From: Symbiotaphrina buchneri
Lineage: Eukaryota > Ascomycota > Symbiotaphrinales > Symbiotaphrinaceae
Direction: 5' to 3'
Length of the DNA: 64,000 nt
Assembly (NCBI GenBank): GCA_001599915.1
Contig: BCIG01000015.1
Coordinates: forward strand, 248,001 to 312,000
A program made the translations under genes and the position numbers. Under the pieces are notes generated by a model. The model was not told the DNA's origin, ran no database searches, and was given only the letters and a program-made list of their open reading frames with translations. Below are positions 1 through 64,000 of the stretch, piece by piece; within the stretch, counting starts at the first letter, position 1; every line of letters starts with the position of its first letter.

Positions 1-1327
1 GCAAAATGTTTTCGAGACGAGGATCTAAGGGCTGACAGACAGCCCGAGTTTACACAGGTGGTTCATTAATCCCTATTACAAAGTTTCTGGTACTGACCAA
101 GGCTTAGCTTGATCTTGAGATGTCCTTTGCGACCGGTGAAGATGTGATACAAACGATCGAAAGGCTCGTAAGGCGACTATGGGCCGATGCTTTAGGTATG
201 GATTTGCCGGTAGAAAAATTCCGTCGAATGCCTTACAAGGAGGCTATGGAAAAGTATGGTTCTGACAAGCCTGATTTGCGGTTTGACATGCAAGTGAGTC
301 ATTGAATGAGAGAAAAAGGCGACCCTGCAATAACACCCAAGCAGATACACAATATCGGGTACATGCTGCCCCAGGATCTAATCATGAACATTGGCCCTTT
401 GACGGACCCAATTGTGGAAGTGATGAAGCTCCAGCTTCCTGAAGCCACGCCGAAGGAAACCCAGCAGTTCATCACCTCTTTTATGCAATCTCATGAAGCA
501 GCACCTTTTCAGCAGAATCCAGAAGGCAAACCAGGAATATTCGTCGTGGATGCAGGAAAACCTCTTTCAGGGCTCTCGGCCTTTGGATTCGAGGCTGCGG
601 AACATCTTGAAGGGTTACTGGAGCTCGAGCATGGTGATATAGTCGTCCTCCAGGCCCGGAAGCGCGTACCCCTGACAGGCGGGTCCACTCCGCTGGGCAA
701 TCTCCGCCTGGCCTTGCATAGGTATGCTGTCGCACAAGGCATGATCGAGCCACCAGAAGGCTTTAGGTTTGTCTGGGTGGTCGATTTTCCGCTCTTCTCA
801 CCCACCAACGACACCGATCCTGGCCAGGGAGGTGCTGCGGGCATATCTTCCACGCATCATCCTTTTACTTCACCAAAATCAGCTGCGGACGTGGATCTGT
901 TGCTGTCTAGTCCATTGGAGGTGACCGGCGAGCACTACGACCTTGTTGTGAATGGTGTCGAGTTGGGTGGTGGCAGTCGACGTATCCACGATGCTCGAGT
1001 TCAAGAGTTCATTCTCAGGGATGTTTTGAAGGTAAGCATAAGCGATATTCATACCTTGCTGAATGGTTTCTTATCTCGTCTCAGATGAGCCCGGAACGTC
1101 TACAGGAGTTTTCACATCTTCTTGAGGTGCTTCGCGCAGGATGTCCACCTCATGCGGGGATTGCACTTGGATTTGATAGATTGGTGGCTGTTATGCTGGG
1201 AAAGGACTCAATCAGGGATGTCGTGGCCTTCCCGAAGAGCGGCAAGGGCGAAGATCTCTTGGTCAAAAGTCCGGGGCTTCTGAGCAGCGACATTCTTGAT
1301 ACGTATCATCTGAAGCTCAAGGAATGA
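1..1327 (+). CDS. msd1: Mitochondrial aspartate--tRNA ligase, 3' part
   Basis: Class II aminoacyl-tRNA synthetase that charges tRNA-Asp, most likely in mitochondria. The 5' part lies outside the window. Four exons read in phase: 1-57, 108-293, 345-1031 and 1085-1327, with GT-AG introns of 50, 51 and 53 bases. Exon 1 carries the motif 2 region (CFRDEDLRADRQPEF). Next come the KYGSDKPDLRF segment and the insertion domain found in bacterial and mitochondrial AspRS. The C-terminus has the ELGGGSRRIHD segment and motif 3 (GIALGFDRL), followed by SIRDVVAFPK. These features are typical of the bacterial-type enzyme and not of the cytosolic one. It runs convergently toward nudC. Confidence 0.93.
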
Positions 1328-1663
1328 TTGCCTTGTGGCGGGATAGATAGCGTAGTAGTCGGTCGGAAAGCGGACCCCGTCTCCAGGCTTAGTGAGTTCC
1401 ACCAAAATGGCCGTTTTGTCAGCATTTTGGCAACCAAAGATAGCATCAGCCTTCTTTCCCCCCCCCCCCCCCCCCTTCCCCGCCTGATCGGACTTATTCT
1501 CTACTCTAGATCCACTCCAGACCTGCAGTTACCATTTAGTAAGGATGAAGTGAATATTGGCTCAATTTGGCGTAGCATTCTCCAAGGGAAAATGCACAGG
1601 TTACTATGCATAGAGACCAGCGCTATGTAGGCGCCAACCTTCAACGTCGTAGCCCATGTCATT
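1328..1663. other. Spacer between convergent genes
   Basis: Shared 3' region of the aspartyl-tRNA synthetase and nudC genes. It holds a run of 18 C at 1458-1475 and no convincing gene. Confidence 0.6.
1458..1475. repeat. Poly-C homopolymer tract
   Basis: Eighteen consecutive C on the plus strand, set in a pyrimidine-rich stretch in the 3' flank of the AspRS gene. The true length may differ because homopolymers are error-prone in sequencing. Confidence 0.9.
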
Positions 1664-2422
1664 CTATCCGATCTTCGCTTTCGAAAAATCTAGGTCTGGC
1701 CGCTGCTCTTGAAACTTCCGGAGCATCTCCATCTTCTTTTCTTCATCGCTGGTGGGCTTGCCCATCTCCTTCTGTCTCTGATCATACATCATCTGTGGCC
1801 GAACATTAGCATGTAAAGGGGGAACATCCGCCAGCGGAATGAGATACCTTCTCGACCATGCTCTAACATCAACTGCACGTTAGCCACTTTTCCAAGAGAA
1901 AGACCTTGCTTGAGCGAGCGCGGGCCACTCACCCGTGTCTCCCCATCCAAGTCGCTCAACTTGCTATTCTCCGGCGTGATCTTGCTCGTATCGATCTTCG
2001 GCGCGCTAGTAACCACATGCGCCCACCACTCCATCTGGTTCTGCTTGGCTAGATTGAGCGCGATCTCCTTGCCGGACGACGTCGTCTCGAGGGTCCAGGT
2101 AGAGTCGTCAACCCGGATGGGTTTCGGAAGGTCGCCCTGCGTAGCAGCTTAATATCAACCGTTCTTCTAGAAAATGAACCTGTGTGACTCAAAGTACCTC
2201 GAGGATAGGTGCCTGCCCCTTGATTCCAACCTTCAACTTCGTCTTGCTTATCTCGACGACGAGATCCCGGCTCTTGAGGTTTGCGGGAATGGGCACCGTC
2301 ACGTCCACATCTTGTAAGGTCTGACGCCACTTGTACGGTAGAGCAGCTTGCTCTGCATCTTCGCGAGCCTTTGCTTCGGCTTCGACCTTTTCACGATCTT
2401 CGGGAGCTGGTGAGCCCGCCAT
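1664..2422 (-). CDS. nudC: Nuclear movement protein NudC
   Basis: CS-domain (p23-like) co-chaperone of the dynein/LIS1 nuclear migration pathway, cytoplasmic. Four exons in phase, 5' to 3': 2422-2198, 2136-1933, 1862-1848 and 1792-1664. They give 190 residues, close to the roughly 200 usual for fungal NudC. The CS domain begins at [18 protein letters not shown] (about residue 29), continues through [16 protein letters not shown] and the WTLE strand, and reaches NQMEWWAHV. The C-terminal tail [17 protein letters not shown] and the last residues [10 protein letters not shown] are NudC signatures. Exon 3 is a 15-base microexon encoding SMVEK, without which the conserved tail cannot be joined. 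The start is the first ATG of the open frame. Confidence 0.92.
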
Positions 2423-2694
2423 CCTGTTGAGGTGTTGTCTTCTGCAGATTTTGGAAAGGATGGAAGTTTCCAGGTTCCCGCGAGTTAAGTGTGGGGGAAT
2501 CTGGGCTTACCCGGCGCGAGCTAGCTTATCGATAAGAGATAGGGGCCATTTAGGGGCTCGGGGGGTTGCTTGGTTAATAACCGAAAATCCAGCCAACTAA
2601 TGGCTGGTTACTGGTAAATGTTCGAGATGTTGTATCCATTTGGATCCATGCCCTGCTAAATGATATATCCTTTTTACATACTGTGGGCCTCTTT

Positions 2695-4534
2695 TTACAA
2701 GTGAGAACCCTGTAATGGTTGGCCCATGCCGCCGAAAGTGACCATCTTCGTGATCATGTATTCTTCCATGCCCAGGTGAGAGCCTTCCCGACCGAAGCCA
2801 CTCCATTTTACTCCGCCGAAGCTGGCAATCGATTAGTTTGGAGGTAGTCTCGACAGGTGATGGTAGACTTACGGAGCAGCAGGGTCCGAGATCAGACCAG
2901 TGTTTACACCCACCATGCCCACTTCTAGCGCTTCAGCGACCCTGTAAATGCGCTGGACGTCTCGGCTGAAGAAGTACCCAGCCAGTCCCACTTCGGTAGC
3001 ATTCGCCAGTTTGACGACTTCGGCTTCATCCTGAAACTCGAAAAGGCCTGCCACAGGCCCAAAAGTCTCCTCGCGCGAAAGCTGCATGTTCGGCTTCATG
3101 TCCCTAATGACGGTCAACTGATAGAAGTTGCTGCCGAGTTCAGGCAGTTTCTGTCCTCCGTATATGACCTTTCCACCCTGGGATACCGCATCTTCCACAT
3201 GGCTGTGTACCTTGCTTACGGCGCGATCGTGGATGACTGGTCCATGAGTGACGCCCTTCTCAAAGCCATTGCCCACTTTGAACTCCTTCACCTTCTCGAC
3301 GAACTTGTTGGCAAACTCATCGTAAATACCCTTTTGCACGTAGATGCGGTTTGCACACACGCAGGTCTGACCGGATGACCGGAACTTGCTTGCTATGGCG
3401 CCCGCAACAGCGGTATCAATGTCGGCGTCATCAAAGACGATGAAGGGGGCATTCCCGCCAAGCTCGAATGACAGCTTCTTCAGAGTGTCGGCAGATTGCT
3501 TCATAAGCAGCTTCCCCACGTTGGTCGAGCCAGTAAATGAAACCTTGCGGATAACCGAACTCGAGGTGATCGTCTCGCCGACTTCGGCAGTGTTGTCCAG
3601 GGCTGTCACAACGTTGAACACACCCTTTGGAATACCAGCACGGGTAGCAAGCTCTGCCAGAGCTAGGGAGGTGAAGGGAGTTTCACCAGGAGTCTTGACA
3701 ACGACAGTGCAACCTGCAGCCAATGCCGGTCCCACCTTCCGAGTAATCATAGCTGCGGGAAAGTTCCACCTGCGAGTATACTGTCAGGCCGTCGGACCGA
3801 CTACTGCTGTGGGGCATCAGACTTACGGTGTTATCAGTCCGCAAACGCCAACAGGCTCTTTGATGGTCAAAACCCTGTTGCCAGCCACCGTGGCCGGAAT
3901 GGTCGCCCCGTATGCTCTGGGGGCTTCTTCGCTGAACCATTCGAAGAAGCCGGCGGCATACGAGACCTCGCCCGTAGCATCTGCCAGCGGCTTCCCATTT
4001 TCCCAGGTAATGATTTTGGCGAGATCTTCCGAATTATCCATCATCAGTTGATACCATTTGCGAAGCATGCGAGATCTCTCTCTCGCAGTTTTAGTACGGA
4101 AGGATGGAAACGCGGCTTGCGCTGCCGCAATGGCCTTTTCGGTGTCGGACTTGTCGAATTCCGGACATGTTCCGATGACCTTGTGTGTTGCAGGATCTAG
4201 GAATACGCATCAGCCAGCTCTAGGTCATTTCAAATGGTGGGCGCCGGACCTTTGACCTCAAATGTCTTGCCCGACTTTGCCGAAACCCATTCACCGTCGA
4301 CATAGGCCTGCTGTTTCAGCAGTGAGGGATCTTTGAGCTACAGGAGCTGTCAGCAGAGTAGTGACGAGGGATTTGCCCCGCAACTGGAGCGTGGATGTCC
4401 ATTGGGGAGCAACATACAGTTGGAGCAGGCATGGCGTAGGTCCTCGCTGCTATCCTTGGTAGGTTTGAAGATTGAAAGCGCGATTTGTAGGCGCGTGTAG
4501 CTGTAGAACGGAAGAGAGAGCAAGGACGCAACAT
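2695..4534 (-). CDS. uga2: Succinate-semialdehyde dehydrogenase (NAD(P)+)
   Basis: ALDH-superfamily enzyme oxidising succinate semialdehyde to succinate, the last step of the GABA shunt. Exons: 4534-4418, 4337-4250, 4196-3827, 3769-2873 and 2821-2695, all phases consistent, 532 residues. Visible motifs are [11 protein letters not shown] and KTPGETPF (cofactor binding), [11 protein letters not shown], the general-base FELGGNAPF and the nucleophile [11 protein letters not shown]. The C-terminus is [17 protein letters not shown]. The Arg/Ser-rich first 35 residues resemble a mitochondrial presequence and end before a second Met. A shorter cytosolic start at that Met is therefore possible. SSADH is favoured over general ALDH because of the overall GabD/Uga2-like pattern. 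That choice comes from memory of the family. Confidence 0.9.
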
Positions 4535-5236
4535 GACGATTGGGGGAAATTATGGTTAGACTGCCGTTGTGGAGCTGCTTGCCCTCTGGACGAGGAAAAG
4601 GCAATAAGGTACCGCGGGCAGCAGGATCTAATATGTCATCAATACCTTTACAGATAACCGCCGTGACCGGTTACTGCGTATTACCTACCAATGACAATGG
4701 ACGAGAGACAGGGTGGGTCACTTAGTCACCGACTCACTGATCGCTATCACTAGTCACCGGTCACACAGATTCCTACCGAGAGAGAGATTCTTATTCTTGT
4801 GCGAGTAAAGAGCCCGCGCGACTGAAGTGGAGTGGAGTGGAGAACGTCGGGACATTTGCTACCTTACCTTAGGTATTTGACCTTGGGTACCTAAGGTACC
4901 TTTAACTTTGAGGTACAGTGTATTAAATCGTACCTGGTACGAAGTACAGTACCTTCGGTAACGTATGACGACAGGTCGAACGGACGATAACGAAGTTAAT
5001 CCGCTTATCGGTGGCCATCTACCGGTCCTCTCCGCATCTAGGATAAGGTAAGGTAAGGTAAGGTAGGAAACATACCTAGGGTAGCAATGGAGATACTCAA
5101 CACCAACAAGCTCATTGGAAGGTAAGATAGGTAAGATGATTTAAGTTAAATACCTTAACGTAGCTAGCTACCTGTAAGCCCAAAAATAAGAACGAATCCA
5201 TTATGTATTTTTGTTGGTCGTTGTGCCGGACCACAT
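4535..5236. other. Spacer rich in GGTA/TACC words
   Basis: Holds the SSADH promoter side and the 3' end of the GH36 gene. It is full of short TACC/GGTA words, with a regular AAGGT pentanucleotide run near 5044-5067 and further ACCTAAGGTACC-type near-palindromes at 4860-4960. No gene is seen. Confidence 0.6.
5044..5067. repeat. (AAGGT)n pentanucleotide microsatellite
   Basis: About four head-to-tail copies of AAGGT on the plus strand. The same word recurs in several other spacers of this window. Confidence 0.85.
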
Positions 5237-8200
5237 CTATGGCTGAAGGAATATCTCAACTTGCACCTCGTTACTCCAACCACTGCTCAGTCCCATCTCT
5301 TCCCAGGCTTTCTGCACATTGATTTCCAGGATGTTGTCAACCCGGCTCCTCACCACAGTGTGCCTAGGAATGGGTCGGCCTAGGATCATCACCATGAAAT
5401 CATCGTCAATCGATCTATCAGCCATGTTTGAAACATACAAGCCTGGGGCAAGTTAGCGCACGAATCTTGGTTGATGGAAGCGGTCGTGTATTATCCTTAC
5501 CCAGCGTGCCCAGCGCCTTTAACGCTGTCCAGAAGCGGATGCGTCCGTTGTCGGCCGTGTATATGTCTGTGTTTATAATGGCAGCAGCCCCCGTCATCTT
5601 TCCAAGAAGCCCAAAGTTGGCAAGATGGATGGGAGCTTTCGCCGACTCCACTGTCACAACCGGGTGAGCGGACAATATCTCCCATCCTTTGGTGGGAACG
5701 TCAAGGTCCAGGAGTAATGTCTTGTCCCTTTGCGCCGACACCAGGCTGATCTCGCCACTGTTATGCGATCGAACAATGTACTCGCCGACTTCTGTCCCGG
5801 GAAATTCCCGGAGAGGTATCAATTCGCGCAGAGAGCTCTCTCCGACATTGAATATCCCGAGTATTGACGTGCCCGTCTCAGCGCGACCTGAGTACGTAGC
5901 AATCTTCAACAGCTTCTGCTCATGGTAAGCAGCATATGCCTCTGTCGTCCTACCGATCGCACTTGGCCGAAGAATCACAGTGTTCCCTCTTGGGGTTTGC
6001 GCTGTCATCTGCTGCACGAGGCTGTAATCATGCTTTCCAGGAACGTCCGTGATGTAGATTGGCCCTCCCGATATGCAGCGAGCAGCAGCATGGAACGATG
6101 AATATTCATGAGAAGTCTGAAACATGTCCCAGTCCGGCAACGCGTTCAAATGCTGAGTGAACAGAGAGTTGTGTGCGTTACAAAAAATGTGCCACGGATG
6201 TGAGGCGGGAATTTCTGGGAAAAAGTCTTCCAAGCTGTCAGTCGCTACGTGAAGAGAAACAATGGCGGAAGGCATACCGTCTGAATTGCGGACCATAATT
6301 CTCGGCTTGTTAGAAGGAAGGAGAGAATGGAAGAGGATTTGAGGAGCTTGCGACATGCCTTCAAGTAAAGTCAGCTCCAGTTACTTTCCGCGTTCTTGGG
6401 CAGGGTTATACATGAGATTGCCTTGACAGAAAAGTATCTCAGACTACTGATAGTCCAAGCATCCTGATACGCTTTGATCAGCCGACGCCTATCGTCTGCA
6501 TCTTCAAGGAGATCCACGTAGAACTGGACATCGGTTTTGACTGAATCAACTCCACACGAGGAAAGGAATCTGAAGGAGCGTCAGTGGTGTCTGCTTAGGG
6601 CATCTCTACCGATTACCTGTAGCAGTCGTCATAGAATCTGAATATATCGTCTGCATCAATTACGGTCATTGGTGTGCCCATGTGTTCATTGAAGCCTTCC
6701 TGTCGACGGACTTTGATAGTCTTGTACGTTTTTGCGAGTTTGCCGTTAGACGAGATCCCTCCCCAGTAACCCATCTACATTTGTGAGTGATCTGGCTTCT
6801 CATCTGGTTTGTACACACTTACAAGTGCATGCCACACGCCGATATGCTTAATATGCGGGTGTCTACTACGGATTTCCGAGATGGTATGCCTCAGCCCTTG
6901 GGGGAACCCTTCTTTGTTGGCTTCGAACTCGGTCCATCCTTTGGAGAATGGGGACTCCTTTCCTTCCTGACCGGCGTTCAGCATAACGCATCTGCAACCT
7001 AGTGGGATCAGGGCAAGCGACCCACCAGTGATTGCCAATTATCATCAATGATCAAATTCGAAACTGTGTGGTCAGTGAACGTTATGGTACAACTAGGCTG
7101 CTTCACTTACTCTTTATGCCAGATTTCTCTAGTTCACCCAGAGCATCGAGGATGCGGCTTTCAGATAGTTCTCTGCCTAGACCGTTCCATGTGCAATAAG
7201 TGAAGCCATCATACCAGTCCTCCGTCCATTCCGGCTTCACACCTTCACACAAGGTCTTCATCTCCACTTCTGCTTCTCCACTCAGGGCCTGTGCGCCCAT
7301 GACAAGCTTGCGTGCCTCGTAAACTGCCGCTGCCTTGGCTACTTCGAAAGTCTTTCCGACAGCTGCAACCACTCGTCCTGTACCCTCGTATTCTCCGTCG
7401 TTCTTCAGAGAAAGTACAACGTTGCCCTCATGATCGGATTTGAAAATCGTCAGAACATCGTCGATGCCACTGACGGCTAGTAGGACGAGGTGCAGGCCAT
7501 CCCACCTGAGGAAGGAACAGAGTATCCCATCCTTTGCCGCGGTAAATCGGTCCTTCCCATGCTCAGGAGAGAGCCAAGGGCTCCAGAGGCGGACGAGAGC
7601 GAACCAGCGAGTAAATGCTTTTGGTATACCCAGCTTTGTCAGGGTTATGCCAGACTTACGGCCTTTTGCGGGTTTCGCTGGTGCTGTGATATACCAGACA
7701 TTGGTCCCGCTGACTTGACTAGGCTTCTCCCTTACGCTCAGGGTTGAATCCAGCCGATCAATATAGAAGCCGAGGTCCTTGGAAGCAGCTGACGGCGCCT
7801 GGTAGCACAGTTCGCCGTCAGATTTGGAGTTGTGGTCATTGACCCATTTCCAATTGTCCTCTGGCCCGACGCGGAATTTCAATGTAAAACGGACTGGACC
7901 CATAGAATCTGGTTTTCCCGACAACTGCCCCTTGAAGAACCGTCGCTGCACATCTGGACGTGGTTTCTCATCGACCGAAAGCTATGCACGAATGAATACG
8001 GCGAAAAGAGCTGAAATTTCATAGGATCTTTACCAGATGAGGATCTTTTTCCATCCATTTCAGGGGTAACCCTTCCCATTCTGCCTGTTGCCGGAGGTTG
8101 TGCCACAAGACAACTTCCCACGGCTGTGCTTCGGGGGATACATCGCACTCGAGTAGAACGGTGAATGTCACCTTGAAGCAGTTCAGAACGAGGCCAAGAT

Positions 8201-8293
8201 GTTTGTGGTATTTGTACGACTTACGCCATCATCCGTGTCGGGAATCACTGTGGTCTGTCCCAATGGCGGATCGCAACTGAGATGGGCGTACAT
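5237..8293 (-). CDS. GH36 / Sip1 raffinose-synthase-like protein
   Basis: Glycoside hydrolase family 36 member of the seed-imbibition (Sip1)/raffinose synthase branch, acting on or transferring alpha-galactosyl groups. Its fungal substrate is unknown. Ten exons read in phase: 8293-8225, 8171-8034, 7981-7111, 7063-7026, 6966-6823, 6774-6617, 6569-6412, 6358-6278, 6226-5501 and 5442-5237. They give 862 residues, with introns of 47-59 bases. The N-terminal beta domain leads into WYDGFTYCTWNGLG and NLIIDDNWQSL of the barrel. The presumed nucleophile lies in SVKTDVQF. The presumed acid/base lies in RNSDDFFPE, which is only formed by splicing exons 8 and 9. No signal peptide is seen, so it is probably cytosolic. 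The C-terminus has YVSNMADRSIDDDFMVMILGR, conserved in this branch. Confidence 0.88.
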
Positions 8294-8931
8294 GGCGGGT
8301 CACACGACCCAACCCCGTTTTCCACGAGGAAGGCCAAGATGGACAGGAAACGAGAGCGCAGTTATCGATAGAGAGGGATTATATTATATACCCATAAGCA
8401 TATACGGGAGACAACGATGTAAAGTATATAGTAGTAGCGTCTGCCATCAATGGCAGATGTTCGGAAGGGTGGTATATACCCTAGGTATAACGCGTAAGTA
8501 AGTGTATCTACGGTGCAGACAGAGATCCACGAAGATCTAAGCTACCACCATTTATTGCTATCGCCGTTATGACGACGAGTCGCGGGGAAGCGAGTCCGGC
8601 AAAGAAGCAGCCGAAGGGCCCGAAGCCCCTGTTCCTGTTGCTCTGTGCCTTGTGCCTGTGCCTGACACACTGTCTGTCACTGCCTGTGCCTGTCCGTATT
8701 TCCCCACATTAATTCTTGTTACATGTACCTAAGTAGGTGTCCCGCTTGACTTACCCTAGCCTTGTGGGATTTTCCGAACCTGGAGTTTATCCGACCGAGA
8801 TCGGCGCGGCCACAAAAATTCCAACCTGGAGAGGTGTCGGCGCATCTATCACCAATATTTACCTGGGTTATGAACACTGTTTGATGAATATTCTCTCGGG
8901 TCGGCATAGACAGCTTCTCTTCAGCTCCACA
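8294..8931. promoter_or_regulatory. Shared upstream region of GH36 gene and LYS12
   Basis: 638 bases between two divergent start codons, so it must hold both promoters. It contains a TATATA-rich stretch near 8380-8400 and CT/CTGTGC-rich repeats at 8630-8700. I recognised no specific binding site. Confidence 0.55.
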
Positions 8932-10207
<1,276 letters not shown>

Positions 10208-10355
10208 ATCACCAGACGCGTTTAGCCGCCATGCATTTCTTGTTTCCAGCCTTGGTATCAATATCCGCCGCAAATGCCAACACAATCATGGCGCTATGTA
10301 TGCCCTTAGCCCTTCAATGTTCCCAACTCCGAAGCGCCTTCATTTAGCTGATTCA

Positions 10356-11459
10356 TCAGTCCACGTCGTCATCGTTCGTCTCCTGACGCTTTTGTCCAGC
10401 CTTGTCGACCTGCATATTTCTAAATGCTTCATCCTCCTTGTCCAGGCTCTGCTTCGGAATCAAGGTGAACAGAATGACAAGATAGACCTCCTTGGTCTCT
10501 TTGTTCCTGAGAACATATCTAAGTGTGTGCGAACTTTAGCAAACACCGCAATTGCTCGTAAGCCAAACATGTAGGAAGGGCCATGAGAGGGTAGACCTAC
10601 CGTAGAGGTTGGCCGTCCCAGTATCTGATCACAGGCAGTGAAAAGCCAGGGAGTTTCAATGAGAATTCTGTTAATAAGATTAGCCAATAGCTCGGTTGTG
10701 AGTGTGAGCGAGCCCACCGTTGAAATCGAGATACGGGTTGTAGAAGTCGGCATAGAAGACCCTTCCTTCTTCGAATTCAAACGCTTCTCTCTTCTTCTTG
10801 TCTAAAAAGTATTTCTTCCGCTGTGCAGCATCATCCGGCAACCCTTTTGCCTTTCGAACCTGCTCGCCATCACCTTCTGCACCTTCTTCGTACACCACTT
10901 CTCCTTTGACCTCAGGCAGTCCGCCTTTGCTACCAAGCCGAAAGATGTTCAAAGAGCTCAATAGCGGACCGTAGAGATAAGGCTCATCGGCTTGCACGTC
11001 ACCCTCCAAACCTGGATCGACGGCCCATTTCACGATTTTGAAGGCAGTGTTGAAACCCGGCGGCAGTCGATCGCGAATCGGATGATCAAAGTCGTTACCA
11101 AACACAAGTGCATCTCCAGATACTGATCTCGAGAGCCGAAATGAGAAGGCGATACTATACATGTCACTCGCATGTTTTGGGTGGGAGAAGTACGGGCTGG
11201 ACGGTGGTGAGTCTTTCGGAAGTCCTGCAGGGAAGAGAGCGACATAAGCAGGAGGACTTCTTGGGACAATGGGTGCATCCATGAGGTATGGCGCCCGCTC
11301 ACCTCTATAGTTTTGTATCCGGACATTGACCTTGGCTTCGAGGTGTTTGCTGGAGATATGAACAGGCTCGTGTCTATTGACCGCGACGAGTTGATGACTC
11401 GCAAGGTCATAATCAGGCCCGGCTGTTACGCGGAGCACGAAGTCGTCTGATACAGGCAT
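10356..11459 (-). CDS. DUF1769 / UPF0590 family protein
   Basis: Conserved fungal protein of unknown function. Exons: 11459-10718, 10667-10601 and 10518-10356, 323 residues. Recognisable family blocks are VLRVTAGPDYDL near the start, SIAFSFRLSRSV, VFGNDFDHPIRDRLPPGFN, VKWAVDPGLEGDV, EPYLYGPLLSS and the C-terminal LPGFSLPVIRYWDGQPLRYV. The last of these is assembled across both introns. I chose the ATG at 11459 because the conserved region begins a few residues later. The frame stays open upstream to 11621, so a longer N-terminus cannot be excluded. No membrane segment or signal peptide is visible. Confidence 0.85.
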
Positions 11460-11934
11460 TCTGGACGGGTCGGGACAGACTTTGAGTGGTGAAATTGAAA
11501 AGCAAAGCTGACGGCCGACAAATCCAAGCAGAGCTGTGAACGACACCGAATTGTTCTCATGGAATTCAATCTTGAGAACGGATATCTGGCAGTCGGAGCT
11601 GGAGAGCCTTGTAGTGCGCAAAAGAACAAGGGCTCATGGATGAGGGGAATTTATGACGGTGATCGGCGTTTGGCCCGATACTGCAAAATATAAATTTTGG
11701 TCGCAGCCATCGTACGGGACGTCATCGACACTCGGCAACCTGCCCAGGCTCCACACACTCTTGGCGAAGTGAGGCAGGAAGGCGTACAGGCGGCAGCTAT
11801 CATTTTGCTATTAAATTTCATTTATGTATGCTCTGTGCGCCTTGTCTAGAAGCTTTCATTCCACGGCATAGGTGATATGCCAATTAGCTGTCCATGAGAG
11901 ACATGGATCAGTGCGATGTCTGTGGCTTCTAGTT
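11460..11934. other. Spacer, promoter side of the DUF1769 gene
   Basis: 475 bases between tandem minus-strand genes. No gene or repeat is seen. Confidence 0.5.
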
Positions 11935-13424
11935 CTAGATATCCCCAGCCTTTTGTCCCGCATGTAGAAGTTCGTTGATATCCACTCGTTGGTAGTAATT
12001 AACATGCCCAAACTCCTCCCAATAATGTGCAAGCCGGTTCTGCGAGATAATAATCAATTGCGCGGGAATGTATTTGTCTGCAGCTCGCACACTCCGTGTC
12101 AGCAAAATGACTGTAACATATTCCAGTAAAGGACTCCCGTGAGAGGCTCACCTTCCCGGAAATCGTGGGCTGCGATGTGGCCCCAGGACCTGACCACCCT
12201 TGCGCCCCGAAAAGGATGTTCTTGCGCTATGCGCAACAGGCCCGAGTCTCCCAGCTCTGGTGCATAGAAAGTCGTCTCTCCCCGCGGAACATTGGGATCC
12301 CCAGTGAGCTTCACGGCTTGCAAGCTCCCGCGATAGGGACGATTTCCTTCCGCTGGCCGTCCCGCAGCGGGATTGTTAGCCACTACTTGGCGCTGATCCC
12401 CTGTCGTGTCAGGAGAGTCCATCTCGCGGATGTCTGGCTTGCTGGCCGGACAAGTCAAAGGTTCATCTTCATCTGGTTGGAGCACCACCAGAAACTCGCA
12501 TCCATGGCCAGAGTAGTCCCCTACCCAGATACCCCTAAATGGTTTCTCCGCAGTTGGGGTATAGGCGACTTCCGGTAACGTTGTATATGTAGATATCCGT
12601 TCATGAAGGCCCCGGTCAGACCATTCACCCTGATGACTGAACTGCATCCATCTGCGGATGCGGAAGGCTTGTTCGCTCATTTCCTCTAAAGCATCCGGCT
12701 TGTGCCCGGTACTTCTGAATCCATCTTGGCTCTCGTTTCGCACCCGATGTCTGGCTGGCAAATTTCTGGACGGCCACGCAGCTGCGTTGGGCTTATCTAG
12801 GTGAGCTGGAAGCGGCCTCGTAAGGGCTAACGTCGAATACAAGCCATCATCGGAGTGAGTGGTATGCATATAAAGCTCCTGCTGCAGTCGGGTCTCTCCT
12901 CCAAAACTTTGGTGTGCGGCGCTGCCCATTTCGATGTTAACATCTGCCTCCTCGAGATGAAGGTGAACGTTTGGATGGAATTTATGAATGATGATCCTGG
13001 GATCCCAGTGCCATTGCTCGAAAGCGAGGTTGCTCCTTTCGGCCAGGACTCTATACGCCTCGATGCAAGCACGCTGGGGATTATATCGCGCAAGGATCAG
13101 TTTCCCCGTATGGAGAGTATCTGAAAACCATAACTTGTGTTTTGGCAGGAACCAGTATGGATGGTAAGCGACGTATAATTCTCTGAAGGACTTGGCCGGT
13201 CCGGGGGACTGTAGTTGGACATGCGGGACGTGGTCCTGCACAAATTCATGCCACAGACTCTCATCCGAGGCGTGCGCATGCAAGAGTCGACAAACGCGGG
13301 ATGCACAGGCCAGATCGATGGGGCGAAGGTATCCACAGATTTGATTCAGCAGTTCGGGTGGCAGCGAGAGCAGAGAGGCGTCTGAAAGGCGGACGGGCTC
13401 GTCCTCAGAGGCGGCCGAGGCCAT
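11935..13424 (-). CDS. F-box protein, FBXO31-like
   Basis: Likely substrate receptor of an SCF ubiquitin ligase. Exons 13424-12152 and 12077-11935 give 471 residues. The F-box lies at about residues 17-62 (LLSLPPELLNQICGYLRPID, then CRLLHAHASDESLW). The C-terminal half contains KPFRGIWVGDYSGHGCEFL, matching the domain shared by FBXO31-type proteins. It ends in ITGDPNVPRGE-like and YIPAQLIIISQNRLAHYW blocks. Splicing the 74-base intron replaces an early stop with this conserved C-terminus. The middle (about residues 220-260) is low in conservation and probably disordered. Substrate and partners cannot be inferred. Confidence 0.85.
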
Positions 13425-14093
13425 GACTGTATAGCGTCACCAGATGCGCGACATGTCCACTGAACAAGAACAGAATTCTCGTCAGATGGGTGCAGGCAGG
13501 AAGAGCGCAAAGGGAGCAAAGGCGGAGGGAGTGGAAGATATGCCGTGTGCTGTAGTGAGTACCGTAGATTTTGCCTTTGGCCGGTGGTCGATCCGGATTG
13601 AGAAGGTGACTTTGCGACTGGCAAACAAATTGATGATAATACTAATGACAATATCGTCGATTATTTAGTGCGGAAGTACTTCGTGGCAGTAGCTACCTAG
13701 GTAGTAGTACTACTGACCGTAGCGAGTAAAGGTACGAGCACAAATAACTGCAAGAGGTACCTGGTACGCCGTCAAAAAATAATAATGAAATCCAACCCTC
13801 TTGCCCTTTGGTCTTGCTCCCTTTTTGCTGTTCTTCGGCTTCGCCTGTCTTCTATCTTATCACCTATCTTTCTTTATCTTAGCGCGGGCCAAGGGGGAAG
13901 TTGGCCGGTCATCGGCAGTTTTCTTCTGCTAGGTCGCTTCACCTGCCAATCTGGGCTTCTATGAGTTGCCCTTGTGTACACCGGTGTAGATTAGATATCA
14001 CACATTCAATAATCTCCATGGTCATCTTCTTCTTTATCTTCATCTTCATCAGCCCGTCTTGCTTTCTACCACACGGCGATCATCGTCGCTACC
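13425..14093. promoter_or_regulatory. Divergent promoter region
   Basis: Lies between the F-box gene and a small plus-strand gene. It has TACC/GGTA words at 13690-13760 and a long pyrimidine-rich stretch at 13790-14090, typical of fungal leaders upstream of the 14094 start. Confidence 0.5.
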
Positions 14094-14435
14094 ATGTCTT
14101 TCCAACTCTACGACCTGCGGGTTGAGGCCATCTGTCCCCCGGGCCAGCCAATCTATTGCGGAGCCAAGGCTGGCGACTGCTTCGAGTTGCGGGGTGAGAT
14201 GCTGTCCCTGCCGGCGGGTAATGGCTTCTCCATCTATTCCCTCTCGGCGGTGTTACCGCTGCTGGCCGCCAAGCAACGCGAGACTCATCCTGCTGACTGG
14301 ATGAGTACGGATGCCATTGTGGCGTGTCCGGATCCCAACTGCGCTTCGCAGCTGCGAATCACCCGAATTGGCAGACGCGAGTTCCGACATGAGGACACCA
14401 CTGCCGTTCCCCTCCAGCATCGAGCCCCTTCCTAA
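14094..14435 (+). CDS. Small conserved protein, TIGR04076-like
   Basis: Single-exon gene of 113 residues beginning MSFQLYDLRVEAICPPGQ. The layout is that of the short TIGR04076-type proteins of unknown function: a CPPG or CPAG turn, a GD.FEL strand, a central hydrophobic segment (FSIYSLSAVLPLLAAKQR) and a late CPDPNC. It has four Cys, at CPPG, YCGAK, DCFEL and the paired CPDPNC, with no zinc-finger spacing I recognise. Family assignment is from pattern memory and moderate. The ATG follows a pyrimidine-rich leader. Confidence 0.65.
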   Translation: MSFQLYDLRVEAICPPGQPIYCGAKAGDCFELRGEMLSLPAGNGFSIYSLSAVLPLLAAKQRETHPADWMSTDAIVACPDPNCASQLRITRIGRREFRHEDTTAVPLQHRAPS

Positions 14436-14815
14436 AGACACTCGCCGGGCGTGTCAACCCAGGTCGAGGTCCATGGTCGGTCGGGCACAGGGGTCCCCTT
14501 ATTCTCGATCGTTGATAGCCAACCAATGGCCCGACGCGACCATCGCGTTGAATCAGCTAGGCCAAGCTCCACTATCCCGGTTAAGCGATTGTTTACATGG
14601 AGAGCTCAAGGTCAACATCCCGCCAGCAGCAATTCTGCGTCATCCACCTTGTTTTGATTCAGTCCGTCCTGCTCTTTCACCCAAATCACATGCGTCCCGC
14701 GACGCGCTGGTGAACCCCATATTTCTACAATTTTCTCTATTTGAAGCAGTGTCGGTGCACCGACTCGCTCTCCCTCCTTTTCGCTTTTCTTCGGTGTCCC
14801 TGGTACTCTGCAACA
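14436..14815. other. Spacer before the coiled-coil gene
   Basis: 380 bases upstream of the coiled-coil gene, with a CT-rich end. No separate gene is seen. Confidence 0.5.
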
Positions 14816-16966
14816 ATGGAGGAAGCCATGGATGACAGACCTATAGCCCTGCGGCGGAAACGACGAAGTACCACCGGCAATGAACAAGCTTCACCTGGTG
14901 GTCGGATGCCGTTGAACGCTGCGGAAGATAGCAGGCCAAGCGATGGAAGGCCGTCCCAATACAAAAAGCGTGTTCGCTTCTCCGATCCAGGCCCGGACAT
15001 ATCCTCCCCGACCCTACACTCTGGAATTACGCCCATGATACAGCGTACATCATTGCACCATTTCTCTTCCCCGACTTTGACACCTCCTCTGTGGACTATT
15101 GATGCTGAGCGCCGTCATTCGCTACCTGTCACCCCGGGACTGTCGTGGACAGAACGCGGTGAAGTACAATTCGCCCCTTTACGGCAATTGCTATCTGAGC
15201 GGACAAGAAGAAGGCTTCGCCGCAACCACCTGAGTGAAGAGATTAACCAGATGGGGCATGACATGAGACAGTCGAAGCGCGAAAGAAACGAGCTGGAGGC
15301 TCTGAGGGCAGAAATGGAAGCGAAAGACAAGAGTATGGAACAGATGCGAAATGAATTGGAACAGGCAAAGCAGGAACCCTTGTTCACCCGGAGTGGGCCA
15401 CCACTTCTCGTTGGCCATGATGTTCGATCCGCCTCCATATCTGATGGAGAGGGCTTCATCGCCTGTCAGGATGACTTTTCTGGAGATCCACTGGGATTAT
15501 CGTCAGCTCAACAGTATGATGCCGAGGTCTCGGATGATCTTGCCTTCGTGGAAACATCTGCCCAGTCCCTGGATCTGCCAGAGGGCGTGCATGATGGAGC
15601 TCTTGCTGCGGAACTCGAGGCCGCTCGTAATGACAAACATCGGTTGCTGGTCAAGTTGAAGCCATTCCTTCCAATGACGCAAGAGAAGACCAGGGTGGGG
15701 ATTGATGACCTCGAATATGCACTCGACCATGTCCTTACCTCCCTCACCATCGCCAAGGCGGGTGCAGAAGATGCGAATGCCGCGTTGCAAGCCCTCTCTT
15801 CTGATATTGGAAGCTTGGGCTTCGTTGGAAAGAACGTTGATGAAATGATCGGGGCCATGAAAGACGCTTTCAGGCAAGCTAGGCTTGAGCTGGAGTATCT
15901 CACCCCTGGCGAAACAGTGGGAGGGTTTGATAATGCAAGGATCTTTGAAGTCTTGCTTGGCCGCATCAGGGACCTCCTGTATCGCCTGCGGGACGGGGAG
16001 GACGCACTGCAAGTCCAACTAGAACAAGACGCTACCCTCCGAAAGAATTTCGAAGTTACCTTAAACAAACTTCAGGCTGCTGAAGAGACCGCCAAGACAG
16101 TCAATGGACAACTGCAGGTCAGTTCTCAGGAACTAGTAGCTGCGAAATTGAGGACCACCGAACTGGAAAAGGAAGCAACGGATCAGGCACACTCGTTATC
16201 CAGACTGCAGCATGCACTGGAAACGTATCGTGCTGAAGTCTCGAGCCTAGAACGCCTTGTGACGACCATGGAGACGGAACACGATACAGCTTTGACCCGA
16301 TTGAAAAGAGAAACGGATGAAGCTGTAGCCGACCTCTCTGGCAAGTGCGAAGCTGAACAAGCCTTGCGGCTGGAAGCTCAAATGCAGGCGGATGAGCAAC
16401 GTAAGCTTGTTGTGGTCCTCGAGGAACGGGTAGCCGCCGCTCGAGAGGCTGCGCAGATTGTTCAAGTCGAACTCAGGGGCAGTCTTGGAGACAAGGAGCG
16501 GAGAATTGCCAAGCTTGAAGAAACGATTGCTGAGCTGTAAATGCAGCACCAATCGGATCTCGGCATCAAAAATGTACAATTGGCAAACCTTGCGGCAGAG
16601 GTGGAGGATCTGAAATCTTGCTTATCTGATGCACGGGATCGAATCAAGCAATTAGACGAGATAAAGGCTTCGTTAGAGAACCGCCTGAAGATGGAGTCGG
16701 AGCGTGGGGTCCAAGCGGTGGAAGTCATGCAAGCGGAATTGATGAGATCCCTCGCCAGGATCACGGATGTCAAGAACGACTATCTACGGGCTACGACACT
16801 TCGCATGGTATCTGATGGGCAAGATCACAGCGATAACGAGGACACCGGTCTTTTGACTCCCAAGAGCGTAAAGAGTGTCAGGTTTGCACTTGATCCAGAT
16901 AAGAAGCGAAAGAGACGATACGACAGCGGAATAGGTATCATCGATGAGGAAGAGGAGGAAGCATAA
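14816..16966 (+). CDS. Long coiled-coil protein interrupted by in-frame TAA
   Basis: Intronless frame starting MEEAMDDRPIALRRKRR (574 residues). It ends at TAA (16538-16540), and the same frame resumes at once with ATG and runs 141 more codons to 16966. The N-terminus is basic and Ser/Pro-rich. Heptad-like coiled coils occur at about residues 140-195 and 270-570. The part after the stop continues the coiled coil (LAAEVEDLKSCLSDARD) and ends in a basic nuclear-signal-like KKRKRRYDSG plus an acidic tail. That tail looks like the ordinary C-terminus of the fungal family. I found no GT-AG intron that removes the stop and keeps phase. Options are a young null or truncated allele, re-initiation at TAAATG, or a sequencing error. 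Function is unknown. Confidence 0.75.
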
Positions 16967-17632
16967 CAGGTCAATCATTTCACCGCTCGTTTTATTAAAT
17001 TCATTGGTTGTCGGGAAGGTCAACGCTGCAGTTCAGATGAATATGCTTGTCATTTGAACGTTGGTCATTTAGATTGATCCTCTGTACAATCAGTATTTGA
17101 CGTCATATCCGTATCCAGCAACTATTTCTATTGCTCAGGCTGAGAAACCAGGGCTTGGTCAAGGCACCTTTGAGACCTCGTATTCTAGCCGCTTTGTCGA
17201 AATCTGATCCCACTGTTCCGGTCAAGATCGAACAGTGAGCAGACTGAAACATGGGGACAGAGTGGATATGGTCTAGTGCAACCGCAGGGAGCTGGCAGGA
17301 CCACAATGCACACCGAATCATGAAGGCACACCGCGTCATTTGTTGCGCAATCCTCAGTTGGGACACGCAACGATGGTCTCTTCTGCAGAATGTTATGAGA
17401 TGCAACTTCCAGCGTTAAGATGTCACTTACGTGATGACTGAGACAAGTGACTGCAGTAAAGCATAGAGTGGCCGGCGCATCTCACCGGGAATATGCACAT
17501 ACAAGTCCTGCACATTTCCGACAAGAGGGATAAGTTTGGAATTGTGCATGTCGACGCTTGACGACTCATCGACCCTTCTTCTGCTTGGCGGCGCAGAGCG
17601 ATTGTGGTAGCCACTGGCTCGAGTCGTGGGCT
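16967..17632. other. Spacer between convergent genes
   Basis: 666 bases between the coiled-coil gene and NUG2 3' ends. Only short, unconvincing open frames are present. Confidence 0.5.
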
Positions 17633-19690
17633 TCAACTATCATCGCCTGACTCATCATCAAACCCCTCGAACCCGTCGCTGGTCTCCGCAGCGCTATCAC
17701 CTTCCTCCGGCTGAGACGGCGAGCTTGCGGCAGGCTCTTCAGACCCCACCTCACTACCCGCTCGTTTTCTCTTCTTGCCCATCTCTCCTAACCGGCCATC
17801 ACGGCCTTCAACACCATCGGTCTCTTGACCATCGACTTCAGGTGGAGGCGTGTACCATGGTATCTTGCCTCTCATGAAATCATTCAATACCATCTTCGCA
17901 ACCCCATCCACGTCCGCCTCCCCTCCCTTCAACAATCTTCCACCCTTTCTAGCAAGAAGTTCTAGGAATTCCAGGGCATTGTTGTATCCCTTGATCTCAT
18001 AAGTTCGTTCCACATGTTGTGGTTTACATTTGTCGAGGACTGCTGCAATGTACTGCTCCGGATTTTGTACATTCTCCACCCGTACAACTCCTCTCAGGAG
18101 AATGTCCTGCTCGGTGTCATTCTGATTCGGAGGCACCACACCCGGACAGTCGATAAGGTAGATCCTCTTCATTAGAGTGATGTATTGCCAGACTTTGGTC
18201 TCGCCAGGTATGGGAGCAACAGTGCAGACCTTCTTCTTTCGCAGTGTATTGATAATGGACGACTTGCCAGTGTTCGGATAGCCAATAAAGCCAACCGAGA
18301 TTTGTTTACGGTCCGAATGGAGGGAGGAAAATTGCCGAAGGAGCTGAATGAGTGAACCTTTCCCGAAAGAATTTGTGATTGACGCGTGGAACGCTAGAGT
18401 CGGATACTCCTTAGAGAGATAACGAACCCATGCCGCCTGAGGGAGATGTCAGCATCTTTTCAAAAGCTTGCCCGGCAGCTGTACGACTGTATGAATCATT
18501 ACTAAGAGAACGACTATAGGCCGCCGGAAGGCGGAGGTCGTTCTCAACTCAAACAAAACATCGCCAAACCCTTTACGACTAGTTTCTCAAGACGAGATAC
18601 AGTCTACTTGCAGCCATGACGGCAGCAAGCGGCGGGTTTAGCATCAATGTACCAAAGTTGTAACAGGCATTCTCCCATTGTAGGTTGCACTTGAAGCAGG
18701 GAGGAGCCTTGACTTAACAATGGACCAGTTGCACAATGTATACGGCAGCAGAAGAATAGAAAGGACAAACTCACAGCTACCCTTGTAGGCACCAAATCGC
18801 ATTTGTTCAGCACAAAAATCAGGTGTTTGTGAGGGGCTTCCTCCTTGATGTACTTTTCAACACTCCTACACCTCGTTCCTAACGGGTCGCGCGCATCCAG
18901 TACATGGATGACTACATCTGAAGAGTCGATAACCTTGTACAGCTCATTCCAGATTCTCTTGCTCTGTCCCTTGCTGAATATCGGTTCCCGTGCTGTGGTC
19001 AGTTCGCCGTCATCTGCCATAGCTGTCTCACCAGGTTCTTCGTTGGATTTTCCGCTGAGAAGTCTGGCTTGCTCCAATCGCTCTAAGTAATCGTCGTGCA
19101 TTTTTTCTGTCTCCCCAACCAAGTCTTCTAAAGAGGCGGCTCCAATCTTAACTCTCTTTCTTTGAGCCTTGGGACCGAACGTCTCTGCAAAAGGGGCAGC
19201 TTCCACTGCCATTTTCGCTTCATGTTGCTTCAAACCGTTCTTGCCGGGCGCATCCCGTATCAGACTCATCGGTAACTTGTTCGTCTTAAGAAGAACCTGA
19301 TACGGATCTGATGCCTTTTCGGCCATTGCCTCACGAAACGAGGTCAAATCCTCCTGACTAATGACACGTGTGTTGGTAAACCATTTTCGATTGGGCTCGA
19401 TACGTGCATTGGGGACCTCGCGGGATTGGAAGGATGCGGCTTTCGTGATTTTCCCCTCAGCGTTCCGTTGAGCTTTGCCATCCTTGAACATATTGAGGGT
19501 CTTGACCTTCTTCGCACTCCTGCACAACGTGTTCAGCCGTCAGCCACGGCCTCCGAGTAACCATCTTCGAAGTCCTAATCAAGGAAACGCACCTGTAGAA
19601 GTTTTCGCCCTTGGTCTTGACATTTCCCAGCCCATCTCCAACTTTCCCCTGTCTCTCCTTCCGGTTGGCTTCTTTCTTGTAGGACCCCAT
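17633..19690 (-). CDS. nug2: Nucleolar GTPase Nug2/Nog2
   Basis: GTPase that docks on pre-60S ribosomal particles and is needed for late nuclear maturation and export of the large subunit. Exons: 19690-19593, 19519-18775 and 18436-17633, 548 residues. The N-terminus [20 protein letters not shown] and [11 protein letters not shown] are Nog2 signatures. The GTPase motifs occur in circularly permuted order: G4 NKCDLVP, then G1 [10 protein letters not shown], then G3 DCPGV, as expected for this YlqF/Nog2 class. The C-terminal 80 residues are acidic and basic low-complexity sequence. Intron 1 is ordinary (73 bases). Intron 2 is 338 bases and hosts an H/ACA snoRNA. It is divergent from mS26. Confidence 0.95.
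18485..18728 (-). ncRNA. snR191: Intronic H/ACA snoRNA, snR191-like
   Basis: Lies inside NUG2 intron 2. 5' hairpin: lower stem GTT/AAC plus CCA/TGG, and upper stem AGGC (18709-18706) with GCCT (18668-18665), continued by CTCCC/GGGAG. Its pocket strands AGTCA (18714-18710 region) and GTTAC (18664-18660) pair with GUAAC-U-A-UGACU of 25S helix 69. An ACATTG box (18650-18645) follows 14 bases after the stem. 3' hairpin: stem GAGAACGAC/GTCGTTCTC topped by CCGCC/GGCGG, with pocket words GAGT and TAGT matching the neighbouring uridine. ACA (18490-18488) lies 15 bases after the stem, directly after the basal ATG/CAT pair. A third hairpin (18629-18607) lies between them. Yeast snR191 guides the same two pseudouridines and sits in the NOG2 intron. 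Ends are estimates. Confidence 0.82.
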
Positions 19691-19924
19691 TTTGAAGAGG
19701 CTGGTGGTGACGGCCGGGCAGATTGTGATGGGGCTGATGAAGACGGAAATTTTGGACTTTTACTCTACTTTTGTAGGGGAGTTATGGTGCCAAGCGTTGT
19801 CGGATTTACTTTATTGCGGTGACAGCAAGGGTTGTTGCGGTTCGTTTGCCGATGTACTTCGTAACTCCGTAATAGTCGAGTTTTGCGCGCTCATCGCCTG
19901 CAATTATCAGCAGACGCTCGTGGA
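19691..19924. promoter_or_regulatory. Bidirectional promoter NUG2 / mS26
   Basis: Only 234 bases separate the two divergent start codons. A cytosolic ribosome-assembly gene and a mitochondrial ribosomal protein gene therefore share one control region. I did not identify specific sites. Confidence 0.65.
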
Positions 19925-20848
19925 ATGACCATGGCGGCCTCATTGAAGCGGCCACCATCTCTGACTATTCCCAAAGTTCGTCCTTCTCTGGCGTGCATAG
20001 GTCCATCGCGGTGCTTTTCCTCTTCGCCGGTGTCTCTTGGAGTGGGCCCGGAATCTCCTCATTTCATCGAAATCCCTCAACCACCTCAACAGGAATATAT
20101 CTCTAAACGCCGCATCAAGGGTGTCCTGCCCGTCCCGCGAAATGTGTTCCATCGGAGGTCAGCAGACAAGTCGTCCAAAGAGTTCATTGCCGCCGTCACT
20201 CCTGAACCTCGCCAGGCGGACTCCAAGCCAGCTCTCCATCCAGCTTCCGCCGAGTATGTGTCGTGGAAAGAAAGAATGGCAGTCTCACGAAGAACAAATC
20301 TACGAGAAGGCGTTACTGCTTTGCTTAAGAGGAAGACGGTTGAAGAGCGACGACTGGCACTTCGGAGTCAACGCCGGCAAACTGAAAGAGATACGCTTGT
20401 GAACGCGCCACAGCGGGAAGACGAGCGTTTGACAAGTCCGACCATCCCTGAATCTTTGCGAAATCTACCAAGAGGGGCACTCCCGGATCCGGACCGTGAG
20501 GCACGGTTAGCAAGGGCCAGAGACCATCTTCGGCAGAAACGGGAGGCTTTTGAGGAGATGAAAATGGAGAAACTGCATGCACTTTATATGCAGGCGCGAG
20601 AATTTATCACTACGGAGGCTCAACTGAATGATGCTATCGATCGGACTTTCGTTACTCATTCACCCGAATTCATGGGTGATCTGTCCGAGGCGGAGAGCAT
20701 CTGGAGCACTGGACCTCCTGAGACAGTGCAAGACATGATCGATAAAGTCATCAAGATTGACAGGCGCGATACGACGGAGGGTTATGGAAAAGTCACAAAT
20801 GACAGGGTCAAAAGGATTGCAGAAGAGCTCACTGGGGGGAAGTTGTAA
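19925..20848 (+). CDS. pet123: Mitochondrial ribosomal protein mS26 (Pet123-like)
   Basis: Component of the small subunit of the mitochondrial ribosome. Single exon. ATGs at 19925 and 19931 are both possible, and the second lies in the better context (ACCATGG). The first 40 residues are basic, Ser-rich and free of acidic residues, as in a mitochondrial presequence. Conserved blocks are RRIKGVLPVPRNVF, YVSWKERMAVSRR, TVEERRLALRSQRR, LPDPDREARLARARDHLRQK and KMEKLHALYMQAREFI. These long charged helices are characteristic of fungal mS26/Pet123. Assignment is from memory of the family. Confidence 0.78.
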   Translation: MTMAASLKRPPSLTIPKVRPSLACIGPSRCFSSSPVSLGVGPESPHFIEIPQPPQQEYISKRRIKGVLPVPRNVFHRRSADKSSKEFIAAVTPEPRQADSKPALHPASAEYVSWKERMAVSRRTNLREGVTALLKRKTVEERRLALRSQRRQTERDTLVNAPQREDERLTSPTIPESLRNLPRGALPDPDREARLARARDHLRQKREAFEEMKMEKLHALYMQAREFITTEAQLNDAIDRTFVTHSPEFMGDLSEAESIWSTGPPETVQDMIDKVIKIDRRDTTEGYGKVTNDRVKRIAEELTGGKL

Positions 20849-23628
20849 GCAGGCAACTTCACATATACCACTTCTGAGATGATAGACTTGTGCTGCCTTG
20901 GTAAGCCCACCAGACAGAAGTCATATGCCAAATATCCTAGGGCACATGCTTCTTGTTTACGAGGTTCTGGCGACGGTGTATTTCATTGATCAAATAAAAA
21001 TTTCCTGTCCACTCAAAGAGCGTACACAGCCTCAGGCAAACAACACCGTCTTCCTCGCTCGTTGGCTATAAGAGCCGGATTATGCATGCATTGTTTTGGA
21101 TTCTAGGTCCAACGTATTCAGGAATCGACTGGGCGTCGACAGACCGAGGTGTTGGGGCGCAAGGCAAGCAACTACGCGGCAACAGCTCCATGCAAGTGAT
21201 GACTTCCCGGATTTTAGCCATGGCCGCGAAATTGTTCTAGCGTGAGGACGTGGTACACGTGGGCAATGTAATACGTCTGAATGGAAACAGCAGGCTGTGA
21301 CCAGGCCAGGGTTGTTTGTATCCTGTCTTTCCCTCGTCTTGCGCGGTAAGGTAGTGGTGGCTCTCGGTGTGCGAGATATCGTAGAGCAATACCTCGAGAT
21401 GGACATCTGCGACTGCGCTTTCAGCCCTGGATACCCTTCATAGCCTGGCCAATCATGCTTCCTTGCCGAAGCCTTAGCTTTCTTTCGAATATAGTCGCCC
21501 AATTGACATAGAAATCGAGGCCCATGACAAAGAGAGCAGACTAGAAGTTGGGCCTGAAAGGGCTGTGATGCCTAAGGTAGGAGGATTCAACACGCTTAGT
21601 CCAGGGTTTGCATACTTTGCTCGCCCAGATCGAAACCCCAAATCACATTGATGCCTCAGCCTAGATGCCGTCGAAAGTTCCCCCACAAGCAGCTGCTTCA
21701 GTGATCTCCTGACCATTTCGAAGTGTCATAGGTCGTCTAAGAAGGGCGCCGTCTTATATCATGTGAGACGCTGCAGGCTTTGGGGAAAGCGCTGTATCTT
21801 TCTGCCGCTTCATCGCATGCATTATACGATTGATCTCGTACGCCAAATGAGCAGTTGCAACAGCCAAGCCCAATCTCCGGTGGCCGATCAGCAGTGGATG
21901 TCTCTCAAGGGATGGTCGCATCCGACCGTTGAGCTAGAAAGCAGGTGGCACGGCTAGACGCTCGAACGGGGGAGTCAGGGTAAGAGCCTCGGCGGTGTCC
22001 ACGTAAGTGCCCTCTTCCTACCATACCTACCTTAGTCTTCATCTGCCTGGAGCCTGGAGGAGAGGCTCGGCCATGATGCCGCCAAGCACGGGCATACCGC
22101 AGCAATAATGGCAGTGCCGTAGCTTCCGAGACATGCTGACCTTAAGGTGAACAAGACCCGAGAATTGCCTTACTCCATAAGGTTAGTGCCATACCATGAT
22201 GGCATTCGCGAGAAGCTTTCAGAGGTATGGCGGGTAAGGTAGGCAGGTATTTCGAATGGAGCGAATGCGGTTTGGAAACATGTCAAGGAATTGCAAGCTT
22301 TGCGGCGCTGCCTAAGGTAAGGTAGGCCGAGTCTGGGAAACAGCGGCACAAAGTCTTGTCTCGTTTCCCCGCAAGTCTTTGAAGATGGCAGAGGGGACAC
22401 ATTTCGCATGCCAGCCTCAGCAGCTGAGGTACGTACCTTACCTTACCTTACCTGCAGGTGAGGGAGCAACCGATCGAGGCGGCTGTTGAATGACGTCGGG
22501 CGGTTGCATGTCTTGGTGGGATCAACATCCAGTACGAGAGCTTTAAAAGGGTTCCAGTGCGCATGCTCGTCTGGTGGAGTCCCCTTGTAGAATAACCTTG
22601 TAACCTTGTCTGCCGGGGTGTCTCAGATGCACAGACACTAATTAACCTTAGCCCATTACCTTAAGACAGCCAACTTCCCCGCAATTTGATATATACCTTA
22701 CTGTAGGTACCTCTATCGGTACAGTGAGTAACCCGGGTACGGATACCTCAGGTACCTTGAATTCCCATGCCTGCTGGACAGCCTTGTCGAGTGCGGCGCT
22801 GTTGGATGCTTCCATCACATCTGAACCCAGGCTGCCTGAAGTGGACGGCTTCTCGGTAGATGTATGGATTGGAATAGGCATTGTAGTTGTTTGCGAGTTT
22901 GATGATTGATGTGGAGCTATTTGTCCGATGTTTGCTTTGGTTTGCAGAACGTGTAGTCCTATCTGATACCGGTGCCGGAATGTGAAAGAGAAGAGACGCT
23001 GGCTGAGGAATCTGTGGCGCAGTTATACCTCCCTCGGTGGCTTGACCAGAGTTTTTGCACTCGCCACAGCTGACTCATTATCAGCAAGGGGCACAGCTAG
23101 CGGTCACGGGTAAAAGTGGAAGTACAGATACAATACCGGTACGGTTTGTTTGCCGGCAGGTCACGCGCATGCCAAGCCTCCGGTCGCTTATTTCCCCAGA
23201 TTCATTAGTGCGTCACCCCAGATTTTACAGCCAATCAGACGAGTTCGGCGAGTGAGGGTAGTTGCGTGATTGTAACGGTACAAAGTGCGACCACCTCCCT
23301 AACACGAAGGAACCTAACCAGATGCAGCAATTTTGTGATGGAGGGTGGTCACTCGACCAATCTACGCACCTGGCTTGCCAATTCTTGCACTCATCGGCAC
23401 AGGAGCTCATAAACCCCGCACCTCACTCAGCCTGTTCCCACTTGATTCCCTTACCACCTCACCTTACTTACCTCTCTACCGACTTACAACCTCTCACCAT
23501 CACCTGGCTACCTTACTTCATCTTCCTGTTAGCCTATCCGATCAACTTATACACCATTCTGTGCCTATTAGAGCTCTTGATAGCTCTTTAGTATCCATAT
23601 ACGCACCTCTCTGGATCCATCCAACACA
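20849..23628. other. 2.8-kb spacer with no firm gene
   Basis: Holds several short open frames without recognisable domains. One minus frame at 22881-22648 starts MPIPIHTSTEKPSTSGSLGS and could be a small gene or first exon (weak). There is a (CCTTA)n tract at 22434-22453 and further TACC words at 22690-22760. The last 200 bases form a CT-rich leader of the next gene. Confidence 0.45.
22434..22453. repeat. (CCTTA)n pentanucleotide microsatellite
   Basis: Three to four head-to-tail CCTTA units, the reverse complement of the AAGGT tract at 5044-5067. Confidence 0.8.
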
Positions 23629-24395
23629 ATGTCTGCCGATACAGCAGAACTCACTAAGATCGATTCCGCCGTCTCCGGCTTGTCAATATCACCACCCAAG
23701 GATGACATAAAGAGAACTCATAGGAGGACAAGCTCTAGTGTCTCTGGAGTATGGAACATCAATGACCTAGGTATGCAACATTAACCTTCCCCCAATCAGG
23801 TACTTTGCGGACCCCTGCTGACAGCCCTATTCGCCAATAGAAAAGGAAGGGAAAGAACTCCAGATAGCAATCGAAACACAAAAGCTCAATTGGTATGCAC
23901 AGCAGCTATGCTCTTCAGTCGAAAACCTTTGCTATTGTCCAGTCCTGCTCGGCGTGTCCCGCAAAGCTTCGCAAAGTTCATGCTGACGGAAATTTGGCAA
24001 CTAGGAAGCTGAACACTTCGCCAGCAACCCTTGAGGAAAAGGAGGTACTTAAGAAGCCTTTGACGACCCCTCCTGTCAAAAAGATTGACCTCCACTTCCC
24101 GCTCGGACTTGAAGTGACTGCAAGGAACCTCAAAGGGGTTACCATCAAGGATGCATTAGATGCTATCTACAAGCAGTTCAAAAAGAAGGTGAGGACGATC
24201 TGGCACAAGCTCAGCACCATTTGACCGGGGCGAATCTGACCAATGCAGGCTGATGACGAGCTCGAAAACCCCATCCTGGCAGGATTTGAGTGGGACAAAG
24301 AAGAATCATGGACAAGATTGATTGTTCACCAGAAGAAAGAGGGAGCTCCTAGTGGAGGGCATAACAAGAAGAAGGCGAAGAAGGGTGAAGAATAA
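23629..24395 (+). CDS. Small DUF6699-like protein
   Basis: Four exons in phase: 23629-23770, 23841-23892, 24005-24188 and 24249-24395, 174 residues. The N-terminus is Ser/Thr-rich and probably disordered. The C-terminal half reads LGLEVTARNLKGVTIKDALDAIYKQFKKK, then ENPILAGFEWDKEESWTRLIVH. This resembles the GVTV.DVL.AI pattern of the fungal DUF6699 domain. It ends in a lysine-rich tail. Exon joins were chosen because each restores phase and the WKLN junction. Function is unknown. Confidence 0.65.
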
Positions 24396-24932
24396 ACTCA
24401 TCACACCTAGCAATGTCGCCGGCATACTCGCTCCTGAGAAGGTGTAGGCATGCCCGCGGTTCACCGGGGCCGAACTTCTGTTCGGTCTGCCCAGGTGATA
24501 GCAAGAATGCTAGCTTGCTTTGGACAGCAAGCGCCCGCTGCATAGCTGGCTGGAATATCACTCCTTTGTGAAACTTCGTCATAGATGCCACTTTGCTGTG
24601 ACCTTTGCTTCGTCTGTAGAACCCCTAGAGCTGCATGCTTTTGGCTGTGCACGTTGCACCAGTATGCTTGATAAAATTGGCGATGAGTTTGATGTGGCCT
24701 TGTGTGAGGGTGGTCACACGATGGAGCCTCGGAGCGTAAGCCAGCCCCTGGATTTTGCCAAGACCCAAGGCCTCAGCAGAGCCAAGCAGCGCTAACGAAC
24801 CTTAACTGTTGGTTCTCGGTTAAATGCTACGCTACAATAGCGCCTAGACTAGGCCTCGTAGGTTGATGTAAATCTTCAGGCTCAACTTTTATTTGCAAGT
24901 CCTTCAAGAGACTCATTCAGCAACCTCGCGAT
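24396..24932. other. Spacer before NOP4
   Basis: 537 bases, no recognisable gene or repeat. It includes the NOP4 promoter. Confidence 0.5.
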
Positions 24933-27254
24933 ATGGCGCCCAGAAAGAAGAAGCAACGCTTGTCGAATGACGTTGGCTTGGTGCAATCAGCTACAGCCGA
25001 TCAGTCGCCTGATATCGCAACGGCGGATGGCGAAGATGAAGAATTATCGCACGATAAAAAAAATGAGCGACGGAAGACCCTCTTCGTTCGGGGGTTGGCG
25101 CCCACAGTGACCACGGAGAAACTGACCGAGTACTTTTCGGAAGTGTATCCTCTCAAACATGCTACGGTTGTGCTCGACCCACAGACCAAGAAGTCGAAGG
25201 GGTTTGGCTTTGTGACATTTGCAGACGTGGAAGATGCTCAGCGAGCGAAGGACGAGCTCCAGAATTCTGTCTTGGAGGGTCGCAAAGTTAAACTGGACGT
25301 CGCAGAGCCTAGGAGACGGGATTCAGGCACGGAGAACGCGGCTGATGGCATCAAAAGACCCAATCTGTCCGCCAAAGTTGAACGAGAGAAACAGCAGGCT
25401 GAGGCCAGGCAGCCGCCCAAGCTCATCGTGAGAAACTTGCCTTGGAGTATTAGTGAGCCTGAACAGCTCGCCAATCTCTTCAGAAGTTTTGGAAAAGTCA
25501 AGCATGCTACCATCCCCAAGAAAAAGCCAGGGCTATTGGCCGGTTTTGGATTCGTGGTCCTAAGAGGCAGAAAGAATGCCGAGAAGGCTTTGGAGACTAT
25601 CAATGGCAAAGAGATCGACGGCCGTGTACTGGCCGTCGACTGGGCCGTAGATAAGGAAGTGTGGGAGAGTGCCCAGAAGAAGGAGCTAGCAGCTGAAGCA
25701 GGAAGAGTCTCTGATGATACCAGTGAGCATGCGATCTCAGATGCAGTCTCCGATGGTGAAGGCAGCGAATCAGACTCTGGAGTGCAAAATATTGAGGTCT
25801 CCTCGGAAGTGGAAGATAATGAAGAACTTGATGGAGATATAGAAGATGATGCTCCAGACGAAGACGACGAGTGGGAGGAGGATGCCGAGGACGATGACCT
25901 CGATGATGAGAGCTCGGGGCCTACTAAGAGCCAGGATAACTCGGGCACACTCTTCATCCGGAATCTCCCCTTTACTAGTACTGATGAGTCTCTCTTCTCT
26001 CATTTTCGCCAATTTGGTCCTGTGCGTTATGCCCGAATCGTTATGGATCACGTAACAGAGCGCCCAAAAGGGACAGGGTTCGTGTGTTTCTACGACAGAG
26101 CAGATGCGGATGAATGCCTTCGACAAGCCCCCCGTTTCCCTCGCCCGCAAGGTTCTGTTACCGGTAAATCGGGGATCCAGCCGGTGCAGCATTCAATTCT
26201 TGAGAACGAAGGCTTGGATCCCTCGGGCCGCTTTACTCTAGACGGGCGTATCTTGCAGGTCTCACGCGCTGTGGATCGGTCTGAGGCCGAAAAGCTCAAA
26301 GAAGAAGGAGTCAATTATCGAAGTGATCGAGACAAGGACAAACGTCATTTGTATTTGCTATCCGAGGGAACCATTCCTTCCAACTCGCCCCTGTACCAAC
26401 TGCTCGCTCCCTCGGAGATCGCTATGCGCGAAGCTAGCGCGAAGCAACGGAAGACGCTAATTCAGAATAATCCATCTCTCCATTTGAGTTTGACGAGGCT
26501 TTCGGTCCGAAATATTCCTCGCAGCGTCACTTCCAAGGATCTCAAGGCGTTAGCAAGAGAGGCAGCAGTTGGATTTGCGAAAGATGTCAAAGAAGGTCGA
26601 CGCAGTCAATTATCGAAAGAAGAGCTTGAAAGGGGCGGAGAGGAAATGAAGCAGGCGGAACGCATGAGGAAGATGAAGGGAAAGGGGATTGTCAAGCAAG
26701 CCAAAATTGTCTTTGAGGGTCGTGAAGGCAGTAAGGTAGCTGAGAATAGCGGAGCTGGCCGCAGTCGAGGTTATGGCTTCATCGAGTATTCCTCACACCG
26801 ATGGGCATTGATGGGTCTCCGATGGCTAAACGGGCACGCCATCGATTATCGCGCAAAAGAAGAAACCAGAAAAGGGAAAGGTCAAGAAGATGCGCGGGAG
26901 AAGAAGAAACGCCTTATTGTGGAGTTTGCCATTGAGAATGCGCAAGTTGTGGCACGAAGGAAGGAGAAGGAAGCGAAGGCAAGAGAGCGATCAATAGCCG
27001 TTTCCACCGCTAGGGAACAGGATGGGACTGCCACAACTTCAAAGAAAGCATCACAGAAACAGGGCAAAGCGAATAGGAAGTTCGACCGATCAAAGACCGG
27101 CAAGGGTAAGAACCCTAAATCGGACGTCGCACCAAAGAGTACAGCCAAGCCTAGCGCTGTGGGAGACCCTGATGAACAGGCAAAATTGGCCAAGCGACAA
27201 AAGATCATTGCGAAAAAGCGGTCGATGAGACGTGCCAGGAGAAAAGCAACTTAG
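24933..27254 (+). CDS. nop4: Nucleolar RNA-binding protein Nop4
   Basis: Ribosome-assembly factor (RBM28 homolog) needed for 27S pre-rRNA processing. Intronless, 773 residues. Four RRM domains: RRM1 with LFVRGL (50-55) and KGFGFVTF (89-96); RRM2 with LIVRNL (about 154) and AGFGFVVL (about 193); RRM3 with LFIRNL (about 340) and KGTGFVCF (about 379); RRM4 with LSVRNI and RGYGFIEY further on. A strongly acidic linker at about 255-335 separates RRM2 from RRM3. The Lys/Arg-rich C-terminus resembles a nucleolar signal. Length and layout match fungal Nop4. Confidence 0.94.
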   Translation: MAPRKKKQRLSNDVGLVQSATADQSPDIATADGEDEELSHDKKNERRKTLFVRGLAPTVTTEKLTEYFSEVYPLKHATVVLDPQTKKSKGFGFVTFADVEDAQRAKDELQNSVLEGRKVKLDVAEPRRRDSGTENAADGIKRPNLSAKVEREKQQAEARQPPKLIVRNLPWSISEPEQLANLFRSFGKVKHATIPKKKPGLLAGFGFVVLRGRKNAEKALETINGKEIDGRVLAVDWAVDKEVWESAQKKELAAEAGRVSDDTSEHAISDAVSDGEGSESDSGVQNIEVSSEVEDNEELDGDIEDDAPDEDDEWEEDAEDDDLDDESSGPTKSQDNSGTLFIRNLPFTSTDESLFSHFRQFGPVRYARIVMDHVTERPKGTGFVCFYDRADADECLRQAPRFPRPQGSVTGKSGIQPVQHSILENEGLDPSGRFTLDGRILQVSRAVDRSEAEKLKEEGVNYRSDRDKDKRHLYLLSEGTIPSNSPLYQLLAPSEIAMREASAKQRKTLIQNNPSLHLSLTRLSVRNIPRSVTSKDLKALAREAAVGFAKDVKEGRRSQLSKEELERGGEEMKQAERMRKMKGKGIVKQAKIVFEGREGSKVAENSGAGRSRGYGFIEYSSHRWALMGLRWLNGHAIDYRAKEETRKGKGQEDAREKKKRLIVEFAIENAQVVARRKEKEAKARERSIAVSTAREQDGTATTSKKASQKQGKANRKFDRSKTGKGKNPKSDVAPKSTAKPSAVGDPDEQAKLAKRQKIIAKKRSMRRARRKAT

Positions 27255-29324
27255 GAGGTTATGCTTTGGCTCTACCGTCCCGGGTTGCGGGGTCTATACC
27301 TTATGTTCTGGGCATTGCTACTTCATTTGTTCTAAGCGGCCATCCTACCGTCACTTCTTTGCTCGTAGTGAAAGGTACGGACCACTACTGGATTTGAAAG
27401 CAGCCGCATTTGCATTGCATTAGGGATTATTTAGAGGCTGTCTCACAGTACATGCTTTGTATATATTCTTCTAGCCGGGTGAGTGGTAGTATGTGGTAGC
27501 AAGAGCGGATGGGCCATGATCCGCCGTTGTACTTGCAATTCCACTGCTGCGTGTGGTACGCAAAGCATGCAACTGTCCGATCGTCCGTCGTCCCTTGTTC
27601 CTATAGCTTCAATTCTCTCGGCGTATAGAGGTTGCAGTATATGCCACTCGTATGAAATCTTGGTGACGCAGCAACGTCCCTAATCCTTCCAACGATTCTC
27701 ATGGAACGGATACCGTTTCTCATCAAAAGGAGAGAACAGGTTGACTTCGGTTTCCTTTCTGCTTTTGTGATCTGGATGACCTCGATCGGACCACCACGTG
27801 GAGGGGCTTCTGCCATCCTCCCAGGCCTGACTGTGCAGGCGATCTGCTGTGTTTCCATCTTACTGTTGCCTGCTCCTTCTCAATCCGAACAACTTCTCCA
27901 GATGGCTGGCAGCTCCTTGCCAGCTAGCACACATGCTGCATGAATTATGAAAGGGCATAGGCTTTGAAGCCGCATTCTTTGTTCGTTACACGGCAAGCTC
28001 TCTCCAGAGGAGTGGGCTTATGGTTATAATGGCACTCATTACGAATGGCGCATCCACGACACAACCCGACCAGCTGTCCTTGGCTCGCCGCCCTCCGAAG
28101 ACTTCTCGTCCTCTTTGGTACGTCACCATATCCCAAATCAACGAGTATCTTTATCATCCGGCGAGTGTTCTGGAAGCTTGTATGGGAAGAGTGTGTTCCA
28201 GCATGGTTACATAGGTTTGCGAAGCGTTGTACCCGTGCTGACTTTGGAAGTATTAGTCGGCTCATATGTGTAATTTTGAGCGGATTTTGTACCCTTGCCT
28301 TCATGACAGCTTCCGCCTGGTCTCCTATTGCGAGTTTGCACGCGGAGATCCCTTCCATGAGTGCTTCGGCGTCAACGTCGTCAAGAGGCCATTATCCCAG
28401 TCGAATGAGGGGTGTCCGGCCTGTTCCCAGGCGACAGAGGAGTCGGAGTTTAGAAAGAAAGCGGTCGCCCTCTTGGTTTCTCCCAGTCGAAGAGCAAGCA
28501 GAGAAGAACTCCTGCAGGCTGCAATGAGACCCGGTACGACGACTTCTTCAAAGGACGTCTGGACTTCATTACCCTCGAAGAGCGTCACCGACGGTAGTTT
28601 GATATGCGTAAATAGCGACGAACAGGCAAACGAGGAGATCTCTCGTTCTACCAAATCCGCTTGAGAGATTTTTGATGGGTTCTTGGAAGGGCATCGAAAC
28701 GTATTTTTCTCTGTTCGCTGCTTTTTCCGAGGGGCAGGTAAAGGGGAAATAGATGATGTTGGCTTCAGACGTATCTGAATCTCAAGTCGCGCGTTTGGCG
28801 TGACTTTCTGCTTGACAATTGGAGAGCATCTGCTGCAGTGGCACCTAACCGAGATCATCATTGAGACTGGTAATCGGTTTGAGCAAATGAGATTCGTATC
28901 AGCGGCGGGCAATCGATGACGGATGCTTCACTCTATAGGTGGAGCTTAGTGTGACGGGATTTAATCCATGGCGGGATCAATGCCCGATTCCTGCATGTAT
29001 ACACACCGGTAGCGGGATCCTATCGCAATTGAACGATCCTGCATATGGGACTACCGGCTGCAACATCTAGATGCCAGCTTCCTGTGGATGCCTTCTATCG
29101 ATGTTCACGTCAAAGACCGTTACACTGAAAACTTTAGGGGGTTCGGAATATTATTCCAATTGGCCAGATCCCGGGCTGGTTGTATTAGATGACCGGATTT
29201 TGTGTTGCCGATGCATGCGGGCCAGGGCGGATGACGCGGGCCGTTTATTCAGCCTCAGGCACCTCAGGCGTTCTCACTCATGTTACTCGGAGGAAGGAGG
29301 TGCAGCAAGATTCTTGCATGGGTT
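27255..29324. other. 2-kb spacer, weak open frames only
   Basis: A minus frame at 28912-28325 (195 codons) and another at 28358-27945 are the longest. Neither has a domain I recognise or clear splice continuations. Treat them as unproven. Confidence 0.45.
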
Positions 29325-29900
29325 TCAGAAATTTGTTGCGCCGGCCACAGTCCCCACGATATTGTACCGCTTGCTAAAGAATATTACCCAATCGTTCAAC
29401 ACCTGCTTCTCCTTTTCATCCAGGTCTTCCCAATCGGGACGGCAGTCTTCGGGCTTTAGGGACGATTGTGCGAGTGCTCGAGACGCGTCCTTGCCAGCAA
29501 AGACTATCGCAAAGGTCCAGTCAGTCAACGTCCGTCATACACATAGTATGGACCGTTTGAATACATAGGAAGCAGTACCATGATATGATCCTTTGGGCGA
29601 GTATGCTGTATTTCCGGTCACATCGTAAACCCGACCCTTGTAATTGTCAATGCACGTCATTCGATCTGGGCTCGACCGGAGTTCAAGTACCTTGATAGCT
29701 ACATAAGTAGGATAATTCGAATCGGTGCCTGCAGGGGAGATGATCAGGAATCGGCTGCACCTGCGCCTTAGGGAGAATTGGCTGATCTTACCGTCACACT
29801 TGCGAAGATAGTCTGGGTCGATGGGGTCGTCTTTCGGGGGGTTCAGGTTGGGCTTGTTCTTTGGCTCGAACTTCTTCGAGCCCTCTCCTTGTTCCGACAT
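29325..29900 (-). CDS. Cytochrome b5-like heme-binding protein, MAPR type
   Basis: Small protein of the membrane-associated progesterone receptor/cytochrome b5 fold. It binds heme and in related proteins such as Dap1 supports P450 activity. Exons: 29900-29792, 29728-29579 and 29503-29325, 145 residues. The domain starts at YVAIKVLELRSS and continues through GRVYDVTGNTAYSPKGSYHVFAGKDASRALA, with the Tyr residues typical of this class, and ends with WVIFFSKRYNIVGTV. Unlike Dap1 it lacks an N-terminal membrane segment, so it is predicted soluble. The first 35 residues are Pro/Lys-rich. Identity as a specific ortholog is not claimed. Confidence 0.85.
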
Positions 29901-31511
29901 GGTTGCCAGTAGGTGACTCCGATCGATAGGGTCCCGGTCCCCTCTCAAATGGTACTATATTCGGCACGCGGATCGCGCTGTCGTCAGGGGTGTTATTCGC
30001 GGTTGATCATCCACCGCGGGTGCTGTAGCAGGCCGTAATATTAATTAATGGTGGGGTCTCGTGGGGCTCTCCCTCAAGCCGAACTGCGCTTGAAGGCCGT
30101 CCCGGACACCATAGCGCTTACTGTGCTCGTACAAAGGTACTTCAAGCTAAGGTGCCCTGGCCCCTTGTCGGAAAGGGGCTGATGGAAATGCACCTCATCT
30201 GATTCGTGCATGAGACCACAGATCAATATTCAAATGAGAGCTAGAAGAAATCACGTTGGGACTGTGGTGCCTGAAAACCATCGATCTGAATACCTTTCAC
30301 TCACCGTGGGCCCTGTTATTTAATTATTTGCACACTGACCGTCATGGACAGTGAGAACTCCTACCTATGGTCCAGTTGCCTGGTAGATACGGATCGTTCG
30401 AGATTGAATGAATCAGCCTGATCAAGAAGCTCTCCTCATCCTTATCTTGCGGCAGCCCACCGTCAAGGCTCGGCACGGGAGGCAGCGGCCGAGTGGCGGC
30501 GCCCCTCGAATCCCCTATTTCATTCTACTGCCTACGAAAGATCACCTTGGATAGATTTCTTCTTTTACCCTCCTCATTGTCATGCTGCGTGCTGTCCTCT
30601 TAATTTCAGCCATTATACTCGCGCATATCCCTTCGTCAGCCTAAAAGGACCGAGAACTTCCAACCCACCGCTCGTCCGGATCCTTAGGTACCTTACCTTA
30701 CCTTAGTCAGGGGTGGGGCATCTTGGCCCGCACTGCGCTATCGCTATCTAAGGGCTTGGTAGCGGAAAATCCAAAGATCTTGACCCTGAACGCAAGCGAA
30801 TGAGCCACACTAATTCGTAGGGGACAACGAAAGCTGGCCGAGATATCTTCTGGACGCATGCCTTGATCCAAGGGAGACCGGTTGTCCTGTTCGGTCGACT
30901 GCGAGATGCAGGGCTTGGAAGTGGGGCTTGGCTGGCACACGCTGTCGATGTCCTCACCATTCGTCTGCTCCACAGATCCTTATCACCAACTGCCAAGTCT
31001 GGGCACGCTTACATTTTCACTGCTAGGTCCATAGCCAAGACCTTTATCAGTTGAGATATGGCGGTTGCAGTGGGCCCGCCTCCCCAAGGGCGGTAGGCTG
31101 AAGACTAAGTTCCACAGTATTATTGCACCTTGTTTGGGCAATTCATCCCCGGAGCAATTTGGGCTTGCTTCGACAAATTGCCTTTAATAGGCAAAGAAAC
31201 CAGACACCAAGCGGAGTCTAAACAGGCCGGAGCGCTGTTCTGGAAGGCTTTTGCAAGCGTCGCAAACCCTAAAATGACATCGAGGCAGAAGTATCTAAAT
31301 GCAGGAAATGGTGACCTCGCCGAGCTCCTCGGCACACGCAAAGCCTCTCCGCTCAGCTTGTCATGCGTGTGCCGTGCATAAATATCAAGGCACGCGACTC
31401 TCCTTCATTTGTGCAAATATACCCAACGCTTTCTTCCCTTGCCTCTCCTACTTTTGGTGTCGACTACACTTTCATGAACCAATTGTCCCATAAGCTCTTT
31501 TGACGTGCAAC
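29901..31511. promoter_or_regulatory. 1.6-kb divergent intergenic region
   Basis: Lies between the heme protein and the permease. It contains a (CCTTA)n tract at 30687-30705 and no convincing gene. The length is generous for a promoter and suits a regulated permease, but I saw no definite site. Confidence 0.45.
30687..30705. repeat. (CCTTA)n pentanucleotide microsatellite
   Basis: About three CCTTA units preceded by a GGTACC word. Confidence 0.78.
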
Positions 31512-33794
31512 ATGGCTTCAACGGCTGCTCACAGGCCGTACAATGATGACGGCCTGAATTATATCGGCGAGAAGCCAGCCCCGGCTCCCCAGGATTTCTC
31601 CAAGAAAGGCGGAGATGAGGAGGAAGTAGTGTCCATCCAGCCGGTCTATGATACCACTCATCGAAGACTCAAGCCACGTCATATCCAATTGATCGGTATA
31701 GGAGGAACAATAGGGACCGCTCTCTTCGTGTCAATCGGACATGGGCTGCTGGAAGGAGGTCCGCTATCGTTGTTGCTCGCATTTGCTATCTGGTATGTGA
31801 AATCTTCTCATCTCAGGGGCATTCAGGGGCTGGGCGCGGAAGTAGTGTCTAAGCGAGGATGCTTGGCATCAACTGTGTTTGAATGGAAGAGTCAAGTCTC
31901 ACTGTTGGTGTTACTAGGTGTACTTTTATACTCGCGGTCACAAACTGTAAGATGATGGTCTCTTTTCCGCTCGTTCAAAAGCAACAAAAAGATGCTCCCC
32001 CGTTTTCTCCGGTTGTAGCCTTCCTGGGCGGTGACACGCGAATGTCCAGGTCAATGCATCACCGTTCCACAGGCGTTTGCCCCTTGGCCATCGGCAGGGG
32101 ATAGCTAGCAAATTGCAGACAACCAGGGCCTTGAACTTCCTGTATCTTTTCCTGATAGTCATTTCCTAAATGAGACTCTTCCCAACCGCACACCAAACCT
32201 TTTACTATCTGCAGAAGCTCTACAAGTCAACCGCCACTTAACGCTCAGCTGATATGGGGCTCTTTAGGCATGGCTGAGATGGTCACTTATACGCCCATTT
32301 CGTCACCCTTCATTCGTCTGGCGGGCCGCTATGTCGATGAAGCCTTTGGAGTCGCAGCCGGCTACAACTTTTTCGTCTTCGAGGCAGCCTTGGTTCCATT
32401 CGAAGTCGTGGCGTGTAACGTGATCATCCATTATTGGAGCGACATCGTTCCAGCTGGGGGCATTATCGCCATTATTCTGGTTCTCTATGCGTAAGATTCA
32501 GCCGCTCAGACCGCTACTTTCCTTTGCTGATAGAGCTGATGCAGAATTATCAATGTCTTCGCGGTGAAGTGGTACGGAGAGTCAGAGTTCTGGCTTGCCC
32601 TAGGGAAAGCGCTCCTTGCAATATTGCTCATATTATATACCTTCATCACCATGCTCGGAGGCAATCCTCAGCACGACCGCTTCGGTTTCCGGTATTGGCG
32701 CGAGCCTGGAGCTATGGCTGAATACTATAAGACTGGTGACACTGGCCGGTTTCTGGGATTTTTGGCCTGTCTCATCCAGGCCTCCTTTACCGTTGCGGGG
32801 CCAGATTACGTGCCTATGGCCGCCGGCGAGGCCGAAAACCCTCGTGTTGTTTTGCCCAAGGCATATAATGCAGTATTCTACAGACTTACGACATTCTTCG
32901 TCCTTGGCGCGCTGTGTGTGGGCATCAATGTCCCATACAACGATTCTGAGCTTACTGCCGCATATGCGAACTCCCTTCCTGGTGCAGCGGCATCACCATA
33001 CGTGGTTGCAATGAACCGACTCCGCATCAAGGTCTTGCCTGACATAGTCAATGTAAGCCAGCCTCTAAAGGCGCATGATACATGTTAACGTCTCTTAAGG
33101 TCCTGGTCTTGACCGCTGCTTTCTCTGCCGGCAATAGCTACGTCTACTGTGCGAGTCGCAGTCTCTATGGGTTGGCCCTCGAGGGCAAAGCGCCCAGAAT
33201 TCTGACTAGGACGACCAGAAACGGCGTGCCGGTCTATTGCGTGTTCATCGTCTTGCTGATTGCACTCCTGTCATTCCTGCAAGTATCCAACAGTGCATCA
33301 ATTGTCTTGCAGTGGTTCGTTAATCTGGTACGTACCACTGTACAACTTTTGGATGTTGGGCTTTGCTGACTTGTCAGGTCACCGCATCCCAGCTTATCAA
33401 CTTTGCGGTCATGTCCTACACCTTCATCTGCTTCTACAGGGCTTGCAAAGTCCAAGGTATACCTCGTGACTCACTTCCGCACAAAGGCTGGTTTCAACCG
33501 TATGCTGCGTACTATGCATTGATAGGTAATATTATAATGGCTTTCGTCGGTGGGTACACTGTGTTTTTGCCGGGTAATTGGGATCTGCCAACATTTTTCT
33601 TCTCCTACACGATGATCGGGGTCTTTCCCCTCTTATTCATCGGGTGGAAGCTCCTGAAGAAGACGAAATGGATGAAACCGGAAGAAGTCGACTTGAGAAA
33701 AGATGTGGAGGAGATTGAGGAATATACTAGGAATTATGTCCCAAGTCCACCGAGGAATTGGGTTGACAAATGGTTCAACAAGCTGTTCAGCTAG
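31512..33794 (+). CDS. Amino-acid permease, YAT/AAP family
   Basis: Plasma-membrane proton-coupled amino-acid transporter of the APC superfamily. Six exons in phase: 31512-31792, 31918-31946, 32268-32490, 32545-33052, 33100-33327 and 33378-33794, 561 residues. The N-terminal tail is cytoplasmic. TM1 carries the signature LKPRHIQLIGIGGTIGTALFV, followed by YTPISSPFIRLAGRYVDEAFG, FTVAGPDYVPMAAGEAENPR and SYVYCASRSLYGLA. These suit the fungal YAT subfamily. About 12 hydrophobic segments can be counted. The 29-base exon 2 supplies CTFILAVTN and is needed to complete TM2. Intron 2 is unusually long (321 bases). Substrate cannot be told from sequence. Confidence 0.9.
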
Positions 33795-34126
33795 ATAAAG
33801 TGCAACTGCATGAAGAATACAGCTCTTTCACCACTGGCGCGCCGCTGCTCGTGTTATAGGCCTGGTATGGCCGTACCTTCCTTTCCTGACAAGAGTGTGC
33901 CGTCTGAAACCACGTACCGAGTGTGCCTTCCTGAATCTTCAGATCGCAGAAACCAGGCTAGGACGGTACCCTGCTTTTATTTGGCACAACGATCTTTCTT
34001 GCTTTCTCCTTTCTCCCTTCTCCTCCACCCGTCCTCGACAGAACTTGAACAAGAATATCAAGATATTGAGGATTTTTCATTCTGTATTGCTTGGAACCAT
34101 TGTGAAAGCTAATTTAGGTCTCCTCA
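33795..34126. other. Short spacer
   Basis: 332 bases, with a CT-rich leader upstream of the 34127 start. Nothing else is seen. Confidence 0.5.
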
Positions 34127-36727
34127 ATGGAGGACCTTCCTCATCATCATGACCGCCCTTATGCGCGTCGCCGTCCGCGTCACGGTGCTTTGCGGCCACT
34201 GAACTGGTTCTTGATTATCTCTGGTGTTCTTGTCTCATTAGCTTTCGTTTATGGACTCATCGGTCTTTTCATATCGTCCAAAGAAAGGGTACGCGCAGAG
34301 CGGGACGATGTGACAGCGGCTCAACGGTTGTTGTCCGATATCATGACGCGTCGCCTTCACAAACAAAGCAAGGTTTTCTGGCCTGACCCATACGAGATGA
34401 TGGCAAACTATATCTGGGCCGATGATTTCGAGATACGCATGTCGCCAAAAGGAGGCGAGAACCTGGTATGCCGCAGTGAGGTTTGGAACGCCGTGCCTGT
34501 CGACAAAGACACTTCTATTGCCTGTATAGTCCCGCGTCAACAGGATAGTAGTCGAGTCTCTTCCACATCTGACTGCCTTTGCTGGGCCTTCAAGTCACAG
34601 TTGCAGAAGCACTACCCTTCGCACCAGCGGCCTTTTGCGGGCCATGGGCGAAAGTCCACATGTGAGAGGAAGACCAATCCACAAACTGGCGAAGGCATCA
34701 ATGTCTGCTGTGGATCAGTTAGCGACACGGGTCTGCTTCCGTATGTTTGTTCGGCGAAGACATACGATGCTCACAACCCTGTTGGTGGCTCTCCGGAAGC
34801 AGGGAATATTTTCAGCGGCGGATGGAACAAATATGGTGCTGCTCCACAGCCTGTCTCCGCATCAGCTACGACGAGTGCACCGCCAGATACCGCAAGGGCG
34901 GAGTGGGAAGAAGTCATCACCCACACTAAGTATCGAATATACGTTAGACAGCTTGAAGAGGGTCCCAGCTCGAATGTTTCCATAAGGACCGCAAAAGTGA
35001 CAGAGACTATTATCGCAAGGAGTACCTTCCATTTGAAACCGACCGATATCGCTGTACCTGGTCTGCCAGCAACAAATGGTAGCAATACAGACGATGAAGG
35101 TTTCGAGGTAGAAGGGCTGTACACCACCTGGGAAGGACACCAAGAAGGGATGAATGGTGTTGTTGCACCGCCAAAGATCAAACAAAATGTACCTCCTCCG
35201 CAGTTCTCTGGTCCGGCAGCCGGGAATGGTGGTCAAGCTTCAGCAGCGGGTCACACTCAAAGTGCTTCCAGCTCACTTGCCCCTGGCAATCTTCCCGCAA
35301 AACCACAGGTGATCGCTGCTCAAGCTTCACCACCAGGGGTCCCGCCCTACTCTGGTACCGGACCGGTGAATTCTGCTCAAGCTGTACCACCGGTGCCTGC
35401 GCCACTTCCTTCCAATTCGGTCTCTGGTGGATATCTTTCCGCGGAAGCACAGGTCAGCGGTTCTCAAATTGCGCCACCAATGCCCGCTCCAGTCCCTTCT
35501 ACTGGGCAGGTTAGTGCAGCTCAATCTGTACCCCCGTTGCCTGCACCAGCTCCTGCCAGCTCGCTCCCTGCGGACCATCTTTTTGCAAAGGCACAGGTTA
35601 GCGGTGCTCAAGTGGCGTCACCAATGCCGGCACCAGTCTCTTCTACTGGACTCGTTAGTGCAGCTCAAGCTGCACCACCGATGCCCGCACCAGTTGCTCC
35701 TACCGAAATACCAGGTGCAGATGTCTCGACAAGACAGGTCAGAGATGCTCAAGCTGCGCCGATGCCCGCACCTGTTGCTCCTACCGAAATACCAGGTTCG
35801 GGTGTCTCAACAGTACAGGTCAGAGATGCTCAAGGTGGACCACCGATGCCCGCACCAGTTGCTCATACCGGACTACCGGGTGCTCAGCCGGCTAATGTAC
35901 AACCACAGCAACACTCTTCTGGTAGTAGTGTTCCTTCACTGAGCAGAAAGGGCCCACCACCTCCACAGCCGATCAGTTCTGGACTAGCGGAAGGTTATCT
36001 TTCGGATCCGGAACAAAGAACAATGAGTACTATTGCAGGGACTAAAGTCCAAGGAGCAGTGAGGAGCGGTTCCCCAGGATTGGAAGTCGGGGAAAGGGAC
36101 CCGCCAATTCCTGTAAATTCGCATGGTACAATAATATCAGATCGGCATGCTGTGAGACATCTTCAGGGAATCAGCAAATCCAATGGACGGGCTTTTATCG
36201 GTCTTTGTGTAGTCATCACGGCGCTAGGTTTATGTGGACTGGCGCTCGCCCTAGTTCCGTGCCTGATGGAACGAAAGAGGCAGAGACTGGAAGACTCTCA
36301 GTCAGCAGGGCAATTTAATACGACGGCAAATGTCCCACGGACACTTCCCGCTCGTGAACCTCATAGTTTTACCGATCATATAATTCCGGAGGAGGATGAA
36401 GTAGCGGAGGACAGAAGGCCATGGTATCAGGCGTTCATCAGTGGCCGGAAGAAACACCAACCGGGCGAGCCGGAAACTGAGAGCCCTAGGAAGCTGAGGA
36501 AGAAATGGGGTAAAGTAGCTGACGAGGAGAATGTCCCTCCCGTGATGATCATGACTCCGGCACGGAAAAGTCAGGACAAGCCGTCCCCATCGAACAGGCA
36601 GGTCCTTGCTAACTCTGACCCGAACCGTGGCGAAGCAACTCAGAGCACGAGGGCATTCAGTTCAGGAAGCGCGCAGGGGGGGAACGTTACGAGGAGAAAT
36701 GCTTCCGGTCAGCATTCCGGTGTCTGA
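34127..36727 (+). CDS. Unrecognised two-pass membrane protein with Pro-rich repeats
   Basis: Intronless, 866 residues. I do not recognise the family. A basic N-terminus (PYARRRPRHG) precedes a membrane segment at about 28-50 (WFLIISGVLVSLAFVYGLIGLFI), which looks like a signal anchor. About eight Cys lie between residues 115 and 208 (CRSEV, IACIV, DCLCW, TCERK, VCCGS, YVCSA), so disulfides outside the cytosol are likely. Residues about 388-592 form a Pro/Ala/Ser repeat array built on PPMPAPV. A second membrane segment lies at about 690-713 (FIGLCVVITALGLCGLALALV). A charged tail of about 150 residues follows. The inferred topology has both ends in the cytosol and a long, probably O-glycosylated, wall-facing loop. 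Confidence 0.75.
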   Translation: MEDLPHHHDRPYARRRPRHGALRPLNWFLIISGVLVSLAFVYGLIGLFISSKERVRAERDDVTAAQRLLSDIMTRRLHKQSKVFWPDPYEMMANYIWADDFEIRMSPKGGENLVCRSEVWNAVPVDKDTSIACIVPRQQDSSRVSSTSDCLCWAFKSQLQKHYPSHQRPFAGHGRKSTCERKTNPQTGEGINVCCGSVSDTGLLPYVCSAKTYDAHNPVGGSPEAGNIFSGGWNKYGAAPQPVSASATTSAPPDTARAEWEEVITHTKYRIYVRQLEEGPSSNVSIRTAKVTETIIARSTFHLKPTDIAVPGLPATNGSNTDDEGFEVEGLYTTWEGHQEGMNGVVAPPKIKQNVPPPQFSGPAAGNGGQASAAGHTQSASSSLAPGNLPAKPQVIAAQASPPGVPPYSGTGPVNSAQAVPPVPAPLPSNSVSGGYLSAEAQVSGSQIAPPMPAPVPSTGQVSAAQSVPPLPAPAPASSLPADHLFAKAQVSGAQVASPMPAPVSSTGLVSAAQAAPPMPAPVAPTEIPGADVSTRQVRDAQAAPMPAPVAPTEIPGSGVSTVQVRDAQGGPPMPAPVAHTGLPGAQPANVQPQQHSSGSSVPSLSRKGPPPPQPISSGLAEGYLSDPEQRTMSTIAGTKVQGAVRSGSPGLEVGERDPPIPVNSHGTIISDRHAVRHLQGISKSNGRAFIGLCVVITALGLCGLALALVPCLMERKRQRLEDSQSAGQFNTTANVPRTLPAREPHSFTDHIIPEEDEVAEDRRPWYQAFISGRKKHQPGEPETESPRKLRKKWGKVADEENVPPVMIMTPARKSQDKPSPSNRQVLANSDPNRGEATQSTRAFSSGSAQGGNVTRRNASGQHSGV
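35290..35905 (+). repeat. In-gene Pro/Ala repeat array
   Basis: Six to seven degenerate copies of a roughly 25-33 codon unit with the shape Q-V-S-x-A-Q-x-x-P-P-M-P-A-P-V-x-x-T. The last copies (around 35690-35860) are the most alike, including a repeated VAPTEIPG, suggesting recent duplication. All copies keep the reading frame. Confidence 0.8.
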
Positions 36728-37585
36728 TTGCCCCGGATTCGCTCAATGGCAGTATTTTCATTGACCTGTTTCATTATCTCTTGTTGCCTCTATTTGCCTT
36801 ACTCCGGCAGTCGAACAACCTGCCTTCGGTAATAATAGGCGATTGTGTTTCTCATCAAGCAACACCCACTCATTCACCTCAACTTTAGAGCTTTCGGACC
36901 AAAGCACCCTGCTGGATACTCAATTCGGCGATGGCTAGCCATCGGCCAGGATACTTGTTTGTCAGGTTAGATTAGGACATCCCTGTGACTTGGGAATTGA
37001 TTGCAATAAAATCCGTAAATCGTTCATGGATAACTGGTCCCGAAAATTTCATTCTCTTGCCAATAGGAAGGTGCTTGATAGGCCCACCCGGGCCCTTCCC
37101 TGTAGAATGGATGGACGTCACTTCTCCTTCCAGCTGCATATATGCCCCTACTTCATGTAGTTTGAATGTGGCAATAGAGCAAGTTTCATTATTGGATGTT
37201 CTTACTCCCGAGGCCGATCGGAGAAGAAGGGTAATAACTATAAGAATTCGCACAGACTATCGTTGTAAAGAAGGTTGTAAGTATAGTATACATCGTTCAG
37301 AGGTAACCTCGACTATCACTGCAATCTGGACAGCTTGCCTATCCCGCAGCTGAGTTGATTAGATGCCTTCGATGCCCATGGTGTTCGATGGCGTATGACT
37401 GATGGCGTATGACTGATAGACTGACTGTACAGGGTCGTCTAGAAAAATATACATCAGCTATTGATCTCGCTCCCCTATCGACACTCGTCATACCATGATT
37501 TTGGTGCGGGCTACTGCCGTCAGTACCAATGGCTTGCGCCTTCAAATATATCTCTACGGTAAAATTATACAAGTCCCAGAATCAA
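36728..37585. other. Spacer between convergent genes
   Basis: A minus frame at 37253-36972 (93 codons) begins with a hydrophobic MRILIVITLLL stretch that could be a signal peptide, but no family is recognised. Otherwise nothing is seen. Confidence 0.45.
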
Positions 37586-38502
37586 TCATGACACTGTGCA
37601 GCAATCAGAGACCCATTTAGTTAGCCCGACAGTGGAAGACCTTTGGCCGAGGCGCGAACGACCCTTACGCGTGTGCCGACTGGAGGATCCTGCCGGCGAC
37701 GGGTCGGTAGTGGCGGAAATGGAGAGTAAAGTCAACGAGAAGGGACCCTCCTGTTCGCCGAAGAAACTGCCGGGGTTAAACTCATGTCGATGTCCTCTAT
37801 TGAAAGCGGTTTACCTTCTCATCATAATGCTCATTCTTCGGATATTCTTTAAATTGATCTCCGGCGCATCCTTTTGCTCCTTGCCCCTGTAGGTTGGTTT
37901 GAACGCATCCCAGGGTATAAATATTGCAACGTTCACTCCAGCAGTCATCTGATCTAACTTGAAGTCGTACTCGTAGGAAGTGGCAGCTCGCTCCCGTCCG
38001 TTGTCATGGCGCAGCAAGATTGTATCCTTCAGAATGAAAGTATACTGTTTGGCTGGGCGATGGTTAGCATGGGCCAAGTTTGCGCCCCAAGGCGTGGTAG
38101 ACATACCATCAGCCTTTGCTATCTTCAGATAGATTCCATCGTACGATGAGAGGTCCCACGACTGGTCGACGCCACTGGTCCGTTGACTAGCAAACCCGGC
38201 CCCTCCCAAGGGTCTGATATCGAGGTTGCCATAAAATATTGCCGAAGTTCCAGCGTCGGAGCAGTCTAGGTACGACTAAAAATATCCGCCGTCAGCTCAT
38301 GATCGGCAATGCACAGCCATGCCACCGACCTGGGAACTACCTCCGCGAACCCGATCATCACTGGACGTCCAGTCGGTTGGATTCCACAGACTAGCCAGAG
38401 GGTCAGCATATTCGATCACAAGGTGGGCCTGGAAGCATATGCCCACTTTTCTCCACCAAAAATGGTCAATTGCTGAGCTACTGTCGCCATGGGTCGGGGC
38501 AT
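37586..38502 (-). CDS. CIA30-domain protein
   Basis: Protein of the complex I intermediate-associated protein 30 fold (galactose-binding-like). Exons: 38502-38447, 38390-38330, 38275-38107, 38052-37815 and 37766-37586, 234 residues, all introns 48-56 bases. Conserved blocks are FGGENLWNPTDWTSSDDRVRGG, FYGNLDIRPLGGAGFASQR, WDLSSYDGIYLKI, KQYTFILKD, YEYDF, IPWDAFKPTYRGKE and SFFGEQEGPFSLTLLSISA. The first and last blocks only appear after splicing. A second ATG at 38490 is a possible start. No mitochondrial presequence is visible. It may therefore be the cytosolic CIA30-like paralog common in fungi and not the assembly factor itself. Confidence 0.82.
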
Positions 38503-39679
38503 CTGACGAGCCGTTTGTGATGGTAGTGCAGATCCTTTTAGCGGTGAGAGTACAAGGGTGCAGCTAAATGACGTCGTGCTGCACAATCAAGCTTTCAAGC
38601 ATTTAAGCTTGTTTTAGTGGGCGCTCCCGCGTTACGAAGTATTGGACCTTCTTTTCCCCGCGCCCGAGGAGGCACCATGGCTTCTTCTTTATCTGCAAAG
38701 CCACACAGATACTTCCCGCCCTGCGTGTGATAGTGATTGTTTTGGATCGAGGATCTGACCACATTCTCCCGCTTAGTCGTTGCTGCATTCGAGGACAAGC
38801 TGCTAACTCCATGGTCCCAACACAGTGGGTCTACTTTTTGAAACGCGAGTCATCCTCACGGGGTTGTATCCCATTGTGGTCATATCTCCTTTGTCCGCGG
38901 CGTTAGCGCTGACAACTTCATACTGCACCCACTCAGTATATAAGGACGCTCTCCTTTAAATGAAATTGCTTTCAACCTTCATGCGAGGACTACAGTTGTT
39001 TTGTGCAGCGTTTACAGGAAACTGCCGCTTCCTACTGGACGCAGAGGCGATCAGCACAACCTTAAAGGAACGGTGGGCAGTCACTACGGCGAGCTTCGGT
39101 TCATACATCGCAGGGTCGACGGGAGAGTCCAAGATTACTGTACTGCAACAGGCAAGCCGCTTGGCGAGACATCGGATCATAGTTCTGGTTCACTGAAGGA
39201 TGATTCCATCAAATTGCTGGAGGCAAAATATGTGCTATGAGGTATGGCTATCAAGACAACTTAGACAGGATACCGGACAGGGGCTATAGCCCAATTTTGT
39301 TATTGCAACAATACACCAATAAGCCTCCCCAACATGAGGAACGCCGTCCACTCCAAACACAAGTTTCGTCCATTGGACCTGCGACAATACCATGGTCGAC
39401 CTGTCCCTGTCGACATTACTTTACGCTGAAACGCTGCAAATGCAAGAACTCCCAGCCCCATCACTGCTGGTGGGCGTCGCACCAGGTCAAGTTCGGCGAA
39501 CCTGGAATTGATGCCGGAGTTAGCGGAAACACTGACGATGAATCCGTAGGAGAGACCGCTGGCGACTGATCAAACGATTGAGAAAGCGGAGGGGTCTGGC
39601 CGCGTTGCTGTCAGTGAACCGTCCAACTGTTCGAAAAGAGAAAGTCGCAGAGAAATTTCCGGTCCTTGAAATCCAGCGT
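38503..39679. other. Spacer, no gene recognised
   Basis: Short frames on both strands without domains. It includes the CIA30 promoter and the downstream flank of the bZIP gene. Confidence 0.45.
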
Positions 39680-40579
39680 TCAAGGACCTAGCGATAGAAA
39701 AACGAACTTCATCGATAAAAAAAAACAGGACTCATCATTGGGGAGCATTACATGAGCGTTCGGGTCGTGGTAGGAGTGTGAGGCCGGCATGTCCATCCCG
39801 GTCATAGCACCATATCCGATACTGAAAAAAGGGACCATGTCCTCCTCGGTAAGGTAGCTCTCATACTTCATCGGCGGGCTGTGTGGGTTTATCATGCTTG
39901 GCAGAGTCGTCGGTATTGGCGGAAGGTAGCTGTCGTGAAATGACAAATCGGGTGTGGTCATTGCCGTGGTCTGTGAGCCCGTGTATGGAGGATACATGAT
40001 GTATTCGGGTGCTGGGTAGGTTGGATACGCGAAAGGCGGCGGCGAGGTCGAGAGTTGCCTCGTATATTGATGGGCAAACATGTTATTCCGGTCGTCATCC
40101 AGAGCGACATACTGGAAGTCCTGCGGCGCATTCCTCGGATATAATGACTGCTCCGAACGGTCTCCTATACTCTTCAACCCAGCATTCTGCTCCTGACCTC
40201 CCGAGGCACTGGCACCAGTGTCCTGTTCCTCCAAGGAGTCGGGCGGAGAGGTTGGAGATGAAGCTGCTCTCCTCTCAAGGTCCTCAAGACGACGCTTGAG
40301 CTTCTTGCCTGCCCAATGATTTAACACCGATTTCACATGACAGGATGGAACAGTTCGTGGCACCAGCACAAGCCATTCTCAAGGAGACGACTTACGGTAA
40401 TTCCGTTGTGCAATCCTATTTTGGATACGTCTTCTCTCCGCTAAGTCCGAAATCTTGGTCCAGTCTTCATTCGGATTCGCATTCGCGCTGGTAGCACTGC
40501 TTGAGTGGGTAGTCCCTCGACTATTTGTGTACGCTGTGCCGGCAGCCGGGTATGAGTAGGTGTAGCTGTGCCGGTGCAT
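39680..40579 (-). CDS. bZIP transcription factor
   Basis: Nuclear DNA-binding regulator. Exons 40579-40396 and 40308-39680 give 270 residues. The basic region LAERRRIQNRIAQRNYRKKLKRRLEDLERRA lies at about residues 44-74 and is rebuilt across the 87-base intron. The NxxAQRNYR core fits the fungal bZIP consensus. The leucine-zipper part is very short, as in the common fungal class with this basic region. The rest is Ser/Pro/Tyr-rich and likely activating or disordered. The ATG at 40579 (MHRHSYTYSYP) was chosen as the first ATG in frame. The last few codons (FFLSMKFVFLSLGP) look unlike the preceding sequence, so a missed terminal intron is possible. Confidence 0.85.
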
Positions 40580-43500
40580 GATGAGCTGGGTGTTACAAGG
40601 CGGAGAAGCAAGATACAAGAGGAGCCTTCGTGGAGGAGGGTTGCTGATGGCAAAGGACTAGTTCCAGAAGGCTGGATGAAGTTGGAGAGAATGCTTGAGT
40701 CAGGTCGACAGGCCGGGGCAGGACAGCAGAGGGGGGGAGGAGACGGGGCCCTTATTTATGATTTCCCATGGGCATCATGAGGCCACAGCCCACAGGCGGC
40801 AGGCGGCAGACCAGCTGCCCGGATGCCCAGGTGGAAGCCGGATCGGACATTAGGACCCTGAGCCATTTCGAAGCTACCCAATGGCCGGGATGTTTCTGGG
40901 TTCAACGTGCGGATTGCGGAAGAATAGTGTACCGCATACACGAGCCTAGCGGCCAGCTGCTGTATCCCCAAGGGCGCGCAGCTAACCGTGACCGCAACTG
41001 ATCCTTGTCAGGCTGGAAGTCGCACGCCTGACGCTACAGATAGCTACCTAGTCCTCGTAGCACTCTACAAGGTACCTACCTCATCAAGACGGTGTGGTGG
41101 GTTGGACGCAGACACACACACACGCACATCGCTGGCCCGTCGATTTCTAACGGGCCATGGTCTGGGTCGGTGGATGCATGTCCCATTCCATATTTGGACT
41201 TCCGCCCTCGCTGCTTTTTTCGTCCCATCACGGATCTCCCACTGCACCAGCGCAGAGGGCCCCGGTTCGCACGCTAGCAGACGCCTCGCTGGCCGCCCTG
41301 TCCAAGTCACTCCTTCGCTCGCCGTCCAATGAGACTCGAGACAAGAGGTGCCAAGGCAGCACCCCATTTATGCACCTCGCTGACAGAACTTGGAGCCGAA
41401 ATAGAAACACTTCAAATCACCGTCACTAAGGCACGTTACCACTTTTGGGCAACATTGTTCTTGCAACCAGAGCAAGGGAGCCCTCCGGCTTCTCCGCTCG
41501 TGGATTCTCATTCCCGCAGGGAGGTAATGCTGCCAGGCCAGCAATCGCCGTCTTTCCGACTCCGCCCCTTGAATTTTGAGATTGTGTAGAACTAAGCAAT
41601 CTGGTCTGGCTGGCAATTCCAAACCGCCAAAAAGGCCAGGGCGGCACCTACGAAAGGGTAATCCCTGGCAACAGACTACGGCATAAACAACGGGTGCGGC
41701 GATGCTAGTCGCCGACCTCTAGCAATCCTCTCGCCGAGCAGTTGCACCGCTCCTGGTAGACGTAACAATAGTAGCAATAATGTGATGAGAAGCCCAGCTG
41801 CGTATCACGCTGCCGTATTTGTCTATACGAGACGTGCAACGACAATAATTCAACGACTGTCTTGCAGCGCATACCTAATCTAAAGTATAGTTCAGGTACC
41901 TTAGGTAGGATAAGGTAAGGTAAGGTACGTTAAGGGACTAAGGTGATCTTTTTCAACATGCAGTCTTGCACCGTTTGCCGATTGGAGCACACTCAAGTCC
42001 TGCATTTGCCCAATTCAGTCAGCTCTAGCGAACATTTGAGATTCGGTCGAGGTCGACGTAACGTTTGTTGGACGCGATACGCTGTATGCTATGAAGTACG
42101 AGTGCATTATACGAAGTTACGTACCTGTTAGGTAAGGTAGCGGAAGTACCTCGTGCATCACTCCGCTCTGCTGTGCTTTATCTTCAACCCGTCGTCCGCG
42201 TCTAGCCTGCGTAGCACGCTGTCCAGCTCCGGCAACGAACAGCGACTGAGGGCCGTCACCGCCGCGATTACTGCCTGCTGCACGTGGCCCACCCCTGCCT
42301 CTCCGCCAAAAACGAAATGGAAGGACGGTGTGGAAGCTGTCAATGACCACCGCCTCCTCATCGGATGCTTGAAGACTCGACACTATGTACCGAACGCTAC
42401 ATTGAGAGCGCGCTATGCGGCCACTTCAGCAGCCGCTGGCCACATAACCGGATCTGAAATTCCGCAAGCAACTTTGTTTGCGGATCGTGACCGGTTTCGG
42501 TTTCGGGCTATCTCTCCTTGCCGTCCATTATCCTCCATTACTCGCGAAGCTCGTGCATCGTGAGTGGTCCAGCTCCGATCAGGGAATGATAAATTCCTGC
42601 TTGCTTTTCTGCTTCATGTTCACGGTAGGCGCCCTGAACCAGTTTCTGATCCATGTCCTTGTCTGCAGGGCACGTTGCGGATTCGGGACCCGCCCCCAAG
42701 GTTGGGCTTGTCTTAGTCGCCCCTTCTCCTGGCTTCAGGGGTAGAGCAAAATAGTGCTCAATAACAGATGATGTGCAATCTCCAAAACCTCGAAATATGC
42801 AAGTGGTGATAATGACGTTCTCTCCTGTTTCAAATTCAGTATTACTCCGACTTCTCTCCAACGGGTCATCAACGGTTTTTCTCAAAGACACATGCACTGC
42901 TATGCTAGTCAACTTCCATGGCAACGGTTATTTTGAGTTTCCAGCTAGCATGGCACCTAAATTGGGACTACTGTTGACCCTCATTTTCAATTGGTATTAT
43001 CATCATCGGAAGTGTCCGACAACGAGCGGCGACGTCCGCTAATCTCGCTGAGCTTGGTACCTAAGCAAGATAATGGTTTTGGATGTCGCACGAGCGAGCT
43101 CTAAGGCAGCCGAGAGATGATCTCTACCGTCTTTTCAATCTCTTCCCAGTAGGCTAGCTCAAGGCGCCCCAAGCACTCTTTCGGACTCTGCTGGAGTGCA
43201 CGGCCGATGTCACTCTCCTGGAGCAGAAATTCCCTTTTCGAGCTTCCAGCTGAGCATGATCCTTGATGGCAATGCTGACCCAGCTTTTGTTAGGCGTCTA
43301 TCCCAACATCCTGAGATTACATGTCAATCGGGGCGCTGGCGTTGGGAAAGATCAAAATGGTAAGCGGATTATAGAACGTCTAGGCTCTAATCCTTAAGCA
43401 CGTGGCGGCCGGTGCCTCAATCGCACTGGTCTCTGAATAAGGCAAAAAGGTTCTTGATATGTTGGTATTCGCAGTGATATGGTTGGCACTTGCGGTTCCC

Positions 43501-46500
43501 ATACCATTGGGAAGCAAGCTGGTGTACAATTGACGGGTTGAAGTCTCTTGAACGAGGGCCTGAATCCAGATGCCCGGATTCGAGTCCCATCCGCCATCCT
43601 TGCAAGGGGTTGATATCTCAAAGGGACGTTTACCACACCGCCAATGGCCGCTATCTAGCGGTTCCTTCTAGAGATTGTAACCCTGACGGCTGGCAAGTCA
43701 GGGGCTGCTTACCACGTTCCGTCCAACAGACCGGTTTTCAATAAGGGGCTGTTCAAAATTTACAGTTTGTGCACGCTGAGCATTGATTCTTTCTGCACGC
43801 TCGGCATCTACATTCCCTATCCGAGCGCCAAGGTCTTGCAATCTCCAGGCGTTGTCAAATAATCAAGTTCGGAATGGTATTCCATACGCTCATGTTAAGG
43901 TACTTACGTGAGAAAAGACGCCTTAGCGGCGCCCGTCATCATTGGCCAGCTTAGCAACGGCTGCACCCCAACTGCTTCCCGAGAGCTTTCCAGTGCCTCG
44001 GGCCGTGGTCCAAGCTCATACGAGCCTTAAACGGCTAATAGCTCTCATATATCCAAAGGATTCAGTCTTCAACCATGTCAGATTGTTGACTATCCACATG
44101 AAGATCTTATCTTGCCCTGATCCTTTCGGGATAATGCTTGAATATTTTGGGGATTGGTGAGATTGACCTCAAGGCATACCTTGTACCTTTCCTGAGGTCG
44201 CCAAGGGTACTCGGGATCATAGAGGAAGGAGAGCCTACAAAGAAAATTGCTCTTCGATCGGATTTGTACTTCTAAATGCTGATGTAACGTTGTTGAAGCT
44301 TTGCGCCCTACGGCCGACAGTATTCTTCAGCTCGGAAGATTATCTGCAGGCGCGCACGAGGTGCATTTCGAATTGTTTCACAAAGGGCAGGATGCCTTAC
44401 GTCCCCACTTCTGAGCACTGGACATGAAGTGGCACGATCCTTGGCCCGTGAGCAACTTCAGAGTTGCACCGCTAAGGACGATACATGGTCGAGTGATACA
44501 TGTTTCTGCGATCGAGCTCACCATTGGCTGACCTATCGGGACCTACGGGCATGAAAAAGAGGACCCCAACTTTGAGTGTTACTCGTACAGCTTGGCCTCC
44601 CCGCACCGCACGACTGCATACGGTCAGTGGCCTACTGCCTAGAACTCCGGAGCGTCGCAGGCCGCTGTCACATTGCGTGTACATCGAAGAGGTTCTCTCC
44701 TACTCATTGGTCAAGGAGTGGCAGGATTCCTGCGCGTAAACGGCAAAGCGTGTTCGGCGACCAGATGGGGGCCGTAAAAGGGAAGATGCATCTTCCCTGC
44801 TCTTCCGCATCGATCACTGAATGGGGGCCGCTGTGATGCCTTCCATGATACGAGCCAAGTTCTCTACTTCCATCACACTCTATGCTCTCTTTCTCAGTGC
44901 TTTTTGCGAGGCCTATGTTGCGGCCGCCAGTGAGCGCTCCAAGCGTCTGACATGGCGTTCCTGCTCGTAGGGCTGAAGGGAAAAAGGCTTGGCTGGTGAG
45001 ATGGTGGTGGTTCAGCTTTGCAGATCCCTTACCGGTCCAGTCACACACGAGTCCAAAGGGGTGTAGCAGCATCGACGCTGGCTGGGGGTTCGTGGAGGTA
45101 CTGAGTATGAGCCAAACAGCGGCACCGACACGCTGCTTTAACTGCCGGCCCGTCGGGTTTGCGGCCATGCGCAATACTAGCCCCATCTGGATTGGAGCGC
45201 GGCTGAACGCCTGCAGGCACCAATCGAGTAAGGTACGAGTACTTCGTATGTGCAGCGAGATGATCAAGTACCCTTACGAGTAACTCGCACCGTCGTACCT
45301 GGAGAATTCGCGGTGGGTTTCCCTCATGGGGGACTCCAGCAGCTGCTCCCATCCAATCTTCTGGGGGCCGAATCCCCGCCCTAGGTTTAGGCTTGGGAGC
45401 ATCGGCCGATGAAGCGGAACTCCACGAATGGTGGAACTTAAAATCATCGTCATTGATGGCTTGCTTGTCTTGATTATGAATCAGCTCCCAGTTTGGTCGA
45501 GGAGCAGCAAGGTAAGTTCTCTCAGGATGCTCCCCAAGCAGGCATGCACTCCGGCCATGGATATTCACATGGGAAATACGGAGCACGGTGTACCGTTGGA
45601 GTCGAGCACGGGGTACCGTGTATTCGTGCCTGTAGGAAAGTGTACACCTACACCACCCTGATGATTTGACTTCTGAGTAAACTAGCCAAGCTTCGGACGA
45701 CGGTGCAGCCTTACTACGCACGGTCAGGGGTTGGCGAAGCGCAACTTGGGCTTAGTAAGGAACTTACTGTCGGGACGAATTACTGTGCTAGTAGAGGTAC
45801 TTTATCCCCAGTACAAAATAGTGCGTTTCCAAAGGCTTTTTGTCAGTCGCTTATTTTAGATCCGGAGTTCAGTGAGCACCTTATTTTCGTATCGTCGAAT
45901 ACGAATCCCGTTGCTACCTGCACTGCAGCCAGTTAGGTAGCTCAGATACTCAACCGACCAAAGTAATTCGATGTATTAATACCTTACCTCGCAGCTGGAA
46001 TACCGTCCACCTGATTAATCAGTTCAAGTTCCAGAACCAGATCAAATCTAAGCAACGTCTTCCGCCCAACTCCGCCTGTCCTCCACCGCGTCCAAAGCGA
46101 GACGGCGCAATGGTTAGACCGGGTCCGCAGGCTAAGGTCATTCTAGCGGTGGTGGAAGTGTTCCATTAGACGTTTGCACTTTTGCGGTAATCAACGGCCC
46201 CAAGCGGCCCCCGCCGATGCCCAGCCCGCCAGTCGCAAAGTTACCTGATTTGGGCATCGCGCGTGGGCCACGAAGCCGTTGGAGATGACGCACATGTTTA
46301 CCGATCAAGCTCTCCATAGTACTGGATGTCCATGCTCATGAACGTAGAGTCTTTCCGAAGGCGTCGATAACTTGCTCAACTTCCGTGCCATGGCTCCCAC
46401 AGTTCGTAATCGCTCGAGTAAAAAGTAAACACCGCCGGATAGCGTCCGTGGGAGATCCGGATGGCTTGCTGTCTACGGTAGGACGCAGTCGGATCTCAAG

Positions 46501-49027
46501 CGAGGGAGCGTCATGACGCTGTTGGCCGGCGGCAGCCACGGGAGAATCGGGGAAGCGTGAGACAGGGGTCTGGCATGATCAAGCGAACAAGGGTGCAATT
46601 CCAAATGGGCGTTGCGACGGCGTGAATTTTCCAGATGGTCGACACTCCTTTGGGTCCAAAGTAACGGTGGGAAAGCCGTGCGAGCAAGCTTAGCCAATGT
46701 AATTGCGATTTCCGATCGCTGTCGAGTACTCCAAACACCACTGTCTCTTTCCGTGCTGCTCCAAGCCACCCGCGAAAATCGCGCCGCGCCAGTCTGGCGG
46801 ATAGGCCGGTCGAAAGGCCGGCGGTGTGGTTTGTTGGTGCGCACCGTTAGCTGTCGTTCGTCTGAGGCAGCAGCAGCAGCAAGCCATCAGATACGGCTTG
46901 ACGGTTAGGTTGTCGGCAAGCCAGCCAGTAGCCAGATGAAACAACCGAACGAGGCGTTCCGCCATTCTAAAGAATTAGGCAACCCCTCGAAGGATACTGC
47001 AAAGGGAAATTCCAGGAGGGACCGCCATATGAGACGATCGACCAACACCACAAAAACACCAGCGAGCTCCGCGGGGGCGGCCGAACCGAGTTCAGCTTTG
47101 GTCGAAATAATCTGTCCACCGTGACCTTTACCTTCAACTCAACCGCGGTCTGCTGTTAATCCGCAGAACAACAAGACAACCCATGGATCGTGGATTTAGA
47201 GGCGCATGTTACGTTACAGGCCGTACGTCCACTGCCTGCCTGTGGACGGTGTATGAAGGCAGTCGGTCAATAAGGTCAGGTACCTCTAGGTCCTCACAGC
47301 AGGCGGCCGCAAGCGTACCGGGCCAAGACCTTCAAATGCTCTCAGCCTTACGACGACCCGCGGGAACTCGAGTTCTTGGCCGTTTTGCGGGAATACACCG
47401 ACACTCGCCTATTGACTGGTGGTAATCGACGTACTCCGAGAGCTACAAGTCAGGAGTTAGGTACCTTATTTCCCACGAAGCTAGGGGTACAGTAGCGCGC
47501 GGGGGAGTTCAAGATTCATACCTTATTATTATCGAACAACTCACAACCGATCAGCAAATGATATGAGCACATTTGCAAGACGGACTGCCGCTGCCGTTTG
47601 CCCTTTTCGTACCGCTATCTCATTTCATATCGTCCCATGAATTGCCATGCCTCTTCTGCCCGCTTGCAACCCGGCCGTACCGTCCGGACTCCCAAGGGAC
47701 GGATTAACAACAGTGTTCGCTGTTGACACTAAACCCTTTGTCGTACTCGGATCCCGACTATCTTACCACCAACACACAGACGCCGTTTCTCCGCAAAACA
47801 AGGGCGCACCCTAAGCGGACCTCCCACCTCCAACACCACCGCCAACAAGCAAAAGCCGCGCTAAGCCTCTTCTAGGCATTGCTCGGTGAAGACGGCTGGC
47901 CCGCCCGCCCTTTCATCACTTTCTTTGCTCGTCCTGGCGCCGCACGCCTGGTTTATGAGGCCGGCAGCGCGCTCGTGGGTGATAGCTAGGGCTAGGTGAC
48001 TTCGGGGCCCTCAGCAAGCACAGCCGCTGGTACGGTAGGATGTACTAAGGTGCTATGTACAGTAGCAGTTATTATTATCGTAGGGAGTAGTGGAGGGCCT
48101 GAACGAGCACAATTTCACACCTCGAGCAGAATGACTAAGGGCCCGCGGTCCAGACTCCAGGCAGCGCTGGCATTGGGTAATAGACGCAGTTCGAAATAGC
48201 TTCACTTACAGAGCATCTCGAATTAGCCTGATTCTCTTCTTGCTCACCCCCGGTCCGCCTGCACAACGCACCACGAGGTTGTTTCGCTGGCTGAGCGAGG
48301 TCCAACTGATGTCTACGACTACGTGTCTCGCAGCGCGTTACCATCTTTCATTGGAAATGGAAAGTATTCCTCGTCCGTGGCTTTGCTCGACGCTCTGCCT
48401 GATCCGCGGGAGCGTCTACCATAGAGCGCAAATTCACCGAACACGTTGAGCAATAGAAAATCTACGAAAGGCGGCACGTGAAATTGGAAGGATGCCAACA
48501 CGGCCATGCAACTCCGCCAGGCGCAGGCTTGAATACGTAAGGTAGCAACGGTCAACAGCTTCGTCCACCCCGTACCCCTTGAACCACGATCAGACTTGAC
48601 AGCTGCACCACTCGAACACAAGAAGCACTCCAATACACCGTCCACAGAGCCTGGAACCGCAGCCTCTGGACATCCGGGCCGACTTCACCCATACATGCCT
48701 CTATAGCGTTCAGAAATATGCTTCGTCAACTCCAATATCCAACTCCCGTACAACTGAGGCGCGAAGCAGCGCTCTGGTTATATCGAGTCGGGCAAGGTGG
48801 AACCCATGGACCACTCAGTATGTAATGAATAGCCAGCAGGTGAGACCATCCCTTGCCGTGGGAAAGCCAGCGGGACGCAACAGAATACACTGCAGAGAGT
48901 AAGAATGACCATAGTTTGAATGCTCGTACAAGCTTAACACCTTCCGGGTAGAGAAAAAGAAAGGCTTGATCGACTACTCAGTGCCCGCAAAATATTTGCC
49001 TTTCGCTACTGAAGGATACAGCGTATA
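40580..49027. other. 8.4-kb gene-poor region
   Basis: No frame here carries a domain I recognise. The longest are a minus frame at 45721-45041 (226 codons) and a plus frame at 42153-42563. There is a CACACA microsatellite near 41110-41125, a pentanucleotide tract near 41910-41926, and TACC/GGTA words at 41880-42150, 45230-45300 and 47280-47490. Base composition is close to that of the genic parts, so this is not an AT-rich RIP-type block. It may hold lncRNA, regulatory DNA or fast-evolving genes. Confidence 0.5.
41910..41926. repeat. (AAGGT)n pentanucleotide microsatellite
   Basis: About three AAGGT units flanked by GGTACC and TTAGGTA words. Confidence 0.75.
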
Positions 49028-50131
49028 TCAGCCTGCTCCTCCAGCACCATTGGTGTCCATTGGTTGTAGACCAGCTCCGTCAGGCACTGGTTGTCTCCGT
49101 TTCCTAATAGGCGCTTTCTTTCGTTGTTCTACTGCCCCTTGCTGTGCCATAGCGGTGTCCTCATCGTCATCTTCGCCATCATCATTGTCGTCCTCGTTCA
49201 GCTCCCGAAATCTGCTTGCTTCATCCAGCTCATTGAGATTCGTCGGCTTCATCCTCAGCCATTTCATCCTAGGACCCGAAATTGCACGTTCTGATACTCG
49301 GAAGCCGTAGATGCGGGGTTCATATATCTTGCCCACGCCCAGACCAGGAGCAAGGTTTAATGCAGGGACTCCGTTGATCACAAACGGCTGGTTCGGCAAC
49401 GGTACGTCTGAACCGGCACCGGCCACTGGTACGGTCGAAAGTGATGAATTTCGGCTCTTATCAGTTGCAGGAGACAGAGGGTCATGTCTTACGCCAATAT
49501 CCATCTCCGGAAATGTCATGAAAAATAGACTGCCGAATGTCGTACCAAAAAAAGCGCCATCGACGGCCTGGAATCTGCTGTTAGGTGGCGTATAGACATC
49601 CAGGCAGCTTGGGCAGAACAACTTGACGGTCTCTTGACCGGGTGTATCACTTAGCCCAACTGGAAGAACTTTGCAACCATTGCAGTTCACCCGTGGGCAA
49701 ACGCCGAAATGCTGTAGCTCATACTTCTCCGCCATTTGTTGTATCCCGGGCCTTGATGTGATATACCGCTGGTGAATTAGGCCGTAGAGGAGCTCTGCCG
49801 AGCTTTCAATGACACTCAAGTCGCTAGATACCCGCATATGCCTGCGGTCACTTGCCCTTCGGTAGCCCAGGGGTTTGTCATCACCAAAAGCGTCATCATC
49901 ATCCTCTTCTTCCTCCTCCTCCTCTTCCTCTTCGTCCTCGTCCTCTTCTTCCGGTTCCACGTCCAATATCATCTCCAAAGCCTCTTTATACATGGGCACC
50001 TGTGACTGGAGCCCTGTGAGATTGAAGTCATCCTCGATGAAATCCTCTGAAACCTCTGCGAAGTACTCGTGCCCTAGCAAGGAGCAGAAGGACGCTATCC
50101 ACGACTCCGGTGCAGGAGATGAGGACGACAT
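49028..50131 (-). CDS. ckb1: Casein kinase II regulatory (beta) subunit
   Basis: Regulatory subunit of the CK2 holoenzyme. Single exon, 367 residues, from ATG at 50131 (MSSSSPAPESWIASFCSLLGHEYFAEV). The frame continues open upstream. CK2 beta landmarks are WIASFCSLLGHEYF, EDDFNLTGL, the dimerising zinc site CPRVNCNGCKVLP with FCPSCLDVY, and GTTFGSLFFMTFPEM. Compared with the metazoan protein (about 215 residues) it has an acidic Glu/Asp run of roughly 25 residues after EALEMILD, a linker before the conserved YGFRVSERA segment, and a long acidic and basic C-terminal tail. Filamentous fungi commonly have such extensions in Ckb1. Confidence 0.94.
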   Translation of the reverse strand: MSSSSPAPESWIASFCSLLGHEYFAEVSEDFIEDDFNLTGLQSQVPMYKEALEMILDVEPEEEDEDEEEEEEEEEEDDDDAFGDDKPLGYRRASDRRHMRVSSDLSVIESSAELLYGLIHQRYITSRPGIQQMAEKYELQHFGVCPRVNCNGCKVLPVGLSDTPGQETVKLFCPSCLDVYTPPNSRFQAVDGAFFGTTFGSLFFMTFPEMDIGVRHDPLSPATDKSRNSSLSTVPVAGAGSDVPLPNQPFVINGVPALNLAPGLGVGKIYEPRIYGFRVSERAISGPRMKWLRMKPTNLNELDEASRFRELNEDDNDDGEDDDEDTAMAQQGAVEQRKKAPIRKRRQPVPDGAGLQPMDTNGAGGAG

Positions 50132-51102
50132 ATCGCTAGATGTCGAGCCTTCTAATAAATCTCCTCCCGACAAATGCAACGATGGTGGATCTTCCAGCTT
50201 TGCTGTCAAGTTCAACACCGGATCCGGAGAAATAGCGATTGTGGTCGTTATGTGAAAGTACGATGGTTTAGGCGGCCTTATTGGGTTGATGAATCCTCCA
50301 TACGCATGCTTGAGTGGTGCAAGGAGGATTGGCGGGATTGAAGTGCGTCAATGGCCGTAAAACATACACGTGAAGGAGACTAAGGATGATGATGAGGTAT
50401 CAGACGAGCATCCCAAGATCGGACGACGCTAGTGATGATACAGTCGCGACTGATGAATAACGAGTAGAGGTGAGGTGAACCGATTTGCTCAATTTCACAG
50501 CGCTTGTTAGGGGAGATAGGCCGGTGAGATCCTACGTTCAAGATTAGGATCTTTCGACAATCTGAGCGCACGCGCGGAAGATGCGCAGGTCGATATCTAG
50601 GGGACCTACTCTACCGCGACAACAGCTGAAGGAAGTGCTGAGAAGCCAGTATTACTTCGCAGCAAGGTGAATGAACGTCCAGATGCCGTACGATGGGGTG
50701 GATCGAGATCTGGTCGCGGGCAGAGCCAGCGCTGGTCGATGAGATACTCCAACGAAGGGCACGGGAAGTGTGGTTTCCTTCCTGCACTAGTGTGCGTGGC
50801 TTGGCATACAGCCCGCCCTAGAACGCGATAAGGCAAGTGTCGCCTAAATGAAGCCACAGTGGCTTGTGGCTGGTTTGGAGCCCCTTAAACAGCAACCATA
50901 CTTCAAGGACTGGAGTCGACTCCTGAAACACTAGTGCCCAAGGTTTGTACCTTATCAACAGAGATCACGACAGCTTAAATTACTTTCTTTAATTTTAAAG
51001 AGGATGATAAGTCTTGAGAATGCCCTGGAACATCACGGCCTTTGAGAGGTTGCGGGGTAGCGCGTAATGATAATCATGTCTGGATCGATACGTCCATGTT
51101 TA
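50132..51102. other. Spacer with CKB1 promoter
   Basis: 971 bases, no recognisable gene. An ATGATGATGA word near 50383 looked like a snoRNA C box but has no suitable partner box. Confidence 0.45.
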
Positions 51103-53521
51103 TCAAAAGCAATCCTTCATGATCCGCGAAAGCTCCTCGTCGTTACTGAACAGCGAGAAACTCTCAGCAGCAGCCGATATGTCTCCTTGGCTTTGAGACG
51201 AAAAGACCATATTGTGACCTGCTGCTTCAAACCAGTTTCTCAACTCGAAGCTCATCTGATATGCATTGATCGGTGCTTCGCCCATAGGTGATACGCCTTG
51301 AATCTGCTGGAACATTGCGATGTCATCTTCCGAATGGCCTGCTAGTCCAGCCATCGCCACCGCCGCTGTGGAATGCGGATCGTCTTGGTTCAGAGCTGAT
51401 GGATGTGATGCGAGGCCAAGCTTAGGAGCAACTTCTTTGAGCCCCTTAATTGTCCTCCACAGACGTTGAGACGTGAAAGACTTGGTCGAAAATCCTTTCA
51501 CTATATCCAAGGCCATATAGAACTCGTCACGGCAGGGACCGCTGAACTGTGCAGGAGCATGTGACACTGCCAGGAAAAGCACAGCTAACGCGGATAGGAG
51601 GAAGTAGTTGAATGTGACCTGTTGCACGCGGTATATATTTGACGTTCGATTCACGTCTGTAATGAATTTGATGGTGTCCTTGGCAACCTCGACGACGGTC
51701 TCGGCCATCTGCCGATTCTCCATGATACTGGTGGCGGTTTGGAGGACAGGCCTATAGACTAGGAGCCGAAGCTGATTTGCCCGAAGTTTCACGATAATTC
51801 GAGTACGCCGGGTAGTTCGTGGCTCATACTCCAGACCGTGCGCAGAATTGCCGGCTTTAAGAATATCTGGAATATTCTGCTGCCACTGGAGAATTTGCCA
51901 ATCAATATACGCCATTTCTTCTTTGTTTAGGTCATTTGTGTTTTCAAAATTTGTCACTGCTCTCCACACGCGGCTAGCGATGCGGTTTAACGACACCATG
52001 GCTTTCAGGTAAGGCGTGGATTCGTCCTGCAAAGACTGTCAGACTTCATTTGGATCTCCACAGCGAAGTACTTACTGGTTCCGGCATGGATGGGTCTATA
52101 TCCTGGTCTTCCAACGCAAACGGCATGCCGGTTCCAAAGCTATATCGTCTGTCTAAACAGACGATTGACCAGAACAACTTGACGATCCACTGCCTTTCGG
52201 TCTCTGAAGTAGCGGCCTTGGACAGGGTCTGTCGTCGATGCAAGCCGATTTCGACACACATATGCAACACCGCCCCCGTTGTTCTCCAAGCAATAGCCTC
52301 TTCTCCTTTGTGAAATCGATACATTGACTACTCCGGGATCAGTCAAATCCAAATAAATGAAAAAGAGATGGAGAAGAAGGCAGAGGGGAAAACAGATCCG
52401 GAATGGTAACGGTGACTTACTACCATGACCAGGAACAATATCGTAGGAATATCTACAGGGCCCCATAGCCGCTTCTCCGCATCTTCGCGAACACTTTCAT
52501 AAAGTCTCTCACTGAGCTCACTTTCTCCGCCCCCTTCTGTAGCGAGAGCACACGCTATAACCATCTTAATAGTACCTTCATTCAAAGTATCAAGGCCTGG
52601 ATTACCGGGCTGGACTAGGCCCGTTCTGGTGGCGGCCTCGATGAAGCTGTATAGTCTATGCACCTGCGCTATAGTCTTTTCCATATCAACCATGGGATAC
52701 ATGATACCTATTTCTTCTTCGTGGACCCTGCAGAGTCTGATTGCTTCATGCCTTGGGATGGACCAGAGAGGGTCCTTTCCGTGGTAAAAGCCGTTCGTCT
52801 GGCCCAGTGGCGCCGGAAGTGGGGATCCCACTTGATTTACCAAAGTATCATCGGTGCCTTCTGTTGACTCTGTTATGCCCATTGTCTGCAAACTGGTCCT
52901 GGCAACATCTAGACTGAAGGCCGAGCTGGTAGGTCCTTGGAACTTAGGCGGCTTTGGCAGAGTACGCGTCGGATGCCCTGACGGAGATTCTATTCCTGAT
53001 GTGCGGGAAAATGATGTAGATCGCCCAGGGTTGTATGAGTAAGAGGATGGTTCTATAGTCGCCAACGGGTTTTGCAGAGCATTCATGCTGTTGAACAGTG
53101 TATCCACCTGGTCCTGAAGGTACGAAATGCGGCTTTTCATCTCGTTGAACTCTCTGTCCCGTAGGTTAGTTGAATGCACAAAGCGACTGGGGCTGTGTAC
53201 TGACTGTGAGTCGCGCAAGCTATGACTACAGCAGTTTGGCGCATAAAGGCATTCGAGAGAGAGCTTTCCGCATCTTTGACAAGGGAGTAGGCCGTTGCAT
53301 TTTATCTTCCGTCGTTTGCACTCGTTGCTTCAAGCCCGAATCAGAAACGCTGTCTTCCAAGTCTCACTGCGGCCATACCATGCTATAGCGATATATCTGT
53401 TCCTGCGCTTCTTCTCACCATTTCCAGGGCCCTCGCCGGAATCATCTGCGCTCCGTTTCCGATCGTTCGAGGTCTGCCGATACATTGGGCTGAACCCATT
53501 TGAGGGGCTTTCGGCACTCAT
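51103..53521 (-). CDS. Zn2Cys6 fungal transcription factor
   Basis: Nuclear regulator with a Gal4-type DNA-binding domain and a fungal-specific regulatory domain. Exons: 53521-53379, 53327-52421, 52327-52076 and 52026-51103, 741 residues. The six-Cys motif CNECKRRKIKCNGLLPCQRC with GKLSLEC follows C-x2-C-x6-C-x5-C-x2-C-x6-C exactly. Its first Cys is completed by splicing over the 51-base intron 1. A short coiled coil follows (MKSRISYLQDQVDTLFNSM). The middle homology region contains MYRFHKGEEAIAWRTTGAVLHMCVEIGLHR. An upstream in-frame ATG at 53698 is possible. Target genes are unknown. The GH13 gene 2 kb away is not evidence enough to link them. Confidence 0.9.
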
Positions 53522-54565
53522 GGCTGAGCCGGGCAAGCCGCTGGGATGTGGTGCGATGGTGCAAAGGTGATGATGCTCGCTCAAGGGGGCATTGTCAGCA
53601 GGCAAGCTGCCTGCAGTCGCGCATCTTACTGAAGGAACCAATCGAGCGACCATTGACCAATTCTTGCCGTTGACCAAAGGTCCGGCACGATTGGTCAACG
53701 GGCCGTTGGTGAATGGATGGTCCGGAACATAGCGCCAGCTTGGCGATTGAACCCCGCCCAGGGTCGCTTGCTGTCATTGCGGGGTATCTACAACTCGAGA
53801 TTCATATAAATGCACGGTACCACATACAGAGACCAAAGTACTTTTTTTTCGTAATCTGAGCTAAAATGGAAAAAGATGGCTAGTGGGCGAAGACACATTC
53901 CGTCCACCCTTGTATCATGGCAATACAACGTCGGAGATTATGGGCTTTATCCAGGGACATCACGACGCGAAGACGAGTGTAGGATTCAAGCCTGCGGTTG
54001 CAAGTCTGCACAACATTGTGGCGGTTCACTGCAGATGCAGATACACATGAGAAGGCTTTCAACGAGGACTTGAGACCTGTCGAGGGTAGCATGGCTTTGC
54101 CGTTCGAAGCATGCCTGATGCTCGACATCACTGGGTGAGGTTTGAGGTCATGCAGGAAGGTACAAGAGTATTACAATGCAGAGAGCCGGATGCCCCTGGA
54201 ATCAAAACTCAGGAGGCTCGCCAAAGGAGCATGCAGTCAGAACGGGGCTCCAAGTTCATGCATAGCTGGACTGAGTGTATGTAGGGCGTGCAGTCGATGA
54301 TTCGCGGCAATCAGGCAGAATTCCAAAATCGACAATGGGGAAAAGAGATTGCTTTTGAATTTGGTGATTTGAGCACTGATTGCATTTCAGGCATTGCTTA
54401 GTGGGCAGTTGATCTGCGGGAATTCCAGGCTCGCCGACTATTCCTGCCATGCTATTGTTTTGAATGTGCTGTCATGTACTGCTGTATGACGATGCCATTT
54501 TTGGATCCGCCCAACCTTGAAGAGAACCGAGATAATTGATGCTGTAACCGCGATCTGCGATTGAC
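53522..54565. other. Spacer with regulator promoter
   Basis: 1.0 kb between two minus-strand genes. No gene or repeat is recognised. Confidence 0.45.
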
Positions 54566-55033
54566 CTAAACCTCCTTCCTTTCCCTGCGATCCCTTAGAG
54601 CATCCTGGTCCTCTTCCTCCTCGCCGGGCACTGGATCGACGGTCGTACCTTCAGCGGCGAATCTATCCACTTGGCTTCTATTCAGGTTGGCATGCTTCTC
54701 CACGCGATCGTGGCCCTTTGCGGCAGGGTCGTTCGGACTGAAGTGTAGGCGTTTGCTCTCTACCTGGGCCGGCAGCTGATCGCCAGTACCGGTAATCACC
54801 TCTCCTGTTGCCCCAATGTCCTTGTTCTGACGGGGGATATCCGTTGGGTTGTCCACGGCAGACTGAGGGTCAGAAGCCTCGAGGCCTCCCTTGGTATACG
54901 AGGGGTTCTCGGCCGTCTGATCGGGCCGTGCCTTTGAAGGAATCACGTTTTGCTTGCCTGCATCGCCGGGAATGGAGGTCCCTTGAGCGGCCATGTCGCT
55001 GAGGTCGCCCCCCTGATGAGGATCGCTGGACAT
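54566..55033 (-). CDS. Small hydrophilic disordered protein
   Basis: Single exon, 155 residues, starting MSSDPHQGGDLSDMAAQGTS. Rich in Asp, Gly, Pro, Gln and Lys, with no Cys or Trp, no hydrophobic segment and no known domain. The tail is acidic then basic (EEEEDQDALRDRRERKEV). The composition recalls fungal stress-related hydrophilic proteins, but no motif proves it. Support comes from frame length, a normal stop and a well-placed ATG. Confidence 0.6.
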   Translation of the reverse strand: MSSDPHQGGDLSDMAAQGTSIPGDAGKQNVIPSKARPDQTAENPSYTKGGLEASDPQSAVDNPTDIPRQNKDIGATGEVITGTGDQLPAQVESKRLHFSPNDPAAKGHDRVEKHANLNRSQVDRFAAEGTTVDPVPGEEEEDQDALRDRRERKEV

Positions 55034-55755
55034 TGTCGCGGCGGATATGTTAAGGGGTTAGAATTGGTGATACTTGTGCACTTGGAGGAAATTGGATGCC
55101 AAGTCGACAGTGAAATATGGTACAATCCAAAGACTCTGGAGATCTAATTGAAGTCGTGTGCTCAAGGGGACCCTTGACGGTTTTGTACCTCCGGTGAGCA
55201 GCGTGATGTCATGATGAAGCCTTGCGCACCCAACAGGTACTCCGTACGAACTTCGTAGTCATTCGTACGTCAATCAACACAGTGGGAGCCATCGAAGAGC
55301 CGTACCCTGTACTTCAGACTGGCTTCCCTTACCTGCCTTACCTTACTCAAGCTCCACCGTCTCTGACAGGCCGCAAGAAGACACACTTTCGGGAGCCCAG
55401 GGGAGCACCAATCAGCTACCTTACTGTGCGGTGCCCACAGCCTTGCTCTTCAGGGTCCATCTATGTTGCGCAGGAGTATGGGTGGGTAGGTCGAAGGCTC
55501 CGAAATCCCATAACCCGGTCATCTGCTGCACTCGCTCTTGCACGATAAAGCATAAGCAATATTCCTTGATAACCTGCCATCGTATCGTATGGCGGTCACA
55601 CTGGAGGAGACTCGGCTGCTCCACTTCCGAGCCAGAGAAATCGTTTAACCCCGTTTTAACCCCGCCAACATGACGCACTATTAAGGAACGTCCCATCAAT
55701 GACCAGGACGGGCGATTTGGGAGTAAACCAACTATTCCCCCATTAGACGATCCCA
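55034..55755. promoter_or_regulatory. Divergent region before the alpha-glucosidase
   Basis: 722 bases between divergent starts. A loose CTTACC/CCTTAC cluster lies at 55325-55350. No defined operator is recognised. Confidence 0.45.
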
Positions 55756-57742
<1,987 letters not shown>

Positions 57743-58270
57743 ACACAACCACTATCCGCATATAGACTTGTGCATAAAGGTCCAATACTGAAAGGGATAT
57801 CACGATGATACACTTACGCAGGAGTGGGCATGCGGGTCACTATATATTAAACGGCATTTACGAAGACATTCTAGGCGTGAGATTAGTGGTGAAACTCATG
57901 GCTTCTGGCTTTACGCTACATGCCTTTACCAAATGGAATAACCCATGTGAAAGGTGTCTTATGAGGACCGATGGTTATCCCCCGCCACTAGATTAGCTTA
58001 TTTGGCAAGCAATGGGAAGGAGAAAGGGAGGACGCAACAGATATCGGTCCAGTTGCTAGTCTTATACAGTGTTTCAGGTTTGCTACCTTTCTACAGGATT
58101 CGATAATCAAAGCACTAGCCTGCCGTTAAGACATGCATGAAGCAGAAGCGCGGTTGTTGCTCTTTGTACCACAAGCTTGCCGCACCAACCTACCAGAACG
58201 CCAGCCCCCAGCCATATTTCATGCACACATTCACAAAGGACAACGAGCTCCACCCTGTCACTGCGAATCA
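57743..58270. other. Spacer between convergent genes
   Basis: 528 bases, nothing recognised. Confidence 0.5.
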
Positions 58271-59846
58271 TCAAGAACTCAGGAGATCCTTGACACTCAT
58301 TCCCCTTGCGCCATGGTTTCGTCGGTCGCTGTTGAGCATCAAGAGAGCTGCCGTGGCCTCGTGATCAAGGTCTGTGGGAGTGTCTTTCTGAGGTGGAAGC
58401 GCGGGGGAAGCTGAGACGGAGGAAGCGTGAGAGACGGAGGAAGCGTGAGAGACGGGGTAAGAATAGTGCTGAGCCTCGAAAATCGGTGATGGCAGGGTGT
58501 GCGACGCACGCCGGCTGGGAGGAACACTACCATCTCCTGATTGTTGTGGATAATCATAGTACTGGTAGCGGGAGCTGGTTGCCGAAGGTGTCCGTTCGGA
58601 TGCTTCCGACATTTCCACATCCTCTTCAGATGCAGCCGATATCGATGCTGCTTGCCGGCCTGGTAATCCCTTGGCCAGGCTGATAGACGGGTGATTCTCT
58701 GCTGCGTTCGCTTTCAACTCCACGACGCATTGTTCCAGATAACGCAGATACTCAATGCTAGCCTGCAACCGAGTTTATCAGCATAGTCACAATACCTGAG
58801 CAATGTTCTTACCTGAAGGATGGCGAGCTTGTGCATTTCTTGATCTTTACATGCCGGTATCATTTCCTTCAACACACCGAACTCTTCATTCATCTTTGAT
58901 CGTCTCCTTCGTTCAATAAGGCTGTGAGCGGTTTTCCTCGCCGTCTTCCGCCCGGCGGCGGTCGTGGAGCCTGCCTGTTTCTTCTTGAGCCCGGCAGCAG
59001 GCGTGGCCGCTGCTTTACCTCCACCCTTGCTGCCAGACTGTCGTTCTGCAACGGTGCTTGCCTCCTGCGGACGGGGCTTCATCTGAATAATCTTTCGAGA
59101 TCGTGTAGGCGGTGGAGGCAAAGCAAACTCTTCCCGCTCGCGGACCTTTGACGACCGTCGAGTCTCATTCGAGGCCGAAAGAGGCGATGTGGGAGAGACG
59201 GGTCTGTAGGATGCGTCGGAAGCTCCAGACGATGGCGACTTCGAATTCGAGGTGGACACCATATGCGCTAAAGCAGGCGGTGGGAGGGTGAAGGACAATT
59301 CCAACGACGCAATCTCTGCATGTTCTTTGCCTGCAATGTCTGTGGACGACGCAGGCGTCGGCGGAAGCGTAGGTCGAGGCATTGCTGGAGCAAGCGCTTC
59401 GTACACCTTCCGAGAGGACCTGGAAAGTTTACGAGACGGAAGCCGTCCACAGTATATCGAGACCGGACAAAAATAAGTCTGCACGAGTAGTAGAAGGTGA
59501 ATTAAATGCCAGGCACGGGACAGCTGCTTTTTCTGCCGGAGGAACGAGGGGAACAGATGAATGGATAAGTAGGGGTCACGGCGGGTCGGAACAGATATGA
59601 AGCAAAGCCCTGGGCCTGTGCGTCGTAGGTGGACGAGATGGAGGGCTGAGCATTATCGTCCAGAAGGGCAGGAATGGATGATCGGAGGGTCTGAGCTTCA
59701 TTGTCATTGGGGAGGGCGGGAAAACGGGGATGGAGGTTTGGTGTGTCGCGTGCCTCCCTGGTCGCCCGTGCAGGCGTGATTGGGTTTGGAGAGGTCGATG
59801 CCCAAGCAAGCAACTGCGCACATGTGGTTGCATCCGCCTCGCTCAT
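58271..59846 (-). CDS. bHLH transcription factor
   Basis: Nuclear regulator with a basic helix-loop-helix domain: ARKTAHSLIERRRRSKMNEE (basic region), then FGVLKEMIPACKDQEMHKLA (helix 1 and loop) and ASIEYLRYLEQCVVELKA (helix 2). The His-x3-Glu-x3-Arg pattern predicts E-box (CANNTG) binding. The intron 58812-58763 splits loop and helix 2. Certain exons are 59382 or upstream to 58813, and 58762-58271. For the N-terminus, a frame from 59846 (MSEADATTCAQLLAW) can be joined in phase through a short 38-base intron (59516-59479), giving 495 residues. The ATG at 59382 (MPRPTLPPTP) is the safe alternative. The C-terminus has a repeated SHASSV motif and ends MSVKDLLSS. Confidence 0.82.
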
Positions 59847-60483
59847 TGGCCGGCCTCGTCCTTCCCCCTCTAACCACCAACGCCCCTACTACGAATACTC
59901 GACCTTTTACCCAAGTAACGGCAGTACCAGACCATGTATGGAAAGAGTTCATGATCATTTTCGAGGGAAAAAGTGGTCAAAAGATAAGAACCACATGTTG
60001 ATTCAGGCTGTGATTTGCTACCAAAGTCCGACAGATTGGCTTTTGACCAAGCGCACCAGCCGTCCGTTGGCCTCCTTTCCACCCTTCACTCTGTTTGAGT
60101 CGTTCGAGCACGTGCCAGCACCTACAGAGTACTCGGCGGACATGTTCCCTCCAACTCTGCCGGCTGGCCCTGGACTCGCCACTTCTTGTGCCGCCCAGAG
60201 AATCTTAACCTCGACATCCACCTTCCAACGATGCGCAAGGATATCCTCCTCCTTCTGACCGCGTGACTGTTGACTATTGCAAGACCTTCTGACCCAGCTC
60301 ATGCGCGTCTATATCAGGTCTGAAGAAGCAACCCGCAACGTACATTCTTCGCTCATCGGGCAAGCCTTTGGCTCTGAAGGTAGCCGGATGTTCAAGTCCA
60401 TCATCTCCAGACCTTGCACTTTCAGCGCTAGTTGACGGAGTTGTTGCACCTTTCCTTCGATCAAGCTGAATGTTGTGTGATAG
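59847..60483. other. Spacer, bHLH promoter side
   Basis: 637 bases between two minus-strand genes, no recognisable gene. Confidence 0.45.
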
Positions 60484-61886
60484 TCACCGACCAGGGTCGG
60501 CTGCTATGTAGATCAGCATTAATATATTTGGCGGAAAGAGAGGGAGTAATATACCTGACTCTTCCGCAGCTAGAGCTCCTGTAGCTACGGGAACCATGGA
60601 GTCTTGCATAGCAACATCCTCATGATGATTCAAGGCGCTCTGTGATGCTCGACATATCAGGTCGTGTTCACAGGTCAAACCTGGTAACTCACATAGTCAC
60701 TCTGACCGGACTCCTTCGCAGACGTCTTTGGGACATTCTGTGATTACATCAGTCATCGTCCGTATCAGCACACTGAAACACACGGCAGGTAATCCACTCG
60801 GGTGGAGGGCAGTGCGCGTGTTTTGTCGGTGATGTGGTGCTACCCACTTCAACCATTTTGTCTCCCTCCACATGCACTTCACGATCTCGCAGACGCCTCA
60901 TGAGATCCAGAAAGGCGCTGGACTGGAATTTGGTGCTCTGATTATCCTTGATGCTTTCCAAAAGCCTGCCGGCTGTTCGTGCTAGTTCATCGGCATCATT
61001 ATTATCTTCCTGTTCACGTGATTGCTCCTCGAATTCGTCTCGAAGGATACCCCTCGCTATCCTGTCCTGCTCCACCAGATGGTCGGCTTCTGCACGGTCG
61101 CTTATCTGTGCAGAAGAGGTGTCCTGCGCATTATAATCCCCGTGTGCAAGGGAGCGGAACGCGGTATCCTGCTCGTCTTGAAATTCAGCCTCTAAGGCTT
61201 GAAACGCTCGCTCGAAATCTTCCGCTTGTTGTTTGTCAGTCAGTTCGAAGTGGTCCTGTCCCAGTCGCGCCGGATTTGAGACAGTATCTGTGCCGTAGAT
61301 AGTCTCATAACCACTCCCACTGAGGCTCAACCCTTGCCAGCCGGACTGGCCCGGCGCCTGAGAACGCACGTTGCTGCTATACGAGCCTGTGCCTGTGCTT
61401 TGCAGTGGCGTATTCGGCTGGCTAACCTGCGGCCCGCGTTGAAGGAACTCCTCGTGCCACCCCTGAGACATCTGTGGCGGCTTGATATTTTGCTGTGAAA
61501 AGGTTTGCGGAACTGGCCTGTCATGGAGGTGCAGTTGCCGAAAGTAATTTGCCCAATCCATGGGCGCGGGTCGTGCGAGAGGAGGAGTATGACTGGAACC
61601 GGAAGCTCCATCAAAATGGAAGGGCGGGTGAGCGTGTGCTTGCAGTCCGGGATAGCCCGCTTGGAACGCTTCGAATTCAGGGTCGAGTGCGCCGGCATTT
61701 GGACCGGGGGAAGAGCGAAAGCCCTACCACAAAGTCAGTATATTTGTCCCGAGTTCTAACCTGGCGACAGACCTGCGGGTTTGGATGGCGCTGTGTAAAT
61801 CGATCCTGCTGGAGTGTTCGATCTGCGGAAGTGTGTTTCTGAAAGCTCTGTAGAGGGTTTGAAGGACCGCACAGTGCGTCCGCCAT
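60484..61886 (-). CDS. pex20: Peroxin Pex20, PTS2 co-receptor
   Basis: Cycling co-receptor that works with Pex7 to import PTS2 proteins such as thiolase into peroxisomes. Exons: 61886-61773, 61723-60848, 60737-60693, 60639-60555 and 60503-60484, 379 residues. The N-terminus MADALCGPSNPLQ carries the conserved Cys (residue 6) used for ubiquitin-dependent recycling, followed by FQKHTSADRTLQQDR. Pex5-like WxxxF/Y motifs are WANYF and WHEEF. The C-terminal SSAFLDLMRRLRDREVHVEGDKMVE is the Pex7-binding region. The last three short exons are inferred from phase and splice signals and are less certain. It is divergent from SEC13, 356 bases apart. Confidence 0.9.
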
Positions 61887-62242
61887 TATGGAAGCGAGAG
61901 GGTCACCAGATATGTGCAGAGAGTCGCTCGAGGAAGCTAGGAAGGGGACGGGGTTTGAAAAGATGCACAGACAATGCAAATAAAAGAAAAGAAGGGAAAT
62001 CATAAGAGGACTTGATTAGGTGCTTGGAGATGGTCGGGATGGCGGACGATGGCGACGGAGTGACCCGAGGTCTGAGAATCCGGGGAGAGCACGAGCCACA
62101 GCTGACTAAGCTCTCTGTAGCTGCAACCTGCACAGCAGCAAGTGTACCTTACGAGGCTTAGCTGGCCTCGCGCGCTGATATTGAATGGAGCAACTATCAA
62201 ACTACAACTTGCAGACATAACCTCTTCAAAAACAAAATAAGA
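61887..62242. promoter_or_regulatory. Bidirectional promoter PEX20 / SEC13
   Basis: 356 bases separate the divergent start codons and must serve both genes. No specific site is identified. Confidence 0.6.
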
Positions 62243-63566
62243 ATGGTCGGTAGTCAACCTGATCTTGTTGCAGGTAGCTGACATTCGCCCGCAGACACAA
62301 GTCATCTCCAATTCCGGTCATGATGACATGATTGTACGTCTTTCCCTGGATGGCCGCAGCAGCTATTATTCCCTTCTTATGCATGCTCAGTGTTTTGAAG
62401 CTGACCCTCGTCGTCTCCTATAGCATGATGCCGTTCTCGATTACTATGGCAGACGCCTCGCTACCTGCTCTTCTGATAAGACTGTCAAGATATTCGAGAT
62501 CGAAGGAGAAACACATCGGTTGACAGAAACGCTGAGAGGGTGCGCCGCATTGCTTAATATGATGGCACCGTTGATAACGAGGCTGATTGTTTGTCAATAG
62601 TCATGAAGGAGCCGTGTGGAGCGTGGCGTGGGTATGTCAGCCGTCCTACTATGGTTGGGCATACCTCTAATTTCACGCTCAGGCACATCCAAAATATGGC
62701 AATATCCTGGCTTCAGCAGGCTACGATGGGAAAGTCCTAATATGGCGGGAGCAAAACAATCAATGGTATGAGCTCTAGACGGTATGCATCTTGAGCCTCG
62801 TCCTGACAGGTCGTGTCCTCAGGCAAAAGGTTTTTGAGTTCGCGCTCCACACCGCATCTGGTACAACCCCTATACCCTTCAAAGATGTTGGACTCGCGTC
62901 AGGAACTGATGTGCGACACAGTCAACATCGTTTCTTGGGCCCCTCACGAATCTGGCTGTTTACTAGCCTGCGCATCTTCGGATGGGAGTGTATCCGTATT
63001 AGAATTCAAGGATAACAGCTGGGAGCATAAGATATTCCCTGCACATGCAATTGGTGTCAATGGCGTATCATGGGCGCCTTCGGCTTCTGCTGGCTCGTTG
63101 GTCAGTAGCGGGCAAACTAACACCGGCCTGCGCAGATTCGTTACAGGAGGTAGTGACAACCTGGTGAAAATTTGGGATTACAGGTATGTTGAAGTTACGG
63201 ACAATGCTAGTCCAAGAAATTGCTGAATGTATTATCACTAGTCCCGAAACAAAATCCTACAACAACACCACTACGCTCACGGGGCATACAGACTGGGTCC
63301 GTGATGTTGCTTGGGCCCCTACGGTGCTGCAAAAATCCTATATCGCGAGCGCTTCGCAAGACAAGACAGTACGGATATGGACGAGTGAACCCTCGAATCC
63401 TTCGGAGTGGAAATCTAAGGTCCTACCGTTCGAAGCCGTCGTCTGGCGGGTAAGTTGGAGTTTGAGCGGCAACGTCTTGGCTGTGAGTGGAGGCGATAAC
63501 AAGGTCACATTGTGGAAAGAGAATCTGAAGGGGCAGTGGGAGTGCGTCAAGACGATCGAGGAGTAA
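62243..63566 (+). CDS. sec13: WD40 protein Sec13
   Basis: Beta-propeller shared by the COPII outer coat (with Sec31) and the Y-shaped nuclear pore subcomplex. Eight exons in phase: 62243-62245, 62295-62333, 62424-62539, 62601-62631, 62683-62765, 62823-62860, 62922-63183 and 63242-63566, 298 residues, the usual size. Repeats read [111 protein letters not shown] and KTVRIWT. The C-terminus is [20 protein letters not shown]. Exon 1 appears to consist of the ATG alone. The next exon opens [11 protein letters not shown]. Confidence 0.93.
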
Positions 63567-64000
63567 TTTGCAGACGCTCATGGGTACTGCTGGGTCTGCG
63601 ACGGTCTACAAGGGTTAGCCAGCCACTGCACAGTATCATCACAATAGGAATCCAACATCTGAGCAAGTACCTTGAATTCCTGGCCATGATCTGGCCAAGC
63701 GGACACAGATAACAGCGTGATTAAAACCGGATCACGCTTCATGTATATTGAACCCCGTGCGATTTGCAACGTTGGGACGATTCCAATCACAGTAATGGCT
63801 TTTGGAAGGAGTCAATATCATTCAATCATGTCATTCGTTAGAAACATCCAGAAAATATCAAAAAAAATCTCAAATGCCGGAGAGTATGTGTCAAAAGCAA
63901 CAAGATGGCAAAGTAAAAGGCGAAATTCTTGCAAAATCTTGCAAATTGCCCAAACGCTGGATGCTTGTTGGGCCCGTCAAATGGCCGCAGCCGAACCCCA
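63567..64000. other. Downstream flank of SEC13
   Basis: 434 bases to the window edge. AT-rich near 63840-63900, no gene seen. Confidence 0.5.

What the first reader, a model, noticed from the sequence alone, without database searches (positions are those of the whole stretch)
18437..18774. snR191-type H/ACA snoRNA preserved in the NUG2/NOG2 intron
Seen: NUG2 intron 2 is 338 bases, far above the 47-90 typical here, and on the sense (minus) strand it folds into two pocketed hairpins plus a third between them. Pocket 1 has AGTCA and GTTAC, giving 5+5 pairs around the first uridine of CUAUG in helix 69 of 25S rRNA. An ACATTG (H-box-like) lies 14 bases after its stem. Pocket 2 has GAGT and TAGT, 4+4 pairs around the second uridine, with ACA 15 bases after its stem. 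Both hairpins share the same basal design (three pairs, a TT/TT mismatch, then more pairs). Established: yeast snR191 guides these two uridines (25S 2258 and 2260) and lies in the NOG2 intron. Inference: host gene and guide RNA have stayed together across Ascomycota.
Basis: partly seen in the sequence, partly recalled or inferred. Interest (0 to 1): 0.85.

Follow-up and report, generated by a model that had tools for sequence, protein, structure and literature searches.

The report
snR191 pseudouridine-guide snoRNA in NOG2 intron
A long intron in a fungal ribosome-assembly gene carries a small guide RNA of a known family that most likely directs two conserved chemical modifications of ribosomal RNA; the family and its home in this intron are already described, so this is a sound but ordinary find.

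Summary
The second intron of NOG2 (NUG2), 18774-18437 minus, is 338 nt. Rfam's snR191 model (RF01263) matches 18725-18485 minus over its full length, 47.7 bits against a gathering cut-off of 46, E 1.1e-7 for the whole window, the only family above cut-off. Guide arms, spacing to the boxes and splice signals are as described. The "third hairpin" is really a three-way junction with two arms, which Rfam's consensus also has. A relative on a probably mis-binned fungal contig (L001) has an intron at the same codon boundary, the same guide arms, and 12 of 67 base pairs changed on both sides while still pairing. Mechanism: excised intron, trimmed to an H/ACA snoRNP, pseudouridylating the equivalents of yeast 25S U2258 and U2260; expression and modification were not tested. 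The host-guide association is already in print for fungi beyond Ascomycota (PMC8476143), and an intronic snR191 cDNA is reported from Trichophyton (PMC3890542). Low interest; the one open point is the conserved middle domain of unknown function.

The parts
18437..18774 (-). NOG2 intron 2, 338 nt, GTGAGT...CAG, phase 0 after codon 281
   Evidence: read; the same site holds a 329-nt intron in L001
18485..18725 (-). snR191 H/ACA snoRNA (mature ends approximate)
   Evidence: Rfam RF01263, 47.7 bits, gathering 46, model 1-273 of 273
18652..18723 (-). guide hairpin 1 (pocket for U2258 equivalent)
   Evidence: alignment; folds
18710..18714 (-). 5' guide arm 1, AGUCA
   Evidence: identical in L001
18660..18664 (-). 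3' guide arm 1, GUUAC
   Evidence: identical in L001
18645..18650 (-). H box, ACAUUG (departs from ANANNA at the last base)
   Evidence: aligned to AGAUUA of the Rfam consensus; AGAUUG in L001
18563..18642 (-). middle three-way-junction domain, 9-bp closing stem
   Evidence: z -4.48 for 18560-18645; Rfam consensus has the same layout; 8 of 28 pairs two-sided changes against L001, 5 broken
18606..18630 (-). middle arm M1
   Evidence: fold, pairs listed
18577..18604 (-). middle arm M2, loop GUCUU at 18593-18589
   Evidence: fold, pairs listed; loop identical in L001
18491..18561 (-). guide hairpin 2 (pocket for U2260 equivalent)
   Evidence: alignment; z -4.08 for 18485-18563
18547..18550 (-). 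5' guide arm 2, GAGU
   Evidence: identical in L001
18501..18504 (-). 3' guide arm 2, UAGU
   Evidence: identical in L001
18488..18490 (-). ACA box, 3 nt before the end of the Rfam match
   Evidence: identical in L001
18448..18452 (-). branch-site-like CTGAC
   Evidence: that this is a branch-site consensus is recalled
19593..19690 (-). NOG2 exon 1
18775..19519 (-). NOG2 exon 2 (NGP1NT domain)
17633..18436 (-). NOG2 exon 3 (GTPase domain, to the stop codon)

Best explanation
It is the fungal H/ACA snoRNA snR191, carried in a NOG2 intron at a conserved position. After splicing, the intron is debranched and trimmed to an RNA of about 241-245 nt that binds the H/ACA proteins. Hairpin 1 places the uridine equivalent to yeast 25S U2258 in the active site, hairpin 2 the one equivalent to U2260, and both become pseudouridine in helix 69, at an intersubunit bridge. 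Shown: sequence, family match, guide arms, same intron site in one relative, compensating changes. Inferred: expression, processing, snoRNP assembly, modification.
For: Full-length Rfam hit above gathering. Against the Rfam consensus letters, of 77 consensus pairs 29 are unchanged, 4 changed on one side, 24 on both sides with pairing kept, 6 broken, 14 gapped. A relative (L001, NOG2 76% identical over 551 positions) has an intron at the same VA|AAW boundary, an snR191 match of 43.0 bits (E 2e-7) and identical guide arms; of 67 pairs 38 are unchanged, 9 one-sided, 12 two-sided, 8 broken. Yeast: snR191 is listed for 25S pseudouridines 2258 and 2260 (table in PMC8307265, passage); removing the NOG2 intron caused a growth defect without changing NOG2 mRNA or protein (PMC10667330, passages). 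Trichophyton: cDNA of intronic snR191 (PMC3890542, passages).
Against: The score is only just above gathering here and below it in L001 (43.0 against 46). The H box departs from ANANNA at its last base in both. Pocket 2 has only 4+4 pairs, and with G-U pairs allowed longer matches to this and other helix 69 uridines exist with arms outside the two pockets. The free MFE fold of hairpin 2 does not show the pocket, and the full-length MFE fold of L001 is not the canonical one. The 25S of this fungus was not available; the helix 69 sequence was recalled.
Confidence: 0.96

Rival explanations
1. A decayed snR191 copy: the intron keeps the relic, while a functional copy elsewhere in the genome does the work.
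For: snR191 lies outside NOG2 in some yeasts; the Rfam score is near the cut-off; the rest of the genome could not be searched.
Against: All four guide arms, the ACA box and, but for one pair, the basal stems are the same as in L001, and two-sided changes keep pairs. A relic would not be expected to show this.
Confidence: 0.03
2. A structured intron that acts mainly in cis on NOG2 splicing or as a stable intron under stress; the snoRNA role is secondary.
For: The flanks of the snoRNA within the intron can pair (-25.5 kcal/mol; 5 of 500 shuffles as good; L001 -11.1, 17 of 500). The yeast NOG2 intron is called a 'stable' intron (PMC10667330 passages).
Against: The flanks align poorly between the two fungi, while the guides are identical. 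In yeast, NOG2 mRNA and protein did not differ without the intron.
Confidence: 0.05
3. Chance fold in a long intron.
For: Hairpin 1 alone is not unusually stable (z -1.42).
Against: E 1.1e-7 over the window and all families; both guide pockets together in 0 of 20,000 shuffles; an snR191 match at the same site in L001.
Confidence: 0.005

Closest known systems
snR191 of Saccharomyces cerevisiae / Rfam RF01263
   Same: Host NOG2 intron; order hairpin 1, H box, three-way junction, hairpin 2, ACA; guide arms GUCA/GUUAC and GAGU/UAGU in the consensus.
   Different: 241 nt match against 273 model positions; 14 of 77 consensus pairs fall in gaps, 6 of them in the base of M1 on one side; H box ends in G.
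H/ACA snoRNAs in NOG2 introns of other fungi (Lim et al. 2021, PMC8476143; passages)
   Same: Same host gene, and a conserved NOG2 intron position reported across fungi.
   Different: Unidentified species here; their alignments (from Canzler et al. 2018, not held) were not at hand, so sequences and the exact intron position could not be compared.
Trichophyton rubrum Trnc_4006 (PMC3890542; passages)
   Same: Intronic, assigned to RF01263, 251-nt cDNA from a filamentous fungus.
   Different: Its listed targets (18S 935, 25S 1239, 25S 2245) are predictions given in that paper; the host gene is not stated in the passage seen.

Membership tests
snR191 (RF01263) | Covariance-model score at or above gathering | tested here: met
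   47.7 against 46, positions 1-273 of 273
snR191 (RF01263) | Guide arms for 25S U2258 and U2260 | tested here: met
   5+5 and 4+4 pairs against a recalled helix 69 sequence; positions from PMC8307265
snR191 (RF01263) | Lies in the NOG2 intron at the conserved position | tested here: inconclusive
   Host is Nog2 by PDB and Pfam and the boundary is the same in L001: met as far as tested; the position in yeast or in the published set was not compared
H/ACA snoRNA | Two pocketed hairpins, pocket about 14-16 nt from the box | tested here: met
   14 nt for both; pockets by the Rfam alignment, not by the free MFE fold of hairpin 2; the 14-16 rule is recalled
H/ACA snoRNA | ACA box 3 nt from the 3' end | tested here: inconclusive
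   ACA followed by 3 nt at the end of the Rfam match; the true 3' end is not mapped
H/ACA snoRNA | H box ANANNA in the hinge | tested here: inconclusive
   ACAUUG here, AGAUUG in L001, aligned to consensus AGAUUA; strict ANANNA occurs only at 18585 and 18460 in the intron
H/ACA snoRNA | Stable RNA bound by Cbf5 (dyskerin), Nop10, Gar1 and Nhp2 | not testable with these tools
   needs RNA from the organism
snR191 (RF01263) | Pseudouridine present at the two target positions | not testable with these tools
   needs rRNA from the organism

The most novel reading that the evidence does not exclude
The middle three-way junction, which sits between the H box and hairpin 2 where H/ACA RNAs usually have a short hinge (recalled), is a functional module of its own rather than a spacer, for instance a docking site for a protein or RNA that recognises the GUCUU loop of arm M2, and may give snR191 a role beyond its two pseudouridines. 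Its layout is shared by the Rfam consensus and two further, unidentified fungi, with 8 of 28 pairs changed on both sides and 5 broken between those two.
Probability: 0.3. Interest if true: 0.5.

Novelty: new member of a known kind. Interest (0 to 1): 0.2.

Why it matters
It adds one more well-supported case of a ribosome-assembly gene and an rRNA guide RNA staying together, a pattern already published for fungi. The remaining open point is why snR191 keeps a large structured domain between its two guide hairpins; that can be tested in yeast.

Tried and rejected
Own-genome search for a second copy or the 25S gene: no genome is held. NOG2 exon 3 in viral contigs: 3 stretches matched a pattern, none encodes a relative. 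Helix 69 DNA in viral contigs: 0 exact matches. NOG2 exon 3 in genome contigs: 27 stretches matched, 8 loci encode relatives; I examined only L001 (90% identity) and left the other 7 (best segments 26-57% identity), judging them prokaryotic GTPases from the listing alone. The idea that M1 and M2 share a C-GUNNU-G pentaloop (GUCAU and GUCUU here) was dropped: the fold gives M1 of L001 the loop CUCG; only the M2 loop GUCUU is the same in both. A first count of pairs against L001 lost 2 M1 pairs through a coordinate filter (65 pairs); the corrected count is 67 pairs, with the same 12 two-sided and 8 broken. Two other Rfam matches touching the intron (Ref68, 15.4 bits against 44, E 0.42; sR1, 11.6 against 45, E 1.4) were taken as chance. 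ARAGORN found no tRNA gene in the window. A paper on structural RNAs in fungi (PMC8216456) holds none of five terms tried, snR191 and NOG2 among them.

Full report
What is there. Reading the minus strand and splicing by GT-AG sites gives a NOG2 protein of 548 residues. Intron 1 has 73 nt and intron 2 has 338 nt (18774-18437), placed after codon 281 in phase 0. The protein is Nog2: for exon 3 the best solved relatives are nucleolar GTP-binding protein 2 chains, 8pv1 with E 1.4e-114, and 3jct with E 1.6e-107; exon 2 has the NGP1NT domain. The species was not identified; that it is a fungus rests on these gene matches and on the snoRNA.

The RNA. Rfam finds one family above gathering in the whole window, snR191 (RF01263), at 18725-18485 minus, 47.7 bits against 46, over positions 1-273 of 273, E 1.1e-7. 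For 18400-18820 alone the E-value is 7.1e-10, and the next best family has E 0.42. The dinucleotide-shuffle z-score of 18728-18485 is -4.60, 0 of 200 shuffles as stable. By parts: middle domain -4.48 (0 of 200), hairpin 2 -4.08 (0 of 200), hairpin 1 only -1.42 (18 of 200).

Guides. AGUCA (18714-18710) with GUUAC (18664-18660) pairs 5+5 around the first U of CUAUG; GAGU (18550-18547) with UAGU (18504-18501) pairs 4+4 around the second. The helix 69 sequence was recalled, not retrieved; it fits the published modified positions 2256, 2258, 2260, 2264 and 2266 (table in PMC8307265, passage). From each 3' arm to its box is 14 nt. In 20,000 shuffles the first arrangement occurred once, the second 37 times, both together never. 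Against this: with G-U pairs allowed, pairings of 12 with two other helix 69 uridines and of 9 with the second target uridine exist with arms outside the two pockets, and the pocketed fold of hairpin 2 is 2.4 kcal/mol less stable than its free MFE fold. An H/ACA snoRNP would be expected to impose the pocket (recalled, not tested).

Departures. The H box reads ACAUUG, not ANANNA; the relative has AGAUUG and the Rfam consensus AGAUUA.

Compensating changes. Against the Rfam consensus letters, 24 of 77 pairs changed on both sides and still pair, 4 on one side, 29 unchanged, 6 broken, 14 gapped. This alignment was fitted to the model's structure and leans towards it, and a consensus is not a sequence. 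A separate check came from a scan of prokaryote genome contigs: 8 loci encoded relatives of exon 3, and one, L001 (NYXK01000235.1, labelled as a Deltaproteobacteria MAG), is 90% identical over query residues 1-199. Read with two introns, its Nog2 is 76% identical to the window's over 551 positions, and a 329-nt intron lies at the same VA|AAW boundary, with an snR191 match of 43.0 bits, E 2e-7, below the gathering score. The four guide arms, the ACA and the M2 loop GUCUU are identical. On a plain MAFFT alignment, of 67 pairs 38 are unchanged, 9 one-sided, 12 two-sided and 8 broken. With the 3' partners slid by 1 to 3 columns either way the two-sided count is 0 to 3, but this control is weak, because 39 to 44 of the 67 slid pairs do not pair in the window to begin with and the structure was taken from the window itself. 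In the middle domain 13 of 28 pairs are unchanged, 2 one-sided, 8 two-sided and 5 broken; 3 of the 5 broken are in its 9-pair closing stem. Of aligned bases, 165 of 239 are identical in the snoRNA, 22 of 35 in the 5' flank and 17 of 29 in the 3' flank, the flanks being largely gapped.

Flanks. The intron sequences either side of the snoRNA can pair (-25.5 kcal/mol, 5 of 500 shuffles as good), with high pair probability in the whole intron, reaching into the 5' splice site and the branch region. In L001 the pairing is weaker (-11.1, 17 of 500). Such a stem could bring the splice sites or snoRNA ends together; this is inference.

Literature, in open-licence PubMed Central only. Searches: 'snR191 NOG2' (6 papers), 'snR191 snoRNA fungi' (7), 'ACA snoRNA, Neurospora crassa, pseudouridylation, intron' (11), four snoRNA terms (420, 40 listed), helix 69 (160, 12 listed) and 'snR191' (18). 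I opened 9 papers, each by passages only. Lim et al. 2021 (PMC8476143) report that RPL7B and NOG2 introns keep their positions in eight intron-poor fungi, both holding snoRNAs, and that 72% of fungal species keep the NOG2 intron position. The general claim of the finding is therefore in print and wider than Ascomycota. Trichophyton rubrum has an intronic snR191 cDNA of 251 nt (PMC3890542). A 2016 paper reports snR191 orthologs in Saccharomycotina, while giving another snoRNA for Pezizomycotina too (PMC4937481). Exceptions to host fidelity: Candida parapsilosis and C. orthopsilosis (PMC5033589), Naumovozyma dairenensis and Kazachstania africana (PMC4202332). In yeast, removing the NOG2 intron caused a growth defect at unchanged NOG2 mRNA and protein (PMC10667330). 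The Neurospora snoRNA paper does not hold the term snR191 in its main text (PMC2780460). One paper describes a multi-branch loop in a model of yeast snR191 and reports PIP2 binding (PMC12389098). In the passages I saw, none of these papers gives the middle domain a function; I made no search for that alone.

Verdict. The finding is right and well read from sequence alone. It is a member of a known family in its known host; what remains open is the role of the conserved middle domain.

Noticed in passing
L001 (NYXK01000235.1, 107,036-base contig, locus 1-6597): A contig of a MAG labelled Deltaproteobacteria (isolate CPC1) in the prokaryote collection carries a NOG2 gene with spliceosomal-type introns and an snR191 match: most likely a mis-binned fungal contig. 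The rest of the contig was not examined.
   Followed up: partly
18731-18774 and 18437-18484, minus strand: The two intron flanks of the snoRNA are complementary and can form a long terminal stem that covers part of the 5' splice site and the branch region; weaker in L001.
   Followed up: partly
18589-18593, minus strand: The apical loop GUCUU of middle arm M2 is identical in L001 and close to gUUUu of the Rfam consensus.
   Followed up: partly
5418-6356 minus; 12099-13424 minus; 10680-11621 minus; 49028-50218 minus: Other window genes by Pfam, from 19 of the 32 ORFs of at least 170 aa: raffinose synthase/Sip1 family, F-box protein with cyclin D1 binding domain, Duc1, casein kinase II regulatory subunit.
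   Followed up: no
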